Positions 1 through 64,000 of a stretch of DNA of 64,000 nucleotides are shown piece after piece; within the stretch, counting starts at the first letter, position 1; every line of letters starts with the position of its first letter. The notes under the pieces are model-generated. The model was not told the origin of the DNA and made no database searches. It was given only the letters and a program-made list of their open reading frames with translations. The position numbers and the translations under genes are program-made. Origin of the DNA: Halomonas sp. Bachu 37. Its GTDB lineage: Bacteria; Pseudomonadota; Gammaproteobacteria; Pseudomonadales; Halomonadaceae. The stretch spans positions 1,798,001 to 1,862,000 of the forward strand of contig NZ_CP137552.1 in NCBI RefSeq assembly GCF_039691755.1. Reading direction: 5' to 3'.

Positions 1-79
1 TCGTCTTATCGCAGCTGTCACGGCCGTTTCCCCCCGCTCCGCCCAGCGTGGAGCTCAGACAGCAAAGCGACTCGTCCCT

Positions 80-112
80 ATTGGTCCAATCCGAAGTGAG
101 CATTGGTCCATT
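80..112. promoter_or_regulatory. Paired operator-like sites upstream of the TRAP operon
   Basis: A perfect 11-bp palindrome ATTGGTCCAAT lies at 80-90 and a near copy (ATTGGTCCATT) at 102-112. The two centres are 22 bp apart, about two helical turns, so a dimeric regulator could bind both on one DNA face. FadR-subfamily GntR regulators bind short palindromes of this TGGTCCA type, and such regulators often control TRAP operons; that assignment is inference. The rest of 1-380 shows no gene I can support. Confidence 0.5.
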
Positions 113-380
113 GCTCAATAACCAGATATTGCTAGCGTGGCCGTGTTGCCCAAGCGGGACACCAGCTGCCGCTAGCGCGACCGGCCAGTGCCGGGTTCGG
201 GCGACACAGGGAAACTGAAAGACGGGAAAAACATTCACTAGCTGACATCAAAAAAGACTCGCAAGAATGTAGCAGCCTGCGGAAATCGTTAACCGACGAT
301 TCGACCCACTGTCGAGGCAACCTCGGCACAAGGCGCAGAATAACCAACTATAAACTCCAACTGCATCGCAAAGAGGTCTC

Positions 381-1400
381 ATGAAGCTTTCAACTGTCGT
401 CAAAAGCACCTTGGCCGGTTCTGTTGCCACTGTCCTGGTCGCAAGCCAACTGGCCTATGCCGATAACGTGCGTCTGAGGATGCACACCTTCTACGGCACG
501 GAAGTCGATGAAATTGCTGCCGACCTGCGCGACCGGGTCAGCGAAGCCAGCGATGGCTCCATCCGTATCCAGTTCTTCCGTGGTGGTGAGCTCGTCAACA
601 GCGACCAATTCGTCGATGCGGTGGCAAGGGGCACAATCGATATCGCCCATGGGGTCGGCAGCTACTGGCCGGGGCAGGTCGGAATCGGCACCATCGAAGC
701 CGGGCTGCCTGGCGCCTGGGTCACAGCAGAGGAAGCACGCGATGTGTTTGCCAACCAGGGCCTTGATGACTTGATTGCAGAAGCCTACGAGGAGAAGGGA
801 GTCAAGTTGATCGGTCGCGGTTATGGCAGCGACTACGGCCTGCTGACCCGCGAACCCGTGGCCAACCTGGAAGATTTGAGCAGCATGCGCATTCGTGCCA
901 CCAGCTCGATTGCCACCGTGCTGGAAAAGTTTGATGTCCCGACGGTCTTCCTGCCCGGTGAAGAATTATATGTCGCGCTTTCCACGGGGGTTATCGACGG
1001 CGCTGTCTACGGCGGCCCCGTGGAGTACGAGCAGCTCAAGCTCCACGAAGTAGCCAAGCACTATACCAATATCAACCTGCTCAACCCGGGCTGGATAGAA
1101 ACCGCCCTGATCAACCCCAACACCTGGGAGCGGATGTCCGCGGAACAGCAGGAGATCCTGACGACCGAGATCGACCGCTATCTCGAGGACGTTCACAACT
1201 GGCTGGAGGAAGGCAACCAACGCCTCATCGACGAAGGGGAGCTGTTCGAGTTCGCCACCCTGCCGGAAGAGGATTCCCGTCGTCTGGCTGAAGCCGCCCT
1301 GCCCATCTGGAAGGAAGAGGCCGAAAAATCCGAGCGTAACGCCCAGGCTATCGAGATCCTGATCGACAACGCAACCAAACAGGGGCGCCTGAGTGAGTAA
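381..1400 (+). CDS. TRAP transporter substrate-binding protein, DctP family
   Basis: This is the periplasmic binding protein of a tripartite ATP-independent periplasmic transporter, which takes up organic acids using the ion gradient. The 339-residue product is of normal DctP length. It starts with a Sec signal peptide (K at 3 and 8, hydrophobic core, cleavage expected after AYA near residue 27). The segment DLSSMRIRATSS (about residue 170) matches the DctP region whose conserved arginine binds the ligand carboxylate. The start is preceded by AGAGGT. The stop overlaps the start of the small permease gene by 8 nt, so the genes are translationally coupled. The ligand cannot be read from the sequence; sugar acids, C4-dicarboxylates or keto acids are all possible. 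Confidence 0.9.
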   Translation: MKLSTVVKSTLAGSVATVLVASQLAYADNVRLRMHTFYGTEVDEIAADLRDRVSEASDGSIRIQFFRGGELVNSDQFVDAVARGTIDIAHGVGSYWPGQVGIGTIEAGLPGAWVTAEEARDVFANQGLDDLIAEAYEEKGVKLIGRGYGSDYGLLTREPVANLEDLSSMRIRATSSIATVLEKFDVPTVFLPGEELYVALSTGVIDGAVYGGPVEYEQLKLHEVAKHYTNINLLNPGWIETALINPNTWERMSAEQQEILTTEIDRYLEDVHNWLEEGNQRLIDEGELFEFATLPEEDSRRLAEAALPIWKEEAEKSERNAQAIEILIDNATKQGRLSE

Positions 1401-1926
1401 GATCACCCGCTATCTTAGGGTGCAGGATAGCCTTTCCGACTGGGTCGGGAGGGCTACTTCCTGGCTGACGCTAGCCATCATCGGGATACTGCTCTACGAA
1501 GTCGTCGCACGCTATCTCCTCAATGCTCCCACTATCTGGGGGCATGAGCTGTCGACCATGTTCTTCGGTGCAATGAGCATCCTGGCAGGTAGCTACACCC
1601 TTCGTCATCAAGGCCATGTTCGCAGCGACGTCATCTACCGTTTGTTACCCGGCAGAGCCCAAGGCTTCTGCGATGTGGTGATCTACGTGCTCGCCCTGGT
1701 GGTCTTGACGGTCGTCTTTCTGATGGCGGTGGAATTCGCCTATAACGCCTGGCGCATCGACGAATTCTCCAACCGCAGCGTCTGGCGCCCACCGCTCTGG
1801 CCGATCAAGGCCACTATTCCGCTGGCCGTCGGCCTATTGATTCTGCAGTGCCTAGCCGAGCTCTTTCGAGCGGCCTTACGACTGGCTGGATTCACCTATG
1901 ACGATCCACGTGAAGACCAGGACTGA
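1393..1926 (+). CDS. TRAP transporter small permease, DctQ family
   Basis: This is the four-helix membrane subunit that pairs with DctM and docks the loaded DctP. The 177-residue product has four hydrophobic segments (about residues 22-42, 50-70, 88-112 and 132-152) and the family feature NRSVWRPPLWPIKATIPL before the last helix. It begins with GTG, preceded by AGGGG at the usual distance, and overlaps the dctP stop. A 73-nt gap without an obvious terminator separates it from dctM. Confidence 0.9.
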   Translation: MSKITRYLRVQDSLSDWVGRATSWLTLAIIGILLYEVVARYLLNAPTIWGHELSTMFFGAMSILAGSYTLRHQGHVRSDVIYRLLPGRAQGFCDVVIYVLALVVLTVVFLMAVEFAYNAWRIDEFSNRSVWRPPLWPIKATIPLAVGLLILQCLAELFRAALRLAGFTYDDPREDQD

Positions 1927-1999
1927 CCCACGTCAGCCAAGGCTTTGACCAGTCTTACAACGCTCGCTTCACGCTAACATCGATAATAAGGGCTTCTTT

Positions 2000-3319
2000 A
2001 TGGCTGAGCTTGAGCCACTGACAATCACCGCTATCATGTTTCTTTCCATGCTGGTGCTCATGGCGATGGGGTCCCCTCTCGCCTTGGCCTTGATGATTTC
2101 CGGTATGGGAAGCGCCTACCTGATGTTCGGTCCCGGCGGCCTGGATCTGCTGCTGGCTTCCGCCTATAGCGCCATGGACAACTTTCTCCTCGTCTCCTTG
2201 CCGCTGTTCATCTTCATGGGGCTGGTTCTCGAACGTTCGGGAATTACCGATGACCTCTTCGAGATGATTCACAAGTTGATGGGGAGTACCCCCGGTGGCC
2301 TCGGCGTGGGCACCGTGCTGATCTGCGCCTTGATTGCCGCCATGGCGGGCGTTTCCGGCGCGGCAACGGTCAGCCTTGGCATCATCGCCCTACCGGCCAT
2401 GCTCAAGCGCGGGTATCACAAGCGGCTGGCCACCGGCACCATCATGGCCGGCGGCGCCCTGGGATTTCTGATTCCCCCCAGCGTGCTGATGATCGTCTAT
2501 GCATTTCTGGCGCGGGAATCGGTGGGCAAGCTGTTCGCCGCGGGCCTTGTGCCTGGGCTCATGCTGGCCGGCATTTACATCGTCTATATCCTGATCCGCT
2601 GTCGACTCAACCCTGAGCTTGGCCCCGCCGCCTCCCAGGAGAAGCCGTTCACGACCCGGGAAAAACTCCAGTCGCTTCGCTATATCGTTGCGCCGGGCTT
2701 GCTGGTGGTGACGGTTCTCGGTTGCATCATCGGCGGTATTACCTCCCCCTCCGAGGCGTCTGCGGTTGGTGCCGCAGGGGCGCTGCTGATTACCGCCATG
2801 CGCGGCAAGCTGCGCTGGGGGCTACTGCGCTACGTGATGCTCAATACCACCAAGATCACGGGTATGTTGATCTGGATCGCCATTGCCGCGGTGTTCTTCA
2901 GCCGGATCTACATGGGGCTCGGCGCCGGGATGATGATCAGTGACATGATCGATGATTTCTCGCTTTCGCCCTACACCATCATCATCTTCATGCTGGTCAG
3001 TTTCTTTCTGCTGGGCATGTTCCTTGATGACTTCGCCATCCTGTTCATCACGGTTCCGCTATATATCCCCATCGTGCGTGACCTGGGCTTCGATACCACC
3101 TGGTTTGCGGTGCTGTTCATTCTCAGCATGCAGTCCGCCTACCTGACGCCGCCTTTCGGCTACAACTTGTTCTACATGCGTTCGGTAGCGCCGAAATCCA
3201 TCACGATCGTGGATATCTATCGCTCAGCGCTACCCTTCGTGGGGCTACAGATTTTCGGCCTGATCCTGGTTGTGATATTCCCCAGTATCGCTCTATGGTT
3301 GCCGAACCTGCTGTTCTAG
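2000..3319 (+). CDS. TRAP transporter large permease, DctM family
   Basis: This is the main transport subunit, an ion-transporter-superfamily elevator protein of the inner membrane. The 439 residues are of standard length and hydrophobic throughout (about 11-12 membrane segments). Typical DctM stretches are present: the SLPLFIFMG segment, GVSGAATVSLGIIALPAML, the GFLIPPSV loop, the GITSPSEASAVGA hairpin and the SAYLTPPFGYNLFYM segment near the C-terminus. The start is preceded by AAGGG. A strong Rho-independent terminator follows, so dctP-dctQ-dctM is a three-gene unit. Confidence 0.93.
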   Translation: MAELEPLTITAIMFLSMLVLMAMGSPLALALMISGMGSAYLMFGPGGLDLLLASAYSAMDNFLLVSLPLFIFMGLVLERSGITDDLFEMIHKLMGSTPGGLGVGTVLICALIAAMAGVSGAATVSLGIIALPAMLKRGYHKRLATGTIMAGGALGFLIPPSVLMIVYAFLARESVGKLFAAGLVPGLMLAGIYIVYILIRCRLNPELGPAASQEKPFTTREKLQSLRYIVAPGLLVVTVLGCIIGGITSPSEASAVGAAGALLITAMRGKLRWGLLRYVMLNTTKITGMLIWIAIAAVFFSRIYMGLGAGMMISDMIDDFSLSPYTIIIFMLVSFFLLGMFLDDFAILFITVPLYIPIVRDLGFDTTWFAVLFILSMQSAYLTPPFGYNLFYMRSVAPKSITIVDIYRSALPFVGLQIFGLILVVIFPSIALWLPNLLF

Positions 3320-3351
3320 TACCCACTGAGGGTTCGCGTCACCTTGGCTCG

Positions 3352-3373
3352 CCCCTCTTCGGAGGGGTTTTTT
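3352..3373 (+). terminator. Rho-independent terminator of the TRAP operon
   Basis: A 6-bp stem CCCCTC/GAGGGG with a stable TTCG tetraloop is followed directly by six T residues. It lies 33 nt after the dctM stop. Confidence 0.9.
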
Positions 3374-3475
3374 ACTGCTCATGGTGAGTCAACCGTTCAT
3401 CCAAGCAAGCCGGCGCCGCCTTGATACCGCTATCATTACCAGATCAAGCACAGGCGCCGGCACCCGGCACATCGC

Positions 3476-3652
3476 CTAGTCCTCGCGTTGCTCCAGGGCT
3501 TCGGCGGCCTGAATTGCCTCCTTGCGCGAGGTATGTTCGGAGACGACGACCTCGTTTTCCGGCTGGGTCTCGTCAATTACCAGCCAGCCGGTGATCGTCT
3601 CCTTGAGATCACTGGCGTCGAAGGCGGGTTCGATACGGGCTTGTCTGGACAT
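3476..3652 (-). CDS. Small conserved-looking protein of unknown function
   Basis: A 58-residue, mostly acidic protein beginning MSRQARIEPAFD. The start is chosen because AAGGAG stands 7 nt before this ATG; the longer reading frame has no such site. The middle reads as a compact fold (GWLVIDETQPENEVVVSEH) and the end is a charged helix (SRKEAIQAAEALEQRED), which looks like a real small soluble protein. It follows the metallothionein gene on the same strand with a 44-nt gap. No family is recognised. Confidence 0.55.
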   Translation of the reverse strand: MSRQARIEPAFDASDLKETITGWLVIDETQPENEVVVSEHTSRKEAIQAAEALEQRED

Positions 3653-3696
3653 TGCGATCTCCTTCTCAAGCTGAACGGGTGGAACTGAACCAGTCA

Positions 3697-3915
3697 TTAG
3701 AACTGGGCGTTACTGGGACCTTCCATGACTTCCTCACCCGCCGGTGGGCGGTTGAGCTCGCTACAAGCGCACCCGGCATGGATGCACTCCCTACCCGTGG
3801 GGTGCCCAGCGGCACAAGCCGTACAGCAGTAGGCGCGGCCTTCAGTGACCGCAGCCTGCTCGCTGGCGACTTCGTGCTCGCAGCCGGGGCAGGCGCAGAC
3901 TCCCATGTCAGTCAT
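3697..3915 (-). CDS. Bacterial metallothionein
   Basis: A 72-residue cysteine-rich cytoplasmic protein predicted to chelate Zn, Cd or Cu in a multinuclear thiolate cluster. Ten cysteines occur in the CxCPxC, YCCxxCA and CxxAGCxC arrangement, together with the histidines of SmtA/BmtA-type metallothioneins. The YCC-ACA-GHP core is diagnostic. A GGGAG site precedes the start. The C-terminal about 20 residues form a cysteine-free tail. No operator for a SmtB/ArsR regulator was recognised upstream, and no regulator gene is adjacent. Confidence 0.85.
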   Translation of the reverse strand: MTDMGVCACPGCEHEVASEQAAVTEGRAYCCTACAAGHPTGRECIHAGCACSELNRPPAGEEVMEGPSNAQF

Positions 3916-4008
3916 AGTCGCTTCTCCCTGTGTTCGCCGCTGATGGCGTCTTCTTCAGCGTAGAAGACAAAGCTGCGGTAGGGAAAACCCCTGTGTTGAC
4001 GAAGCCCG

Positions 4009-5697
4009 TTACTCCGGCTGATCCGTCACCGCGCCGGTGCTGGCGGAGCTGACCAGGCGCGCATACTTGGCGAGCACGCCACGAGTGTAGCGAGGGGCCG
4101 GCTGCTGCCAGGCCGCGCGACGGCGCTGCATCTCGTCATCGCTGATAGCGACATCGATCGTATCCGCCTCGGCGTCGATGGTGATGCTGTCACCGTCTTC
4201 CACCAGCGCCAGCGGGCCGCCCTCGAAGGCTTCCGGCGACACGTGGCCAACCACGAAACCGTGGCTGCCGCCCGAGAAGCGCCCATCGGTGATCAACGCC
4301 ACGTCGTTACCCAAACCACGGCCCATAATGGCGGATGTAGGTGTGAGCATCTCGCGCATGCCGGGGCCACCCTTGGGACCTTCGTAGCGAATCACCACCA
4401 CGTCCCCCGCCACCACGGTGCCATCGTTGATCCGCGCCTGGGCCTCCTCTTCCGAGCCGAACACCCGCGCCGAGCCGGAAAAGCGGGTTCCCTCCTTGCC
4501 GGTGATCTTCGCCACCGCGCCTTCCGGCGCCAGGTTGCCGTAGAGCATGCGCAGGTGGCTTTCCGCCTTGATCGGGTTGCCCAGCGGGGCGATGATCGGC
4601 GGATCGAGAGGATACGGCTCGACCTCGGCCAGATTCTCTTCCAGCGTTCTACCGGTGACGGTCAGGCAGTTGCCGTTGAGCAGGCCCGCGTCCAGCAGCA
4701 TTTTCATCAGCGGCTGAATGCCGCCGATCGCCACCAGCTCGCTCATCATGTAGTGGCCGCTGGGACGCAGGTCGGCGAGTACCGGCACGCGCTTGCCGAT
4801 CTCGGTGAAATCGGCGAGTGACAGTTCAACGCCGATGGTGCGCGCCATGCCGATAAGGTGCAGCACCGCGTTGGTGGAGCCGCCGAGGGCAATCACCACG
4901 GTGACGGCGTTCTCGAACGCCTCGCGGGTCATGATATCGGAGGGCTTGATATCGTCCGCCAGCAGCGCCAGTACCGCCTCGCCCGCAGCCTTGCAGTCGT
5001 CGCGCTTTTCCTGGGAAATGGCATTCTGCGCCGAACTGCCCGGCAGGCTCATGCCCAACGCTTCGATCGCCGAGGCCATGGTGTTGGCGGTGTACATGCC
5101 GCCGCAGGAGCCGGGACCGGGAATGGCGGTTTCCTCGATGTTCTTGAGTTCGATCAGATCCATGTCGCCGCGGGAGTGGGCACCCATGGCCTCGAACACC
5201 GAGACGATATCGGTATGGCCCTTGCCGGGCATGATCGTGCCGCCGTAGACGAATACGCTGGGGCGATTGAGGCGCGCCAGGCCCATCAGGCAACCTGGCA
5301 TGTTCTTGTCGCAGCCGCCGATCGCCACCAGGCCATCGAACCCTTCGCAGCCGGCCACGGTTTCGATGGAATCGGCGATCACCTCCCGCGAGACCAGCGA
5401 GTACTTCATGCCTTCGGTGCCGTTGGCGATGCCGTCGGAAATGGTGATGGTATTGAAGATCACGCCCTTGCCGCCCGCCGCGTCAGCGCCGTCGCGGGCA
5501 AGTTCGGCCAGCTCGCCAATATGGCTATTGCACGGCGTCACCATGCTCCAGGTGGAGGCAATACCCACCTGGGGCTTGTGGAAATCATCGTCGTTGAAGC
5601 CCACGGCGCGCAGCATAGCGCGGCTGGCTGCTTTACCGGGGCCATCCACTACCGGGGCGGAGTGGCGGCGGCGTGGATCTACGGGTGTATCGGACAT
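4009..5697 (-). CDS. ilvD: Dihydroxy-acid dehydratase
   Basis: Catalyses the third common step of valine, leucine and isoleucine synthesis, dehydrating 2,3-dihydroxy-acids to 2-keto acids with an Fe-S cluster and Mg. From the chosen start [10 protein letters not shown] the protein has 562 residues, matching the shorter IlvD class (E. coli IlvD is about 616). The three cluster cysteines are visible: C56 (VTPCNSHI), C129 ([10 protein letters not shown]) and C198 ([14 protein letters not shown]). The C-terminal DGRFSGG motif is also present. A frame-compatible upstream start would add 25 unlike residues, so it was not used. The gene is divergent from recC. Confidence 0.95.
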
Positions 5698-5823
5698 GGA
5701 AGGCAACTCTCTATTGGGTTCACGGTATCCGCACAGCTTGGCGACATATGTCGCAACCCGCAAGACGAGCAACTTGTGGCACTATTACCGCCCACCGCCA
5801 CCGCCGTGAAGGAACCTCGCCGC

Positions 5824-8800
5824 ATGTCTGCCAACTCACTGCTCTCGCCGTCACCGCTGACACCCGGCTTTATGGTGGTACACGCCAATCGCCTGGAAGA
5901 CTTGCGCGGGCTGGCGGTGGAGTGGATGCGCAGCCAGCCGCTGGGGCCGCTGGAAAACGAAACCATCCTGGTGCAGAGCAATGGCATCGGACAGTGGCTG
6001 AAACTGGCGTTGGCGCAAGACCCGGCGAACGGCGGTGCAGGGATTGCCGCCGCGCTGAACGTGACGCTGCCCGCGCGGTTTTTGTGGCAGGCCTACCGCA
6101 CGGTGCTGACCCACGTCACCAGCGATCCCGAAGCCGTCCCCGAGACCTCTCCCTTCGATAAATCACGCCTGGTGTGGCGGCTGCTGCGCTTGCTGCCCAC
6201 GCTGGCGGGACAGGACGTATTCGCCCCGCTGGCGCAGTTTCTGGAAGTCGACCGCGACCAGCGCAAGCATTATCAATTGGCGGAACGACTGGCGGACCTG
6301 TTCGACCAGTACCAGGTGTACCGCGCCGACTGGCTGGACGCCTGGGCACGAGGGGAAGACGTACTGATCACCGCCCGAGGCGACACCCGCCCGCTGGAAG
6401 CGCATCAGCGCTGGCAGCCGGAACTGTGGCGCATCCTGCGCGACGACGTCGCCGCCACCCAGGGCGAGGCGGGCCTGAACAGCAGCCGCGCCCAGGTCCA
6501 CCGCCGTTTCCTGAGCGCCGCCGAATGGCTCGAAGGCCAGGCCTGCCCGCCGGGGCTGCCCCGGCGGTTGATCATTTTCGGCATTTCGTCTCTGCCCCAG
6601 CAGACGCTGGAAGCACTCGCGGCGCTGTCGCGCTGCTGCCAGATCGTGCTCTGCGTTCACAACCCTTGCCAGTTCTACTGGGCGGATATCATCGAACACA
6701 AGGACCTGCTGCGCGCCAAGCGTTACCGCCAGCGCCGCAAGACCGGCATGCCCGAAGCGCTGGACGTACTCGGCACCGGCGACGCCATTGAGGCCCTGCA
6801 CCTGCACGCCCAGCCGCTGCTGGCCGCCTGGGGCAAGCAGGGCCGCGACTACCTGCGCCTGCTCGATGAACACGACGACACCGGCGACTACCAGACCCTG
6901 TTCGAGCAGCAGGCGCTGCGCATCGACATGTTCGAGCCGTTCAACGGCCCCAAACGCAACTGCCTGCTCAGCCAGCTGCAGGACGACATCCGCGAGCTGC
7001 GCCCGGTGGCGGAAACCCGGAACCACTGGCCCGCGCTACCCGAATCAGATGACTCCATCGTGTTCCATATCGCCCACGGGCCCCAGCGGGAAGTGGAGAT
7101 TCTCCATGACCAGCTGCTCGCCGCCTTCAGCGCCGACCCACAGCTGCGTCCGCGCGATATCATCGTGATGGTGCCGGATATCGACCGCTACGCGCCGCAC
7201 ATCGAAGCGGTGTTCGGCCAGCTGGCAAGCGACGACCCGCGCCATATTCCCTACACGCTTTCCGACCAGGCTAGCCGTCACCGCCTGCCACTGATGATTG
7301 CCCTGGAAAAGCTGCTGCGCCTGCCGGAGCTGCGCCTTTCCGTCAGCGACCTGCTCGACCTGCTCGATGTCCCCGCCCTGCGCCAGCGCTTCGGGCTTGC
7401 CGAGCGCGACCTGCCGGTGCTGGAGCGCTGGATGGAGGGCGCGGGTATCCGCTGGGGGCTGAACGCCAAACAGCGCCAAAAGCTGGAGTTGCCCGGCGGG
7501 CTTGCACAAAATACCTGGGCGTTTGGCCTGCGCCGGCTGTTGCTGGGCTACACCGTGGGCGGCGGCCACGCCTGGCAAGGCATCGAACCGTTCGACGATA
7601 TCGGCGGGCTGGAAGCGGGCCTGGCCGGACCGCTCGCCACACTGCTGGAAAAGCTCGAAGCCACCTGGGAAACCTTCTGCCAGCCCACCGACGCCGTCGG
7701 CTGGGTGGCGCGGCTGCGCGAGCTTCTGGAAACTTTCTTTCTCACCGACGACGCCCAGGAAAGCGTCATGCTCACCAAGCTGGAAAACGGCCTGCAACAG
7801 ATACTGGAAAGCAGCCGCGAAGCTCAGCTTTCCGAGCCGTTGCCGCTCTCCATGGTGCGCGAGCACTGGCTGGCGCAGATTGACGAGCACAGCCTTTCCC
7901 AGCGCTTTCTGGCCGGGGCGGTCAACTTCGCCACCTTGATGCCCATGCGCGCCATTCCGTTCAAGCGCGTGTGCCTGCTGGGCATGAACGACGGCGAATA
8001 CCCCCGCTCCCAGCCGCCGCTGGATTTCGACCTGATGGGCAGCGACTACCGCCCCGGCGACCGCTCCCGCCGGGAGGACGACCGCTACCTGTTCCTGGAA
8101 GCGCTGCTCTCCGCCCGCGACCAGCTCTATATCAGCTGGGTGGGACGCAGCCAGATCGACAATACTGCGCTTGCGCCCTCGGTGCTGGTGGGCCAACTGC
8201 GCGACCACCTGGAAGCCGGCTGGCAATTGGAAACCGGCGCACCGCTGCTGGACGCCCTCACCACCGAGCACCCGCTGCAGCCCTTCAGCCGCGCTTACTT
8301 CAGCGATGCGCCAAACAGCGTGCGACTGTTCACCTTTGCTCATGAATGGCGTGGGGCCCACGAATGGCGCGAGATCCGTGCTCCACGCACGCCCGCCAAA
8401 GCCACCAGCTCGCTTGCCCCGCTGGAAAACGCCCCCACCGGCCTCTCGCTTGGGCAACTGGGCAGTTTTCTGCGCGAGCCGGTACGCGCCTTCTTCAATA
8501 CCCGGCTGGGGGTGTATTTCGAGCGGGAAGCCATCGCCGAGCTGGACGCCGAACCCTTCGCCCTGGACGGCCTGCAAAACTGGCAATTGCAGGACCAGCT
8601 GATTGCCGCCCAGCGCCACGCGGTGGATAACGGCCAATCGCGCATCGAGGCGCTCCACGCGCAACTCGAACGCTTTCAGGGCCAGGGCGTACTGGCGATA
8701 GGCGCCTTTGGCGAGCGCATGCGCACAGCCCTGGCGGAGCCCATGGAAGCCCTGTTCAGCGCCTACGAAGATGCGCTGGCCCAGTGGCCCACGGCCATCA

Positions 8801-9477
8801 GCGCCCCGCAGGCGGTTCACCTGGAAAGCGACGGCCTGGTGCTGGAAGACTGGCTAGACGAAATCCGCCGGAACGAACGCGGCGAGCGCTGCCGCCTGTT
8901 GCTGCTCAGCAGCAGCCTGATCAGCCAGGGCAGCGGGCGCGGCCAGTACCGCTGGCAACACCTGCTGCGCCCCTGGGTGGCGCATCTGGCGGGCAATCTG
9001 AGCGGCCCGATGACCACGCGGCTGATCTCCAAGGCAGGCGACATCACGCTGGAACCAGTCGCCGCCGATACCGCCCATGCTCATCTAAAAACCCAGCTGA
9101 GCGCCTGGCGGCACGGCCTTGAAGCTCCCCTTCCGCTGGCCCCGCTGGCCGCCTTCGCCTGGCTGACCAAACTCGGCACACCGGAAATCGCCACGGAAAA
9201 AGGCCGGGAAAGCGACGCCTACGCCGCCGCCGAAGCCACCTATGAAGGCGGGCGCTACCAGACCGGCGAAGTGGCGCAAAGCGCCTATCTGAGCCATCAA
9301 TGGCCACGCTTCGAGCGGCTGTTCAATGACCGCGCCCGGTGTTTCGAAGAACAGCACCACAGCTTCGCCACGCTGACCGAAGCGCTCTACGCCCCGCTGT
9401 TCAACGCGGTCAAGAATCCCGCTGGCAAGGATCAGCAGCAGCGTGAAGACAGCAAGAACACAGGAGCCGCCCAATGA
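5824..9477 (+). CDS. recC: Exodeoxyribonuclease V gamma subunit, RecC
   Basis: The Chi-recognising scaffold subunit of RecBCD, which processes double-strand breaks for homologous recombination and degrades foreign linear DNA. The 1217-residue protein starts MSANSLLSPSP with AAGGA upstream; E. coli RecC has 1122. RecC-like stretches include HANRLEDLRGLAVEW, ILVQSNGIGQWLKL and ARFLWQAYR near the N-terminus, IFGISSLP (about 250) and LGMNDGEYPR (about 720). The open frame extends about 960 nt further upstream, but that part is antisense to ilvD. Its stop overlaps the recB start by 4 nt (ATGA). Confidence 0.95.
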   Translation: MSANSLLSPSPLTPGFMVVHANRLEDLRGLAVEWMRSQPLGPLENETILVQSNGIGQWLKLALAQDPANGGAGIAAALNVTLPARFLWQAYRTVLTHVTSDPEAVPETSPFDKSRLVWRLLRLLPTLAGQDVFAPLAQFLEVDRDQRKHYQLAERLADLFDQYQVYRADWLDAWARGEDVLITARGDTRPLEAHQRWQPELWRILRDDVAATQGEAGLNSSRAQVHRRFLSAAEWLEGQACPPGLPRRLIIFGISSLPQQTLEALAALSRCCQIVLCVHNPCQFYWADIIEHKDLLRAKRYRQRRKTGMPEALDVLGTGDAIEALHLHAQPLLAAWGKQGRDYLRLLDEHDDTGDYQTLFEQQALRIDMFEPFNGPKRNCLLSQLQDDIRELRPVAETRNHWPALPESDDSIVFHIAHGPQREVEILHDQLLAAFSADPQLRPRDIIVMVPDIDRYAPHIEAVFGQLASDDPRHIPYTLSDQASRHRLPLMIALEKLLRLPELRLSVSDLLDLLDVPALRQRFGLAERDLPVLERWMEGAGIRWGLNAKQRQKLELPGGLAQNTWAFGLRRLLLGYTVGGGHAWQGIEPFDDIGGLEAGLAGPLATLLEKLEATWETFCQPTDAVGWVARLRELLETFFLTDDAQESVMLTKLENGLQQILESSREAQLSEPLPLSMVREHWLAQIDEHSLSQRFLAGAVNFATLMPMRAIPFKRVCLLGMNDGEYPRSQPPLDFDLMGSDYRPGDRSRREDDRYLFLEALLSARDQLYISWVGRSQIDNTALAPSVLVGQLRDHLEAGWQLETGAPLLDALTTEHPLQPFSRAYFSDAPNSVRLFTFAHEWRGAHEWREIRAPRTPAKATSSLAPLENAPTGLSLGQLGSFLREPVRAFFNTRLGVYFEREAIAELDAEPFALDGLQNWQLQDQLIAAQRHAVDNGQSRIEALHAQLERFQGQGVLAIGAFGERMRTALAEPMEALFSAYEDALAQWPTAISAPQAVHLESDGLVLEDWLDEIRRNERGERCRLLLLSSSLISQGSGRGQYRWQHLLRPWVAHLAGNLSGPMTTRLISKAGDITLEPVAADTAHAHLKTQLSAWRHGLEAPLPLAPLAAFAWLTKLGTPEIATEKGRESDAYAAAEATYEGGRYQTGEVAQSAYLSHQWPRFERLFNDRARCFEEQHHSFATLTEALYAPLFNAVKNPAGKDQQQREDSKNTGAAQ

Positions 9478-12400
9478 GCCAGGATGCCAACGGCGTAACG
9501 CCGCTCGACCCGCTCACCTTACCGCTCCACGGCAGCCGCTTGATCGAAGCCAGCGCGGGCACGGGCAAGACCTTCACCATCGCGCTGCTCTACGTGCGCC
9601 TGGTGCTGGGCGGCCGGCACAGCGACGACGACACCGCCTTCGTACGCCCGCTCACGCCGCCCGAAATCCTCGTGGTCACCTTCACCAACGCCGCCACCCA
9701 GGAGCTGCGCGAACGTATCCGCAATCGGCTGGTGGAAGCCGCCGGGGTGTTTCGAGCGACACCAGACAAAGCGAAGGGAGCAGGCCAAAGCGAGGGTCTT
9801 TTGCCAGGGCCGGAAAATGCTCCCGGCGATTCCGGCATTCCCGCCATCCATGGCGGTCAGATGGCAAAAGTAGCCCCCACGGAAGGGTTCACGGCGCCCT
9901 CGCGTCGGCCTGCTGCCGAGCAACCGGCCGCTGACCCGCTCCTACTCCAACTTCGCGACCAATACGACCCAGCCACCTGGCCCGCCTGCGCCCGACGCCT
10001 GGAGCTGGCCGCCGAGTGGATGGACGAAGCCGCCGTGTCCACCATCCATAGCTGGTGCTACCGCATGCTGCGTGAGCACGCCTTCGATAGCGGCAGCCTC
10101 TTCTCGCTCAATTTGGAAAACGACCAGCAAGAGCTGGAGCAAGAAGTGGTGCGCGACTACTGGCGCACCTTCTACTACCCGCTGGACGCCGAGGCCCTGG
10201 GCAGCATCACCGGCTACTGGAAATCTCCCGATCAGCTACACCAAGACGTGCGCAAACTGCTCCACGAAAGCGACGCGCTGGGCGCGTTACGCCCGGAGCC
10301 CAAGCAGACCCTGAGCGCCGCCCAAGCTGAGCGCAGCGCACGCTTAAGCGAGCTAAAGTCTCCATGGTTGACTTGGGTAAACGAGCTACGACAGCTGTTC
10401 GATGATGGACAGAAAGCGAAGCTGTTCGCTGCCAACAAGATGCGCAAAGATCATCGCGGCAAATGGTTGGATAAAATCCAAGATTGGGCAGAAAGCGACA
10501 ACATCGCTCCAGATATAGATAAAAAAGCAGCAGCATGGAAGCGGCTAACGCCTGATGGCATTGCAGAGATATGGAACGGCCCCCCACCCGCGCACCCAGC
10601 GTTTGAGGCTTTCGATGCATTGCCCGCCGCGCTAAACACGCTGCCCGAGCCGCGCAACGACCTGCTGATTCACGCCGTGCAGTGGTGCAAAGTGCGCCTG
10701 GAGCGGGAGCAAGAGCGCCGCGCCGAAATGGGCCCCAACGACCTGCTCACCCACCTGGACCGCGCCCTGCAAGGCCCCAACAAAGAGGCGCTGGCCGCGC
10801 AGATACTGCGCCAGTTCCCCGTGGCGCTGATCGACGAGTTTCAGGACACCGACCCCATCCAGTACCGCATCTTCAACGCGGTGTATGAGGTCGCCAGGCC
10901 CCGCCGCGACGCCGCCATGCTGCTGATCGGCGACCCCAAGCAGGCCATTTACGCCTTTCGCGGCGCGGATATCTTCACCTACCTGAAAGCTCGCGAAGAC
11001 ACCGCAGGCCGCCACGTGACGCTGGGCACCAACTTCCGCTCCAGCCGCGCCATGGTCGAGGCGGTGAACCACTGCTTCCGCTACGCTGATCAGCACCCGG
11101 CCGGGGCGTTCCTGTTCCGCGAAGAAGGCGGCAACAACCCGCTGCCCTTTCTGCCGGTAGAGGCCAAAGGCCGCAGTGAGCAGCTCATTCACCAAGGCCA
11201 GCCGCTGCCCGCCATGACGCTCTGGCCGCTCGCCGCCGACGAGCCGCTCTCCAAAACCGCCTACCAAACCGAGATGGCCGAACGCTGCGCCTCGTATATG
11301 GCGGAACTGCTCAGCGCAGGCCAACACGGCAAGAGCGGCTTTCAAACCGACGATACGCTCATCCCGCTCAAGCCCTCCGATATAGCGGTGCTGGTGAACG
11401 GCCTGCAAGAAGCCCGCGCCATTCGCCAAGCGCTGGCCAGCCGTGGAGTGAAGAGCGTGTATCTCTCTGACCACGATAAGGTATTTAGCTCGCCCATGGC
11501 CGCCCAGGTAGAGCGCTGGCTGCGCGCCTGCGCCGAACCGCTGGCCAGCTCCCGCCAAGCCGAAGCGCACCTGCGCGCCGCGCTGGCCACGCCGGTGCTG
11601 GGGCTAAGCTTGGCGGAGCTGGACCACCTGCAGCAAAACGAGCTGGCCTGGGAAGCGCGAGTAGAGCAGTTCAGCCGCTACCACCGCCTATGGCAGCGCC
11701 AGGGCGTGCTGCCGCTGGTGCGACGCATGATGGTGGATTTCGATATTCCCGCTCGCCTGCTGGCGGAGTTTGAAGAGGGTGAGCGCTTGCTCACCGACAT
11801 GCTGCACCTGGGCGAACTGCTGCAGCAGGCCAGCGCCGAACTGGACGGCGAACACGCGCTGATTCGCTTTCTGTTCGACGCCATTGCCGACCCGGAAAGC
11901 CACGGCGACAGCCATAAACTACGCCTGGAGAGCGATGCGGATTTGGTCAAAGTAGTCACCATCCACAAATCCAAAGGGCTGGAGTACCCGCTGGTGTTCC
12001 TGCCGTTCATCGCCAACCACCGCCCAATGAAAGCCGATGACGTACCGCTGCGCTGGCACGACGGCGAGGGCAACCTACAACTCAGCCTAGAAGCGGATGA
12101 CGCGATACTCGCCACCGCCGACCGCGAACGGCTGGGGGAAGACCTGCGCAAACTCTACGTGGCGCTCACCCGCGCCCGCCACGCCACCTGGCTAGGGCTG
12201 GCCCCGCTGAAAGGCCTGGAGAACAGCGCGCTGGGCTACCTGCTAAAAGGCGGTAGCGCCCTGTCACCGGAGGCGCTCAATAACGCGCTTGGTGAGCTGG
12301 TGGAAGGCAGCGAGATACAGGTTCACCAACCGCCCGCGCCCACCACAGAGCGCGTGGCACAAGTGGCGCAAAGCAGTGAGCTGGGCCACGCCCGCACGCC

Positions 12401-13328
12401 CACGCGCCCCGCCAAAGAGCACTGGTGGATTGCCAGTTACTCCGCGCTGCGGCTTTCCGGCACGCTCACCGCCCCGGTACTGCCACCGCTGGAGCCCACC
12501 ACCGCCCAGGAAGCCACCGCGTTTGAAGTGCTGGATGAACCTCGGGATCTATCTCAACCGGAAGCATATCACCTGCACAAATTCCCCCGTGGCCCCGGCC
12601 CCGGCACCTTTCTGCACGGGCTGCTGGAGTGGGCGGGCAAGCAAGGCTTCGACACCGCCGCCAACGATATGGACGCCCTCAACGACATGCTGTGGCGGCG
12701 GGTGCAGCTACGTGGCTGGCAAGCATGGCAAGAACTGCTGGCGGGCTGGCTAAGCGCCCTGCTCACCACACCGCTACCACTGGCCGCGCCCACCCCGCAA
12801 AGCGTGGCGTTGAATGAGCTGGAAAGCTACCAAGTAGAGCTGGAGTTCTGGTTTGCCGCCAAGCGGGTGAACACCCATGCCATCGACGCGCTGGTAAGCA
12901 AGCACTTACTGCCAGGGGTAGAGCGCCCCGCGCTGGATGCCGACACCCTCAACGGCATGCTGAAAGGCTTCATTGACTTGGCCTTCGAGCACCAGGGGCG
13001 CTTTTACGTGCTGGACTGGAAATCGAACTACCTGGGCCCCAACGACAGCGCCTACGAACCCGAAGCCCTGCGCCACGCGCTGCTGGCCAAACGCTACGAC
13101 CTGCAGGCCGCGCTCTACTTACTCGCCATGCACCGGCTGCTCAAAGCGCGCCTGCCGGATTACGACCCGCACCAGCATTTGGGCGGCTCGATGACGGTAT
13201 TTCTGCGCGGCAGCCGCAGCCCTGGGCGCGGCGTAGTGGGCGAGCCCGCCCCGGTTGAACTCATCGAAGCCCTGGATAGCCTGTTTGCAGGCGAGCCACA
13301 CGCCACCCAGCAGGAGGCCACGGCATGA
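9474..13328 (+). CDS. recB: Exodeoxyribonuclease V beta subunit, RecB
   Basis: 3'-to-5' SF1A helicase and nuclease of RecBCD. The 1284 residues (E. coli 1180) contain Walker A EASAGTGKT (about 24-32), the motif Ia segment TFTNAATQELRERIR, the DEFQDTDP Walker B motif (about 458), LIGDPKQAIYAFRGAD, the VVTIHKSKGLEYPLVFLP motif, VALTRAR, and the C-terminal nuclease motif GFIDLAFEHQGRFYVLDWKSNY. An in-frame stretch at about residues 92-147 has no counterpart in E. coli RecB and is built from inverted repeats (separate entry). A part at about 10330-10600 uses AT-richer codons than its surroundings. Both ends overlap their neighbours by 4 nt, giving a coupled recC-recB-recD unit. Confidence 0.95.
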   Translation: MSQDANGVTPLDPLTLPLHGSRLIEASAGTGKTFTIALLYVRLVLGGRHSDDDTAFVRPLTPPEILVVTFTNAATQELRERIRNRLVEAAGVFRATPDKAKGAGQSEGLLPGPENAPGDSGIPAIHGGQMAKVAPTEGFTAPSRRPAAEQPAADPLLLQLRDQYDPATWPACARRLELAAEWMDEAAVSTIHSWCYRMLREHAFDSGSLFSLNLENDQQELEQEVVRDYWRTFYYPLDAEALGSITGYWKSPDQLHQDVRKLLHESDALGALRPEPKQTLSAAQAERSARLSELKSPWLTWVNELRQLFDDGQKAKLFAANKMRKDHRGKWLDKIQDWAESDNIAPDIDKKAAAWKRLTPDGIAEIWNGPPPAHPAFEAFDALPAALNTLPEPRNDLLIHAVQWCKVRLEREQERRAEMGPNDLLTHLDRALQGPNKEALAAQILRQFPVALIDEFQDTDPIQYRIFNAVYEVARPRRDAAMLLIGDPKQAIYAFRGADIFTYLKAREDTAGRHVTLGTNFRSSRAMVEAVNHCFRYADQHPAGAFLFREEGGNNPLPFLPVEAKGRSEQLIHQGQPLPAMTLWPLAADEPLSKTAYQTEMAERCASYMAELLSAGQHGKSGFQTDDTLIPLKPSDIAVLVNGLQEARAIRQALASRGVKSVYLSDHDKVFSSPMAAQVERWLRACAEPLASSRQAEAHLRAALATPVLGLSLAELDHLQQNELAWEARVEQFSRYHRLWQRQGVLPLVRRMMVDFDIPARLLAEFEEGERLLTDMLHLGELLQQASAELDGEHALIRFLFDAIADPESHGDSHKLRLESDADLVKVVTIHKSKGLEYPLVFLPFIANHRPMKADDVPLRWHDGEGNLQLSLEADDAILATADRERLGEDLRKLYVALTRARHATWLGLAPLKGLENSALGYLLKGGSALSPEALNNALGELVEGSEIQVHQPPAPTTERVAQVAQSSELGHARTPTRPAKEHWWIASYSALRLSGTLTAPVLPPLEPTTAQEATAFEVLDEPRDLSQPEAYHLHKFPRGPGPGTFLHGLLEWAGKQGFDTAANDMDALNDMLWRRVQLRGWQAWQELLAGWLSALLTTPLPLAAPTPQSVALNELESYQVELEFWFAAKRVNTHAIDALVSKHLLPGVERPALDADTLNGMLKGFIDLAFEHQGRFYVLDWKSNYLGPNDSAYEPEALRHALLAKRYDLQAALYLLAMHRLLKARLPDYDPHQHLGGSMTVFLRGSRSPGRGVVGEPAPVELIEALDSLFAGEPHATQQEATA
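9777..9903 (+). repeat. Palindrome-rich element inserted in frame in recB
   Basis: Several inverted repeats lie in this short stretch. GGGAGCA at 9777-9783 pairs with TGCTCCC at 9818-9824; GCGAGGG at 9790-9796 pairs with CCCTCGC at 9897-9903; CTTTTGCCA at 9798-9806 pairs with TGGCAAAAG at 9862-9870; CCGCCA at 9841-9846 pairs with TGGCGG at 9851-9856. The reading frame stays open through it. The encoded residues (rich in G, P, A) break the alignment between RERIRNRLVEAAGVFR and the PAADPLLLQL region of RecB. This structure suggests a dispersed palindromic element; no second copy is in the window. Confidence 0.55.
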
Positions 13329-15610
13329 GCCGCCAGCACGACACCCACACCTTCGACATGTTCGGCGATTCGCCCACCGCCAGCGCCCACCCGGCACTCA
13401 GCAGCACCCCGGAACTGCTGGCCCTATGCGAACGCTGGGTCGCACGGGGCTGGCTGCGGGACCTGGACCGCGCCCTGGTGCGTTTTCTCTCGTTTGAGGC
13501 GCCGGACGCCCCCGCACTGCTACTGCTGGCGGCAGCGCTTGCCAGCCATCAGCTAGGCCGGGGCCACGTATGCCTGGACTTGAACGCCACGCTGAACGCG
13601 CCGGATTTCGCCCTTTCGCTACCGCCGGAAGGCGACGACCTGAACGACCCGCCCCCGCTGCCCAGTGAGGTGCTGGCGACATTGACCCTTTCCGAGTGGC
13701 AAGCCGCCCTGCACCACCCCGTGCTCACCAGCGAAGGCCCCGGCAACACGCCACTGGTGGTAGTGAATACTCACTCAGGCTCAGGCACATCGAGCACGCG
13801 GCTCTACCTGCGCCGCTACTGGCAGTACGAGCAAAGCCTGCATCAGCAAATCGCCAGCCGCCTGGAAGCCGCGGTTGACGACAGCCATCAGGAACTCCTC
13901 CCCCAGGCCCTGAATATTCTGTTTGATAGCAGCGCCACCCTGGACTGGCAGAAAACCGCCTGCGCCCTGGCCGCCCGCAGCCGCTTCGGCATCATCACCG
14001 GCGGCCCCGGCACCGGCAAAACCACCACCGTGGTGCGCCTGCTCGCGCTGCTGCAAACCCTGCAACTGGCGCAAAATCCCGACCAACCACTGCGCATTCG
14101 CCTGGCCGCCCCCACCGGCAAGGCCGCCGCCCGGCTGAATGAATCCATCGCCGGACAGGTGGATAGTTTGCCCTTAGCAAGACTAGAAGCCCTCTTAACG
14201 AATCGCGTCACGAGCGAAGATGAGACAAGGCGAAGCGCGACGAAAACGCGGAGTTTACATCCTGTAAATGAGCAGTTTGAGGAGTGCTTCAACACAGTAT
14301 CATCGAGCGCAATAGCGATTCCCACCGAAGTGACAACGCTTCACAGACTGCTTGGCGCCCGTCCTGACACCCGCCACTTCCGCCACAGCGCCGCCAACCC
14401 GCTGGCGCTGGATGTGCTGGTGATCGACGAAGCCTCGATGGTGGATATTGAAATGATGGCCGCCACCCTCAGCGCCCTGCCCGCCCACGCCCAGTGCATT
14501 CTGCTGGGGGATAAAGACCAGCTCGCCTCGGTAGAGGCAGGGTCGGTACTCGGCGACCTATGCCGCCGCGCCGACGCCGCCCACTACACCCCGGCCACCG
14601 CCGAATGGCTGGCCCAAGCTACCGGCCAACCGCTGCCAGCCGAGTTCATCGACCCCGCAGGCCAACCGCTCGACCAAGCCATTACCATGCTGCGGGTTAG
14701 CCACCGCTTCAATGAACACAGCGGCATCGGCCAGCTGGCGAAAGCCATTAACCAGCCGGGCTATGCGCAAACTGAACGGGAAAAACAGCAGGCGGTAAGC
14801 GCCGTGCTGCGCCACGGCTACCCGGATGTGCACCATTTGGTAATGAGTGACGACACCGCGCTGGATAAGCTGGTGATTCACGGCAGCCCCAGCGGCTTTT
14901 CGGGCAACGGCGAAGGCCGCACCGACCACCAAGGCCAGCCTATCGCTCCGCCCACCGGCTACCGCCACTATTTAAACGTGCTGCACGCACAGCGCCCACG
15001 GGGGGAGTCGTTCGAGGAGAACCCAGCCGCCTACAACGCCTGGGCCAGCGAGGTGCTCAGCGCCTACAGCCACTTCCAACTGCTGTGCGCGCTGCGCAAA
15101 GGCCCCTGGGGCGTAGAAGGGTTAAACCAGCGCATTGCCAGCACATTGCGTCGCGAAAAGTTGCTGTTCGGCAGTGACTACACGCTGGAGAAAGGCTGGT
15201 ACGAAGGCCGCCCGGTACTGGTGACCCAAAACGACTACGGCCTGAAACTAATGAACGGCGATATCGGCATTACCCTAGCCGTGCCCGACCCGCGCAACCC
15301 GCAGCAGAAGCTATTAAGAGTCGCGTTCCCCAGTAGCGACACCGAAAAGCCCATCCGCTGGGTGCTGCCTTCCCGCCTGCACGCGGTGGAAACCGTGTTT
15401 GCGATGACGGTCCACAAATCCCAAGGCTCGGAGTTCTTGCACACCGCCCTACTGCTACCGCCCACGCTAAACCCCATCCTGACCCGCGAGCTGGTCTACA
15501 CCGGCATCACCCGCGCCCGCGAATGGCTCACGGTGGTGGAAGCCAAACGCGGGGTGTTGAATGAGGCGGTGGTGAGGGAGGTTGTTAGGGTTAGTGGGGT
15601 TGGGGGTTAA
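13325..15610 (+). CDS. recD: Exodeoxyribonuclease V alpha subunit, RecD
   Basis: 5'-to-3' SF1B helicase of RecBCD. The 761 residues (E. coli 608) carry Walker A GGPGTGKTTT (about 226), APTGKAAARLNESI, the Walker B motif LVIDEASMVDIEMM (about 368), ILLGDKDQLASVEAGSVLGDL, the MTVHKSQGSEF motif near the C-terminus and TGITRARE. Part of the extra length is an in-frame insertion at about residues 295-328, between the Ia region and the LHRLLGARPDTRHF segment (separate entry). The gene is coupled to recB by ATGA. The 3' end is guanine-rich on the coding strand. No terminator was seen downstream. Confidence 0.95.
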   Translation: MSRQHDTHTFDMFGDSPTASAHPALSSTPELLALCERWVARGWLRDLDRALVRFLSFEAPDAPALLLLAAALASHQLGRGHVCLDLNATLNAPDFALSLPPEGDDLNDPPPLPSEVLATLTLSEWQAALHHPVLTSEGPGNTPLVVVNTHSGSGTSSTRLYLRRYWQYEQSLHQQIASRLEAAVDDSHQELLPQALNILFDSSATLDWQKTACALAARSRFGIITGGPGTGKTTTVVRLLALLQTLQLAQNPDQPLRIRLAAPTGKAAARLNESIAGQVDSLPLARLEALLTNRVTSEDETRRSATKTRSLHPVNEQFEECFNTVSSSAIAIPTEVTTLHRLLGARPDTRHFRHSAANPLALDVLVIDEASMVDIEMMAATLSALPAHAQCILLGDKDQLASVEAGSVLGDLCRRADAAHYTPATAEWLAQATGQPLPAEFIDPAGQPLDQAITMLRVSHRFNEHSGIGQLAKAINQPGYAQTEREKQQAVSAVLRHGYPDVHHLVMSDDTALDKLVIHGSPSGFSGNGEGRTDHQGQPIAPPTGYRHYLNVLHAQRPRGESFEENPAAYNAWASEVLSAYSHFQLLCALRKGPWGVEGLNQRIASTLRREKLLFGSDYTLEKGWYEGRPVLVTQNDYGLKLMNGDIGITLAVPDPRNPQQKLLRVAFPSSDTEKPIRWVLPSRLHAVETVFAMTVHKSQGSEFLHTALLLPPTLNPILTRELVYTGITRAREWLTVVEAKRGVLNEAVVREVVRVSGVGG
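14211..14310 (+). repeat. Hairpin-forming element inserted in frame in recD
   Basis: A long imperfect inverted repeat of about 100 nt. It is centred on a perfect hairpin, TTTACA at 14254-14259, loop TCC, TGTAAA at 14263-14268. The outer arms pair through GATGA near 14219 and TCATC near 14300, with partial pairing between. Base composition is lower in GC than the flanking recD sequence. The frame is open throughout and encodes a polar segment (RVTSEDETRRSATKTRSLH) not expected in RecD. The segment resembles a dispersed palindromic repeat I associate with Halomonas-type genomes, but that is memory, not a search. Confidence 0.55.
15576..15606 (+). other. Possible G-quadruplex motif at the recD 3' end
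   Basis: Four guanine runs on the coding strand, GGG at 15576, GGG at 15588, GGGG at 15596 and GGGGG at 15602, separated by 9, 5 and 2 nt. They end four nt before the end of the recD stop codon. The first loop is long, so folding is only possible, not certain. Confidence 0.35.
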
Positions 15611-15668
15611 GTTCATTCGTTCTAGTGGTGCCAGCTCTCGGCCAGAAACTTCCTGTTAGTCGTCTCTG

Positions 15669-15740
15669 ATATAACGCCCGCAACAACGGAAAATTGAAAG
15701 CACAAGCGAGCATTTTTCCGACTGCTTGCGCTGGTTATAC
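15669..15740. other. attC-like integron recombination site
   Basis: The ends TATAAC (15670-15675) and GTTATA (15734-15739) are complementary. Inside them, CGCAA-CA-CGGAAAA pairs with TTTTTCCG-TGC-TTGCG. Between outer and inner boxes there is an unpaired 3-nt spacer on each arm, and the right arm carries two unmatched bases. Short R boxes, unpaired spacer, L boxes and extrahelical bases form the folded architecture of attC sites of integron cassettes. The core boxes do not fit the RYYYAAC/GTTRRRY consensus at every position. No integrase gene is in the window. It lies just beyond the 3' end of the neighbouring helicase gene, where a cassette would carry it. Confidence 0.5.
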
Positions 15741-15819
15741 GTTAGCTGCATCAACTACTCTATGTATGAGATAGTACGTTCAGGTCAAGTTACTCTGATC
15801 CACGGCTCTAATAATCACA

Positions 15820-16176
15820 TTAATTCCGAACAGATGTAAGACCTCGCCGACTTGAAATCAAGGCAACATCCTTATTTTTTGGTATTCGTTGCAGACGCTG
15901 AATAACTTTCTGCTGAGTCTCCGGCGTCCAAAAAATTTTCAAATTCTTCCTGGCCCTTGTTATTGCAGTATAAAAAATACTATGAGAGATATCATCTTCA
16001 TTAGCGTCTGTTATGACTACTTTAACGGAGTCGTATTCAAGCCCTTGCGCTTTATGGATAGATACTGCGTAGGCAACTTGAAAAGGAATTGTAATGTTTA
16101 ATGAGTCATCGTCATCATCACTATTCTTTACTTCAAAAACCTGGAACCTAACGGTCGAATTTCCTATCCACTCTAA
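15820..16176 (-). pseudogene. Detached C-terminal part of the SF1 helicase
   Basis: Reading the minus strand in the same frame as the helicase gene, an open stretch of 118 codons follows its TAA stop and ends at another TAA at 15820-15822. It encodes the missing C-terminal helicase motifs: VSIHKAQGLEYDSVKV (motif V-like), then ISHSIFYTAITRARKNLKIFW (motif VI). No frameshift is needed. The original gene therefore spanned 15820-18528 (902 codons plus stop) and is broken only by codon 784. Without initiation of its own this part is not expected to be made, unless the stop is read through or is a sequencing error. Confidence 0.8.
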
Positions 16177-18528
16177 TTAATTCTCTGCAACGTCAAACTC
16201 AGTCAACGGACGATCAAGCTCTATATCAAATTGAATATAACCAACAGATTGTTCGATTCTAATTATTCGACCTTTTAGGTTGTTATATATAACAGGTTTA
16301 AATCGTTCAGATTCAAAAAAGAGAACGGGATCTCCTACTTTGTATGTCGAATCCCCCCAGTTTATCGCCGGATTAGGGTTACCACTTTGAAGGAATCTAT
16401 TAATATTATTAATCCCGTACAACCCATCGTAATTTAAACACAGTATAATTTCGTCATTACCTTGAGACTGGAAGATACTCGAGTCTAATATCGACGAATA
16501 ACCATGACGAACCATAGCTTCAGTTAAGTCATCATCGATATTTCTAACTTTATTCCAGAAATCTAATAGCGAATGACTCTGCGTTCTAAACGGCGTTGTT
16601 AATTCAAAGACTGAAGAACTAGGAATAAAAGAACGAATCACTTCGAACCAATTGCCAAACTGTATTGACTCAATTTGATACACATCGCCAACAAGAACTA
16701 TCAATTTTGCTGTATTCTTCTCTAACACCTTCAAAAAATCAGAATTACTAACGGTACTGCATTCATCGATGACAAGAAGGTCATAGTCAGGCAAAAAAGG
16801 GTTATAGCTACTATGAATTTCACTACTTACGGTTCGGAAATCAGAATTTTGCGCCGTAACCTTACGCATTAAGTTATCTTTAGCAGGATTCGTATGGGCC
16901 AAAAACAACTTTCTCTTATCACTAAAGTAGTGAGCAATATGGTCCAGCATTGTGGATTTACCTGTACCTGCCGCGCCATATATAAGAGCAACCTTCGAAT
17001 TGCTAAACAATTTAGTCAAAGCCTGGTATTTCACGGTATCATCGATACTGTGAGCTGACTCATCTATCCAACGTGTTACTGCGTGGGTATATCCTGATAT
17101 CCCAGAAGAAGAAAATTGTTTTAACCTTTCAATAATTTTGTAAGTATCTTCTTCGTATCCATTTATAAAAACGTGCCCTTTATCAAAAACTAAACGTCGA
17201 ATTTCTTTATGTTTTTTATAAATTCGATCATTAAAGTCGTTTATTAACTTCTCAACATCTCCAAACTCGATTAAATCTCCGATCGGGGTATACAAAACTC
17301 CATTTCTTTCAACGTTATTTCTAACACGTCTAGCCAGAAGCTCATGTTGACGCCCCACAAAATCGATACAATCAAAGAGATCCCAAAATCTCGGATTATG
17401 TTTAGGGAGAGATGTACAAAAAGGCATCTCATCAAATGGAATACTACTGAAAGAAAATTTCAGATTTGACAGTAGCCTACATTCGTCACGATTATATTGA
17501 GACTTCAGTAATTGATTATTCATCCTCAAAAGAAGATAGCGAAGAATATTACCACCACGTTGAGACGCTTTAATGATCTGTCGCGCTTTATCCAAAAAAA
17601 CGAATATTTGAGAGGCGTTATTTGTAACTAGCGCTCCTAGTCTCACTTGCTGGTAAGTTTGATCACTCATACACATCAGATCATTTAGATTTCGATAACC
17701 CTGTGTCAAAAAGCTCATTAAATATCGATATTCTTGTGAAGATGTACTGCCTGTTACCGAATAACCGAGTAAGCGGGCGAAATTTTTTAGCTCACAAGAA
17801 CGAATAGAAACTTCCCATGCAAGAATTAAAGTAATAGGCATAACTTGGCCTAGCACTTCAATTTGATCGCGTCTTAACGTTAGATTAACCGCGTACTTGT
17901 CCGCTATCTCAAGATCAGTAAAAGCAATGACTCGATCAAACTTACTCACCTTATTTACCGCACGACAAAAGGTCACCTCATAGTAGATCCGACCATTAAA
18001 TATAAATGGACGATTTTTTTGAATATAGTAACGATCTTTTCTATCTCCAACATAATTAGTGTTGCGTGAAAGTTCAATTCTAGCAGATATTTTTTCATGA
18101 TATTCGCGTAACGAAGGATCCAAATCGACAGGAAATGATTCAAGATTGGGTATTATTTGAAGAGAGTAATATTGATAAACGGCGGCTCTAATTCTATACA
18201 AATATTCATAGTATTTGAGCATTAATCTTTCTGATGCATCGCCATCAAAAGTGTAATGCGACGCTACCTTTTGAAGTAGCTTATGGAATCGAAAAATAAA
18301 ATTTAATTTTCCATTCCCGCTAATATGCTGCAGTGCTGGGTTAATTTCGGGGTAAGAGAACTCGGCATCTAATGAATTGCGATAAAACAATACCGCCACC
18401 CCTTCAACCAAATTTCTAACTTGAGCAAGTACGTTCTGAGACAGAAGCTCTCTGTTATCACTAAGATTGGCGATATTATGATAAATAGCGCCGCTTGCGT
18501 TTTGAACTTGATCAAACACAGTAGCCAT
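16177..18528 (-). CDS. SF1 (RecD/UvrD-like) helicase, truncated by an in-frame stop
   Basis: The 783-residue product has an N-terminal half (1-about 500) that matches no family I recognise. A helicase core follows: Walker A IYGAAGTGKST (about 520), Walker B LLVIDECSTVSNSD (about 588), VLVGDVYQIESIQFGNWF (about 613) and the ELTTPFRTQS motif. It stops before motifs V and VI, which lie downstream in the same frame. Taken as written, the enzyme should be inactive as a helicase. The gene is much richer in A+T than recBCD on one side and the DUF427-MFS genes on the other, which suggests horizontal transfer. An attC-like site sits at its 3' side. An AAGGA precedes the start by about 12 nt. A nuclease/helicase role in DNA defence is possible but unproven. 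Confidence 0.75.
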   Translation of the reverse strand: MATVFDQVQNASGAIYHNIANLSDNRELLSQNVLAQVRNLVEGVAVLFYRNSLDAEFSYPEINPALQHISGNGKLNFIFRFHKLLQKVASHYTFDGDASERLMLKYYEYLYRIRAAVYQYYSLQIIPNLESFPVDLDPSLREYHEKISARIELSRNTNYVGDRKDRYYIQKNRPFIFNGRIYYEVTFCRAVNKVSKFDRVIAFTDLEIADKYAVNLTLRRDQIEVLGQVMPITLILAWEVSIRSCELKNFARLLGYSVTGSTSSQEYRYLMSFLTQGYRNLNDLMCMSDQTYQQVRLGALVTNNASQIFVFLDKARQIIKASQRGGNILRYLLLRMNNQLLKSQYNRDECRLLSNLKFSFSSIPFDEMPFCTSLPKHNPRFWDLFDCIDFVGRQHELLARRVRNNVERNGVLYTPIGDLIEFGDVEKLINDFNDRIYKKHKEIRRLVFDKGHVFINGYEEDTYKIIERLKQFSSSGISGYTHAVTRWIDESAHSIDDTVKYQALTKLFSNSKVALIYGAAGTGKSTMLDHIAHYFSDKRKLFLAHTNPAKDNLMRKVTAQNSDFRTVSSEIHSSYNPFLPDYDLLVIDECSTVSNSDFLKVLEKNTAKLIVLVGDVYQIESIQFGNWFEVIRSFIPSSSVFELTTPFRTQSHSLLDFWNKVRNIDDDLTEAMVRHGYSSILDSSIFQSQGNDEIILCLNYDGLYGINNINRFLQSGNPNPAINWGDSTYKVGDPVLFFESERFKPVIYNNLKGRIIRIEQSVGYIQFDIELDRPLTEFDVAEN

Positions 18529-18819
18529 TAATGGTTTGATTCCTTATATATTAAGAGGTCAGAGCAACTATAACTTCAACTTCCGCTTTGGGTCAAAATC
18601 GGACTTACTAAACCAATCATATAATAGTTATTACCCCCTCCTCTAAATAGCCTCAATGAACGCGCCGGAGAATTCATTAGGAATATACAGCAATTTATTT
18701 ATGACCCACTCTGTTAAAATAAAAATAAATTAATTTAAAGTGGGAAACATAATATAGATTATCGTGCTGGCTGTATGACACGGCTGAATCAGCATGTTGC
18801 TTTCACCGAAGGGGCAGCT
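18529..18819. other. AT-rich spacer upstream of the helicase gene
   Basis: No gene is recognised here. It should hold the helicase promoter on the minus strand. CCCACT at 18705-18710 and AGTGGG at 18739-18744 form an inverted repeat around an A/T-only core, which could be a hairpin or an operator. The composition matches the helicase gene and changes sharply at the DUF427 gene, marking one border of the AT-rich island. Confidence 0.4.
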
Positions 18820-19155
18820 TTAGGTCGGAAAGAGTCTCTCACCCACTCCCTCATAAAACGCCACCCCACCCGCAATAGCCTCCATCCACTCAATCGGTTC
18901 CTCATAACTCCAAGCAATATCCCGCCGCTCACCCAGCGAAAAATACACCGTATGCCCTTTAAACGGGCAATAAGTGGTCGTTTCTGAAACGGTGAGTAAG
19001 TCCATCCGCACGTCTTCACGTGGGAAGTAGTGGCGCGGCGGGTAGCCGTGTTCGCGGAGTTCCACCGTATTGCTGGAGTCGGCTAGCAGAATGCCATCCA
19101 CCCGCACTTGCATGCGCTGCTGGGTAGGGTGAAGCGTTATGCGGGCATTCTGCAT
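18820..19155 (-). CDS. DUF427 family protein
   Basis: A 111-residue cytoplasmic protein of normal length for the DUF427 fold. It has the family marks: VRVDGILLADSSNTVELREHGYPPRHYFPREDV followed by YCPFKGHTVYFSL and an AWSYEEP segment. Members are beta-rich single-domain proteins with no settled function. The start is preceded by AGGGA. It is separate from the next minus-strand gene by about 85 nt. Confidence 0.85.
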   Translation of the reverse strand: MQNARITLHPTQQRMQVRVDGILLADSSNTVELREHGYPPRHYFPREDVRMDLLTVSETTTYCPFKGHTVYFSLGERRDIAWSYEEPIEWMEAIAGGVAFYEGVGERLFPT

Positions 19156-19239
19156 TTTGTTGTCCCTGCGGCATTTTTTGCTCTAATGCTTCGAGACTAG
19201 CAGTTAATCTAGGTTAAGCCCACTTTAGGTGATTAGTTT

Positions 19240-20028
19240 TTAGTCGGTAATGGATGCTTTGGAAGGTAGGTGAGTCATCACTTCCACGTTACCGCTGATG
19301 TTACCTTGGTCAATACGGCACAGTATTAAGCTAGCTTCCGTGCCGTTGGCTTTCACGGTTAGCTCCCCTGCTACGTTCCAGCCACCGCTATTGCCACAGG
19401 TTTGCCAACCGCCCGTGGTGGAAACGTGGTTGGCGAGCAGTGCCGGCAGTTGGTGGCGCTTTGCGATGGCGGCGAGCAGCTCGGCATCTTTTGCATAGCC
19501 GCCTGGGGAAATGAGCGCGCTGGCGAGGTAAACGTCCGCTTGTTGGGCGGCGGCGGTAGCGGCGTGGCGTTGGTGGGTGAAGTCGGCGCATACGGCCAGG
19601 GCGATGCGGGTGCCGTTGACGTTGATGAGGCCGCTTTCATGGCCGGGGGCACAGTAAACCTCCTCCCCTTCGTGAAGGTGCTGTTTTAGGTAGAAGGTGT
19701 GTTCGCCGTTGGGGAAGCAGATCACCGCGGCGATGTGGGGTTTGCCGTTGGGGTTGTGCAGGGGGCAGCCTGCAATCACTACTGTGTTATTGGCGACGGC
19801 AGCGGCGGTGAGCGCGGTAAAGGTGGCGTCGTCGCGGGGCATGACCAGTTGGCTAAGCAGCGCCAGCTCGTAGCCGGTGAGCGAGAGTTCGGGAAAGGCC
19901 ACCACGTTGGCCCCCAGCGCGGCGGCGCGTTCTATGTAGGCCAGGTGCGTTTGTAGGTTGTCGTCTACCGCCGCTTTCGTGACGGGTAGTTGGGCGAGCG
20001 CGATGGTGATGGCTTGGCTGTTGGTCAC
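19240..20028 (-). CDS. Carbon-nitrogen hydrolase (nitrilase superfamily)
   Basis: A predicted amidase or nitrilase-like hydrolase of 262 residues. The Glu-Lys-Cys triad is visible: E in FPELSLTGYE (about 48), K in FYLKQHLHEGEE (about 113) and C in ALAVCADFTH (about 150). The start chosen is GTG at 20028 (VTNSQAITIALAQLP), preceded by AAGGGAT; the longer frame adds about 36 residues unlike the family. The gene follows the GST gene on the same strand, 40 nt apart, and probably shares its transcript. The substrate is not predictable; C-N hydrolases of this size act on omega-amides, carbamoyl amines or small amides. Confidence 0.85.
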   Translation of the reverse strand: MTNSQAITIALAQLPVTKAAVDDNLQTHLAYIERAAALGANVVAFPELSLTGYELALLSQLVMPRDDATFTALTAAAVANNTVVIAGCPLHNPNGKPHIAAVICFPNGEHTFYLKQHLHEGEEVYCAPGHESGLINVNGTRIALAVCADFTHQRHAATAAAQQADVYLASALISPGGYAKDAELLAAIAKRHQLPALLANHVSTTGGWQTCGNSGGWNVAGELTVKANGTEASLILCRIDQGNISGNVEVMTHLPSKASITD

Positions 20029-20068
20029 TTTTATCCCTTGGCTGGCGGGGTGCGGGAAGGGTCGCAGG

Positions 20069-20680
20069 CTAGGCGAAGGCGGTTTGCACGAAGCTGGTTC
20101 GTGCCGTGACACCCGCATGCCACGCGGCAAGCTGGGCATGCTCCTCTTTCCAGCGTATCTCTGGCAGCCGGAAGGCGAGGTACTCCAGCGCGACCGCGAT
20201 AGCGATATCGCCCAGGTGGATCGATGTCGCCGTGGGTTTGCCGCCCAGCTCGCTGTTCAGTTGATTCAACAGCCGCTGCATGGCCCTTGCCCGGCGTTGG
20301 CCCAGCACGCTCTCGTCACTCTCGTTGCCATGATGCTTTCTGGCAATCACGGTCGTGAACGCGGCGTCCATCAGGTTTTGGCCCAGGCCTGCCAGGTGCA
20401 GTACATCACTCAACGGGTTGGTGGGCAGTATGGGCGGGGTGGGTGTTCCGCTGTCCAGACTGTCCAAGTACATGGCGATCAGCATGGATTCGCTCAGCGT
20501 GGTGCCCTCCTCCGTCACCAGCGCGGGGATGCGCCCGGCGGGGTTGGCCTTGAGAAGATCGGCATCGTCGGCCCAGGGATCGCACCATTTGAGCGTCACG
20601 GTCTCCATCAAGCCTTTTTCCAGCAGCACGATGCGTACCAGCCGCGCATAGGGGGATGTTGCGTTCAGGTAGAGTTCCAT
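20069..20680 (-). CDS. Glutathione S-transferase family protein
   Basis: A 203-residue cytosolic GST. The N-terminal thioredoxin-like domain begins ELYLNATSPYARLVRIVLLEKG and includes NPAGRIPALVTEEG (cis-Pro loop) and the ESMLIAMYL glutathione-contact segment; the all-helical C-terminal domain follows from about residue 88. Ser in the SPYARLVR segment is the likely catalytic residue. GGGAGG precedes the start. It lies between the MFS gene (35 nt) and the nitrilase gene (40 nt), so the three probably form an operon. Confidence 0.9.
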   Translation of the reverse strand: MELYLNATSPYARLVRIVLLEKGLMETVTLKWCDPWADDADLLKANPAGRIPALVTEEGTTLSESMLIAMYLDSLDSGTPTPPILPTNPLSDVLHLAGLGQNLMDAAFTTVIARKHHGNESDESVLGQRRARAMQRLLNQLNSELGGKPTATSIHLGDIAIAVALEYLAFRLPEIRWKEEHAQLAAWHAGVTARTSFVQTAFA

Positions 20681-20715
20681 GGTGGCCTCCCTTCGTCTAA
20701 ATAGTGCTTGTTAGG

Positions 20716-21915
20716 TTATTGGGCAGAAGCATGCGTGCGGCGCTGCTGTACGCCCCGGCTAAGCAGTACCAGCAACAAGCCAAGGGCAAGCGCCATGCCG
20801 CTGATGGTGAAGAGTGGCGTGTAACTGCCCCACATACCAAACAGCGCCGACATACCATACCCTGCCCCTGCCTGGGCGGCGGCGAACGCGGCCGTGGCTC
20901 GCCCCCAGAGCTGCTTGTGGGCGGTAGGCCCGACCAGCTCGGCTAGGCGGCCAGAGGTGAGGGCGACGATGCCGGGAATCATCGCTCCTACCATGAACGA
21001 GGAAATCGATTGGCTGAGCAGGGCAAGCGAGAACACCGGGAGAAGAACGGCGGCGGCCTTGGCGGCAAAAGCGATCATCAAGCCGCCTTGCCAACCCACG
21101 CGCTGCGCCAGTGCCCCCACCATGAACGGCCCGCACAGCGCCCCCACCCCGAAAATGCCCCATTGCAGGGAGGCGGCTTGCTGGCCGAGGGCATGCTCCC
21201 TGGCCAGATAGTCCACCCAGAATACGGTATGCGGTACGAACCCCACCGCATCGAGGGCGTAAGCGCCAATGACCAGCAGCACGATGACTTTTACGCCCGC
21301 ATTACGTACGGCGCTATTACCCACCGTGCGTGTGATGCGGGGTGCGGGCAAGCGCGCGACGCCACGGTCGCACAAGACGCCCGCCGCTAAACTAAGCAGG
21401 CCCAGTGTCCCCCAGGTGAGCGAGAGGCTGACCCCGAGCAGTAACGGCACGACGAAGGCGGACAGCAGCGCGCCAGCGCCAATACCGGTAAACACCAACG
21501 CGCCGACACGGGTTCGCCTTTCCGGGGGCGTGGCCGCTAGCGCCAGCGAAGGGCCTACGACCATCAAGATCCCCCCGGCCACTCCCGACACCAATCGCCA
21601 GAAAAAGAACCAGAGAAAACCACCTGCCCCAGCGCAGAGCACGAAGCTGAGCCCGATACTCGCAAAGCTTGCCCCCATCACCAGGCGAGGCGAAAAGCGC
21701 TCACTCAGCGAGTGGGCAACGAGCGCGCCGACAAAATAGCCCAGCAGGTTAGCCGCCCCTAGATAAGCGCCCTGGCTGGCGCTAAACCAGCCTTGCTGAA
21801 TGATCGCGGGCAACAGGGGCGTATAGGCGAAGCGCGCGATGCCAATCGCCGCGAGGGTCGCCATGATGCCTGTCATCAGCGCAGGCAAATCGTCGGTAGT
21901 GAGGGTTCGCGTCAT
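20716..21915 (-). CDS. MFS transporter, YbfB/YjiJ type
   Basis: A 399-residue inner-membrane protein with about 12 hydrophobic segments. The opening helix MTGIMATLAAIGIARFAYTP and the LGAANLLGYFVGAL segment are typical of the YbfB/YjiJ group of major-facilitator proteins, whose substrates are mostly unknown. The start at 21915 is preceded by AAGGA; eight residues upstream in the frame are not needed. It is first in the probable MFS-GST-nitrilase operon and divergent from a LysR gene, the usual arrangement for a regulator and its target. Confidence 0.88.
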   Translation of the reverse strand: MTRTLTTDDLPALMTGIMATLAAIGIARFAYTPLLPAIIQQGWFSASQGAYLGAANLLGYFVGALVAHSLSERFSPRLVMGASFASIGLSFVLCAGAGGFLWFFFWRLVSGVAGGILMVVGPSLALAATPPERRTRVGALVFTGIGAGALLSAFVVPLLLGVSLSLTWGTLGLLSLAAGVLCDRGVARLPAPRITRTVGNSAVRNAGVKVIVLLVIGAYALDAVGFVPHTVFWVDYLAREHALGQQAASLQWGIFGVGALCGPFMVGALAQRVGWQGGLMIAFAAKAAAVLLPVFSLALLSQSISSFMVGAMIPGIVALTSGRLAELVGPTAHKQLWGRATAAFAAAQAGAGYGMSALFGMWGSYTPLFTISGMALALGLLLVLLSRGVQQRRTHASAQ

Positions 21916-22114
21916 CACGCCAGTTCCTTTTGGAGCCACCCTGGGTAGGTCGGCAGCAAGTGGGTACCCAGCCAGACTACGCGTGCAGGCGCGTTTCCTG
22001 GAAACGATTCGTTTTGATCGCTATTATCTTTTTTTGCGATAGCGCTTGTTTTGAGATAGCGCTCGTTTGGAACACCACTTTTCGATAGCCAATCACTTGG
22101 TGGAGAGATGGGCC
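21916..22114. promoter_or_regulatory. Divergent promoter region with 9-bp direct repeats
   Basis: The shared upstream region of the MFS and LysR genes. GATAGCGCT occurs at 22038-22046 and again at 22055-22063, 17 bp apart, with the similar TGTTTTGA and CGTTTGGA following each. The core AGCGCT is itself a palindrome. These are candidate sites for the LysR protein or for RNA polymerase; I cannot separate the two possibilities. Confidence 0.35.
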
Positions 22115-23005
22115 ATGCAACTTAAATCACTGCGACTGTTCATGGCCGTCGCCGAAACAGGCAGCTTCGTGGCGGCGGCAAAACAGCTGCACACGGTGCA
22201 ATCCAACGTGACGGCCCACATCAAGAAACTGGAAGAAGAGCTGGGCGTACAGCTGATTCATCGTGCGGGGCGCGTTCGCCCGACGAGTGCAGGCTGGGCG
22301 CTGGTGGAGTACGCCGAGCGCATGCTGACGGCGCACGATGAAGCGGTGTCGCTGTTCCAGGGCCAGGAAAAAGCGTGTGGGCGGCTGCGCATAGGCGCCA
22401 TGGAAACCACGACGGCACTGCGTCTTCCGCCGATACTGGCGGCGTACCACGCGGCGCAGCCTGACGTCGATATCCAGCTCAAGACCGGGCCCACGGCGGA
22501 TCTGGTCGAACTGTTGCTGAACGGGCAGGTGGACTGTGTCTTCGTGGCTGGGCGGCTCGAGCATGGCCGCTACCACTTGCTCAAGGCTTTTCGCGAGCAG
22601 CTCGTGCTGGTGGGTGCAGCGCCCATGTCGGCGATGCCCTCTTCCCAGGAACTGCTGGCGTCCGCCTTTCTGGCATTTCGCCAAGGGTGCAGCTACCGCC
22701 AGCGCATCGAGCTGTTGCTGGCCTCCCAGGGTGTCAATGCGGGCCGGATATTCGAGTTCGGCTCACTGGACGCGATGCTGGGCTGTGTCGCTGCCGGGAT
22801 GGGGTACACGGTGCTACCCCGTGGAACGGTCGATGCTCACCGGCACCGGTTCGGGATTCACACGCTGGAACTGCCTGCGTCCATCGCCAATGTCGATACC
22901 TACTTTGCCGCCCCCGAACCCGAGACCTGGACACCCGCCCTGGCAGGCTTCGCTGACACGTTGCGTGACGCGGTGGTGGATGAGCCCCAGCTTACTGCGT
23001 CGTGA
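22115..23005 (+). CDS. LysR-family transcriptional regulator
   Basis: A 296-residue regulator beginning MQLKSLRLFMAVAETGSF, with GGAGAG before this ATG; an in-frame upstream start adds 16 non-homologous residues. Residues 1-60 form the winged helix-turn-helix (AAAKQLHTVQSNVTAHIKKLEEELGVQLIHR), and about 90-290 the periplasmic-binding-like effector domain. It is divergent from the MFS-GST-nitrilase operon and probably controls it. The effector is unknown. Confidence 0.9.
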   Translation: MQLKSLRLFMAVAETGSFVAAAKQLHTVQSNVTAHIKKLEEELGVQLIHRAGRVRPTSAGWALVEYAERMLTAHDEAVSLFQGQEKACGRLRIGAMETTTALRLPPILAAYHAAQPDVDIQLKTGPTADLVELLLNGQVDCVFVAGRLEHGRYHLLKAFREQLVLVGAAPMSAMPSSQELLASAFLAFRQGCSYRQRIELLLASQGVNAGRIFEFGSLDAMLGCVAAGMGYTVLPRGTVDAHRHRFGIHTLELPASIANVDTYFAAPEPETWTPALAGFADTLRDAVVDEPQLTAS

Positions 23006-23043
23006 ATGGGGACGGGCCGTTGTCTGGCTCCTGGCCGACGCCC

Positions 23044-23937
23044 TCAGCTTAACGAGAGCATATCGATAACGGCCTCCACTCTTTTTCGGGCTTCGCCTTG
23101 TAACGTTCGTAGCGGCTGGGGCAGGCAGGGCTGGCTCACGTTACCGGTGAGTTCCGCGATGGTGGCCGCGACCCGCAGGCTGCCGCCGTATTCTTGATAG
23201 AGTGCCCATAGCGGCTCAAGCGCTGCGGAACGGGCGATGGCTTGCTCGGTATCCCCCGCTTGGGCGGCGCGGGTGAGCGCCAGCGCAATTTCCGGGTATA
23301 GCCCGCCGATCACCGAGTACCAGGCATCGCACCCGGCGAGTAATCCTGTGGCGGCGGCCGGGTCGCCACTGATGCCGATAGTGACGTCACTTGGGAGTAA
23401 CGCGCGCAACCCTGCGACTCGTGCCTTTGCAGCGGCAAGGTCGTTCTGCACCGGCGGGATTTTAATCGAGGCCACCTGGGGCAGCTGGGCGATGCGGCCA
23501 TGCAATTCGTCGCTGAAATGAAAGTGGGTGGTGCCGGGATTGTCATACACGCAGAGCGGCACGCTTAACGAGCGGCAGACCGTCTCGTACAGGCTGAACA
23601 CTTCGTCATCGGTCAGCTTCTGGTACGAGACCGGTGCCAGCAGCACGCCGCCTGCGCCTGCTTGCTGGGCGTTTTCGGCGTTGGCCAGCACATCCCGGGT
23701 GCGTAGCGCACCAATGCCCACCACCACTGGCACATTGCCGGCATTCTCGACGCTCAGCTTGGCCACGCGGGCGCGCTCTTCACTGCTTAAATAGGCGTAG
23801 TTGCCGGTCGAGCCCAGCACACCGATAGAGTCCACCTCTGCCTCGGCCAAGCACTCCACTAAGCGAATGAACTCATGCTCATTAACGCCCTGCTCGTTCA
23901 TGGGCGTTAGCGGAAACGCACTGAGGCCGGTAAACAT
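23044..23937 (-). CDS. Dihydrodipicolinate synthase/N-acetylneuraminate lyase family aldolase
   Basis: A 297-residue class I aldolase-fold enzyme. Visible family marks are the GSTGNYAYLSSEER loop (the GTTGE equivalent, about 43), the Tyr of LCVYDNPGTT (about 137) and the Schiff-base Lys in ASIKIPPV (about 165). Substitution of the usual GTTGE by GSTGN argues against true DapA and for a catabolic pyruvate-dependent aldolase or dehydratase. AAGGAA precedes the start. It runs convergent with the LysR gene, 38 nt apart. The substrate is not predictable. Confidence 0.85.
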   Translation of the reverse strand: MFTGLSAFPLTPMNEQGVNEHEFIRLVECLAEAEVDSIGVLGSTGNYAYLSSEERARVAKLSVENAGNVPVVVGIGALRTRDVLANAENAQQAGAGGVLLAPVSYQKLTDDEVFSLYETVCRSLSVPLCVYDNPGTTHFHFSDELHGRIAQLPQVASIKIPPVQNDLAAAKARVAGLRALLPSDVTIGISGDPAAATGLLAGCDAWYSVIGGLYPEIALALTRAAQAGDTEQAIARSAALEPLWALYQEYGGSLRVAATIAELTGNVSQPCLPQPLRTLQGEARKRVEAVIDMLSLS

Positions 23938-23967
23938 GGTGTGTTCCTTTTGGAGTGGTTGGCTTAC

Positions 23968-24288
23968 TTACTGCCCAAAGTTAATGCCCAGGCGCAGAGC
24001 TTGCAGGCTGTCGAGTTGCACCGTGACGTCATCTGAAAATAGCGGGTGGCCTTGTACGCTCATGTTTACCGCCGCCTGGGAGCCACGATAGCCAACAGTA
24101 ACGGCAATAGTGGCGGTATTGCTCACCGGGGCCAGCAGCCCATACTCCACGTTATCCACGCTCACCGTCGAGAGGCCGCGCGCCTCCAACTGCTGCTCGA
24201 CTTCCTGTTCGATAACGACGCCGTAGTATACGTACACACCGGCGTAGCCTAGCGCCAGCAGCACTATCAATGTAACGAGCTTGCCCAT
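23968..24288 (-). CDS. Small membrane-anchored protein of unknown function
   Basis: A 106-residue protein from MGKLVTLIVLLALGYAGVY, with AAGGAAG before the ATG. One N-terminal membrane segment (about 3-22) is followed by a polar domain of about 80 residues. The domain contains VSVDNVEYGLLAP and ends in a short LRLGINFGQ strand, which reads as a secreted or periplasmic beta-rich domain. It lies between trpA and the aldolase gene on the same strand. No family is recognised. Confidence 0.6.
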   Translation of the reverse strand: MGKLVTLIVLLALGYAGVYVYYGVVIEQEVEQQLEARGLSTVSVDNVEYGLLAPVSNTATIAVTVGYRGSQAAVNMSVQGHPLFSDDVTVQLDSLQALRLGINFGQ

Positions 24289-24383
24289 GATCTTCCTTTG
24301 CTTCCCAATCGAGTGCGTTGCCGCCACCCAGGCGGCAGAAGCGCTGATAATGCCTGTGGCCATCGATCGGCAGCAAGGGTTAA

Positions 24384-25271
24384 TCAGCTGGCTTGCGGTT
24401 CGCGCACTTCACGGCACGCCCTGACGCTTTCCGACAACTCGCTGACCAAGCCATGTACTCGCTCCACGGCTTCATCAGGTGTATCGGCGTGTTCGATGCA
24501 GTCGACGAGTGCAGAGCCGACGACGACCGCGTCGCTGAAGCGGCCGATGGTGGCGGCCTGCTCGGCGGTACGGATGCCGAAGCCCACGGCGATGGGTAGC
24601 TGGGTGTGTTTGCGAAGCCCTGTTACCGCGCTTTCCAGCCGTTCCGGCGTCGGCGCATTGCCGCCGGTAACACCCGCCACGGAGACGTAGTAGATAAATC
24701 CGGAGGCGTTAGCCAGCACCTTGGGCAGACGCTTGGCATCGGTAGTCGGGGTGGCCAGGCGGATGAAATCGATGCCGTGCCGGGCCGCCGGCTGGCAGAG
24801 CTCTTCGTCGTGTTCCGGGGGAAGATCCACCACGATCAGCCCATCCACCCCGGCGCGGGCGGCATCCGTCAGAAAGCGCTCGACGCCATAGCAGTAAATG
24901 GGGTTGTAGTAGCCCATCAGCACGATAGGGGTGGTGCTGTCTTCTTCACGAAAGCGGCGAACCATCTCCAGCGTCTTGGCCTGGGTCTGGCCGTTTTCCA
25001 GGGCACGCAGGGCGGCTTTCTGGATGGCGGGGCCATCGGCCATGGGGTCGCTGAACGGCATGCCCAGCTCGATGATATCCACCCCCGCAGCGGGCAGCCC
25101 GTGCAGCAGGCGGCGCGAGGTCTCGGCGTCCGGGTCGCCGGCGGTCAGGTAGCTGACCAGCGCCGGGCGGTTGCTTGCTTTGAGTGCGGCAAAACACTGA
25201 TCGAGACGAGACGTGTTGTTCATGGCCTGATTCACGATATTGTTCATGGCGTTGTCCTGGATCGTGCTCAT
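24384..25271 (-). CDS. trpA: Tryptophan synthase alpha subunit
   Basis: Cleaves indole-3-glycerol phosphate to indole, which is channelled to TrpB. The 295 residues include catalytic Glu in [15 protein letters not shown], Asp in [10 protein letters not shown], and the [11 protein letters not shown] phosphate-binding loop. The start at 25271 overlaps the trpB stop (ATGA) and has GGGAG at a good distance. It gives an N-terminal extension of about 16 residues compared with usual TrpA; an internal ATG at 25223 ([11 protein letters not shown]) would give the normal length. The N-terminus repeats ATGAACAA, so both starts are plausible. Confidence 0.95.
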
Positions 25272-26497
25272 TGATAGTTATCTCCCAAGTAATGGGCCAC
25301 GCTCATCATGTCCTTGTCGCCACGGCCACTCAGGTTGACCACCATCAGGTGATCGCGGGGAAGCGTTGGCGCACGCTTGGCGACTTCAGCCAGGGCGTGG
25401 GCGGTTTCCAGTGCGGGGATGATGCCCTCCTGGCGGCAGCAGACTTGAAACGCTTCCAGCGCTTCGTCGTCGGTGGCGGAGACGTACTCGACCCGCCCCT
25501 GCTCGTGCAGCCAGGCGTGTTCCGGCCCGATGCCGGGATAATCCAGCCCCGCCGAGATCGAATGGGCGTCGCTGATCTGGCCGTCTTCATTTTGCAGTAA
25601 ATAGGTGCGGTTGCCGTGCAGCACGCCGGGGGTGCCGCCGTTCAGGCTGGCCGCGTGCTTACCCGTACTCACGCCCTTGCCGCCCGCTTCTACGCCAATC
25701 ATCTGCACGCCTGGGTCGTTCAGGAATGGATGAAACAGCCCCATGGCGTTGGAACCGCCGCCAATGCAGGCCACCAGCGAATCCGGCAGGCGGCCCTGCT
25801 TCTCCAGCATTTGGCTGCGGGTTTCGTGGCCGATCACCGCCTGGAAGTCACGCACCATGGCGGGATACGGATGCGGCCCGGCCACGGTGCCGATGATGTA
25901 GAAGGTGTCGTCGACGTTCGTTACCCAGTCGCGCAGCGCTTCGTTCATGGCGTCTTTCAGCGTGCCGGTGCCGGAGGTAACCGGAATGACCTCTGCGCCC
26001 AACAGTTTCATGCGGAACACGTTGGGCTGCTGGCGCTCGATATCCGTGGTGCCCATGTAGATCACGCACGACAGGCCAAAGCGCGCCGCCACGGTGGCCG
26101 TGGCCACGCCGTGCATGCCTGCGCCGGTTTCCGCGATGATGCGCTTCTTGCCCATCTGCTTGGCCAACAACACCTGACCGATGCAGTTGTTGATCTTGTG
26201 CGCGCCGGTGTGATTCAGCTCTTCGCGCTTGAGGTAAATACTCGCGCCTCCGAAGTGCTCAGTCAGCCGCTCGGCGAAATAGAGCGGGCTTGGCCGCCCC
26301 ACGTAATCGTTCTGGAAATACGCTAGCTGGCGCTGAAATTCGGGATCGTTCTTGGCGGTGGCGTATTCGTCCTGCAGCTCCAGGATCAGCGGCATCAACG
26401 TTTCGGCGACGAAACGGCCCCCGAAACTGCCAAACAGCCCGTTGGCATCGGGCAGGCTTGTCGCTGGGTTAGCCGATAAGTTCACAGGTTGGTTCAT
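25268..26497 (-). CDS. trpB: Tryptophan synthase beta subunit
   Basis: PLP enzyme joining indole and serine to make tryptophan. The 409 residues contain the PLP lysine in [14 protein letters not shown] (about 96), the GAGMHG and VGAHPYP-like ([13 protein letters not shown]) segments, and the GGGSNAMG phosphate-cup motif. ATG at 26497 has GAGG upstream and is preferred to a GTG 33 nt earlier. It is coupled to trpA by a 4-nt overlap and is divergent from a TrpI-like regulator, as in Pseudomonas. Confidence 0.96.
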
Positions 26498-26579
26498 CAC
26501 GACCTCGGGGGCGTTAGCAGATGCCTTCACGTTACCGCAGGCAAAGCGCGTGAAAAATCGATAAGATGTCGGCTATTCG

Positions 26580-26592
26580 TGAGTTTAACTCA
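26580..26592. promoter_or_regulatory. LysR-type T-N11-A operator in the trpI-trpB region
   Basis: TGAGTT-T-AACTCA is a perfect 13-bp dyad with the T-N11-A form of LysR recognition sites. It lies 20 nt before the trpI start and about 85 nt before trpB, so it could serve autoregulation and activation of trpBA. Confidence 0.5.
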
Positions 26593-26612
26593 ACTATCCG
26601 CCAGGACATTCC

Positions 26613-27542
26613 ATGCAGAACAGCATGCCGCCGCTTGGCGCCCTGCGCGCCTTTGAAGCCACCGCCCGGCTGGGTAGCGTGACCGCCGCTGCCGATGAGC
26701 TGAGCGTGACCCACGGCGCAGTGAGCCGACAATTGAAGAGCCTGGATAAGCATTTCGGTGTGGCGTTGTTTGCCAAGGCGGGGCGCGGGCTAGTGCTTAC
26801 CCACCATGGCGAGCGGCTGCAAGGTGGTGTGAGCGAGGCGTTTTCTCGCCTGCGCAACAGTTGCGCCGCGCTCAAGCATGAGGTCGAGGAAGCCGCCTTC
26901 ACCCTCGCCTGCCCCGGCAGCCTGCTGGCACGCTGGTTGATTCCCCGGTTGGATCGTCTGCACCAGGAGCTGCCCCAACTGAAGCTGCAAGTGGTGGTAA
27001 GTGAAACCGATCAACCCGGAAAATCGCTGGATGCCAGTGCTACCCTGGCGTTCCTGGAACCGCCCTGGCCGGCGGGTGTCGAGGTCATTGAGCTACAATC
27101 CGAACATATTTGTGCGATAGCAAGCCCCCAGCTGGCGGCACGATGCGACCCCACCCAGCCGGAAACCTTATTCGCCAACAAGTTGTTGACTACCGCCTCG
27201 CGACCCCAGGCGTGGCCCCAATGGGCCAGCGCCCAAGGGCTCGGTCACGCCGCGTTGGAAGAGGCGCTTCAGCAGGGCCAGGAGTTCGCGCATCTTTACT
27301 ATTTAATCGAAGCCGCCGTGGCGGGGCTGGGCGTGGCAATCGCGCCCCGGCTGTTGGTGGAAGACGACCTGACAAGCGGACGGCTGGTGGCGCCCTGGGG
27401 GAGCGTCGAGACCTCCGCCCGCCTCTGCCTGTGGCTGCCCGGTCAAACCGACTTACTCACCCACCCTCGCCGCAGCGAACCGCTGGCGGCATGGCTCAGG
27501 CGCGAATTGGGAGCGACTACGACAGGAGCCGTTAGCGGATGA
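26613..27542 (+). CDS. trpI: LysR-family regulator, TrpI-like
   Basis: A 309-residue activator probably controlling trpBA in response to indole-3-glycerol phosphate. The N-terminus MPPLGALRAFEATARLGSVTAAADELSVTHGAVSRQLKSL is of the GcvA/TrpI group, and divergent position from trpBA is the classical trpI arrangement. AGGA precedes the start. The symbol rests on context plus the helix-turn-helix type; other GcvA-group regulators look alike. Its 3' end overlaps the convergent NAD(P)-binding gene by 11 nt. Confidence 0.8.
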   Translation: MQNSMPPLGALRAFEATARLGSVTAAADELSVTHGAVSRQLKSLDKHFGVALFAKAGRGLVLTHHGERLQGGVSEAFSRLRNSCAALKHEVEEAAFTLACPGSLLARWLIPRLDRLHQELPQLKLQVVVSETDQPGKSLDASATLAFLEPPWPAGVEVIELQSEHICAIASPQLAARCDPTQPETLFANKLLTTASRPQAWPQWASAQGLGHAALEEALQQGQEFAHLYYLIEAAVAGLGVAIAPRLLVEDDLTSGRLVAPWGSVETSARLCLWLPGQTDLLTHPRRSEPLAAWLRRELGATTTGAVSG

Positions 27543-28161
27543 TCTCTTCGATCGGCCGCTTCCCGTCCAGCAACAGATACTCCTGGTTGATCACGCCAGG
27601 GTTTTGCACTACGTGCAGCAGCGCGTGGGCGACATTGGCACGTGAAATCTGGTTATCGCCCGCCTCGTCAACAGTGCTGGCGAACCGGCGGCTGGCGGCC
27701 TCGTCGGTCAAGCGTCCCGGTTTGAGAATCACATAGGGAATATCGCTGCTGCGCAGGTGGGCATCGGCGGCGAACTTGGCGGCCATGTAGGGGCGCATTT
27801 TCTCGGGCGCTTCCAGCGGCTTTTCCGCTCGCATCGCGCTAACCATGATGTAGCGGGCCAGGCCTTTTTGCTTGGCGATATCGGCGGCGCGAATGGCACC
27901 GTAAAGATCGATCAGCAAGGTTTTATCCGGGCCGGTATGGGGGCCGGAACCCGCGGTAAAGACCACCTGATCACATCCTTCGAAGGCGTACTCGAACTCG
28001 CCTTCCAGGTCCGCCACAACGGGCTCGATGCCGCGCTCGCGGAACCACGGCGCCTGCTCGTCCTTGCGGATCATCGCCTTGATGGGGGTACCGGCTTGCT
28101 GCGCCAGTTCGCAGAACTGTTTACCGATCTGTCCGTTTGCGCCGATCACTAATGCGGTCAT
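27532..28161 (-). CDS. NAD(P)-binding atypical SDR-family protein
   Basis: A 209-residue Rossmann-fold protein starting TALVIGANGQIGKQF, the GxxGxxG dinucleotide motif. IMVSAMRAEKP and YVILKPGRLTDEA are typical of the atypical SDR-a5 group (YtfG/HSCARG-like), which lacks the usual YxxxK pair. AAGGAGG precedes the start. The role is unknown; relatives act as NADPH sensors or isomerases. Confidence 0.85.
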   Translation of the reverse strand: MTALVIGANGQIGKQFCELAQQAGTPIKAMIRKDEQAPWFRERGIEPVVADLEGEFEYAFEGCDQVVFTAGSGPHTGPDKTLLIDLYGAIRAADIAKQKGLARYIMVSAMRAEKPLEAPEKMRPYMAAKFAADAHLRSSDIPYVILKPGRLTDEAASRRFASTVDEAGDNQISRANVAHALLHVVQNPGVINQEYLLLDGKRPIEEIIR

Positions 28162-28628
28162 ATCGCCTCCTTTATCGACCTGTGTTCATAGACCGAGCCG
28201 ATGATATCGCCCGCTATCGCGACGATCATATGCGCTACTTTACTGTAAGTTCATACCTTGCATCTTGATAGCGTCAGCGTAGTGCTGATTTTCTGTCCAA
28301 TGAAATACCGAGGTGTAACCGCTGAAACCTTGAATGACTCTATACCGTCGTTCTTCGACGCGTTAAGACGAAATGATTGTAAGAAATGTCTTACAAGGAT
28401 CTAGAAATATGACTTACAAATCAAATAAGAAAAGAATGATATTATTAACAATAATTAACTAGAAAGTATTAATACCCCATGCATAAGGATGTCGGGTATG
28501 GGGTGCCATGTCAGATACACCCTGAAAAAACGAATTTGGTATCACGCCAAATGCGCAACTTCCAAAGTTGTGTAACAAAAAGACGGCAACATTTTGCCAA
28601 TCAAAAAAATGATCAAAAGGGAACATGA
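28162..28628. promoter_or_regulatory. AT-rich intergenic region with four inverted repeats
   Basis: No open gene is supported in these 467 nt. Four dyads stand in order: TTGTAAGA/TCTTACAA at 28377-28396 (4-nt loop), ACCCCAT/ATGGGGT at 28474-28504, ATTTGG/CCAAAT at 28534-28552, and CAACTT/AAGTTG at 28556-28570 (3-nt loop). The first looks like an operator; the last three could form stem-loops in the leader of the lipoprotein mRNA that starts at 28629. Confidence 0.4.
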
Positions 28629-29138
28629 ATGAAAGTGCTCAAATTGACTGCTGCTATTGCTACGTTATCACTGATGACAGGTTGTGCTTCGATTATTGGT
28701 GATAAGGAGCAAACCGTGACGATAAATAGCAGCCCGAGCAACGCTGATGTACTGATCACGGATGAGCGATCAATGGAAGTGCATAACGGCACTACGCCCG
28801 CCACTGTACAACTGAACAAGTCGGATGGCAGCTATTTCGGTGGTAAGACCTATACTGTCGAAATCTCAAAAGATGGTTATGAGAGCCGTACCATGATGAT
28901 CAACTCCAGCCCTAATGGCTGGTACATTGGCGGCAATCTGATCTTTGGCGGGCTAATCGGTTGGTTGATTGTCGATCCGCTGACTGGTGCTATGTATAAC
29001 CTTACCCCCGATACTCTTAATGCCTCTCTGGGAGAGCGCGTAGCTACCACCGATGGCGATACCGAAATCACCTTGGTACTGGTCGAAGATGTGCCCAGCC
29101 ACATGCTCGACAAAATGCAGTACCTTGGCAAAATCTAA
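28629..29138 (+). CDS. PEGA-like lipoprotein
   Basis: A 169-residue predicted lipoprotein. The signal peptide ends in lipobox LMTG-C19, with A at +2, so outer-membrane sorting is expected. Residues 26-100 (VTINSSPSNADVLITDERSM...TYTVEISKDGYESR) resemble a PEGA-type beta domain. A hydrophobic Gly-rich stretch (WYIGGNLIFGGLIGWLIVDP, about 98-118) could re-enter the membrane. Such proteins often respond to envelope stress. A clear terminator follows. Confidence 0.8.
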   Translation: MKVLKLTAAIATLSLMTGCASIIGDKEQTVTINSSPSNADVLITDERSMEVHNGTTPATVQLNKSDGSYFGGKTYTVEISKDGYESRTMMINSSPNGWYIGGNLIFGGLIGWLIVDPLTGAMYNLTPDTLNASLGERVATTDGDTEITLVLVEDVPSHMLDKMQYLGKI

Positions 29139-29148
29139 GCCATTATCA

Positions 29149-29177
29149 GCACCGCCTTCGGGCGGTGCCCTTCTTTG
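29149..29177 (+). terminator. Rho-independent terminator after the PEGA-like lipoprotein gene
   Basis: An 8-bp perfect stem GCACCGCC/GGCGGTGC closed by a TTCG loop, followed by CCTTCTTT. The stem begins 11 nt after the stop. Confidence 0.85.
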
Positions 29178-29202
29178 TCTTAAGATTTCGGTATGAAACG
29201 TA

Positions 29203-29571
29203 ATGAAAAAATGTATCTGGTCTCTTGTAGGCTCGGGTGTCGCTATTATCTCACTAGCAGGTTGCAGCTCCGTCGGCGTACAGCCTGTCTCGGTAGGCAG
29301 CGCCAAACCTGCAAACTGCACACTTGATCAATATGCCAGTGAGCGCGACATAGAACGTCCCCACGAAGTCGCATGTGTGCTCACCTCGAAAACCGGCACG
29401 ACGCTGATGCATGATAAAAGCGCTTCAGCAGCGATTGATAACGCTCGCGCCGATGCGTGCGCCTGCGGTGCGGATGCTATTGTCGTTGAGTCCGCCGAGG
29501 AAGAAGGCATTACACTGATGACTTGGGGCCAAGGGAAAGCAACACTTAAAGCTATGCGCTATCTAGATTGA
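29203..29571 (+). CDS. Small lipoprotein, cysteine-containing
   Basis: A 122-residue predicted lipoprotein; the signal peptide ends in lipobox SLAG-C21 followed by Ser-Ser. The mature part has further cysteines in ANCTLDQY, HEVACVL and ADACACGADAIV, so disulfides are likely. The SAAIDNARADACACGADAIVVESA stretch resembles DUF4156/RcsF-like small lipoprotein domains; this is only a resemblance. It follows the terminator of the previous lipoprotein gene and probably has its own promoter. Confidence 0.7.
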   Translation: MKKCIWSLVGSGVAIISLAGCSSVGVQPVSVGSAKPANCTLDQYASERDIERPHEVACVLTSKTGTTLMHDKSASAAIDNARADACACGADAIVVESAEEEGITLMTWGQGKATLKAMRYLD

Positions 29572-29615
29572 ATTAGCCGCTGCCTGGTGACTTCCAGAGA
29601 AGTAAACTGTTGCCC

Positions 29616-29647
29616 GGTAAGCCCGTTGGGTATCTAACAGGCTTACC
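29616..29647. repeat. Perfect 8-bp inverted repeat between convergent genes
   Basis: GGTAAGCC at 29616-29623 and GGCTTACC at 29640-29647, with a 16-nt loop that can pair further (GTT/AAC). No T tract follows on either strand, so this is not a classical terminator, although it sits between the convergent lipoprotein and VIT genes. Confidence 0.4.
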
Positions 29648-29743
29648 ATATCTATCGATACTTCGAGTAGTGGCCAAGGCCAAACTGCGAATGTATGCCT
29701 GTATGCCTTGTGGCAGGTTCGGTAGACAAGACGATCAACCCCC

Positions 29744-30433
29744 TCAGGCTACGACGCCGAACATGCCTCCTATGGCTGATGTCAGAACCATCGCCAACGT
29801 CCCCCAGAACGTTACGCGTATCGCGGCTTTCAGCACCGGTGCTCCACCGACACGGGCGGCCACGGCCCCCAGGAGAGCAAGAAAAAACAACGAAAACAGT
29901 GCCACCAACGGAAGAATGAGCGAGCGAGGAGACCCCCAAGCAACCAGTAGTGGCAGCAGTGCACCGATGGTAAAGGTCGCGGCCGATGAAAACGCGGCCT
30001 GGAGTGGGCGTGCCTGATTGTTTTCGGCTATACCAATGTCATCGCGCGCGTGGGCAGCCAATGCATCATTATTCATCAATTGCCGGGCAACTTGACGAGC
30101 CAACTCGGGTGTCAGACCTCGTGCTTCGTAGATGTCGGCAAGCTCCTCCAGTTCAGCATCGTACCCCTCGGCCAACGATTTTCGTTCAATCTCGAGATCG
30201 GCGTGTTCAGTATCGGCCTGGGAACTTACCGAGACATACTCGCCTGCCGCCATGGACATGGCGCCGGCCACCAGACCGGCGATGCCTGCCAGCAGGATAT
30301 CGCTGTGCGCCGTGTTGGCCGCCGCTACGCCCAATATCAGGCTGCTGGTCGAGACAATACCATCGTTTGCTCCCAGCACTGCGGCTCGCAGCCAACCGGT
30401 ACGGTGAGAGCGATGGGGTTCGGTATGGATCAT
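29744..30433 (-). CDS. VIT family iron/manganese transporter
   Basis: A membrane protein of the VIT1/CCC1 family, which moves Fe2+ or Mn2+ out of the cytosol. The first helix carries the marks RAAVLGANDGIVSTSSLILGV, then AGAMSMAAGEYVSVSSQ; a cytoplasmic acidic metal-binding insert (HADLEIERKSLAEGYDAELEEL) follows, then three C-terminal helices. The ATG at 30433 (MIHTEPHRSHRTGWLR, 229 residues) is chosen by protein homology; it has a weak ribosome site. A TTG at 30505 overlapping the lyase stop would add 24 residues. It is downstream of the lyase on the same strand. Confidence 0.85.
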   Translation of the reverse strand: MIHTEPHRSHRTGWLRAAVLGANDGIVSTSSLILGVAAANTAHSDILLAGIAGLVAGAMSMAAGEYVSVSSQADTEHADLEIERKSLAEGYDAELEELADIYEARGLTPELARQVARQLMNNDALAAHARDDIGIAENNQARPLQAAFSSAATFTIGALLPLLVAWGSPRSLILPLVALFSLFFLALLGAVAARVGGAPVLKAAIRVTFWGTLAMVLTSAIGGMFGVVA

Positions 30434-30501
30434 GGGCTTGTCATCAGCAGGTGTCTTCAAGAATCCTGTTTCCCCATCTGATCGTGTGAAGTGACTTTCT
30501 T

Positions 30502-31827
30502 TCAAGTCACCTTGGATAGCACCCTGTCGACCATCTCTGCAAGTGCGCCGTCCAGGCTAGCTGGCTGAAATACGCTATCGGGCATATCGATTCCAGCCTC
30601 GCCCAATGCTTGCTTGAGACTTACCCCTTTTTCTTCGACTACTCGCTGACAAACATCGTGCAGGATTTGGTGTGCCTCTACGCGCCCCACTTGTTTAGCC
30701 AAGTGCAGCATGGCCGCTTCGGCATAGACCAAGCCTTCCGATAGATTCACGTTACGGGCCATGGCTCCTGGCTTCACGTCCAAGCCCTGCACGAGTTCCA
30801 CGGCCAGGGATACGGCGCCGGCCGTTTCTGTCATTGCCGCCACCAAGGCACGCCTCTCGCCATAGCCGTGACCTATGGCGCGCTCATGATCCTGCAACAT
30901 GGCTTCCAGCACCCGTGACGGATAACCACGTATATCACGGGCGGCTTCAATAATCGCCTCGCAAAGTACCGGATTACGCTTCTGCGGCATGGTCGAGGAG
31001 CTTCCTCGGCCTTCGGCAGCCGGTTCGTACAACTCTCCAACCTCTGTCGACATCATATGAGAAACATCGACGGCGATTTTACCTAACGCCGCCGCAAGGG
31101 AGGCCAAGGCATAGACCACATCCGCCATGCGGTCGCGAGTGACATGCCAGCTGATATCGGGCTCCTTGAGCCCCAGTTTGCGGGCCAATCCCGCGCGTAT
31201 GGCCACCCCGCGTTCCGGCAATGCTGCCAATGTTCCGGTTGCCCCCCCGAACTGTACGACGGCGGCGCCATCAAGTGCCTTTGCCAGCACGAGGCGCCGG
31301 CGTATCATTTGATCCAGCCAGACAGCCACTTTATAGCCAAAGGTGATGGGTACAGCGTGCTGAAGCTTGGAGCGTCCCACCATCAGGGTATGTCGATGAT
31401 TAGCGGCCAGTCCGGCAAGCAGTGTCTCGAGCTGTGCCGACTCCTGCAGAACTGCTTCGCCAGCCTCACGTATCTGTAGTGCTTGTGCCGTATCCATGAC
31501 ATCCTGGGTAGTGGCTCCGTAATGTACCCATTGCCCCGGGGCACCAGCCCGCTCAGCCAATTGCTTCACCAGCGGGACAATCGGGTATCCCACCTGCGCA
31601 GCTTCGCGATTCAGCGCCTCCATATCCAGCGCATCGCGCCGGCAGGTGGCCTCGATAGAGGCCACGGCTTCCGGGGGAATGACACCCAACGAGCCTTGGA
31701 CTTCGGCCAAGGCTCGCTCGAAAGCCAAGTACGCATCGACCGTCCCCTCCTCACCAAAGATGGCAGCCGAGCGTAGATACCCCTCCTTTTGTGATAGCAG
31801 GCCCGGGGCCGACGATGCGAGGCTCAT
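30502..31827 (-). CDS. Fumarase/aspartase-superfamily lyase, PcaB-like
   Basis: A 441-residue homotetrameric-type lyase. The superfamily signature SSTMPQKRNPV (about 285) and the HYGATTQDVMDT region (about 101) place it with 3-carboxy-cis,cis-muconate cycloisomerases and adenylosuccinate lyases. The start lies 3 nt after the stop of the TAXI binding-protein gene and uses a GAGG inside that gene's 3' end, so it is coupled to the transporter. It probably acts on the acid imported by the TRAP system, or on an intermediate. No other pca genes are present, so a protocatechuate role is not supported. Confidence 0.85.
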   Translation of the reverse strand: MSLASSAPGLLSQKEGYLRSAAIFGEEGTVDAYLAFERALAEVQGSLGVIPPEAVASIEATCRRDALDMEALNREAAQVGYPIVPLVKQLAERAGAPGQWVHYGATTQDVMDTAQALQIREAGEAVLQESAQLETLLAGLAANHRHTLMVGRSKLQHAVPITFGYKVAVWLDQMIRRRLVLAKALDGAAVVQFGGATGTLAALPERGVAIRAGLARKLGLKEPDISWHVTRDRMADVVYALASLAAALGKIAVDVSHMMSTEVGELYEPAAEGRGSSSTMPQKRNPVLCEAIIEAARDIRGYPSRVLEAMLQDHERAIGHGYGERRALVAAMTETAGAVSLAVELVQGLDVKPGAMARNVNLSEGLVYAEAAMLHLAKQVGRVEAHQILHDVCQRVVEEKGVSLKQALGEAGIDMPDSVFQPASLDGALAEMVDRVLSKVT

Positions 31828-31830
31828 TCG

Positions 31831-32826
31831 TTACTCACCCTCTTGCTGTGGCTGGATATCGTCGGGAATCTCGATGCCGACCTCTTTGTAATAACGCGCA
31901 GCGCCCGGGTGGAGAGGAATAAAAGTATTGTTGAGGATGTTTTCGGCCAACGTATCCTTGGCAGCGGAGTGGGTCGAGCGCATGCGCTCGTTATTTTCCA
32001 ATACTGCCTTGGTAATCTCGTAAGCCAGTTCCTCGGACATACCGGCATCAACGGTCATGAAATTCCACATGGCGACCGTTTGTAACTCACCCTGGGGCGT
32101 TTCGTAAGTACCTTGGGGAATGGTAAATTCCACCGCATAGGGATTCTGCTCGAGAATTTCTGCTTGTACCTCGTCCGTCATGCCGAAAATCACCACATCC
32201 TGAGTATTTTCCAGCTCCGACAATGAGGGGTGCGGAATACCGCCCGCCGTGACGATGGCATCCAAACGTCCATCGGCAAGCTGGCTGGCCTGGTCACCGA
32301 TTCCGCCATACTGCAGGTTTGCATCGATTTCCATGTCTGCGAGCCAACGTGTCCAGTATTCACCTCCCGTACCGGCCCGCGGCCCGGCACCCAACCGCTT
32401 GCCATTGAAGTCTTTGATGGCGGAGACCTCGGCACTGACCGGGGCAATCATCTGGAAGGGAGTCGGATACATTACAAATAGCGCACGTAGATCACCGTAT
32501 TTCTGTCCCCCCATCAAGCTCAGTTCTCCATTCATTGCTTCATAGGCGGGGCCGGAGGTCACCATCGCCAGTTCCGCCTGGTTGCTTTGCAGCAAGACCA
32601 GGTTCTGAGCGGGCCCTTGCGTCTGGCGCGTGGAAGTAGGTACACCGACGACATCACTGACCACTTGTGCCACCCCTTCACCATAGATGGCATATACACC
32701 ACCCGGCGAAGCGGTAGAGATGGTCAGTGACGAGGGGCGCTCCTGTGCCGTGGCAGTGAGGCTGCTAGCGAACGCCACTGCAGCTGCGGTGGCGCATAGC
32801 AGGAAGCGTGATTGAAGACGCGTCAT
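31831..32826 (-). CDS. TAXI-family TRAP substrate-binding protein
   Basis: A 331-residue periplasmic binding protein of the TAXI (TRAP-associated extracytoplasmic immunogenic) type, distinct from DctP. The signal peptide MTRLQSRFLLCATAAAVAFA runs to the AQA-like site near residue 27. ISTASPGGVYAIYGEGVAQVV matches the conserved TAXI N-terminal strand and GPRAGTGGEYW the central loop. The ATG at 32826 has AAGGAG upstream and was preferred to one nine codons earlier. It follows the fused permease gene by 58 nt. Confidence 0.9.
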   Translation of the reverse strand: MTRLQSRFLLCATAAAVAFASSLTATAQERPSSLTISTASPGGVYAIYGEGVAQVVSDVVGVPTSTRQTQGPAQNLVLLQSNQAELAMVTSGPAYEAMNGELSLMGGQKYGDLRALFVMYPTPFQMIAPVSAEVSAIKDFNGKRLGAGPRAGTGGEYWTRWLADMEIDANLQYGGIGDQASQLADGRLDAIVTAGGIPHPSLSELENTQDVVIFGMTDEVQAEILEQNPYAVEFTIPQGTYETPQGELQTVAMWNFMTVDAGMSEELAYEITKAVLENNERMRSTHSAAKDTLAENILNNTFIPLHPGAARYYKEVGIEIPDDIQPQQEGE

Positions 32827-32884
32827 TGAAAGTACTCCTTCGTTGTTGTTCATGTTGATGTAGGAATCGCATGGTCCAGGACCA

Positions 32885-34987
32885 CTAATCAGCCGCCTGT
32901 AGCGACAGCCCTTCTCTGCGCCGACTCCATAGAATCAGCGCAGCCGCGAGGACGAGCCCAGCAACATCGGTGTACAGGCTCGACCAGAGCAGCAGCAGAG
33001 CAGCCAGGGCTGCAAGCACTCGTTCTATCGCGCTCGCCTTGCCATTCAATTGGCCCTCTCCCGCGACTGCAATAAAGTAAATTGCTATCAGCGCCGTGCC
33101 GAATACATGTGCGGTTTCCACCCAACTGCCCATCAACAGAATTTCAGGGCTGGTGTAGAACATGAATGGCAGAATGAAAGCCGCCAGTCCGAAACGCATG
33201 GCACGTATGGAGGTAGGCCAAGGCTTTCCTCCCGCGATTGCCGCCCCGGCAAAGGCTGCAATCGCGACTGGCGGCGTAATGGCTGAAATGACAGCGCAAT
33301 AGAACACGAACATGTGGGCGGCCAGCGCTGAGACCCCTAGCTGTTGTAGCGCTGGCGCCACCACGGCAGCGGCAATGGCGTAGGCAGCGGTCGTCGGCAT
33401 TCCCATGCCCAATACGATGGAAATGATCATGGCTAGCAGGAAGGCCAACTCCTCACTATTCCCTGCTGCTGTCAGCAGTAATGAAGAAAAACGTCCTCCC
33501 AGCCCGGTGAGGCCCAGCACACCGACGACAATGCCGGCACAGGCCATGACGCTAATCAATTGCAGGGATTTTCTGGCCGAGTCGCCCATGCCCGAATAGG
33601 TCAGTGACGCAATGGCGCGAAATGCGTTGGGCAGCTCTCCGACACGACCCTGGAAAACTGCAAGGATGATAATCAGACCGGCACTGAGCAATGTGGCGAT
33701 GGCTCCCGCAAAGTTGACCTGAATGCCTGTCAGCGGCAGGAGTACAAAAAGCGCCAGCGGTAGTGCCAGCAATGTGGAGGGAAGATTCAGCTCACGACAC
33801 AGCATTACCAGAAGCGTCGAGGCCAGCCCCCAGGTACCTGCGGCAATGATCGAATACCCGGACATCAACAAGTAGAGAAGCACTACCAGGGGTAGCAGCA
33901 TGAACATGTCACGTACCAGTTCAGAGAACTTGGGAAGTTCGGCACGCGGTATACCTTGAAGACCCAGCCGTAACGCCTGGCGGTCAACGGTCAAAAAGAT
34001 GGCGATATAGAACAGCAGGCAAGGAAGCGCCGCCGCCAGAATAATTTCCGAATAGGGGATCCCGGTAATTTCGGCCATGATGAATGCCCCGGCTCCCATG
34101 ACGGGGGGCGCCAGCTGCCCACCTGACGACGATGCAGCCTCGATGGCGCCAGCACTTTCACGTGGATAACCGACCCGACGCATCATAGGGATGGTAAACG
34201 TTCCCGAAGCCACGACGTTAGCTACCGCCGACCCCGATACCGTGCCGAACAGCAGTCCCGAAAAGACCGACACTTTGCCCGGCCCACCACGCGTGCCTCC
34301 GAACAGCGCCATGGCAAGCCGCATGAAATATTGACCCGCCCCGGAGGCCTGCAGGAATACGGCAAAAGCTACGAACAGAATGATGTAGCGCGACGATGCC
34401 GCCACGGTCATGCCAAAGATCGCTTCCTGGCTATAAAGAAAAGAGAAGAAATTATCTGCCTGAAACCCTGAATGGCGCAGCATTCCCGGTAACCAAGGCC
34501 CCACAAAGATGTAAGACACAAAGACCAGCGCGATGATCGGTAGTACGAGCCCCGAAACCCGCCTGGCAAATTCCAGCACTACCAACGTCCCCAGAGCACC
34601 ACAGATAAAATCACCTGCGGTGGTGATGACTCCGGTGCGCATGATCAATTGATCAAGATGGACGATGATGTAACCGCTACAGCCAATCGCGGCCATGACC
34701 AGCAGCCAATCAGGCAAGGGTACCCGCGAACGATGCTCGCCTCGCCACGCCTTCAGCCCTACGAAAGCGATAACGGCCCCCAGGTTGACGTGCAATACCC
34801 GGTAGACCCATTCGTCGATTGACCAGAAGTTGAGTACGGCAAGATGAAACAGTGCGTAAGCTGCCGAAAAAACACCCAAAGCGACCATCATCCATGGCGA
34901 TAACGTACGATCATGACCTTCTGCATCCAGCTCGGTCGCTTCATCGGATGCCGCATACTGCTGCTTGTTCATTTGATTGTTATTCAT
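32885..34987 (-). CDS. TRAP transporter fused permease (DctQ-DctM type)
   Basis: A 700-residue inner-membrane protein in which the small and large TRAP permeases are fused, as is usual for TAXI systems. Residues about 30-160 hold the DctQ-like helices; about 160-600 hold the DctM part (GTVSGSAVANVVASGTFTIPMM, SSGGQLAPPVMGAGAFIMAE, GMGMPTTAAYAIAA, ISAITPPVAIAAFAGAAIAGG). A C-terminal pair of helices follows. First gene of the permease-TAXI-lyase operon, divergent from a GntR regulator. Confidence 0.92.
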   Translation of the reverse strand: MNNNQMNKQQYAASDEATELDAEGHDRTLSPWMMVALGVFSAAYALFHLAVLNFWSIDEWVYRVLHVNLGAVIAFVGLKAWRGEHRSRVPLPDWLLVMAAIGCSGYIIVHLDQLIMRTGVITTAGDFICGALGTLVVLEFARRVSGLVLPIIALVFVSYIFVGPWLPGMLRHSGFQADNFFSFLYSQEAIFGMTVAASSRYIILFVAFAVFLQASGAGQYFMRLAMALFGGTRGGPGKVSVFSGLLFGTVSGSAVANVVASGTFTIPMMRRVGYPRESAGAIEAASSSGGQLAPPVMGAGAFIMAEITGIPYSEIILAAALPCLLFYIAIFLTVDRQALRLGLQGIPRAELPKFSELVRDMFMLLPLVVLLYLLMSGYSIIAAGTWGLASTLLVMLCRELNLPSTLLALPLALFVLLPLTGIQVNFAGAIATLLSAGLIIILAVFQGRVGELPNAFRAIASLTYSGMGDSARKSLQLISVMACAGIVVGVLGLTGLGGRFSSLLLTAAGNSEELAFLLAMIISIVLGMGMPTTAAYAIAAAVVAPALQQLGVSALAAHMFVFYCAVISAITPPVAIAAFAGAAIAGGKPWPTSIRAMRFGLAAFILPFMFYTSPEILLMGSWVETAHVFGTALIAIYFIAVAGEGQLNGKASAIERVLAALAALLLLWSSLYTDVAGLVLAAALILWSRRREGLSLQAAD

Positions 34988-35065
34988 CTCATCTTCACGC
35001 CTTGGCGTCTCCTGCTCTACCTGGCCGGAAATTTGGGATTATTGAGACATTGTGCATCTTGCCAA

Positions 35066-35097
35066 CTTGTCCGTACAAGATTTCTTGTACGAATAAG
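35066..35097. promoter_or_regulatory. Inverted-repeat operator between the TRAP operon and its GntR regulator
   Basis: CTTGTCCGTACAAGA at 35066-35080 and TCTTGTACGAATAAG at 35083-35097 form a 15-bp inverted repeat with two mismatches and a 2-nt centre. It lies about 80 nt before the permease start and about 70 nt before the gntR start, as expected for a site controlling both. Confidence 0.7.
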
Positions 35098-35167
35098 TAG
35101 CAGTTAGCTAGGATAACTGTCAAGTAACCCATAAGATGAGAGTGTTCAAAAAGGCAAAGGCAAGGGA

Positions 35168-35896
35168 ATGAAAAAGCGATATACCAATGTGGCTCAGCTC
35201 ATCATGCAAGCTATCCGATCCGAGGGTATGCAGGTGGGCGACCCTATGCCGAGTGAAGCAGAACTCTGTGCTCGTTTCGGTGTTAGCCGTTCTACCATTC
35301 GCAGCGCATTGGCGCAGCTACAAACGTTAGGCCTGGTAGAGCGCAAGCAGGGAGCGGCGACTCGCTTAATCGCCACGCAAGCCGCGCCTACCTATGTACA
35401 TTCCATGAAGGCCAGTGGAGACTTATTGCAATTCGCAGGTCCTTCCTGGCGTCGAGTTCAGAGTATCGCTCCCCTTATTGCCGACGAAGCTCTTGCATCG
35501 CAACTCGACAAGAGGCCAGGTAAACATTGGATCCGCATCAGCCAGACCCGCCATATCGAGAGCCAATCCGCCCCTGTGGGCTGGACAGATGTCTATCTAT
35601 GCCAGCGTTACGCCGACATTGTCGACGATATTCCAGACTATACGGGACTGATCTATACCTTGCTTGAAGAACGCCATCAGGTACTGATTCACGAAATTTG
35701 CCAAACAGTCAGTGCTGTGCCTGTGCCGGAGCATCTTGCCGAACAGCTCGAGGTTCGAGCAGGAGATCATGCATTGCGCCTGACCCGGCATTACCTTGAT
35801 GCAGAAGGCGAAAGTTTGCTTGTTTCAATCAATATCCTGCCCGCCACAAACTATAGCTACGAGATCCGGCTCAAGCGACAAGGCCAGGTTTCTTGA
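35168..35896 (+). CDS. GntR-family regulator, HutC subfamily
   Basis: A 242-residue regulator. Residues 1-70 form the winged helix (AIRSEGMQVGDPMPSEAELCARFGVSRSTIRSALAQLQTLGLVERKQGAATRL). Residues about 90-235 match the UTRA effector domain (ending SLLVSINILPATNYSYEIRL). It is divergent from the TAXI-TRAP/lyase operon, with a strong inverted repeat between, so it most likely represses that operon until the transported acid or a metabolite binds. Confidence 0.92.
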   Translation: MKKRYTNVAQLIMQAIRSEGMQVGDPMPSEAELCARFGVSRSTIRSALAQLQTLGLVERKQGAATRLIATQAAPTYVHSMKASGDLLQFAGPSWRRVQSIAPLIADEALASQLDKRPGKHWIRISQTRHIESQSAPVGWTDVYLCQRYADIVDDIPDYTGLIYTLLEERHQVLIHEICQTVSAVPVPEHLAEQLEVRAGDHALRLTRHYLDAEGESLLVSINILPATNYSYEIRLKRQGQVS

Positions 35897-35967
35897 CACT
35901 TAAGTCAACGGTCCTTCATGGCGCAGCCTCGCAGCTAATGGATGAAAGCTGGATAAAGCGCAAAAGG

Positions 35968-36972
35968 CTATTGATTCAACTTGACCAGCATCTTGCCGGT
36001 GTTGCCGCCTTCGAATAATTCGAGGAACGCATCCGGGGTGCTTTCCAGGCCTTCTTTCACCGTCTCTTTATAGTCGAGCTTACCCTCGGCGACCTGCGGA
36101 GCCACTTCCTTCAGGAAGTCTGGATAGTGGGACCAGTGATCGGCCACGATAAAGCCCTGCATTCTGACCTTACGCGCGACCAGCTCGAAAAGATTGCTGG
36201 GGCCAGGGGTGGGCTCCTTGGCATTGTAGCTTCCGATCATGCCGCACACGGCGATGCGGGCGCCTTCGTTGAGCTGGCTCAACGCAGCTTCCAGGCAGAT
36301 GCCGCCGACGTTCTCGAAGTACACGTCGATGCCCTCGGGGCAGGCCAGGCGAATGGCATCGCTCAACTCGTGAGCGTTTCTGTCCCGGTAGCTAACCGGC
36401 TCGACGCCCAGGGACTCCAGCCACGCCAGCTTATGCGTTGCCCCGGCGATCCCGACCACATGGCAGCCTTTCGCCTTGGCAAGCTGCACAACGAGCGACC
36501 CGACCGCTCCGCTGGCGGCACTCACCAGAACATTATCGCCGGTCCGACACTCCGCAATCAGGTTGAGTCCGGTCCAGGCGGTCATGCCCGGCATTCCCAG
36601 TACTCCCAGATAGGCCTGTTCGGGCACTTGAATATCGGGCAAGGGATGGACGCCTTCGGCAGGGATCTGGGCAATATCGCGCCAGCCACCCATATGATTC
36701 ACTATGTCCCCTTCCTTAAGGCGCTCGTCGTTGGAGGCGATCACCTCGCCGATGGCGCCGCCTTCCATTGGCTTGCCAAGCGTGAAGGGCTCGACATAGG
36801 TGCGCACCCCGTTCATGCGACCTCGCATGTAGGGGTCCACGGAGAGCCAGTGGTTGCGAATCCGTACTTCGCCCGGGCCTAGTTCGGGCAGGTCCTCGGT
36901 TTCCAGCTTGAATAGCTCACGCTCGGGTAGGCCCTGGGGATAATCGGTGAGCGTGTAAAAGCGTGACTGCAT
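35968..36972 (-). CDS. NADP-dependent oxidoreductase, CurA/leukotriene B4 dehydrogenase type
   Basis: A 334-residue zinc-independent medium-chain reductase that probably reduces the double bond of enones. The start MQSRFYTLTDYPQG is preceded by GGAGG; 33 upstream residues in the frame are unlike the family. The marks are RIRNHWLSVDPYMRGRM, VSAASGAVGSLVVQLAKAKGCHVVG (NADP-binding, about 155) and FENVGG. Such enzymes detoxify alkenals. Confidence 0.9.
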   Translation of the reverse strand: MQSRFYTLTDYPQGLPERELFKLETEDLPELGPGEVRIRNHWLSVDPYMRGRMNGVRTYVEPFTLGKPMEGGAIGEVIASNDERLKEGDIVNHMGGWRDIAQIPAEGVHPLPDIQVPEQAYLGVLGMPGMTAWTGLNLIAECRTGDNVLVSAASGAVGSLVVQLAKAKGCHVVGIAGATHKLAWLESLGVEPVSYRDRNAHELSDAIRLACPEGIDVYFENVGGICLEAALSQLNEGARIAVCGMIGSYNAKEPTPGPSNLFELVARKVRMQGFIVADHWSHYPDFLKEVAPQVAEGKLDYKETVKEGLESTPDAFLELFEGGNTGKMLVKLNQ

Positions 36973-37138
36973 GATGCCTCCTGCAAGGTTTTGTCGTTTC
37001 ACTGCTCCTGTAGCATAGGAACTATTAGCCTGCTTACAAGGAATTCGTCTATTGGCTTCACAGGAGACCATCGGAAAGCTGAGTCGTTCTCTCTGCCTTG
37101 GCGGCGAGACAGTCGGCGCGGTTACCTACTGGCAGCTT

Positions 37139-37870
37139 TTACTTCATTTCAAAGCCGCGCTTGACCAGGAAATCATGCATGTGCGGGCGCAGCTTGGTAT
37201 CGAACAGCGGCTTGAGATTGTGCGACCAATCGGTGTCCTTGTTACTGGTGCTGCGCGCGCCGTAGTAGGTCTTCATGGTGGTATCGAAGGAGCCCACCTG
37301 CTCGTCGTCTTCGGTGTAGTAGTCTTCCTTGAGGATCGCTTCCACCGGCAGACGAGGTTTTACTTCAGGCTCATGAGCGGGGTACCCAAGGCACATGCCG
37401 AACACCGGATAGACATGCTCGGGAAGACGTAACAGATCGCTGATTTCTTGCGGATTGTTGCGAATACCGCCGATATAGCAGATCCCCAGCCCCTCGGATT
37501 CGGCGGCGACCGCCACGTTTTGCGCCATCAGGGCGGTATCCACGGTGGCCACCAATAGCTGCTCGGTCATGCCCCGCACGACATTGGCGCCGGTGCGCTC
37601 TGACGCCTCGGTGGGCCGCTTCATGTCGGCACAGAAAACCAGAAAGTCCGAACAACTGGCGATATATCCCTGGCCACCGGCCAATTCCGCGATCTGCTCG
37701 CGGTTGGCGGGATTTTTCACATGAATGACGCTATATGCCTGTACATGGCTGGACGTGGCGGCGCCCTGCCCGGCCTGGATGAGCTCGATCAGTAGCTCCC
37801 GCGGGATCTGGCGGTCGGTGAACTTGCGGATCGAACGGTGGGATTTCAGGAGCTGGATAACGTCGTTCAT
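37139..37870 (-). CDS. NfsA-like NADPH nitroreductase
   Basis: A 243-residue FMN flavoprotein of the oxygen-insensitive nitroreductase family. HRSIRKFTDRQIP (residues 10-22) is the FMN-binding start; GAATSSHVQAYSVIHV, IGGIRNNPQEI and VFGMCLGYPAHEPEVKPRLP are typical of the NfsA/Frp group. GAGGT precedes the start. It is convergent with nothing and sits between the CurA-like gene and a membrane-protein gene on the same strand. Confidence 0.9.
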   Translation of the reverse strand: MNDVIQLLKSHRSIRKFTDRQIPRELLIELIQAGQGAATSSHVQAYSVIHVKNPANREQIAELAGGQGYIASCSDFLVFCADMKRPTEASERTGANVVRGMTEQLLVATVDTALMAQNVAVAAESEGLGICYIGGIRNNPQEISDLLRLPEHVYPVFGMCLGYPAHEPEVKPRLPVEAILKEDYYTEDDEQVGSFDTTMKTYYGARSTSNKDTDWSHNLKPLFDTKLRPHMHDFLVKRGFEMK

Positions 37871-37943
37871 GGTACCTCGCTTAGTGGTAACGGTCGTTTC
37901 TGGAGCACTAGAGTGGCTCAGTTGAACGGCATTATCCTAACGT

Positions 37944-38594
37944 CTATGCCGAAGCCCCACCAGCACCCGATGACTGGGAGTGCTTCAGGTCGCGGACCGT
38001 TACGCCGGTGAACTTCTCCAGAAAGAACACCAGGGTCGCGGGGTGTCGGAAGCGCTCTTCGAAGCTTTCCTGGCCATCCGGGGAGCGTCGCATCACGCTG
38101 GCTTGATACTTGTCGCCATTCATTTCTACCTTGACGCTGTTCTCGCGGCTTCCGTCACGGCTCACCGCCGTCAGTTGCTTCTCGTTCGCCAGCATGGCGT
38201 CCAGTCGACGAGCGGCTTCCAGCTCGTCGGCGGAGGCCCATAGCGATTGGTCGCGATCTCCATAGCGGTACAGGATGGCCACCAGCAAGGCCGCGAAGAT
38301 GCTGCTGGTCAGCATCCAGATCAATGTCTCGCCCGTTACGGACCCGGTCAGAATCACGAACAATTGAACCGCAACGCCCACCGCCAGCAAGCAGGCGAAT
38401 GGCTGCCATAGGCGGGGACTCAAAAAGCCGCGATGCAGCATGTAGCCCCATAAACCGACCACGGCCAGAGCTCCCACCGCGAGATGAATCGCGGAAAGAG
38501 GGGTGCCTCCACCGAACAGAACGGCGATGACGCCGATGACGAGTAGCAAACTGTAGAAGATTGCCAGAAGAATGTAGGCGCGTTCGAGATTCAT
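37944..38594 (-). CDS. Membrane protein of unknown function
   Basis: A 216-residue protein with four N-terminal membrane helices (about residues 7-27, 37-55, 65-85 and 90-110) followed by a soluble cytoplasmic domain of about 100 residues (EARRLDAMLANEKQLTAVSRDG...FFLEKFTGVTVRDL). The ATG at 38594 has GGAG upstream; the longer start is GTG. No family is recognised. The 215 nt before it are AT-rich and contain TTATTGTTATT twice (38645 and 38664), perhaps its promoter region. Confidence 0.7.
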   Translation of the reverse strand: MNLERAYILLAIFYSLLLVIGVIAVLFGGGTPLSAIHLAVGALAVVGLWGYMLHRGFLSPRLWQPFACLLAVGVAVQLFVILTGSVTGETLIWMLTSSIFAALLVAILYRYGDRDQSLWASADELEAARRLDAMLANEKQLTAVSRDGSRENSVKVEMNGDKYQASVMRRSPDGQESFEERFRHPATLVFFLEKFTGVTVRDLKHSQSSGAGGASA

Positions 38595-38809
38595 CGTTGT
38601 CACTCCATCCAGGTTAGCGGCAGGCGTTGCTCGCGTATCCGCCCTTATTGTTATTAATGAATATTATTGTTATTGACGACTATCGTTATAAACGACTCGT
38701 TTGCAGTATAGGCGAAGCGGCAATTACCGTGCCGCCACCGTGAATGGCTTTTCAACGTCTGGTGCTTCAGCGCATGGTGCCGCAACGTCTGATGCAACGA
38801 CTCGGCATC

Positions 38810-39766
38810 TCACGAGCGCTTCCTGCCCCATCGCTCCAGGAACAGGTACACCAGGCACGCCACCGCCAGCGGAATCAGAAAATAAAGGGCGCGATAGCCG
38901 ATCAGAGCGGCGAGTATCTCGCTCTTCGCCACTTGATGTTGCAACAAGGCAATGAACACGGCTTCGAGCACACCCAGCCCGGCGGGAATGTGGGTCACCA
39001 CCCCGGCGATGCTACTGACGAGCAGAATACCCAGTATGCCGGGATAAGCGACGCCTTCAGGAAGAAGCACGTAAATCAGCAGCGCCATCAACGACCAGTT
39101 CGCCGCCCCCAGAGTCGCCTGCATCAGCGCCAGTCGAAGCGAAGGAAGAGCGATTTCATGATTCCGCCAGTGCCAGACGCGGCGTGGTGAAAAGCGGCAG
39201 GCCGCCAGGTAAACGATGGAGACGGCCAACAGGGCAAAGCCGATCAGCTGCAAGCCGAAGGCGCCGATCTGCCAATGCTGCGGCAACTGGAGAAGCCGAA
39301 AGGAGAATAGCATGCCCGCGAGAATCATATAGCCCAGCCAGTTGGTGACCAAGCTGACACTCAACACCCGAGTCACGGTAGATACATCCAGCCCCATGCG
39401 GGTGTACAGCCGATAACGCAAGGCAATTCCGCCAACCCAGGCCCCGAGATTCAGGTTGAAGGCGTAGCATACGAAAGCGAGCGGAAGCACCTGCTTGATG
39501 GGTAGCTCATGGCGGGTATATATCTTGCCCAGCAGATCATAACTGCTGAAGACGACAAAGCTGGCTGCAGTGATGCCAAGCCCCATCAAGATCAACGGGA
39601 GCTTGTAGCCCCGTAGCGTTTCCACCACCGCATTCCAGTCCATGTTTCTGACTAGCGAGAACAGCAGAACGCCTACCAGGATAAAGAACACTGCCGTTAT
39701 GCCGCGCTTTAGCCACCGTTTCCATGGTTTGGCCTGAATGGAGCTTTCGTACTTGGCATCTGTCAT
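38810..39766 (-). CDS. ybhN: UPF0104/LPG synthase-type membrane protein, YbhN-like
   Basis: A 318-residue integral membrane protein with about eight helices of the lysylphosphatidylglycerol-synthase transmembrane domain family (UPF0104). The segments AYAFNLNLGAWVGGIALRYRLY, SLVTNWLGYM and SSIAGVVTHIPAGLGVLEAVFIALL are characteristic. It is 13 nt downstream of clsB, reproducing the ybhP-clsB-ybhN order of E. coli. YbhN is thought to act in lipid metabolism with ClsB; the exact activity is not known. Confidence 0.88.
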   Translation of the reverse strand: MTDAKYESSIQAKPWKRWLKRGITAVFFILVGVLLFSLVRNMDWNAVVETLRGYKLPLILMGLGITAASFVVFSSYDLLGKIYTRHELPIKQVLPLAFVCYAFNLNLGAWVGGIALRYRLYTRMGLDVSTVTRVLSVSLVTNWLGYMILAGMLFSFRLLQLPQHWQIGAFGLQLIGFALLAVSIVYLAACRFSPRRVWHWRNHEIALPSLRLALMQATLGAANWSLMALLIYVLLPEGVAYPGILGILLVSSIAGVVTHIPAGLGVLEAVFIALLQHQVAKSEILAALIGYRALYFLIPLAVACLVYLFLERWGRKRS

Positions 39767-39779
39767 TCGCTCTCCCTGC

Positions 39780-40985
39780 TCAATCCAGTGCTCTTTTGTT
39801 GCTGTGCGTCGTGGCAGACAATGTTTTCAGCCTGGCGGCATGAACCGGCAACCAGCCCATCCGCTTGGGAAAATGGCGCAGGAAGTGAAAGCTCACGATC
39901 ATCAAAGGCGTGCGCCACCAGCGCCCCTTTTTGGCCGCTTCGGTAGTGATCAACTTGCAACTCTGATCAATGAGTTGCTCGAGATGCGTATGGATCTGCC
40001 GGTTGAGCTCGGCATCGCGGACGAACAGGTTGGCTTCGAGATTCAATGACAGGCTGAGCGGGTCGAGATTGCTCGAGCCCACCGTCGACCAGTCGTGATC
40101 GATTATCGCGATCTTGCCATGCAGCGGACGCTCCGTGTACTCGTAGATCTTGACGCCATCCTGCAGCATGTAGCTGTAAAGCGAGCTGGAAAACATTCTG
40201 GCCCAGGGCATATCGGGCCGGCCCTGTAATATCAGTGTGACGTTGACACCCCGACGCGCGGCGTTACGCAGCTCGTGGCATAGCCTGTAGCTGGGAAAAA
40301 AGTAGGCGTTGGCGATGACCAGGCGGGACGTCGCCGAACGAATCGCGCGGATATAGTGTGCTTCAATATCGTTGCGATGGTGATTGTTGTCGCGAATCGC
40401 CATCAGCATGGCGGCTTTTCCCGCAGCAGAAGACGATCCCTGAAGCTCCGGCAATTTCTTTAGCGCCTGATGCTCCACCAGCAGCGCCCCGGCCGCATCG
40501 CGAATGTCCTTGACGATCGGCCCCCGCACACGCACGCCATAATCCTGCTTGCCCATGGCATATCGATCGGGCAAGTGATCGGCACCGAAGTTGATCCCAC
40601 TGATGTAGGCCACCTCGCCATCCACCACAACGATCTTGCGATGAAGGCGGCGGAACAGATTGGTACGCATGCCGAATAGACGCGGCTTGGGATCGTAGAC
40701 ATGCATGCGAATACCGGCATCCGTCAGCTCCGATATGAACTCGCTATCCAGATCCGCCGTCCCGTACCCATCCACCGTGATATCTATCTGGACTTGCCTG
40801 GCGGCGGCCTCTAGCAGCGCTTCTTTCAGTTTCTTGCCCACCTCATCGTTGAAGATGATGAAGGTTTCGAGCAGGATCTCCCGACGAGCCGCACGAATAC
40901 AGTCGAATACGCTGCGAAAATACTGGTTTCCGTTGATCAAAAACTCGGCTTCGTTGTTTTCCTTCCATTGGAAATTCACAAGCAT
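39780..40985 (-). CDS. clsB: Cardiolipin synthase B (PLD family)
   Basis: A 401-residue phospholipase-D-type synthase with two catalytic motifs: HRKIVVVDGEVAYISGIN (about 110) and HGKIAIIDHDWSTVGSSNLD (about 297), both of HxK(x)4D form. Members with this architecture make cardiolipin or other phosphatidyl lipids. The start at 40985 lies inside the 3' end of ybhP (10-nt overlap), so the genes are coupled. Order ybhP-clsB-ybhN matches E. coli. Confidence 0.92.
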   Translation of the reverse strand: MLVNFQWKENNEAEFLINGNQYFRSVFDCIRAARREILLETFIIFNDEVGKKLKEALLEAAARQVQIDITVDGYGTADLDSEFISELTDAGIRMHVYDPKPRLFGMRTNLFRRLHRKIVVVDGEVAYISGINFGADHLPDRYAMGKQDYGVRVRGPIVKDIRDAAGALLVEHQALKKLPELQGSSSAAGKAAMLMAIRDNNHHRNDIEAHYIRAIRSATSRLVIANAYFFPSYRLCHELRNAARRGVNVTLILQGRPDMPWARMFSSSLYSYMLQDGVKIYEYTERPLHGKIAIIDHDWSTVGSSNLDPLSLSLNLEANLFVRDAELNRQIHTHLEQLIDQSCKLITTEAAKKGRWWRTPLMIVSFHFLRHFPKRMGWLPVHAARLKTLSATTHSNKRALD

Positions 40986-41794
40986 ATCTCGGCAATAAGT
41001 GGCACATGATCGGATAAGTGCGACCAAGGTTTGCGATACAAGGCTTTAGGGCTGCGCACGGTGACATTGCGCACGTAGATCCGGTCGAGACGCAGCAAAG
41101 GCCAACGCGCCGGAAATGATTTCGCCGGTAGCCCAAAGTGTTGAACGAACGCTTCGCTCAACCCACACTGCGCCAGCACCTGATCGGCCTGACCTCGCCA
41201 GTCGTTGAAGTCACCCGCCACGATGACCGGCTCGTCGCCGGGGATCGAGTCAAGCAGCTCGCACAGCAGCTTCATCTGTTCCAGGCGATGTCCTTGGCGT
41301 AGCCCCAGATGAACGCAAATTGCATGTACCCCACTGTGTCCGGGAACATCCAGTTGGCAATGCAGCAGACCGCGTTTCTCGGTGTCCTGGATGGATACGT
41401 CCTTGTTGGCGTATTCCAGAATCGGATAGTGAGATAACAGGGCATTACCATGGTCACCATGAGGGTAGACGGCATTACGGCCATAGGCGAAATCCGGCCA
41501 GATGGTGTCGGCGAGAAATTCGTACTGTGGCACGCTTGGCCAGTCATGAAAGCGCAGCGCATGCTTTTTGTGCTCGCCTATCACCTCCTGCAGAAAGACG
41601 AGGTCGGCCGACAGAGTGGTCACGGCATCGCGAAGTTCGGGCAGGATATGACGCCGGTTGAAGACATTGAATCCCTTGTGCACATTCAGCGTCATGACCT
41701 GCAACGTCTCGACCGGCGCCGTATGGCGAATCCCCTGCGTCGAGCCCTGTTCCGTAACACTCACTTGCAACTCCCGTTTCCATTCATCTTCCAT
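40976..41794 (-). CDS. ybhP: Endonuclease/exonuclease/phosphatase family protein, YbhP-like
   Basis: A 272-residue protein of the EEP fold (DNase I-like). Visible motifs are TLNVHKGFNVFN (metal-binding Asn), DLVFLQEV with catalytic Glu, VAGDFNDWRGQ, and the closing SDHVPLIAEI with the catalytic His. The first residues (about 1-28) are poorly conserved and the true start may be further in. It heads the ybhP-clsB-ybhN operon. It may be a lipid- or nucleotide-phosphatase rather than a nuclease; context favours lipids. Confidence 0.88.
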   Translation of the reverse strand: MEDEWKRELQVSVTEQGSTQGIRHTAPVETLQVMTLNVHKGFNVFNRRHILPELRDAVTTLSADLVFLQEVIGEHKKHALRFHDWPSVPQYEFLADTIWPDFAYGRNAVYPHGDHGNALLSHYPILEYANKDVSIQDTEKRGLLHCQLDVPGHSGVHAICVHLGLRQGHRLEQMKLLCELLDSIPGDEPVIVAGDFNDWRGQADQVLAQCGLSEAFVQHFGLPAKSFPARWPLLRLDRIYVRNVTVRSPKALYRKPWSHLSDHVPLIAEICL

Positions 41795-41827
41795 CGCTCG
41801 GCCGGCCCCATGGTCTGACTGGCCCCG

Positions 41828-42886
41828 TCAGGGTCCGCCGCTACCGCCCGTGGCGCCGTATACCTGGCCGGTAGCGTAGCTGGATTCCTGCGAGGCGAGC
41901 AGCACATAGACACCGGACAACTCCACCGGCTGGCCTGGGCGGCCCAATGGCGTCTGCTCACCGAAGCTCTGTACGCTCTCCTGGGGTTGACCACCGCTCG
42001 GTTGCAACGGGGTCCAGAACGGGCCGGGCGCCACGGCATTGACACGCACCCCCTGCTCTGCAAACTGCTTGGCCAGCGACTTGGTAAAGCTGACGATGGC
42101 CGCCTTGGTCATCGAGTAGTCGAGCAGTATTTTCGGCGGGTCGTATGCCACCACGGACGCCGTATTGATGATCGCGGCTCCTTCCTCCAGGTGCGGTATG
42201 GCAACCTTGGTGATCCAGAACATGGCGTAGAGATTGGTCTTCATGGTGGCGTCGAAGTCGTCGGTGCTGATGTCGGTGACTGACTCCTTCCATTGCTGGC
42301 GGGCGGCGTTATTGACCAGAATGTCGAGACCTCCGAGCTGCTGCACCGCTGACTCGACCAACTCCTGGCAGAACGCTTCATCGCGAATATCGCCCGGAAT
42401 CGCAACGGCCGTGCGCCCTTCCGCTTCGATCAGTTCGATCACCTCGCGGGCGTCGGACTCCTCGGCCTCCAGGTAGTTGATCGCCACGTCGGCACCCTCG
42501 CGGGCATAGGCGATGGCCGCCGCGCGACCGATACCGGAGTCGCCGCCGGTAATAAGCGCCTTGCGACCTTCCAGGCGACCGCTGCCCCGGTAGCTCTTTT
42601 CGCCGTGGTCCGGGCGCGGTTCCATCTCGCTTGCCAGACCCGGCCACTCCTGGGGCTGCTCCGGGAACGGCGGCGCAGGATATTGGCTGGTCGGGTCCTG
42701 CTTCTGCATCAGCGAACCATCGCCGCCACCCGCAGCCGCCCCCTGGCCGGAGGAAGACTGAGAGCTGCTTCCTTGAGAGGAAGACTGCTGGGCGAATGCC
42801 GGCGCGGCAACCGCCGCGGCGACGCCGGAAGCCAATCCACCGACCACTTGCCGACGCGAGGGGTCGAACGTGTTACTGGGTTTCAT
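41828..42886 (-). CDS. Tat-exported short-chain dehydrogenase/reductase
   Basis: A 352-residue SDR with a twin-arginine signal (SRRQVVGGLASGVAAAV, Arg-Arg at 10-11), so it is folded before export. A Ser/Gly/Gln-rich linker of about 30 residues follows. The catalytic domain has TGGDSGIGRAAAIAYAREGA, NNAA and YSMTKAAIV (YxxxK), as in the YghA/YdaD-type reductases. GGGAGG precedes the start. Cofactor supply in the periplasm is not explained, as for other exported SDRs. Confidence 0.88.
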   Translation of the reverse strand: MKPSNTFDPSRRQVVGGLASGVAAAVAAPAFAQQSSSQGSSSQSSSGQGAAAGGGDGSLMQKQDPTSQYPAPPFPEQPQEWPGLASEMEPRPDHGEKSYRGSGRLEGRKALITGGDSGIGRAAAIAYAREGADVAINYLEAEESDAREVIELIEAEGRTAVAIPGDIRDEAFCQELVESAVQQLGGLDILVNNAARQQWKESVTDISTDDFDATMKTNLYAMFWITKVAIPHLEEGAAIINTASVVAYDPPKILLDYSMTKAAIVSFTKSLAKQFAEQGVRVNAVAPGPFWTPLQPSGGQPQESVQSFGEQTPLGRPGQPVELSGVYVLLASQESSYATGQVYGATGGSGGP

Positions 42887-43199
42887 GATTACCTCCCTGT
42901 AATGCATAACATTGCAAAGTGAAATGCTACTAGTGCCATCTAGACCTTAGCTATGACAGACAAAATTACAAATAACTCGTTATAGTTAGCGATGCGGTAA
43001 TCGACGTTTCAACCCGTGAGCAGACTGTCTCGTGGCGGTCGCGAGCCAACCGTCACAGATGGAAAAGCAGGAGCTGGAGGAACCGCTGGAATTGTTGGAT
43101 TGGTGCAACAGCTTTGACTAAAGAACAATACCGCCGTGCCGATAATGGGAGCAGCTCATCACCCTAGCGTGATGTCACTTCCCAACCTCCAAGGTCGCC
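42887..43199. other. Intergenic region without a recognised element
   Basis: The shared upstream region of the Tat SDR gene (minus) and the chemoreceptor gene (plus). I see no gene, no clear operator and no hairpin of note. Confidence 0.5.
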
Positions 43200-45176
43200 A
43201 TGAAACACTTCCTCCACGCCATTCCCATGGGCAAGAAATTCGTTCTTGCCCTAGCCTTGCCGCTGTTGGCGATGCTGTACTTCGCCGTAATGGGCATCGT
43301 CGAACGTCAGCAGACGGCCAGCAATATGCTTCAACTGCAAAACCTGACCTCCCTTGCCCAGCAGGCCGGCGATCTCGTGCATGAAATCCAGGTCGAACGG
43401 GGCATGACGGCGGGCTTTCTGGGCAGCCAAGGCCGCGAGTTCCGGCAACAGCTGACTGCCCAGCGAACCGCTGTCGATAACCAGGCGGATGAATTTCGTA
43501 TCCATCTGGAAACGCTGAGCCTTGCCAGTATCGATGCGGATCTCGCCTCCCGGGTCGACGATGTGCTGCAGCGCCTGGCGGCGAATACCGCTTTGCGTCA
43601 ACGTGTCGACGAACTGTCAGCTCCTACCGCGGAAGCCTTGGCCCATTACACCGGTATCAATGGCGAGCTGATGGCACTGGTCGGCGAGATGAGCCACGCC
43701 ACACAGCAGGCTGACGTGGCCAATCGCCTCTCCGCGTATTACAACTTGCTGAAAGCCAAGGATTTGGCGGGTATAGAGCGCGCCTTGCTGTCCAACGCCT
43801 TTGGCGCCGATCAAATCACGCCGGCTCTCTATCAGCGCTTCATGACGCTCATCGGCGAGGAAGCCGCCTTCCAGGCGAGCTTCCTGACCCAGACCACAGA
43901 AGCCATGCGTTCGCGCTTCGAGCAGGCCCTGTCAGGTCCGGATATCGAGCGGGTAATGGAGCTGAGGGCACTGGTCATTTCTCGGGCCGACCGGGGCGGC
44001 TTCGATGTCGACCCGCAACAATGGTTCGAGTGGCAAACGGTCAAGATCGGCCAGCTCAAGTCCGTCGAAAATGCCGTTGCCAGCGACATCATCGATACCA
44101 CCGAAGCGTTGCGCTCACAGGCGCAGTTCGCCCTGTGGCAGTACGTGGCGATCGCCGTCATGGCGAGCCTGCTGGCGAGTTGGGTAGCGGTGATGATCGT
44201 ACGGGCTATCGTCCTGCCGCTGAAGCGCGTCCTGGAAGCGATTTCCCATCGGGGCGGGGACCTGACCCAGCGCTTGACGGTGCCGGGCAGCGATGAGTTA
44301 TCCCAACTCTATCAGGCCTTCAACGACTCCACCGCCGAGACCGAAACGCTGGTCAGCAGCATCAAGAAAAGCGCGCTTTCGGTCGAGCTGGCCAGTGGGG
44401 AGATCGCCCAGGGTAACCAGGATTTGGCCCAACGCACCGAGGAGCAGTCCGCCTCGCTGGTGGAAACCGCTACCAGCATGGAACAGATCACCGCTACCGT
44501 CAGGCAAACTGCCGACCATGCCCAGAAGGCTCAGGGTATGTCGTCGGAGGTGGTGGATCAGGCCCAGGAGGCCAATACCGTTTCCGCCCAGGCGCGCGAC
44601 GCGATGCAACAAATTCACGACGCCAACCAGCAGGTATCCACCATCGTTGCGGCTATCGACAACATCGCCTTTCAGACCAACATTCTTGCCTTGAATGCCT
44701 CGGTGGAAGCCGCCCGCGCCGGTGAGCACGGGCGCGGCTTTGCCGTGGTCGCCACGGAAGTGCGCAACCTGGCCAACCGCAGTGCCGAGGAAGCCAAGCA
44801 GATCCGCCAGTTGATTCAGCACAATGTGGGACGTATCGAGGAAGGTAACCAGCTTGTCGCCGCGACCGGGGACACGCTGGAGGCGATTACCGGCCGGGTA
44901 AACGAGATGGCTTCGCTGATCTCGAATATCTCGACCGCCACCACCGAACAGTCCGCGGGGATCGAGCAGATCAACCAGGCCATCGCGCAGCTGGAGGAAG
45001 TCACCCAGCAGAACGCCGCGCTTGTCGAGCAGGCCGCGGCAGCCAGCAAGTCGCTGGATGAACAGGCCGGAGACATGGCCGAGACCATCAGCCAGTTTCA
45101 GGTCAGCGAGGCGGCCGACACCCCGGCACTGGAGCAGCATGCCGGCAGCTATCACCGCGAAGCCTTGCCGGCCTGA
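43200..45176 (+). CDS. Methyl-accepting chemotaxis protein with NIT-type sensor domain
   Basis: A 658-residue chemoreceptor. One membrane helix (about 13-31) is followed by a long helical periplasmic domain (about 32-310) that starts VHEIQVERGMTAGFLGSQG, the mark of nitrate/nitrite-sensing NIT domains. A second helix (about 312-334), a HAMP segment (LPLKRVLEAIS) and the cytoplasmic signalling region follow. The hairpin tip reads IDNIAFQTNILALNASVEAA, ending RGFAVVATEVRNLA. There is no NWETF-type pentapeptide for CheR tethering. Ligand assignment is inference from the domain only. Confidence 0.92.
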   Translation: MKHFLHAIPMGKKFVLALALPLLAMLYFAVMGIVERQQTASNMLQLQNLTSLAQQAGDLVHEIQVERGMTAGFLGSQGREFRQQLTAQRTAVDNQADEFRIHLETLSLASIDADLASRVDDVLQRLAANTALRQRVDELSAPTAEALAHYTGINGELMALVGEMSHATQQADVANRLSAYYNLLKAKDLAGIERALLSNAFGADQITPALYQRFMTLIGEEAAFQASFLTQTTEAMRSRFEQALSGPDIERVMELRALVISRADRGGFDVDPQQWFEWQTVKIGQLKSVENAVASDIIDTTEALRSQAQFALWQYVAIAVMASLLASWVAVMIVRAIVLPLKRVLEAISHRGGDLTQRLTVPGSDELSQLYQAFNDSTAETETLVSSIKKSALSVELASGEIAQGNQDLAQRTEEQSASLVETATSMEQITATVRQTADHAQKAQGMSSEVVDQAQEANTVSAQARDAMQQIHDANQQVSTIVAAIDNIAFQTNILALNASVEAARAGEHGRGFAVVATEVRNLANRSAEEAKQIRQLIQHNVGRIEEGNQLVAATGDTLEAITGRVNEMASLISNISTATTEQSAGIEQINQAIAQLEEVTQQNAALVEQAAAASKSLDEQAGDMAETISQFQVSEAADTPALEQHAGSYHREALPA

Positions 45177-45186
45177 TGCGCCCGGT

Positions 45187-45537
45187 TCAGTGCAGCTTGG
45201 GCGTTTCGCGGGCCAGGATTCGCTCGGCATCCAGCGAGGCAATGGGCACATCGGTGCGGGCGGGAATCTCGCCGGAAATCTGCAATGCCTGGTAGCGCAG
45301 CGCGCATACACGCAAGAAAGAGGTGAAGTTGCCCAGGTCGTGCCCGGCATCGATCGACTCGTGATAAAGCCGCGTGATCATCTGCGCGGTATTCATGCCG
45401 TCACGCTGGGCGATCTCTTCCAGCAAATGCCAGAAGTAGTTCTCCATGCGTACGCTGGTCACCATGCCGTCGATGCGTAACGAATGGGTGGCGCTGCGCC
45501 ATAAGGCCGGGTCGGCCTGGATAAAGAGCTTGCACAT
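45187..45537 (-). CDS. Ribbon-helix-helix domain protein
   Basis: A 116-residue protein. SLRIDGMVTSVRMENYFWHLLEEIAQRDGMNTAQMITRLY (residues about 20-60) fits the RHH_4 ribbon-helix-helix domain, with one strand and two helices. The C-terminal half (FTSFLRVCALRYQAL) is the family's helical tail. GAGG precedes the start. It is convergent with the chemoreceptor gene, with a 10-nt gap. DNA targets are unknown. Confidence 0.8.
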   Translation of the reverse strand: MCKLFIQADPALWRSATHSLRIDGMVTSVRMENYFWHLLEEIAQRDGMNTAQMITRLYHESIDAGHDLGNFTSFLRVCALRYQALQISGEIPARTDVPIASLDAERILARETPKLH

Positions 45538-45619
45538 GCAGGGCCTCGCTTGGGTTTCGCTCAGCAGATGATATTACGCCCGGACAATGCCGGGCGTCAC
45601 GACTGCTAGATCCAGGTGA

Positions 45620-46193
45620 TTACGCTCTTTCGTTCAGCAACGCCATGAACTGGGAAAGCCAAGCGGGATGCGCCGGCCAGGCGGGGGCGGTTACCAAATT
45701 GCCATCGGTGACCGCGTCGGTCACTTCGATCCCGGCGAAACTGCCACCGGCGGCTTCCACCTCCGGCTGGCAAGCCGGGTAAGCGGAGCACTTGCGCCCT
45801 TTCAGCACACCGGCGGCGGCCAGCAATTGGGCGCCATGGCAAATCGCCGCGACGGGCTTGTCGGCCTCGAAGAAGTGCTTGACCATCGCCAGCACATCTT
45901 TATCCAGGCGCAGGTATTCCGGCGCGCGACCGCCCGGCACCACCAGGGCGTCGTAGTCGGAAGCCTTGATGGTGGCGAAATCGGCGTTCAATGCGAACCG
46001 GTGGCCGGGCTTCTCGCTGTAGGTCTGGTCGCCTTCGAAATCATGAATGGCGGTGGCGACGGTATCGCCGGACTTATTGCCGGGGCACACCGCATCCACT
46101 TGGTGCCACTGCCAGCAGGGTCTGGAACGGCACCATGGTCTCGTAGTCTTCGGTAAAATCACCGGTAATCATCAGAATGCGTTTAGCGCTCAT
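45620..46193 (-). pseudogene. DJ-1/PfpI-family protein, frameshifted near the N-terminus
   Basis: The full gene starts at 46193 ([18 protein letters not shown]) and the rest ([25 protein letters not shown] onwards) reads in another frame from about 46105. The span is 574 nt, so the frame is out by one; a 2-nt loss at about 46104-46112 would restore a 191-residue protein of normal family length. The nucleophile elbow [11 protein letters not shown] is intact, as are the SGDTVATAI and [10 protein letters not shown] regions. Such proteins are glyoxalases, chaperones or amidases. A sequencing error is possible. Confidence 0.8.
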
Positions 46194-46306
46194 CTCGCTA
46201 CTCCTTGTCGCTGTCGTTGCCGTTTTGTCGTTGTCAACGTGCGTGAGAACTTCAGACGCATTAGCAGCTTAACAAGCGCTTTTCTCGTGCGGGTAGTAAA
46301 CCCTTA

Positions 46307-46338
46307 CTACACCGCTACACCGCTACACCGCTACAACG
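46307..46338. repeat. Four tandem 8-bp units at the end of a phosphoesterase gene
   Basis: CTACACCG is repeated three times and followed by CTACAACG, with no spacer. The last copy holds the stop codon of the phosphoesterase gene on the minus strand. Copy number may vary by slippage. Confidence 0.75.
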
Positions 46339-46825
46339 GCAAATGCATGATTGCACCACACACCCCATCTTGGCCCACCCACAACTTGCCGACTGTCAGA
46401 GGGAGCTTGAAGCGCCGCTTTCCAGCGGCCCCGGGGTTGAACAGCAGCCTGCCGTCGTGTTGTTCGTTGCGCGGCTTGTGGGAATGACCATGGAGCACGA
46501 CGTCGCAGGGAGTCGCTGGGTCGAAATCCACCAGGCGATGGACCAGGTGCAGGCGCCGATCATTGACGACGACATCCTGATGTAGGGGCAATTGCTCCGC
46601 CCACGTCGCGTTGTCGATATTGCCCCGCACGCAGAGAACCGGAGCCAGCGTTGCCAGGCGCTCAAGGATCGCCAGATCCTCCTCCTTGGCCCCCACGTCG
46701 CCAAGATGCAGGATTAACTCGCATCCCTCCATCAGCGCCAGCGCCTCGTCACGCAGCAGGCCATGGGTGTCGGCGATCACCCCAACGGGAGAAGCGATAC
46801 GATAACGCGGTGTCGATGGGCTCAT
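46331..46825 (-). CDS. YfcE/MJ0936-type metallophosphoesterase
   Basis: A 164-residue single-domain phosphodiesterase. The metal motifs are all present: GVIADTHG (D and H), LILHLGDVGA, VRGNID(NATW) for the GNxD motif, VLHGHSHKP and the closing LLFNPGA. GAGGT precedes the start. Its 3' end overlaps the tandem repeat. Family members hydrolyse small phosphodiesters; the natural substrate is unknown. Confidence 0.9.
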   Translation of the reverse strand: MSPSTPRYRIASPVGVIADTHGLLRDEALALMEGCELILHLGDVGAKEEDLAILERLATLAPVLCVRGNIDNATWAEQLPLHQDVVVNDRRLHLVHRLVDFDPATPCDVVLHGHSHKPRNEQHDGRLLFNPGAAGKRRFKLPLTVGKLWVGQDGVCGAIMHLPL

Positions 46826-46904
46826 GGCTACCTCGAGGATTGGGGAAATACCGATATGGTAGCCTTATGGGAATGACGCATCGAAACGTGACCAAGGACA
46901 AGCC

Positions 46905-47318
46905 ATGTTAACCATTTCCAACACCGTGGAGCTGGCCGACTGGGAAATCGATCTCAGCCAGATCCGAGCACAAGGTGCGGGCGGTCAGAACGTCAACAAG
47001 GTCGCCTCCGCCGTTCATCTGCGCTTTGACATTCTTCACTCCAGCCTGCCGCCCTTCTACAAGGAGCGGCTGATGGCGTATGCCGACCAGCGTATCAGCA
47101 AAGAAGGTATTGTGGTCATCAAGGCGCAAAGCCATCGCACCCTGGAACTGAACAAGGAAGATGCGCTGGCGCGACTCAAGGAGCTGATCCAGAACGCCGT
47201 AAAACAGCAGAAACCCAGACGCCCCACCAAGCCGACCAAGGGATCTCAGCGGCGCCGAGTCGACAAGAAAACCCGCAAGGGGCAAACCAAGGCGCTGCGC
47301 GGCAAGGTAAAAATCTGA
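46905..47318 (+). CDS. arfB: Peptidyl-tRNA hydrolase ArfB (ribosome rescue)
   Basis: A 137-residue release-factor-like protein that frees stalled ribosomes. The catalytic GAGGQNVNK (GGQ about residues 26-28) is intact and the basic C-terminal tail (KPRRPTKPTKGSQRRRVDKKTRKG), which enters the empty mRNA channel, is present. AAGGA precedes the start. Divergent from the phosphoesterase gene. Confidence 0.95.
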   Translation: MLTISNTVELADWEIDLSQIRAQGAGGQNVNKVASAVHLRFDILHSSLPPFYKERLMAYADQRISKEGIVVIKAQSHRTLELNKEDALARLKELIQNAVKQQKPRRPTKPTKGSQRRRVDKKTRKGQTKALRGKVKI

Positions 47319-47380
47319 TCCAGCATCGACCTATCTACCGCAGTTGATGTTCTGATGTAGCTGACCACTCGGCATACGCC

Positions 47381-48424
47381 TCATGAGCCACGTTCAGAGG
47401 TCAGAATATGATGCAAGCCACCACAGTCCACCATCGGGTCGTGACAGTTGACCACGATTTCCGAGCGGGCCAGCACGTAGCTCTTGCCGGTGATGGTATT
47501 TTCCACCACTTGATGAGGCCCCTCCTGGCGCACACTGATGAGCTCGCCGATGAAGCCGGTGTTACGCAGGGAGACGGTTTCCAGCTTGTCGCCAGGCTGG
47601 ATGCGTCCTTCATGATGCATCAGCGCCAGCCGTGCTGAAGTGCCGGTGCCGGTGGTGCTGCGGCAGATGACGCCGGGATGCACGTAGGTCGCCGAGCGCG
47701 AGCGATAGAAGCCGTCGCCGACCTGTTCTTCCGGTCCCATGAAGTGCAGAAACGGCAGCGGTCCCACATCGCCCAGGGTGTAGTGGGAAAACCCGCCCTT
47801 GGCCTGAATTGCCTCGACGATGGCATAGGCGCAGAGCGACAGGCGCGACTCCTCTTCCAGGGTCAAGGAGAAGCCCAGTGCCCTGGCGTCCACCAGGGCG
47901 TAGAAGCCGCCGCTGTAGGCGATGCTGTACGTCACGTTGCCAATCGACGGGACGTGGATGGTTTCCCGGTAGCTATCGATGTAACTGGGCAAACCGCCGC
48001 AAGTAATGGCTTCGACTACACCGTTAACGACTTCGGCTTCGATCTGTACCAACCCCGCCGGCGATTCGAGGACGAAACGTTGATGTCCTTCCTGCTTGGG
48101 AATCATCCCGCTCTCCAGCAACGCCGTGGCGGTGCAGATGGTATTCGAGCCGGAATAGATCGGGTACCCCATCACTTCCATGATGATGTAACCCGCCTCC
48201 GCCAGCGGATTGGTGGCGGGTACGATCAGATCCACCGACATCTCGGGAATCCCGTAGGGCTCCGACAGCAGCAGTTTGCGCAGTCCATCGGCATCGTCCC
48301 GCAGGTACACCATTTGCTCGCGTACCGTGGTGCCAGGTAAAGGATCGATTCCCCCCACGACGATACGACTGACGTCGCCGCCGGCATGGGTATCGATCAA
48401 CTTCAGGGTCAGTTCGCCACTCAT
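47381..48424 (-). CDS. Proline racemase family protein with Ser/Thr at the catalytic positions
   Basis: A 347-residue protein of the proline racemase/hydroxyproline epimerase family. The start MSGELTLKLIDTHAGGD is preceded by GGAGG. The first catalytic Cys position reads Y90-S91-G92-S93-N94 and the second CRSTT258-GTGTSARLA, so both usual cysteines are replaced, by Ser and Thr. Cys-Cys pairs racemise and Cys-Thr pairs dehydrate trans-3-hydroxyproline; Ser-Thr is neither. Function is therefore open: an epimerase, dehydratase or a new activity. It lies 20 nt after an oxidoreductase gene. Confidence 0.85.
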   Translation of the reverse strand: MSGELTLKLIDTHAGGDVSRIVVGGIDPLPGTTVREQMVYLRDDADGLRKLLLSEPYGIPEMSVDLIVPATNPLAEAGYIIMEVMGYPIYSGSNTICTATALLESGMIPKQEGHQRFVLESPAGLVQIEAEVVNGVVEAITCGGLPSYIDSYRETIHVPSIGNVTYSIAYSGGFYALVDARALGFSLTLEEESRLSLCAYAIVEAIQAKGGFSHYTLGDVGPLPFLHFMGPEEQVGDGFYRSRSATYVHPGVICRSTTGTGTSARLALMHHEGRIQPGDKLETVSLRNTGFIGELISVRQEGPHQVVENTITGKSYVLARSEIVVNCHDPMVDCGGLHHILTSERGS

Positions 48425-48444
48425 TGCATCGCCTCCCGCTGCCA

Positions 48445-49617
48445 TTAGCTTGCCTCCAGCGCGTGGGGTGCGCCGTGCTCGGCCCACTGGGCATCGGGAA
48501 CGATCACGATCTTGCCCAGGTAATTACTGTTGCGGTTGACGAAATAACGTTCGGCGGCGTGCAGCTCGGAAAGCTTGAAGGCAGCGTGCAGCACCGGCTT
48601 CAGCTGGCCGTTGCGTATCCACTCCACGAGCTGTTCGGCTTCTTCCCGGGTGCCATGGGAAACGCCGAAAATCTGCACCTGGTAGAGGTAGATGCGCGTC
48701 CACATCATTTCGCTGACGTTACCGCCGCTGGCCCCCGCAATGCTCAGGCGCGGATAGGTGTCGCGCCGGTTCATGTCGAAGATCATGCTGTCGATGAAGT
48801 GGTGGGTCATCTCGCCCCCCACCAGGTCCATGACCGCGTCGAATGGCCGGTCGCCGGTGAGTGCGCGCACCTTGTCGGTGAAATCACCCATCTCCGAGCG
48901 ATCCAGCACGGCTTCCGCGCCCAGCTTGCGCAGTGCGTCGGCCTTGTCCTGCTGGCTCAGGGCATAGGGAATCGCGCCCATGATGCGACACAGCTGGATC
49001 AGTGCGGTCCCCACCCCGCCGCTGGCACCGGTGACCAGTACCCGCTCGCCGGCCTTGATATTGGCGGAAGTCAGCATGTGCAGCGCTGTCTGGTAGGAGC
49101 ACATGCCCATGGCGGCAAGCTCGGCATCGTCAAGCTCGGGGTTGGCCACGTGATGGAACTGATCGGCGGGCACCGCGATATATTCGGCAAAGCCGCCGTC
49201 GGCGCCATGGCCGTAGTAGTCCGGCGTCAGGTTGAGATCGCGGCGTGCATCGGCGTAAAGATTGAAATCCAGCAATCCACGCTGTGCAATACGGCCGGCA
49301 TCGACTCCCTCTCCCACGGCCACGATGCGACCGACCACATCGGCGCCTTGGATACGGGGAAAGGTGAGCGTCGGCGAGCCCCCCATCTGAAACGAGGTGA
49401 CATCGCCCTTGTCCTTGGTGGGATAAAGCCCTTCGCGCGCCTTGCGATCGGTGTTGTTCTTCGCCGTCGCGGTAACCTGTACCAGCACCTCGCCGGGGCC
49501 GGGACACGGCGTGGGAACATTCTCGTCATAGACCAGCTTGTCGATGCCGCCGTGGCCGGTCAACAGCATGGCGGCCATGGTCGGGGGAATCTGTGCCAAA
49601 CGGGAATCGGTAGCCAT
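48445..49617 (-). CDS. Zinc-binding-family (quinone oxidoreductase-like) dehydrogenase
   Basis: A 390-residue medium-chain dehydrogenase/reductase. The start MATDSRLAQIPPTM has GGAGGAG upstream. The GroES-like domain contains KNNTDRKAREG and FPRIQGADVVGRIV; the NAD(P)-binding part has VLVTGASGGVGTALIQLCR (about 195). The alcohol-dehydrogenase zinc ligands are not visible, so a quinone- or enoyl-reductase role is more likely. It is followed by the proline-racemase-family gene 20 nt downstream, suggesting a common pathway. Confidence 0.88.
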   Translation of the reverse strand: MATDSRLAQIPPTMAAMLLTGHGGIDKLVYDENVPTPCPGPGEVLVQVTATAKNNTDRKAREGLYPTKDKGDVTSFQMGGSPTLTFPRIQGADVVGRIVAVGEGVDAGRIAQRGLLDFNLYADARRDLNLTPDYYGHGADGGFAEYIAVPADQFHHVANPELDDAELAAMGMCSYQTALHMLTSANIKAGERVLVTGASGGVGTALIQLCRIMGAIPYALSQQDKADALRKLGAEAVLDRSEMGDFTDKVRALTGDRPFDAVMDLVGGEMTHHFIDSMIFDMNRRDTYPRLSIAGASGGNVSEMMWTRIYLYQVQIFGVSHGTREEAEQLVEWIRNGQLKPVLHAAFKLSELHAAERYFVNRNSNYLGKIVIVPDAQWAEHGAPHALEAS

Positions 49618-49734
49618 AGGCTCTCCTCCGGGCGGTGTGTCGCGGGTGAGTTCACTCATTTCGTGCGACGATAACAAACTTTTGTCCTGTCTCCAGCCGC
49701 CTTGGCTTTCTGTGATCGATAATTGCCGCCACGC

Positions 49735-50703
49735 TTAGAACCACCTCTGACGCCGGAAATACCAGATCAGAGCGACAGCAATTCCCAGCATCAAGCCCCA
49801 TACCGCAAAGTAGCCGTAACGGAATCCCAGCTCGGGCATATGTTCGAAATTCATACCATAAATGCCGGCGAGAAAGGTCAACGGTACAAAAATCGCAGTA
49901 ATCACCGTGAGCAATCGCATAGTGATATTTAGCTGATGCGACGAGATGGAGATATAGCCGTTGATCAAGTCGCCGCAGATATCGTAGTACATCTGGGTCA
50001 GACTATAGAGGCGCTCGAACCGCTCATAGACATCGGTGATGGCGTGCAGTGTCTCGCTATCTTCACGGGGCAAGTGCTGGTAATCGTAGGCCGTGAGTTC
50101 CTGGGTAATGCCCTTGTGATAGCTGAAGATGCGCCGCATCTTGACCAGACGGGAGCGGAACATGGTGATACGGCGCATCAGTTCATCGTTGCCCTCTTCC
50201 AGCAAGTCGTCTTCCAGGTCGCTGAGCTCGGTTTCAAACTCCAGCAGGCTGTCGAGATAGTACCCCGCCGAGATATACATCACCTTGAGCGCGACCTGCT
50301 GCGTCGACTTCTGCAGCAACGACATGCCCTGTTCGGCTAGCAGTTTGTCGATACTCATCGCATGGCCTGGATGAAGGCTGATGACATAGCGCTCACCGAT
50401 AAAGAAGCAGATCTGCTGCGGCGTATAGTTGAGCTCGGCGTCAAATGCCGAAATACCTCGGTAGATGATCAGGGTATGGGTCTCGAATTCCTCGATCTTG
50501 GGTGGATGCCGGTCCCGGTGCGCATCGTTGATCGCCAGAGGATGACAATCGAAGGATTCCAGCATCAACCGCTCGCGCTCTTGTGTCTCGCCCTGCATGT
50601 CGATCCAGATATGCGAACCAGTCGACTCCCGCCACATCTCGAGCAACTCCTCCCCTCCGCGGCGCTGAGTTCCCTGAGCGTCCACCAGTAACGTGCGGAT
50701 CAT
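49735..50703 (-). CDS. corA: CorA-family divalent cation channel
   Basis: A 322-residue cation channel subunit: a large cytoplasmic domain, a long helix, and two C-terminal membrane helices (about 260-280 and 297-315). The GMN pore signature stands as LAGIYGMNFEHMPELGF after the first helix. Very short C-terminus (FRRQRWF) with basic residues, as usual. Mg, Co or Ni are likely; ZntB-type zinc transport is not excluded. Confidence 0.9.
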   Translation of the reverse strand: MIRTLLVDAQGTQRRGGEELLEMWRESTGSHIWIDMQGETQERERLMLESFDCHPLAINDAHRDRHPPKIEEFETHTLIIYRGISAFDAELNYTPQQICFFIGERYVISLHPGHAMSIDKLLAEQGMSLLQKSTQQVALKVMYISAGYYLDSLLEFETELSDLEDDLLEEGNDELMRRITMFRSRLVKMRRIFSYHKGITQELTAYDYQHLPREDSETLHAITDVYERFERLYSLTQMYYDICGDLINGYISISSHQLNITMRLLTVITAIFVPLTFLAGIYGMNFEHMPELGFRYGYFAVWGLMLGIAVALIWYFRRQRWF

Positions 50704-50781
50704 GGTATATCGATTCCCTCTGTCAGCTTGATCAGGATAGCGGCGTTACGCTCACTACTCGCCCACCTTGGGCTTCAGCCA

Positions 50782-50886
50782 CTATCGGTCGGCGTCGATC
50801 AGGTTGAGCGAGGTAATGGGGATATTCAACACACGAGTGGCAGGACCGGTTTCATGGTCAGAGGCGGGGGGCAGCGACAAGCCATC
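50782..50886 (-). other. Possible gene remnant downstream of a glycosyltransferase gene
   Basis: The minus strand has an open stretch ending in TAG at 50782-50784. It reads as ordinary protein (VLNIPITSLNLIDADR at the end) and lacks its own start. It overlaps the 3' end of the GT2 gene by no more than a few codons and may be the tail of a lost polysaccharide gene, or chance. No homology is claimed. Confidence 0.2.
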
Positions 50887-50887
50887 G

Positions 50888-51829
50888 CTAGGCTCTTTCT
50901 GGTTTCGCCAGGCGCAAGATCAGCGCTAATTTGTAAGTGGTTGAGTATACTTTCAAATAATAGCATAACAAGGCAGCCAAGCATTTCTTCCAGAAAGGGA
51001 GGCTGCTAGCTATAAAAGGCTTCAGAATTCTGAGTGGAGGCAGATAGCCAGTTATCAGCAATAAGAGAAAGTTATTCTTGGCACTTTTGCGTTTTATATT
51101 GACCGATCCACCAAGAATTCTTTTGCGTTTTTTAAGCATGGACTTGATATCGGCGCGTGCCGGGTGGTTCACGACGACTTCGGGTGCGTATACTATCGGT
51201 ATGCCTTTCTCCTTGGCCCGCCAGCCCCATTCATTGTCGCCACCGGACATAAGAGAATCATTGAAAAGTCCAACGGTTTCAAAGTGTTTAGCCCATGTCA
51301 CCATGTTGGCGGTTGCCGACCCACCAGCCTGAGCATATCTTTTTTGATCAAACGCGTAGGCTTCCTCGTAGATTTCAACGAGTGTAAGTTTATCGGACTT
51401 GAAAAACAGCTCCACCTTGCCAGCTATCCGCTCTGCACCCTCTTCAAGCCGCCCGATAGCGGCCTCCAGCCAGGTTGCGCCAGGAATGCAATCGGAATCA
51501 GTAAAGGCGATTATCTCACCTTTGGCAATCTTTAGGGCTGCGTTTCTTGCGGCGTACGAACCGGGCTTTTCCTCTGTAATCATGTTGAAATTTTCGGGCA
51601 AGATGAAGTCATCGGGAGGGGTGTCATCGGGGGCATTGTTGACAATAATTACTTCGAAATCGTCCTGGGGGAAGGACTGATTGTGGAGCGCTGCCACACA
51701 AAGCTTCAAACGTTCCCAGTCGTAATAGGTAGGTACAATTACTGACACTCTCGGGTTGCAGATTTCCATACCCCCCCCGCCGATTTCCCTTGCCTTCTTG
51801 TACTTTACCTCTTTTTCAGATAATAGCAT
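50888..51829 (-). CDS. Glycosyltransferase family 2
   Basis: A 313-residue GT-A inverting glycosyltransferase. VSVIVPTYYDWERLKLC opens the donor domain; AFTDSDCIPGATWLEAAI carries the DSD metal motif. A hydrophobic C-terminal stretch (FIASSLPFWKKCLAALLCYYLKVYSTTYKL) could anchor it to the membrane. The ATG at 51829 has GGGGAG upstream; an ATG at 51769 is also possible. It starts 2 nt after the acyltransferase SGNH half. Confidence 0.85.
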   Translation of the reverse strand: MLLSEKEVKYKKAREIGGGGMEICNPRVSVIVPTYYDWERLKLCVAALHNQSFPQDDFEVIIVNNAPDDTPPDDFILPENFNMITEEKPGSYAARNAALKIAKGEIIAFTDSDCIPGATWLEAAIGRLEEGAERIAGKVELFFKSDKLTLVEIYEEAYAFDQKRYAQAGGSATANMVTWAKHFETVGLFNDSLMSGGDNEWGWRAKEKGIPIVYAPEVVVNHPARADIKSMLKKRKRILGGSVNIKRKSAKNNFLLLLITGYLPPLRILKPFIASSLPFWKKCLAALLCYYLKVYSTTYKLALILRLAKPERA

Positions 51830-51830
51830 T

Positions 51831-52703
51831 TTAATTGCTCCCCGCGTGATGATTAAGGGTCTGAAAAACCGGAGCTTGCCGCTCAAGTACATTTTTCAGG
51901 CTCGGGGTGATGTATTTCAGATAAGTCCGGGACAGGTGATGGGTATCCGACCACATCAACCTCCCATCAAAATATGCTGGGCACAACCCCTTGCTACATA
52001 TCAGCTTGGTAAAATCTACCGAAATAAACAAAGGATTCTGTTTCATATCCTCATCAGCAGGATTGCGCGGTAACAATACCTCTTCGACTGGTCGGGCGCA
52101 TTGGCTCGCCTCCTGCCGGTTCTTCCACACACAGTAGCTTGGGTCGCTTTCAAACCAGGGGTTGTCCCTTATTCCCACGACCGGAATACCCAAACCGTTT
52201 ATTTCCTCCCATTTTTTTACATACTGCTTGGGTACAAACTCAACGGGATCGTCGTCCACTAGCCTGTCCGTGCGCAACCGGTTGGCTCTCGTCGAGTTAG
52301 TGACAACTAAACCGGGATCCAGCTCGCTTAAGTAATCGACAATATTTTCATTCCACAGCTCACATGTATGATTGTCCTCTACTATTTCATATCCCAGAGA
52401 GCACGAATGCTTTATCACGCTTACGAGCTTGAAATTATATTCTTTTGCCAAATTCACAAGAAGAGGACTCCATTGTCCTACATGCGATCCACCTACAAGT
52501 GCGATGACTGTTTCTGATGAAGTATTGCCAAACTCGCAAACTATAATAGTTGAATCATTAATTTCAGTGGCACAACCATTATTTCTGTCCATGACCTCTC
52601 CTAGGTCATTGGCGATAGCAGTAACATAACCATACTCAAGATCTGTGGCATCATCCTGAATATAGATTTCACTACCGTCAAAAGAACTTTTTTTGAAACT
52701 CAC
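51831..52703 (-). pseudogene. SGNH domain half of a frameshifted OafA-type acyltransferase
   Basis: The frame reads GSEIYIQDD, then ALVGGSHVGQWSP (SGNH block I, GGSHV), a long loop and CPAYFDGRLMWSDTHHLSRTY with the DxxH catalytic motif. This is the C-terminal SGNH domain of acyltransferase-3 fusion proteins. No proper start exists here: the frame continues upstream as LHDVEVSFKK and joins the acyltransferase gene at a G5 tract. On its own it is not likely translated. Confidence 0.85.
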
Positions 52704-52722
52704 TTCAACATCATGGAGATTC

Positions 52723-53880
52723 TCAAAATAGTACTTGGCCCCCAGGCCCAGTGTTACCGAAGGTAATGAAAAACAGAAAACCTACCGTATAGGATAACAA
52801 TGTCTTGGTCTTTGGAATGTTTCGAAAGGGCCTCTCTAGCAACATCGTCGTAAAAATGGCAAGCAATATCCCCAACAGGATAACCATCATTCCTTTTACA
52901 AACCCTAAACTGGTAGTCTCGTAATAGTTTTGAAAGAAGATCAATATAGGCCAATGCCATAAATATATGGTAAATGACATTGCGCCCAACACGACGAGAT
53001 ACTTATTGGAAAGCAACTTATTCACTACAGTACTGCCTTCCGACCCACCTCCAGAAACTATCAAAAAAATGGCTGACATGACCGGAAAAAGTGCCACGTA
53101 CCCAGGAAAGCTCCACTCTCTAGGAATCACCACCCCGACACTGACAAGCATCAAAACACCCAAAAAAGAAAGTATCGAAGCTAGTTTTTTATTGACTTTT
53201 AAATACGGCACCAATATTGCAACTAAAGCGCCGGAAAGAAATTCCCAGACTCTTCCAAAAGGATTGAAATAAGCCGTTTCAGGTCTGCTACTCGTTGAAA
53301 TTAAGGAGTAGATAAAAGAAAAAAAAACAACCAGAGAAACGCCTATGACCAAGGGCCTCAATGATTTCATTTTGTTGGACACATAAACTAATGGACCAAG
53401 AAGAAAAGGAAGAAAAGCATAGAACTGCACTTGAATAGACAATGCCCAGAACTGCTGGAAAGGACTAGCGGGTTCTTCCCTTTTCAAATAATCCACTTCT
53501 CGCCTTATCAGTAACAAGTTTTCCAAGTGCGCCGCACTAAAAACAAACTCATTAATTACCGCTTCCCAATAGACCGGCGAGATAAAAAAATAACTGAAAA
53601 ACAGCGTCACCAAAAGGACAATATAGGCAGATGGAGCTACTCGCTTTATTATACCTCCCCAAAACTGCAGAGGTTTCAGAGTTTCTTCTCTCGAATATTG
53701 ACGTAGCAGCAGTCCTGTCATCAAAAATCCCGAAACGACGAAAAACACGTCGACACCGCCGGAAACTTTTTGAAACCAGATATGAAATACCAGTACAAGC
53801 ATGGCGCCAATGGCACGTATCCCTTGAATATCATTACGATAGTTCTTATCTTCCAAGTAGACTTCAAACGTCTTATTCAC
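52723..53880 (-). CDS. Acyltransferase-3 half of an OafA-type protein, ended by a frameshift
   Basis: A 385-residue integral membrane protein of the acyltransferase-3 family, which O-acetylates surface polysaccharide. NDIQGIRAIGAMLVLVFHIWF (with the catalytic His) and GGVDVFFVVSGFLMTGLLL are the family start; about ten helices follow. It begins with GTG after AAGGAGG. The frame ends after a five-C run (plus strand 52739-52743); deleting one base joins it to the SGNH part, giving a 682-residue fusion of typical OafA-SGNH length. It acts in the inner membrane. Confidence 0.85.
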   Translation of the reverse strand: MNKTFEVYLEDKNYRNDIQGIRAIGAMLVLVFHIWFQKVSGGVDVFFVVSGFLMTGLLLRQYSREETLKPLQFWGGIIKRVAPSAYIVLLVTLFFSYFFISPVYWEAVINEFVFSAAHLENLLLIRREVDYLKREEPASPFQQFWALSIQVQFYAFLPFLLGPLVYVSNKMKSLRPLVIGVSLVVFFSFIYSLISTSSRPETAYFNPFGRVWEFLSGALVAILVPYLKVNKKLASILSFLGVLMLVSVGVVIPREWSFPGYVALFPVMSAIFLIVSGGGSEGSTVVNKLLSNKYLVVLGAMSFTIYLWHWPILIFFQNYYETTSLGFVKGMMVILLGILLAIFTTMLLERPFRNIPKTKTLLSYTVGFLFFITFGNTGPGGQVLF

Positions 53881-54041
53881 GTTTCATCCTCCTTGAAAAA
53901 AATGATGATCACCAGGCAAATAAACAACGACGTTCTTCGTCAACTTTATGAAATCTCATCCTTTTTTCTAAATTAACTCCATTTAATTCATCTTAATTTT
54001 ACCTATCCTATTTTAGTAACGATTTATAAAAGAAGAAATTT

Positions 54042-55253
54042 TCAAGCATGGCTTATAACTTCTGCACGGCAATTATTACGTAGATAGGCGGTCATCCGTT
54101 CGCATTCGCGGCCATCGTGCAGGACGGCATGGCGAGCCACGAAATTCACCAAGCGCTGATCGTGACGCCCTTCAAACAGCTCCTGCCATGACTCAGGCAA
54201 CTGCTCCCAAGATTCTATAACTGGCCCTGGTGCATCGGCGAAGTAGTCGCCATAAATGCCCACATCGCGATTAAGGTAATCATCCAGATCCGGCGCCATC
54301 AGGACTATGGGCCGTTTTAGACAAGCATAGTCGTACATCAAGCTGGAATAGTCGGTAATCAACATATCGATTGCCGGAAACAAGGCGTTTACATCAGGAA
54401 ACACACTCACCGGAGCTTCGCGTATGTGTTTATTACCCGCTACCAAGTCTTGCACACCGTTCATCTTCAATGAGGTATGCCCGCGAATGAGCAACAGCAG
54501 GCGATGCTTTTCAAACCACGGCATCAGCGCTTCCAGGCGCTTGCCCTGCGCCACATCAAGGCCTCCCTTTCCTTGCATCCTCAAGGTAGGAGCGTACAAC
54601 ACCACACCGTCATACTCAGTAGTATCGATGCCTGCACGGCGCAGTGATTCAGCAGCGTTGGTCCGGAAAGCATCCCAGCGAGGATAGCCGAGCGCGACTA
54701 CTCTTTCGCTGGATAAACCAAAGGCCGACATCATTCTCTCCCGCGCGATTTCAGAAGCCACCAGCACCTGATGGGGGCTGCGCTGCCCCGGAAGAGCCCG
54801 GCGTAGATAGCGATCGAAGACGCCGGTCAAGACGCCCAGACGCGAGGAGCGGGCATCTTGCACCAATCGCTTGAGGGGCGTGCCATGGGTCAGGTTGATC
54901 AACTGCCCGCCGAGCGAAGCATGGGCATTGACGTCATCGGCCGAATGCGTGACAAGAAACAGCCGGGCACGTAATGACACCAGTATCCCTTTTGCCGAGT
55001 AGGCGAGATAAGCTTCACCACCTTCATCACGCGCCCGCTTCACTACCTCGCGGTCATGAGCCAACCAGACGGCGCGCAGGTCCGGCTCGTTATCGCGCAC
55101 GTGGCGATACAGATAACTGGCATTATCAGCGAATTGGCGGCCGTGCCAGGCCCCGAAGACCCATAGACGGTCATTACGGGGAAAGCACCAGCCAATCAGA
55201 CAAAGAGGCATCCAGGTAAGCTGCTTTGCCAAACGAAATGCATAGGAAGACAT
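54042..55253 (-). CDS. TagF/TagB-like polyol-phosphate (CDP-glycerol) transferase
   Basis: A 403-residue protein of the CDP-glycerol glycerophosphotransferase family, which adds glycerol- or ribitol-phosphate units to a lipid-linked polymer. INLTHGTPLKRL, the VALGYPRWDAF region and DMLITDYSSLMYDYACLKRPIV are the conserved motifs. The N-terminus is hydrophobic (about 9-22) and could bind the membrane. It lies 39 nt downstream of the TagD-like gene, the natural supplier of CDP-glycerol. In Gram-negative bacteria such pairs make polyol-phosphate capsules. Confidence 0.9.
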   Translation of the reverse strand: MSSYAFRLAKQLTWMPLCLIGWCFPRNDRLWVFGAWHGRQFADNASYLYRHVRDNEPDLRAVWLAHDREVVKRARDEGGEAYLAYSAKGILVSLRARLFLVTHSADDVNAHASLGGQLINLTHGTPLKRLVQDARSSRLGVLTGVFDRYLRRALPGQRSPHQVLVASEIARERMMSAFGLSSERVVALGYPRWDAFRTNAAESLRRAGIDTTEYDGVVLYAPTLRMQGKGGLDVAQGKRLEALMPWFEKHRLLLLIRGHTSLKMNGVQDLVAGNKHIREAPVSVFPDVNALFPAIDMLITDYSSLMYDYACLKRPIVLMAPDLDDYLNRDVGIYGDYFADAPGPVIESWEQLPESWQELFEGRHDQRLVNFVARHAVLHDGRECERMTAYLRNNCRAEVISHA

Positions 55254-55292
55254 TGAAGATTCCTGGCCGGCGCCGCCGGCGTCGAGAACAAG

Positions 55293-55754
55293 TTAACCGA
55301 AGTCTTTACGCAACGTATCCAATACATCAAAGGCGTTCATCAGCTCTTCTCGTGAAACGCTGTAAAAAGGGTTGAGGGAGCGTTTGAGCTGGGTAGTAGA
55401 TACGCCGTCGGTACGTGACAGATACACCACTTCGCAGTGAGGTTTGAGGAAATCGAAAGCCCCTTTCCAGTCTTCGCCGATAGCGAATGTATGCACCGCA
55501 TAGCGCTGGATATCGTCTAGCTTCTGGTCCCAGTTGGTCTCGGGAATAACATGGTCCACATAACGGAGTGAGCGCACGATCTCGGCACGATGCTCAAACG
55601 GGATCAAGGTGCGCTTGCCTTTCCCGGCATTGAATTCATCGGTGGAAACACCCACGATCAACCGATCGCCCAATCCTGAAAGACGTCGCAGCAAGTTGAG
55701 ATGGCCGATATGAAACATATCGAAGGTGCCATAGGTGATTACCGTCTTAGCCAT
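55293..55754 (-). CDS. tagD: TagD-like glycerol-3-phosphate cytidylyltransferase
   Basis: A 153-residue nucleotidyltransferase with the H15-I-G-H18 catalytic motif (TYGTFDMFHIGHLNLL) and RTDGVSTTQLK near 115, exactly as TagD. It activates glycerol-3-phosphate (or a related polyol phosphate) as the CDP derivative. GGAGGG precedes the start. A damaged second copy of the first 22 codons lies at 57228-57292. Size and motif match TagD best; other HIGH-type cytidylyltransferases are not fully excluded. Confidence 0.9.
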   Translation of the reverse strand: MAKTVITYGTFDMFHIGHLNLLRRLSGLGDRLIVGVSTDEFNAGKGKRTLIPFEHRAEIVRSLRYVDHVIPETNWDQKLDDIQRYAVHTFAIGEDWKGAFDFLKPHCEVVYLSRTDGVSTTQLKRSLNPFYSVSREELMNAFDVLDTLRKDFG

Positions 55755-56196
55755 ATATTGCCCTCCATTACCATATCGTCCAGTTTAATTCGATTAAATT
55801 GCGGGGCCAGTCGAATATTTCTTCCTGTTAATAAATCGAATTTAGAGACGCAGCCAATCCAGCGCTTACGACAAATCGAGACACAGATCCCCAGTTAATC
55901 ACAAATGTTAAAACTCTGATTCATCAGGTGGATTTATCTATAATTGGACACCCCACCATTTCAACTAAGAGTGTTCACGACAAACCTTCTGGTAACTAAA
56001 TATGCCTTTTACGAAAATAATCGCCTTCAAATTACGAAAAAATTGCTTTCAACACAGGACTATAAATCATCAAACTGTTTCTTGAAGTGAATATAATTAA
56101 ATTATATGCATTATATTAAATATAAGAACAATGTAAATATGATATTAATAGTTAGCATATTTTGAATAATTATAAGCGGCGCAGTGATTTACAAAA
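55755..56196. other. AT-rich spacer between tagD and a PRT-HAD gene
   Basis: No gene is supported here. The composition is the lowest in GC of the locus, with long A/T runs at 56090-56160. No JUMPStart/ops-like sequence was found. It should hold the promoter of tagD and tagF. It lies between two copies of the tagD start, so it probably arrived with the PRT-HAD gene. Confidence 0.4.
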
Positions 56197-57168
56197 TCAC
56201 CCTGTTTTTCTCTTTACAGCTTTCACAGGGTGCCTCAAATTAAGCAAATTCACTGTGTTCCTAATGAAGCGTTTCGCAAAACTGCGTAGTCCCTTTTTGT
56301 TAGGAGCTTTATCTTCTGCCGTATAGACTCGGTTGTCTTCATAGCAATAAACAGGTTTTCCCGAAATTCTAGCAATATTACCAGCCTGCCGAGGGCTACT
56401 TTCGATAAAGAAGATGTAGTCCGAGTTCTTGTAGAAAAGCCCCTTGTGTGAGGAATGAACTCCTTGACGCCGTCGCTCCTCCTTCGAAGGCAGATCCAAC
56501 ATGACTAGATGCTCATAATCAATACCGTGCTGCTCAAGCCACGTTACTGTTTGGCTACGGTATTTTTCAAGCCGGTTGGTTACCAGGCAGCCGATTCGGG
56601 CTGAAGGCAGGAAAAGTGGTTCCGCATTATTCAAAAAAGTAACGTACTGCTCTCCATCATCATTCTCTTGGGCGGTAGGGTCGACGCATAGCACTCCATC
56701 GATATCAAAACACGATTGTGAAAGCATGGCCGGGGCGAAGAGGCTCCATTGGAAAATATAAGGCGATTGCATGATGGATAAGACTATATCAACATGCTGC
56801 TTACCGTCAGGATCTGCATAGATCGCCAAGGTATCGATAGAGCAAGGGCAACCACCGGGGATCGCGTCTCGTGCTTGTTGCATGGTTCGTCCCGTCACAA
56901 CACTATCGTCGACGAGAAGAACCTTTCTTGCATCCCATGCAGCGCTGGGCTGCCCCCCTGCCCTCCTGCGCAACCGTGTTATCAACGGCTGATTTGCTAT
57001 AAAGTCGGGAAGACCCATCACATCGATATGCAAGCCCAAAGCAATCATGCTGGCCGGAATCATGCCACTACGGGGAACACCTACAACTAAATCATAGCCT
57101 TTCCCCTGAATGCTAAATAAGGACGCAGCAATATCCACGCTCAAATCACCATAGGATTTAAAATTCAT
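56197..57168 (-). CDS. Phosphoribosyltransferase-HAD fusion protein of capsule loci
   Basis: A 323-residue cytoplasmic protein with two parts. Residues about 20-125 are a type I phosphoribosyltransferase: LVVGVPRSGMIPASM and the PRPP loop VLLVDDSVVTGRT (about 80-92). Residues about 150-290 are a HAD-like domain: nucleophile motif FDIDGVLCVDPT (about 154-165), then CLVTNRL (motif II) and FFIESS. The pairing recalls the phosphoribosyl-transfer and phosphatase domains of the type b capsule polymerase Bcs3. It may add ribose-5-phosphate from PRPP to a polymer and then remove the phosphate. This is inference. The C-terminus is basic. Confidence 0.8.
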   Translation of the reverse strand: MNFKSYGDLSVDIAASLFSIQGKGYDLVVGVPRSGMIPASMIALGLHIDVMGLPDFIANQPLITRLRRRAGGQPSAAWDARKVLLVDDSVVTGRTMQQARDAIPGGCPCSIDTLAIYADPDGKQHVDIVLSIMQSPYIFQWSLFAPAMLSQSCFDIDGVLCVDPTAQENDDGEQYVTFLNNAEPLFLPSARIGCLVTNRLEKYRSQTVTWLEQHGIDYEHLVMLDLPSKEERRRQGVHSSHKGLFYKNSDYIFFIESSPRQAGNIARISGKPVYCYEDNRVYTAEDKAPNKKGLRSFAKRFIRNTVNLLNLRHPVKAVKRKTG

Positions 57169-57227
57169 ATTTACTTATCCAGAGATATTAATGTGATTTT
57201 CTAAGTAGCTTGGTAATGCTAACCAAA

Positions 57228-57292
57228 CAGCAAATTGCGATGGCCAATATGAAAATATCGAAGGTGCCATAAGTAATTAGCGTCTTGGCCAT
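57228..57292 (-). pseudogene. Broken copy of the tagD 5' end
   Basis: Starting at 57292, the minus strand encodes AKTLITYGTFDI, matching tagD codon by codon. One base is missing after codon 12, after which shifting the frame recovers FHIGHRNLL. Homology stops after 65 nt. It is a scar of recombination or duplication at the tagD start. It lies between the PRT-HAD gene and a GT2 gene. Confidence 0.8.
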
Positions 57293-57323
57293 GGCTCTTA
57301 TCTCCCTTTCACTTCGTCCCGGT

Positions 57324-58244
57324 TCATTTGATTCGGCTGCGCAACCTGTTGAAGTAAGGCTGGGGCACGAGCAGTGAAACGGCATGCAGCCATAGCCGCA
57401 TATTCATTCCGCCAGGCGACAATGCTTTCAAGTCCTGGCGCACCGATTGACCGAGCTGTTTCTTCTCCACTGCCCAGGAAAGCACCTTTCGATTGATCGC
57501 CAAACGAAACTGGCGTCGCTCATCGGGTGCCAGCTTCGTTTCGTACTCCTTCAGAAGATCCAGGCTGGGATGCAAATCGATCAAGTTGCGCTTGTCGCGG
57601 GTAATATCACTGTGCTCAAGCAGCCATAAGCTGGTCACCGTGGCGTTGTAATGTATCGCTTCCATTTCACATAGCGCCTTTAACCAGAAATAGACGTCGC
57701 CTCCACGACGGTAATGACCAGCCGGAAAGCCACCCAGCGACAGGAATCGCTCGCGTCGAATACATGCACCGTTCATATGGATGAAGTCAAAGCGAGCGAA
57801 GGCACATAGAGCTTTCTGACGGTGCAGCCGGCCGACGGGGACTCCATGAATTCGCGGCAAGCGCCGCTGGCCTTCCATCTTTTGATAAGCATTGACGAAC
57901 AGTTCGATCCCCGGAAAGTGAGCAATGTCATCGGTAAAACAAGACAAATGATCGAACAGGAGAATGTCATCGGCATCGAAGAAAACAAGCCACGGTGCGG
58001 TAGACTTCTCGGCACCGAAATTACGTGCCGCATAGCCGCCTGGCCCTGGCGGACTACGCTGGTAAACCTTCAACAAACCGGCCTGCTCATGCTCTCGCAG
58101 AATATCGAGAGAGCCATCGGTGGAGCCGTCGTCCACTGCAATTATTTCGAAGTCCCGAAATGTTTGGCGATACAGGCATTCCAGTGAATTCGCTAAGGTC
58201 GCCACCTTGTTATAGACCGGCATGACCACCGAAATAAAAGCCAT
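57324..58244 (-). CDS. Glycosyltransferase family 2
   Basis: A 306-residue GT-A glycosyltransferase. ISVVMPVYNKVATLANSLECL is the usual start; IIAVDDGSTDGSLDIL and WLVFFDADDILL carry the nucleotide and DxD metal motifs; GGDVYFWLKAL is the acceptor-side ED/GD region. AGGAA precedes the start. The C-terminal 60 residues form helices with a hydrophobic patch. Sugar and acceptor are not predictable. Confidence 0.9.
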   Translation of the reverse strand: MAFISVVMPVYNKVATLANSLECLYRQTFRDFEIIAVDDGSTDGSLDILREHEQAGLLKVYQRSPPGPGGYAARNFGAEKSTAPWLVFFDADDILLFDHLSCFTDDIAHFPGIELFVNAYQKMEGQRRLPRIHGVPVGRLHRQKALCAFARFDFIHMNGACIRRERFLSLGGFPAGHYRRGGDVYFWLKALCEMEAIHYNATVTSLWLLEHSDITRDKRNLIDLHPSLDLLKEYETKLAPDERRQFRLAINRKVLSWAVEKKQLGQSVRQDLKALSPGGMNMRLWLHAVSLLVPQPYFNRLRSRIK

Positions 58245-58344
58245 ATCAGGGGGTTCCTGTGCTGTTCCAAGGGCGCTACCCAGGGCGAGGAAGAGTATCG
58301 TTGGCTACATCGCTTGGCGATGCTTCAGCTTGGGCGGAGCGGGC

Positions 58345-59571
58345 TTATGAAGCGCGCGAGGCTTTATCGAGTGTCTTGGGTTCGAATGTTTTTTGCTGGG
58401 TGTCGCGATAGGCAGGCTTCTCAATCCCCATTGCCTCCAGCATAACGGCGTTTACCTTATGCACGTCGTATCTGTCTTGAACGATTTCATGGGAGCGTTG
58501 CCCCATGGTCTGCACTAGTTCTGGACGGTCGATGAAATGCTGCATGGCCTCTACCAGAGCATCCACATCCTTTACCGGCACCAGATAGCCGTTCTCACCC
58601 TCGATCACGGTTTCTCGACAACCCGGTGCATCGGTGGTGATCACCGCCCGTCCCATCGACATGGCTTCCAGCACAGAACGCGGCGTGCCTTCACGGTAAA
58701 AGCTGGGCAGCACATAAACACTGCACTCGGCAATTGCCGGGCGAACATCGCTCAACCAACCGAGATGTTCGATGCTGCCTTCCCTCACCCAGGTATCCAG
58801 CTCTTCCTGGGTAATCGTGTCGGGGTTGCTGTCGATGTCACCGGCGAGTTGAAATACCATTTCGGGGTGCTGCTGCTTGATTATTCTTGCGGCACTGGCG
58901 TACTGGCGAACCCCCTTGTCACCCAGCAGCCGGGCAACCAGCAAAAAGCGCGGCGGGCCTGATGGCAAGGGGGCCAGCGCGAAATGATTCATATCCACCC
59001 CCGACCCATTGAGTACCTGGGAAGGCACCCGGTCGGAGAGTATTCCAGTCTCACGAAATAGGCCTTCATCGTCGGGATTCTGAAAAAACACCCGGTCAGT
59101 GTTATTCAAAGCCAGCGAATACAGTCTTTTTACCACTTGAAAGACCAAAGCACGCTTGCCCCTAGCCTCCCCGGCAAAGGCGTACCCCAGGCCGGTGATC
59201 AAGGCGTAGCGCCGGGTCACCCCGGCCAGCCAGGCCGCCAGCATCCCGTAGACGACGGGCTTGATGGTATAGCCCAGAACGGTCTGTGGCTGGATACGTC
59301 GCATGAGACGGTACAGCGCTTGCAACGTCAGCAGATCGCGCCACGGGTTCAGGCCGGTTCGCTGCATGGGGATATCGTGAGTCACCGCCCCCCAGGCCTC
59401 GAGCTGCCTGCGGGTGGCCGGGTCTTCATGTAGACCGGGGGCCGCTGCATGCACTTCCAGTCCCGTCTCGATCAACGCCTGCACCAGCGGTCCTCGAAAG
59501 TTGACCAGGGAGTAGCTTGAGCCCGCCACCAGCAGAAAGCGGCGATTCGAAACAGTGACCTTGGGATTCAT
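58345..59571 (-). CDS. Glycosyltransferase family 4
   Basis: A 408-residue GT-B retaining glycosyltransferase. RRFLLVAGSSYSLVNFRGPLV is the N-terminal Rossmann start; FLLVARLLGDKGVRQY and the EX7E-type YVLPSFYREGTPRSVLEAMSMGRAVI are diagnostic of GT4. The start MNPKVTVSN has GAGGAG upstream; 29 extra upstream residues in the frame are not typical. It resembles PglA/CapM-type enzymes that act early after the phosphoglycosyl transferase, probably on the lipid-linked first sugar. Confidence 0.9.
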   Translation of the reverse strand: MNPKVTVSNRRFLLVAGSSYSLVNFRGPLVQALIETGLEVHAAAPGLHEDPATRRQLEAWGAVTHDIPMQRTGLNPWRDLLTLQALYRLMRRIQPQTVLGYTIKPVVYGMLAAWLAGVTRRYALITGLGYAFAGEARGKRALVFQVVKRLYSLALNNTDRVFFQNPDDEGLFRETGILSDRVPSQVLNGSGVDMNHFALAPLPSGPPRFLLVARLLGDKGVRQYASAARIIKQQHPEMVFQLAGDIDSNPDTITQEELDTWVREGSIEHLGWLSDVRPAIAECSVYVLPSFYREGTPRSVLEAMSMGRAVITTDAPGCRETVIEGENGYLVPVKDVDALVEAMQHFIDRPELVQTMGQRSHEIVQDRYDVHKVNAVMLEAMGIEKPAYRDTQQKTFEPKTLDKASRAS

Positions 59572-59672
59572 GAAAACTCCTCGATGAGACACCAGGCAGG
59601 ACGAGCAGCTTGCGCTTACGCCTGGCGTTGAAGAATGGGATCTAGCGAAACACGACAAGCCTACGAACCGCG

Positions 59673-60887
59673 TCAGGTACTAGCCTTCATGACGTCTTGC
59701 AGGACTTGGCAGGTTTTATCGAGCTCGTCCTGAGTGATCGTGGGATGACACAAAAACATCAGGCTGGTCTGGCCCAGCTCCCGCGCCACGGGTAGCCGTG
59801 CTTGCGGCTGCCAGCCGGTGTTCTCAAAGGCCTTTTCGCGATATACCTCGGAGCAGCCCCCCGAGAAACAGGGCACGCCACGCTCGTTGATCTCAGCGAG
59901 AATCCGATCACGATCCCAGCCTGGCTTGAGCCTTTTCGGCTCGACAAATACGTGGCACTTATAGGCAGCATGCCGGGAGTATTCGCTTATGCAGCTGGGT
60001 ACGCTGCCGGAGTTGAACATCGGCACCCGCAGCCCAGAGCAATCGACCGCCGCTTGCCAGATGCGTTGCGCGTTATCCCGGCGTTTAGCGCTCCATTCAG
60101 GCATGCGTTCAAGCTGTATACGGCCGATGGCGGCCTGCATCTCCGTCATGCGCCAGTTCGTGCCGAAGCTCTCGTGCAACCAGCGGAAACCGGGCGGATG
60201 GTCTTGTATGTGGACGGCGTCCCAACTCTTGCCGTGATCCTTGAAGGCCCACATTCTTTTCCACAACGGGGTATCGTCCGTGGTGACCATCCCCCCTTCA
60301 CCGCCGGTGGTCATGATCTTGTCCTGACAGAACGACCAACAGCCCACATGTCCGATACTGCCCACGCTCTTGCCACGATAGCGAGCGCCATGGGCCTGAG
60401 CGCAGTCTTCGATCACATAGAGCCTGTGCTGCTCGGCCAATGCCATCAGCTCGTCCATATCGCATGGCCAACCCGCTAGATGAACCGCGATGATCGCGCG
60501 AGTCCGTGGAGTGATCTTCTCGGCAACTGTCGCGGCGGTGATGTTTTGCGATTCACGATCGATGTCAGCGAATACCGGCACAGCACCGACATTGACGATG
60601 CTAGACGCCGACGCCACGAAAGTACGCGCAGTGACAATGACCTCCTCGTGTTCTTGCTCGCCGATTCCCAGCCCTTTCAGTGCCAATTCCAATGCCGCGG
60701 TACCGTTTGCCAGGGCAATGGCATGCTGTGACCCGACAAAACGGGCAAACTCTCGTTCGAATTCGAGCCCTTCCTCGCCGGTCCAGTAATTCACCTGATT
60801 GGACAGCAGCACGCGCTGCACCGCCTGCGATTCTTCCGCGGTAAAGGAGGGCCAAGGGGAAAAAGGTCCGTTAAGCATGGCTGTCAT
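59673..60887 (-). CDS. DegT/DnrJ/EryC1-family sugar aminotransferase
   Basis: A 404-residue PLP enzyme that aminates a nucleotide-linked keto-sugar. The PLP lysine is in SFCQDKIMTTGGEGGM (about 190); GTAALELALKGL and VIEDCAQAHGARYRG are family segments. It overlaps the ATP-grasp stop by 17 nt; an ATG nine nt later is an equally likely start. No dehydratase (FlmA/PglF type) is in the window, so the keto-sugar may be made elsewhere. Its product would be a 3- or 4-amino sugar unit. Confidence 0.88.
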   Translation of the reverse strand: MTAMLNGPFSPWPSFTAEESQAVQRVLLSNQVNYWTGEEGLEFEREFARFVGSQHAIALANGTAALELALKGLGIGEQEHEEVIVTARTFVASASSIVNVGAVPVFADIDRESQNITAATVAEKITPRTRAIIAVHLAGWPCDMDELMALAEQHRLYVIEDCAQAHGARYRGKSVGSIGHVGCWSFCQDKIMTTGGEGGMVTTDDTPLWKRMWAFKDHGKSWDAVHIQDHPPGFRWLHESFGTNWRMTEMQAAIGRIQLERMPEWSAKRRDNAQRIWQAAVDCSGLRVPMFNSGSVPSCISEYSRHAAYKCHVFVEPKRLKPGWDRDRILAEINERGVPCFSGGCSEVYREKAFENTGWQPQARLPVARELGQTSLMFLCHPTITQDELDKTCQVLQDVMKAST

Positions 60888-61947
60888 CCATAGCCAGCAA
60901 GTCTTTCTCGTTCATCACGAGGGGCGTCTCATCCACATCCCTGAGGAATATAGTGCCTCTAGGAAATTCATAATGCTGGTATTCTAAGGAGAAATTATCC
61001 GGGTTGAGGTTGGCTTCCAGATAGTCCAACGGCAAGTTGGCCCCCGCCTTGGCCAATGATGAAGCGAAGGCAACGAACCTTACGTTTATCTCGGTTATCA
61101 TGGGTATGCCTTGCGCATTTTCCTTGAAGTCAACGGTAAAAATGCCATTAGCTTTCGCTTTAAACTGACTGAATATCGAATTAATCGCGTCATCGGCAAT
61201 ATCGACGAGACCCTTGTCGTTGATCATTCTTCCAAACGATGTGTTGCCTGTAATACCGGAGGGCGCCACCTTGGCCATGACGTATTCCAAGCGTTCAGCA
61301 CAGGCGGATCGGAAAATCTTTCCATTCTTGTAAAGCACTTTACACGCCAGATTCCTTCCAGGCAGGAATTCTGAAGCGATGAATTCTTCAATTCGTGGGT
61401 TGATTTTCATCCACTCATCCAGTTCCTGCTCATTGTTGATCTTCAAAGAACCCAGGCCGCTTGAACCAACAGTTCCACGCACCCAGAAAGGGTATTCAAC
61501 CGTAATTTTTTTTCTGTCAGTTTGATTCAGGAAAGTGCAGTAGCTGGGTATATAGCTTTTATCCTTGAGCAAGTCATGAAGTGACTTCTTATCGACCAAT
61601 GCTGCGGTAGGCTTAAAAGGAGAAATAAAGGCCTTGCACGGTAGCCCTTCGCGATCTTGTCTTTCGGACCAGGCCACGACCTCCGCTTCGGGTAACACTA
61701 CGGCGAACTCGATTTGATGACGATCAATTATTTTCGCTATCTTTTCCCAGTACCTTTCGTCATTCGCCTTTGGTACCAGGTAGGTCTTGCTGTAGGAAGC
61801 CGTGTCATACAGACCGATCGCCAGACGATTGGCATCCACGCCGATGAAATTATAGTTATCGCATTTAGAATCGGCAATGGATCTGACAAAGCTGCGAGGC
61901 GTCGGTCCTCCTACGCCAGTGACTAGCACATTAATTTTTTTAGTCAT
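60871..61947 (-). CDS. ATP-grasp (carbamoyl-phosphate-synthase-like) protein
   Basis: A 358-residue ATP-grasp ligase. VLVTGVGGPTPRSFVRSI (N-terminal Rossmann), FWVRGTVGSSGLGSLKI (ATP loop) and FTVDFKENAQGIPMITEINVRF (metal-binding Glu/Asn) are present. The start MTKKINVLVTG is preceded by GAGGTGA and overlaps the sugar-transferase stop by 8 nt. In capsule loci such proteins may attach amino acids or small acids to an amino sugar; the neighbouring aminotransferase fits, but the substrate is inference. Confidence 0.85.
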   Translation of the reverse strand: MTKKINVLVTGVGGPTPRSFVRSIADSKCDNYNFIGVDANRLAIGLYDTASYSKTYLVPKANDERYWEKIAKIIDRHQIEFAVVLPEAEVVAWSERQDREGLPCKAFISPFKPTAALVDKKSLHDLLKDKSYIPSYCTFLNQTDRKKITVEYPFWVRGTVGSSGLGSLKINNEQELDEWMKINPRIEEFIASEFLPGRNLACKVLYKNGKIFRSACAERLEYVMAKVAPSGITGNTSFGRMINDKGLVDIADDAINSIFSQFKAKANGIFTVDFKENAQGIPMITEINVRFVAFASSLAKAGANLPLDYLEANLNPDNFSLEYQHYEFPRGTIFLRDVDETPLVMNEKDLLAMDDSHA

Positions 61948-62563
61948 TTTTTTCACCTCTGTCATTTCGCAGTTTCGATTCCTTGAAATTCGGCATGGCG
62001 ACTTCACTGGAATGACTGATACCTTCGCGCACGAATACTTTCTTTACTGTAAGCAGCAATATCTTGATATCGAGAAGAAAATTCCGGTTGTCTACGTACC
62101 AGACGTCATAATCGAATTTTCTGTCCCAGGTAATCGTGTTGCGCCCGTTGACTTGCGCCCAGCCGGTCACCCCTGGACGAACCTCATGGCGTCGCGACTG
62201 GTACGTGCTATAAAACGGCAAATATTCCATCAATAATGGCCGCGGCCCCACCAAACTCATGTCGCCTTTAAGAACATTCCAGAGCTCAGGCAATTCATCC
62301 AGGCTTGTGGATCGTAGGCGCCTACCAAAGGGAGTCAAGCGCTCTTTTTCCGTTAATCTCCTACCATGTTTATCATAAGCATCGCGCATGGAACGGAACT
62401 TGATGATCTCGAACGGCTTGCCATAAAGCCCGGGGCGAGTCTGACGAAAAAAAATAGGTGACCCCATCTTATAGCGAATCATCAGAGCGACGACGACTAA
62501 TACTGGAGAGAGCAAGATCAATCCGGTCAGCGAAGTAATAAAATCGAATTGGCGCTTTAACAT
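61940..62563 (-). CDS. Initiating phosphoglycosyl transferase, PglC-like
   Basis: A 207-residue monotopic bacterial sugar transferase that loads the first sugar-phosphate onto undecaprenyl phosphate. Residues about 6-30 form the re-entrant membrane helix; FRQTRPGLYGKPFEIIKFRSMR, SLDELPELWNVLKGDMSLVGPRP (catalytic Asp-Glu) and RPGVTGWAQVNGRN are canonical. It lacks the long N-terminal part of WbaP, so it is of the PglC size class. The ATG at 62563 replaces a TTG two codons earlier. It starts the chain in which the GT4 and GT2 enzymes extend. Confidence 0.93.
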   Translation of the reverse strand: MLKRQFDFITSLTGLILLSPVLVVVALMIRYKMGSPIFFRQTRPGLYGKPFEIIKFRSMRDAYDKHGRRLTEKERLTPFGRRLRSTSLDELPELWNVLKGDMSLVGPRPLLMEYLPFYSTYQSRRHEVRPGVTGWAQVNGRNTITWDRKFDYDVWYVDNRNFLLDIKILLLTVKKVFVREGISHSSEVAMPNFKESKLRNDRGEKND

Positions 62564-62620
62564 AGACAACCACCATCTTATCTAGTAAGAATGAAACAGC
62601 CTTTCAATCTCTACTCACAT

Positions 62621-63526
62621 CTAAATTCGAGACCTGAAATTGACTATCTTCCATATTACGGACTTACCAACCCTCTTTAACTCATTGTAATCAAGGCTCG
62701 CCCCCGGGTTGTAGATATGACTCTCCATCTGGCAGTACACCGGCATATTCGAAGCTTGATTTATTATCCCCGCCTGTTCAGCCTCACTTTCAATATAGAG
62801 GTAGGCGGAAGATTGCATGAACTTTTCCGCCTTGAACTTTGCACTTGATACTTTATCCAAAACATTGAAGACGTCTCTATCGCCCATCATGACGAGATTT
62901 GAAAACTTTATACTATGCTTCTCCAGCCATGTAGTGACTTCTTTACGTTGCGCTTCCTGGCGACAGGAAACTATTGTATTTATTGTGCCCGAAGGTAAAT
63001 AACGAGGTACCATCACCGAATTATCTCGGTTTTTCTCTGTCATTATGACCCCTTCCAGCGAAATACAAGCTCCTTCCACTATTTTGTGATGAAATATATT
63101 CCATTCAAATATTCGAGGCAAAGGCGTAAACTCAAGAATGATATCTACATCTTTTCTGATAGGTTTATTGGAGTACACGGCGAGAGTAGTTACACGCTCC
63201 CGTAACCAATCCGGCATACATTCCAGTTCCTTTTTTAGCGACTCTCCACTCAATATACTGTCGTCAACCAATAGAACCTTCTTGGCTTCCCAAGGATGGG
63301 TGATATTTTTTTTAAGCTCTCGCGTCACCCCTTTTTTCAAGGGAAAATTGTTTATCCAGGCGCTGATATCTGTGCAATTCACATTCATTGCCAGAGAAAT
63401 CATATAAGCCGGTATCATTCCGCTTCTCGGTATCCCTACGACAAGATCCCAATCTCCCGCCATCTTGTTTAAATTCTTGTTAATATCGATACTCAAATCA
63501 GCATATGACTTGAAATGAATCTGCAT
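62621..63526 (-). CDS. Phosphoribosyltransferase-HAD paralogue with degenerate HAD site
   Basis: A 301-residue paralogue of the PRT-HAD protein at 56197-57168, collinear from FKSYADLSIDI onward. The PRT part is recognisable (LVVGIPRSGMIPAYM, VLLVDDSILSGES), with the PRPP loop TGRT changed to SGES. In the HAD part the nucleophile motif is ISLEGVIM (about 157-164) where the other protein has FDIDGVLC, so the nucleophile Asp and the second Asp are lost. The C-terminus of the HAD domain is intact in outline. It may be regulatory, or a PRT without phosphatase activity. GGGAG precedes the start. Confidence 0.75.
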   Translation of the reverse strand: MQIHFKSYADLSIDINKNLNKMAGDWDLVVGIPRSGMIPAYMISLAMNVNCTDISAWINNFPLKKGVTRELKKNITHPWEAKKVLLVDDSILSGESLKKELECMPDWLRERVTTLAVYSNKPIRKDVDIILEFTPLPRIFEWNIFHHKIVEGACISLEGVIMTEKNRDNSVMVPRYLPSGTINTIVSCRQEAQRKEVTTWLEKHSIKFSNLVMMGDRDVFNVLDKVSSAKFKAEKFMQSSAYLYIESEAEQAGIINQASNMPVYCQMESHIYNPGASLDYNELKRVGKSVIWKIVNFRSRI

Positions 63527-63564
63527 CTTTCTTCTCCCTTATTATTTTTAACAACAGGCTCCTT

Positions 63565-64000
63565 TTAGCTAATTACTGTCGATGCATATGATGGAGAAAG
63601 GGATAAGGGTAAGACAGGGTTTGCTCTCCCTACCGAATAGTAAGTAAAGCCTTTCGCCACCATTCGACGAGGCTCATACAGATTTCGTCCATCGAAGATG
63701 GTCGGTTCGGAAAGCTGAGTCTTGATAAATTCAAAATCAGGCGCCCGAAAGTTCTGCCACTCGGTGACAATGATCAAGGCATTGGTATTTTTCAGTGCGG
63801 CTTCCTTGGTACCACAAAGGGATAGGTGCTCGTGGCTTCCGTAAAGACGCTGAGCTTCTTCCATGGCTTCCGGGTCATAGGCCTGCACCTTGGCACCGGC
63901 GGTCCAGAGCGCTTCCATAAGCACGCGGCTGGGGGCATCGCGCATATCGTCGGTGTTGGGCTTGAACGAAAGTCCCCAGATTGCGAAGTTCTTGCCCTCT
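63565..64000 (-). CDS. ugd: UDP-glucose 6-dehydrogenase, C-terminal part (cut by window edge)
   Basis: The C-terminal about 145 residues of a UDP-sugar dehydrogenase that oxidises UDP-glucose to UDP-glucuronate. GLSFKPNTDDMRDAPSR begins the C-terminal domain; VTEWQNFRAPDFE and IFDGRNLYEPRRM match Ugd. An unusual tail (VLPLSLSPSYASTVIS) extends beyond the usual end. The 5' part, with the NAD-binding and catalytic Cys regions, lies outside the window. UDP-GlcA would supply the polysaccharide locus. Confidence 0.9.
   Translation of the reverse strand, partial: EGKNFAIWGLSFKPNTDDMRDAPSRVLMEALWTAGAKVQAYDPEAMEEAQRLYGSHEHLSLCGTKEAALKNTNALIIVTEWQNFRAPDFEFIKTQLSEPTIFDGRNLYEPRRMVAKGFTYYSVGRANPVLPLSLSPSYASTVIS

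Follow-up and report, generated by a model that had tools for sequence, protein, structure and literature searches.

What does a gene that fuses a phosphoribosyltransferase (PRT) to a HAD phosphatase do beside tagD and tagF in the polysaccharide genes of a halophile? The question was raised by a 64,000-nucleotide stretch of Halomonas sp. Bachu 37 (contig NZ_CP137552.1, positions 1,798,001 to 1,862,000), hereafter the window. The original prediction held that the three proteins make a ribose-containing polyol-phosphate polymer with the same set of activities as Bcs3, the polymerase of Haemophilus influenzae type b (Hib). The three genes are real and lie within 54042..57168, in a longer cluster that contains a second PRT-HAD gene; we refer to the two as copy A and copy B.

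54042..55253, minus strand: TagF/TarF-like CDP-polyol polyol-phosphotransferase, 403 aa
55293..55754, minus strand: TagD-like glycerol-3-phosphate cytidylyltransferase, assigned by family scans
56197..57168, minus strand: PRT-HAD copy A, 323 aa, with a type I PRT domain (residues 1-140), a HAD domain (residues 143-285) and a basic tail
57324..58244, minus strand: family 2 glycosyltransferase (PF00535)
58345..59658, minus strand: family 4 glycosyltransferase (PF13692/PF00534)
59673..60887, minus strand: DegT/PseC-like sugar aminotransferase (PF01041; PseC model below its cut-off)
60871..62007, minus strand: ATP-grasp protein (PF02655)
61940..62569, minus strand: initiating polyprenyl-phosphate sugar transferase, Bac_transf (PF02397)
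62621..63526, minus strand: PRT-HAD copy B, 301 aa, retaining the PRPP loop but not the HAD nucleophile
63565..64000, minus strand: 3' part of a UDP-glucose 6-dehydrogenase-like gene, named from sequence reading

The capsule cluster

The UDP-glucose 6-dehydrogenase-like gene runs beyond the window and is a 459-aa open reading frame in the extended locus of the same genome (L113). Further on, this locus encodes an epimerase, a Polysacc_synt_2 protein, an ABC protein with a membrane region, Wzc and Wza, as well as a DUF218 protein and an O-antigen-ligase-family protein. At this locus, Wza, Wzc, the ABC protein, which is a putative flippase, and the O-antigen-ligase-family protein lie upstream. 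Such a gene set belongs to Wza/Wzc capsules, which are assembled from lipid-linked repeats. Because the set is of this type, a glycerol-phosphate group added to the repeat unit by TagD and TagF seems more likely than the polyol-phosphate polymer first proposed. The TagD-like protein scored marginally below the curated cut-off of TIGR01518 (162.4 vs 165.4 bits). The TagF/TarF-like protein carries the PF04464 catalytic domain (183.7 bits, cut-off 22.1); of the NCBIfam models listed for it, TarF, TarL and TarB fell far short of their cut-offs.

Copy A and its family

The following features were located in copy A.

57064..57075, minus strand: PPi-loop-type motif PRSG, residues 32-35
56884..56919, minus strand: PRPP-binding loop LLVDDSVVTGRT, residues 84-95
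56695..56706, minus strand: HAD motif I DIDG, intact, residues 155-158
56200..56316, minus strand: basic amphipathic C-terminal tail, residues 285-323, net charge +10

The PRT domain has a type I purine-PRT fold with a contiguous DD motif, and PF00156 (type I PRT) matched both PRT-HAD copies at 32.8 bits against a cut-off of 26.3. The PRSG motif is one that we take to be of the PPi-loop type, with a role assigned by analogy with type I PRTs. The HAD motif set is complete (motif I DxD, T/S, K and an acidic motif IV) and the domain has no large cap: in the structure model, 37 residues with one 9-residue helix separate the motif I strand (10-12) from the next strand (50-58). Elsewhere in the same genome there is a separate short PRT, 29% identical (G000:C1:1216958-1217332).

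A database search for the family found 2,909 proteins with E-values of 0.001 or lower, of which 120 were listed, and conservation was counted on 205 homologues listed from this and a second search. Residues R33, S34 and G35 of the PRSG motif were kept in 204 of the 205, with one gap in the alignment. In the PRPP loop, D87 was kept in 203 and D88 and G93 in 204 each, and F139 and W141 were invariant (205/205). The HAD nucleophile was more variable: motif I was complete in 162 of 205 (D155 162/205, D157 177/205), and the family tree implies 10 or more changes at the nucleophile position. Near-invariance of the PRPP site together with these repeated changes suggests that the PRT is the constant part of the protein and that the phosphatase nucleophile is sometimes lost. 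Copy A has kept its PRPP-binding motifs.

The basic tail is also general among cellular members. Of 203 database homologues with a tail of 15 aa or more (2 of the 205 rows, with short ends, were left out), 195 carry a net charge of +4 or more after residue 284; the median charge is +8 vs -1 for the rest of the protein. The tails are amphipathic, with a mean moment of 0.59 vs 0.42 in shuffled tails. As the database lists mix isolates and metagenomes, the count was repeated on genome loci, where 78 of the 79 read had a basic tail; one of the 80 loci ended at a contig end and was left out. These data suggest that cellular members bind the membrane peripherally through the tail.

Copy B, 35% identical to copy A, has a degenerate phosphatase.

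63050..63061, minus strand: degenerate motif I in the HAD domain of copy B, reading SLEG instead of DIDG

All recovered copy-B sequences with a readable motif have SLEG or CLEG at this position, and none of the 23 copy-B-group sequences from the database lists retains the nucleophile. These 23 form one side of a branch that separates them from the other 182 (FastTree, local support 99). Among 37 genomes of the genus, this one included, copy A was found in 5 and copy B in 7, and all 5 genomes with copy A had both (hypergeometric 4.8e-5, a value that ignores kinship).

Gene context in bacteria and viruses

An alignment-based scan of genome contigs retained 80 of 501 loci, with Mesorhizobium over-represented, so the context counts hold for close relatives. 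With one fixed query set, a polysaccharide gene was found within 1.5 kb in 45 of 80 PRT-HAD loci (16 of 39 organism labels, which are genera or higher groups) and within 10 kb in 64 of 80 (29 of 39 labels). Loci of short gpt-like PRTs from genomes related to that of the window, a rough control, had one within 1.5 kb in 1 of 21. In 46 of 55 loci chosen from the 80, the PRT-HAD gene shares its strand with the gene upstream. Family scans of 45 upstream genes gave 9 polysaccharide flippase models and 9 GT2, and those of 40 downstream genes gave 7 flippases and 9 Glyco_transf_4; 10 of 55 upstream and 12 of 52 downstream genes were left out before scanning, the tallies overlap and list the best 25 of 36 families, and gene calling was crude in GC-rich DNA. 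On annotated plasmids of Paracoccus and Bosea, a lipopolysaccharide biosynthesis protein gene directly adjoins the PRT-HAD gene; on a Rhizobium etli plasmid the neighbourhood is mixed. Thus, PRT-HAD genes often adjoin flippase and glycosyltransferase genes in several phyla.

A link between a PRT-HAD gene and a known ribose glycan was sought through Psychrobacter genomes and the capsule literature, and none was established there. The gene occurs in 2 of the 105 Psychrobacter genomes searched (P. submarinus KMM 225 and strain APC 3426), and the capsule structure of P. submarinus has been published (Carbohydr. Polym. 2021, 262, 117941). Beta-D-ribofuranose is present in the capsule of P. marincola (PMC7281560). 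The family is widespread and apparently lacks a functional study: in the literature searched, which covered few subscription journals, the papers listed included, judging by titles and the opening lines of abstracts, neither one describing it nor one joining a phosphoribosyltransferase, ribofuranosyl and an O-antigen gene cluster.

Relatives are also encoded on 36 viral contigs of IMG/VR, five of them longer than 150 kb; among GenBank phages (INPHARED), no match to copy A was found at E 1e-5. Motif I was intact in all 35 viral members with residues at that position, and none of the 36 had a tail of 15 residues, two of them ending at contig ends; the viral sequences may also simply form one lineage. 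Neighbouring genes were called at 24 of the 36 loci, and 69 of the 132 obtained were scanned; they included GT2, GT17, nucleotide-sugar transferase, Stealth and rhamnosyl O-methyltransferase families, along with capsid and recombination genes. No flippase was among the best 25 of 43 families in this tally.

A proposed function and its alternatives

From its motifs, predicted fold, gene context and tail, we infer with a probability of about 0.5 that copy A is a membrane-associated, PRPP-dependent glycan ribosyltransferase-phosphatase. It would act as a peripheral-membrane enzyme of capsule assembly, whose type I PRT domain would transfer ribose-5-phosphate from PRPP, with inversion, to a hydroxyl of a lipid-linked oligosaccharide that is still being built on the inner side of the membrane. 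The fused HAD domain would then strip the 5-phosphate, so that beta-ribofuranose is left. Copy B may rely on another phosphatase, for example that of copy A, or may leave its product phosphorylated, and TagD and TagF would work as a module of their own, attaching glycerol phosphate to the repeat unit.

A different reading is that the protein makes a small ribosylated or ribose-phosphate precursor, such as lipid- or metabolite-linked ribose, that another enzyme adds to the glycan. Formation of a polyprenyl-phosphate ribose donor from PRPP is a known route (PMC11127046), flippase genes are frequent neighbours of PRT-HAD genes, and the tail suggests a membrane substrate. However, enzymes known to work this way are UbiA-fold membrane proteins, and the viral members have neither the tail nor a flippase in the tally given above. 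We regard this reading as unlikely.

Somewhat less probable still is a regulatory role, in which the protein would sense PRPP, a nucleotide or a lipid, or serve as a structural partner, and so regulate capsule enzymes, with a HAD domain that is often non-catalytic. PRT-fold regulators exist, and models of two, PyrR and GfcR, matched the PRT-HAD protein weakly. The repeated loss of the nucleophile would fit such a role, as would the resemblance, in a fold search, of the copy A HAD domain to the Nir2 domain, whose structure was solved with phosphatidic acid. But motif I is intact in most homologues and in every readable viral member, the PRPP-site residues are nearly invariant, and a Pfam scan of copy A showed no DNA-binding domain.

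Purine PRTs are the best sequence and fold matches of the copy A PRT domain, and a nucleobase-salvage enzyme found in capsule loci by chance was considered for that reason. In 6-oxopurine PRTs, an Asp of the PRPP loop (position 91 of copy A) and a Lys are presumably the residues that read the purine. At the aligned positions, Asp occurs in 4 of 205 homologues and the Lys in none (alignment to XGPRT). With these markers missing, we rejected purine salvage, and salvage in general is very improbable given that the genome has the separate short PRT and that the context is mostly glycan assembly.

The TagD/TagF module

Could TagF, the PRT and the HAD phosphatase instead be a split Bcs3-type polymerase for a ribose-polyol-phosphate polymer, as originally predicted? 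All three activities are encoded in 3.1 kb, and the TagF/TarF-like protein aligns with residues 4-332 of Bcs3 (8a0c), the CroT part, at E 1.8e-11. However, neither TagD nor TagF was found at any of the 80 PRT-HAD loci (0/80 for each; tblastn E 1e-5, up to 10 kb on each side, less at contig ends). A locus of another genome of the genus (L123) has the order GT2a, TagF, TagD, GT2b, GT4, DegT, ATP-grasp, Bac_transf, copy B, UGD; it thus has TagD/TagF and copy B and lacks copy A. The window aligns with it in two blocks, 54038-55754 and 57239-58246, which marks the stretch between them as extra in the window.

55755..57227, no strand: inserted segment carrying copy A, missing from L123, GC 0.425 vs 0.545 and 0.53 in the flanks
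57228..57292, minus strand: 5' fragment of tagD (truncated copy), 65 nt, with 87.9% identity to 55689-55754

Copy A therefore sits in an AT-rich insert with intact tagD on one side and, at the far edge, a 65-nt remnant that repeats the first tagD codons. A 442-nt, apparently non-coding part of the insert had no match in the 20 related loci compared. In another relative (L121) about 109 nt of copy A are left, and in a third (L114) copy A lies 15 kb away from copy B, upstream of wza. These arrangements indicate that copy A comes and goes in such clusters. The pairing of copy A with TagD/TagF is recent, and TagD/TagF is a module separate from PRT-HAD.

Given the 0/80 counts and L123, the supposed functional coupling is not supported. 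Nor is identity with the Bcs3 set, since the HAD domain has no large cap and the DD motif of the PRT is contiguous, in contrast to CriT (Bcs3 domain features from PMC10299916). Bcs3 was not among the best 60 of 65 profile matches or the 5 HAD-profile matches, nor among the best 50 rows of each fold search, which is no proof of different folds. Taken together with the Wza/Wzc-type cluster, these data led us to reject a Bcs3-like split polymerase, to which we give very little credence.

We also dismissed an anti-phage system, as PADLOC models matched neither copy, and a toxin-like PRT acting on nucleotides in the manner of ShosT of ShosTA, which is hardly credible in a glycan context: its one support was a weak match of the HAD model to the ShosTA structure 8zvb (E 0.23), and nothing relevant was among the best literature matches.

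Significance

What stands of the proposal that a PRPP-using PRT-HAD protein builds a surface polymer is the retention of the PRPP motifs and the membership of a glycan-cluster family, with ribosylation as the most likely function; the TagD/TagF link, the identity with Bcs3 and the claim of novelty fell away on this evidence. PRPP-dependent ribosylation of surface glycans has already been published for Hib Bcs3, Campylobacter jejuni Cj1432 and Klebsiella. The interest that remains lies in a widespread family common to bacterial capsule clusters and viral genomes, and in a halophile cluster that holds an active-looking copy and one with a dead phosphatase.

Tentatively, PRT-HAD proteins may be a second class of PRPP-dependent O-ribosyltransferase, one that evolved separately from gPRT/CriT by joining an ordinary purine PRT to a Pnkp-like phosphatase. 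In bacteria of several phyla they would work through the basic tail at the membrane on lipid-linked capsule repeats, and in phages the tail-less form would act on soluble glycans, perhaps of virions. In the halophile, with active and pseudophosphatase copies, some of the ribose in the capsule could keep its 5-phosphate and so contribute negative charge. If so, the ribosylation of glycans from PRPP evolved on two or more occasions, out of different lines of PRTs. The presence of ribose in surface glycans could then be predicted, in several phyla and in some phage glycan cassettes, from a large set of proteins that now carry no label beyond phosphoribosyltransferase or uncharacterized HAD protein. 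The dead-phosphatase paralogue would offer a simple natural way to see whether a capsule can retain phosphoribosyl residues.

Comparison with known systems

Dual-domain gPRT-PRP ribofuranosyltransferases were reportedly described in a 2022 paper, and their gPRT is said to diverge from ordinary PRTs. PRT-HAD resembles them in the fusion of a PRT to a HAD phosphatase, the polysaccharide loci, the presumed PRPP donor and the removal of the 5-phosphate. It differs from them in the canonical type I PRT and in a copy A HAD domain without a large cap, whereas PMC11127046 describes PRP domains with an alpha-helical cap.

With CriT/CrpP of Bcs3 and with Cj1432, PRT-HAD shares HAD dephosphorylation and PRPP-based ribosylation, here predicted, in a capsule system. 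According to PMC10299916, CriT (residues 592-1036) has helical bundles and an acidic pair split over two separate loops (D680 and E818), and CrpP has a 98-residue alpha-helical HAD cap; in PRT-HAD, D87 and D88 are adjacent and almost always kept (203-204/205). In Bcs3 and Cj1432 the HAD precedes the transferase and further transferases are fused, whereas in PRT-HAD the PRT comes first and the two domains together span about 285 residues. Unlike the Bcs3-type fusion, the family has no genetic linkage to TagF.

The polyprenyl-phosphate phosphoribosyltransferases C. youngae ORF15 and Mycobacterium tuberculosis Rv3806c likewise use PRPP as the ribose source of surface glycans, but they are UbiA-family integral membrane proteins acting on polyprenyl phosphate. 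E. coli XGPRT and S. solfataricus HGXPRT have the same type I fold and a PRPP loop with contiguous Asp-Asp; PRT-HAD lacks their marker Asp and Lys and has gained a HAD domain and a basic tail. The 3'-phosphatase domain of T4 Pnkp and bacterial Pnkp1 were 13-18% identical among the matches listed, and PRT-HAD differs from them in having no kinase domain.

Surroundings of copy A in the window and in relatives

Copy A, the window's gene for a type I phosphoribosyltransferase fused to a HAD phosphatase (PRT-HAD), is separated from the tagD-like gene by 442 nt (55755-56196) that are AT-rich (GC 0.328) and apparently non-coding, and for which no match was found among the 20 related loci compared. 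The lowest GC of the window's 2-kb blocks (0.37) was observed at 16001-18000. In the same window, the acyltransferase-SGNH protein at 51831-53880 is encoded by two ORFs:

52723-53880, AT3 ORF
51831-52703, SGNH ORF

Several relatives encode the whole protein in a single ORF of 685-698 aa; the gene in the window may be split or broken.

In one relative, about 109 nt of copy A are left (L121:14753-14861), immediately preceding an acyltransferase gene, and the paralogue, copy B, is kept. At another locus, copy A is directly followed by a gene for a P-loop kinase-like protein of 254 aa (L120:13871-14635), which showed an AAA_18 match and a weak match to deoxynucleoside kinases.

PRT-HAD genes on viral contigs and a Rhizobium plasmid

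PRT-HAD genes were also present on 36 viral contigs (L133-L168), in some of which glycosyltransferase and sugar O-methyltransferase genes adjoin them. On one contig (L167), the gene contains an internal stop when read with table 11, which may reflect a broken gene or a different genetic code.

A Rhizobium etli plasmid has a PRT-HAD gene about 4-11 kb from a group of genes (L126:756-8017) for UbiA prenyltransferase, GtrA-like, FAD oxidoreductase and SDR proteins, a group that resembles a decaprenyl-arabinose pathway.
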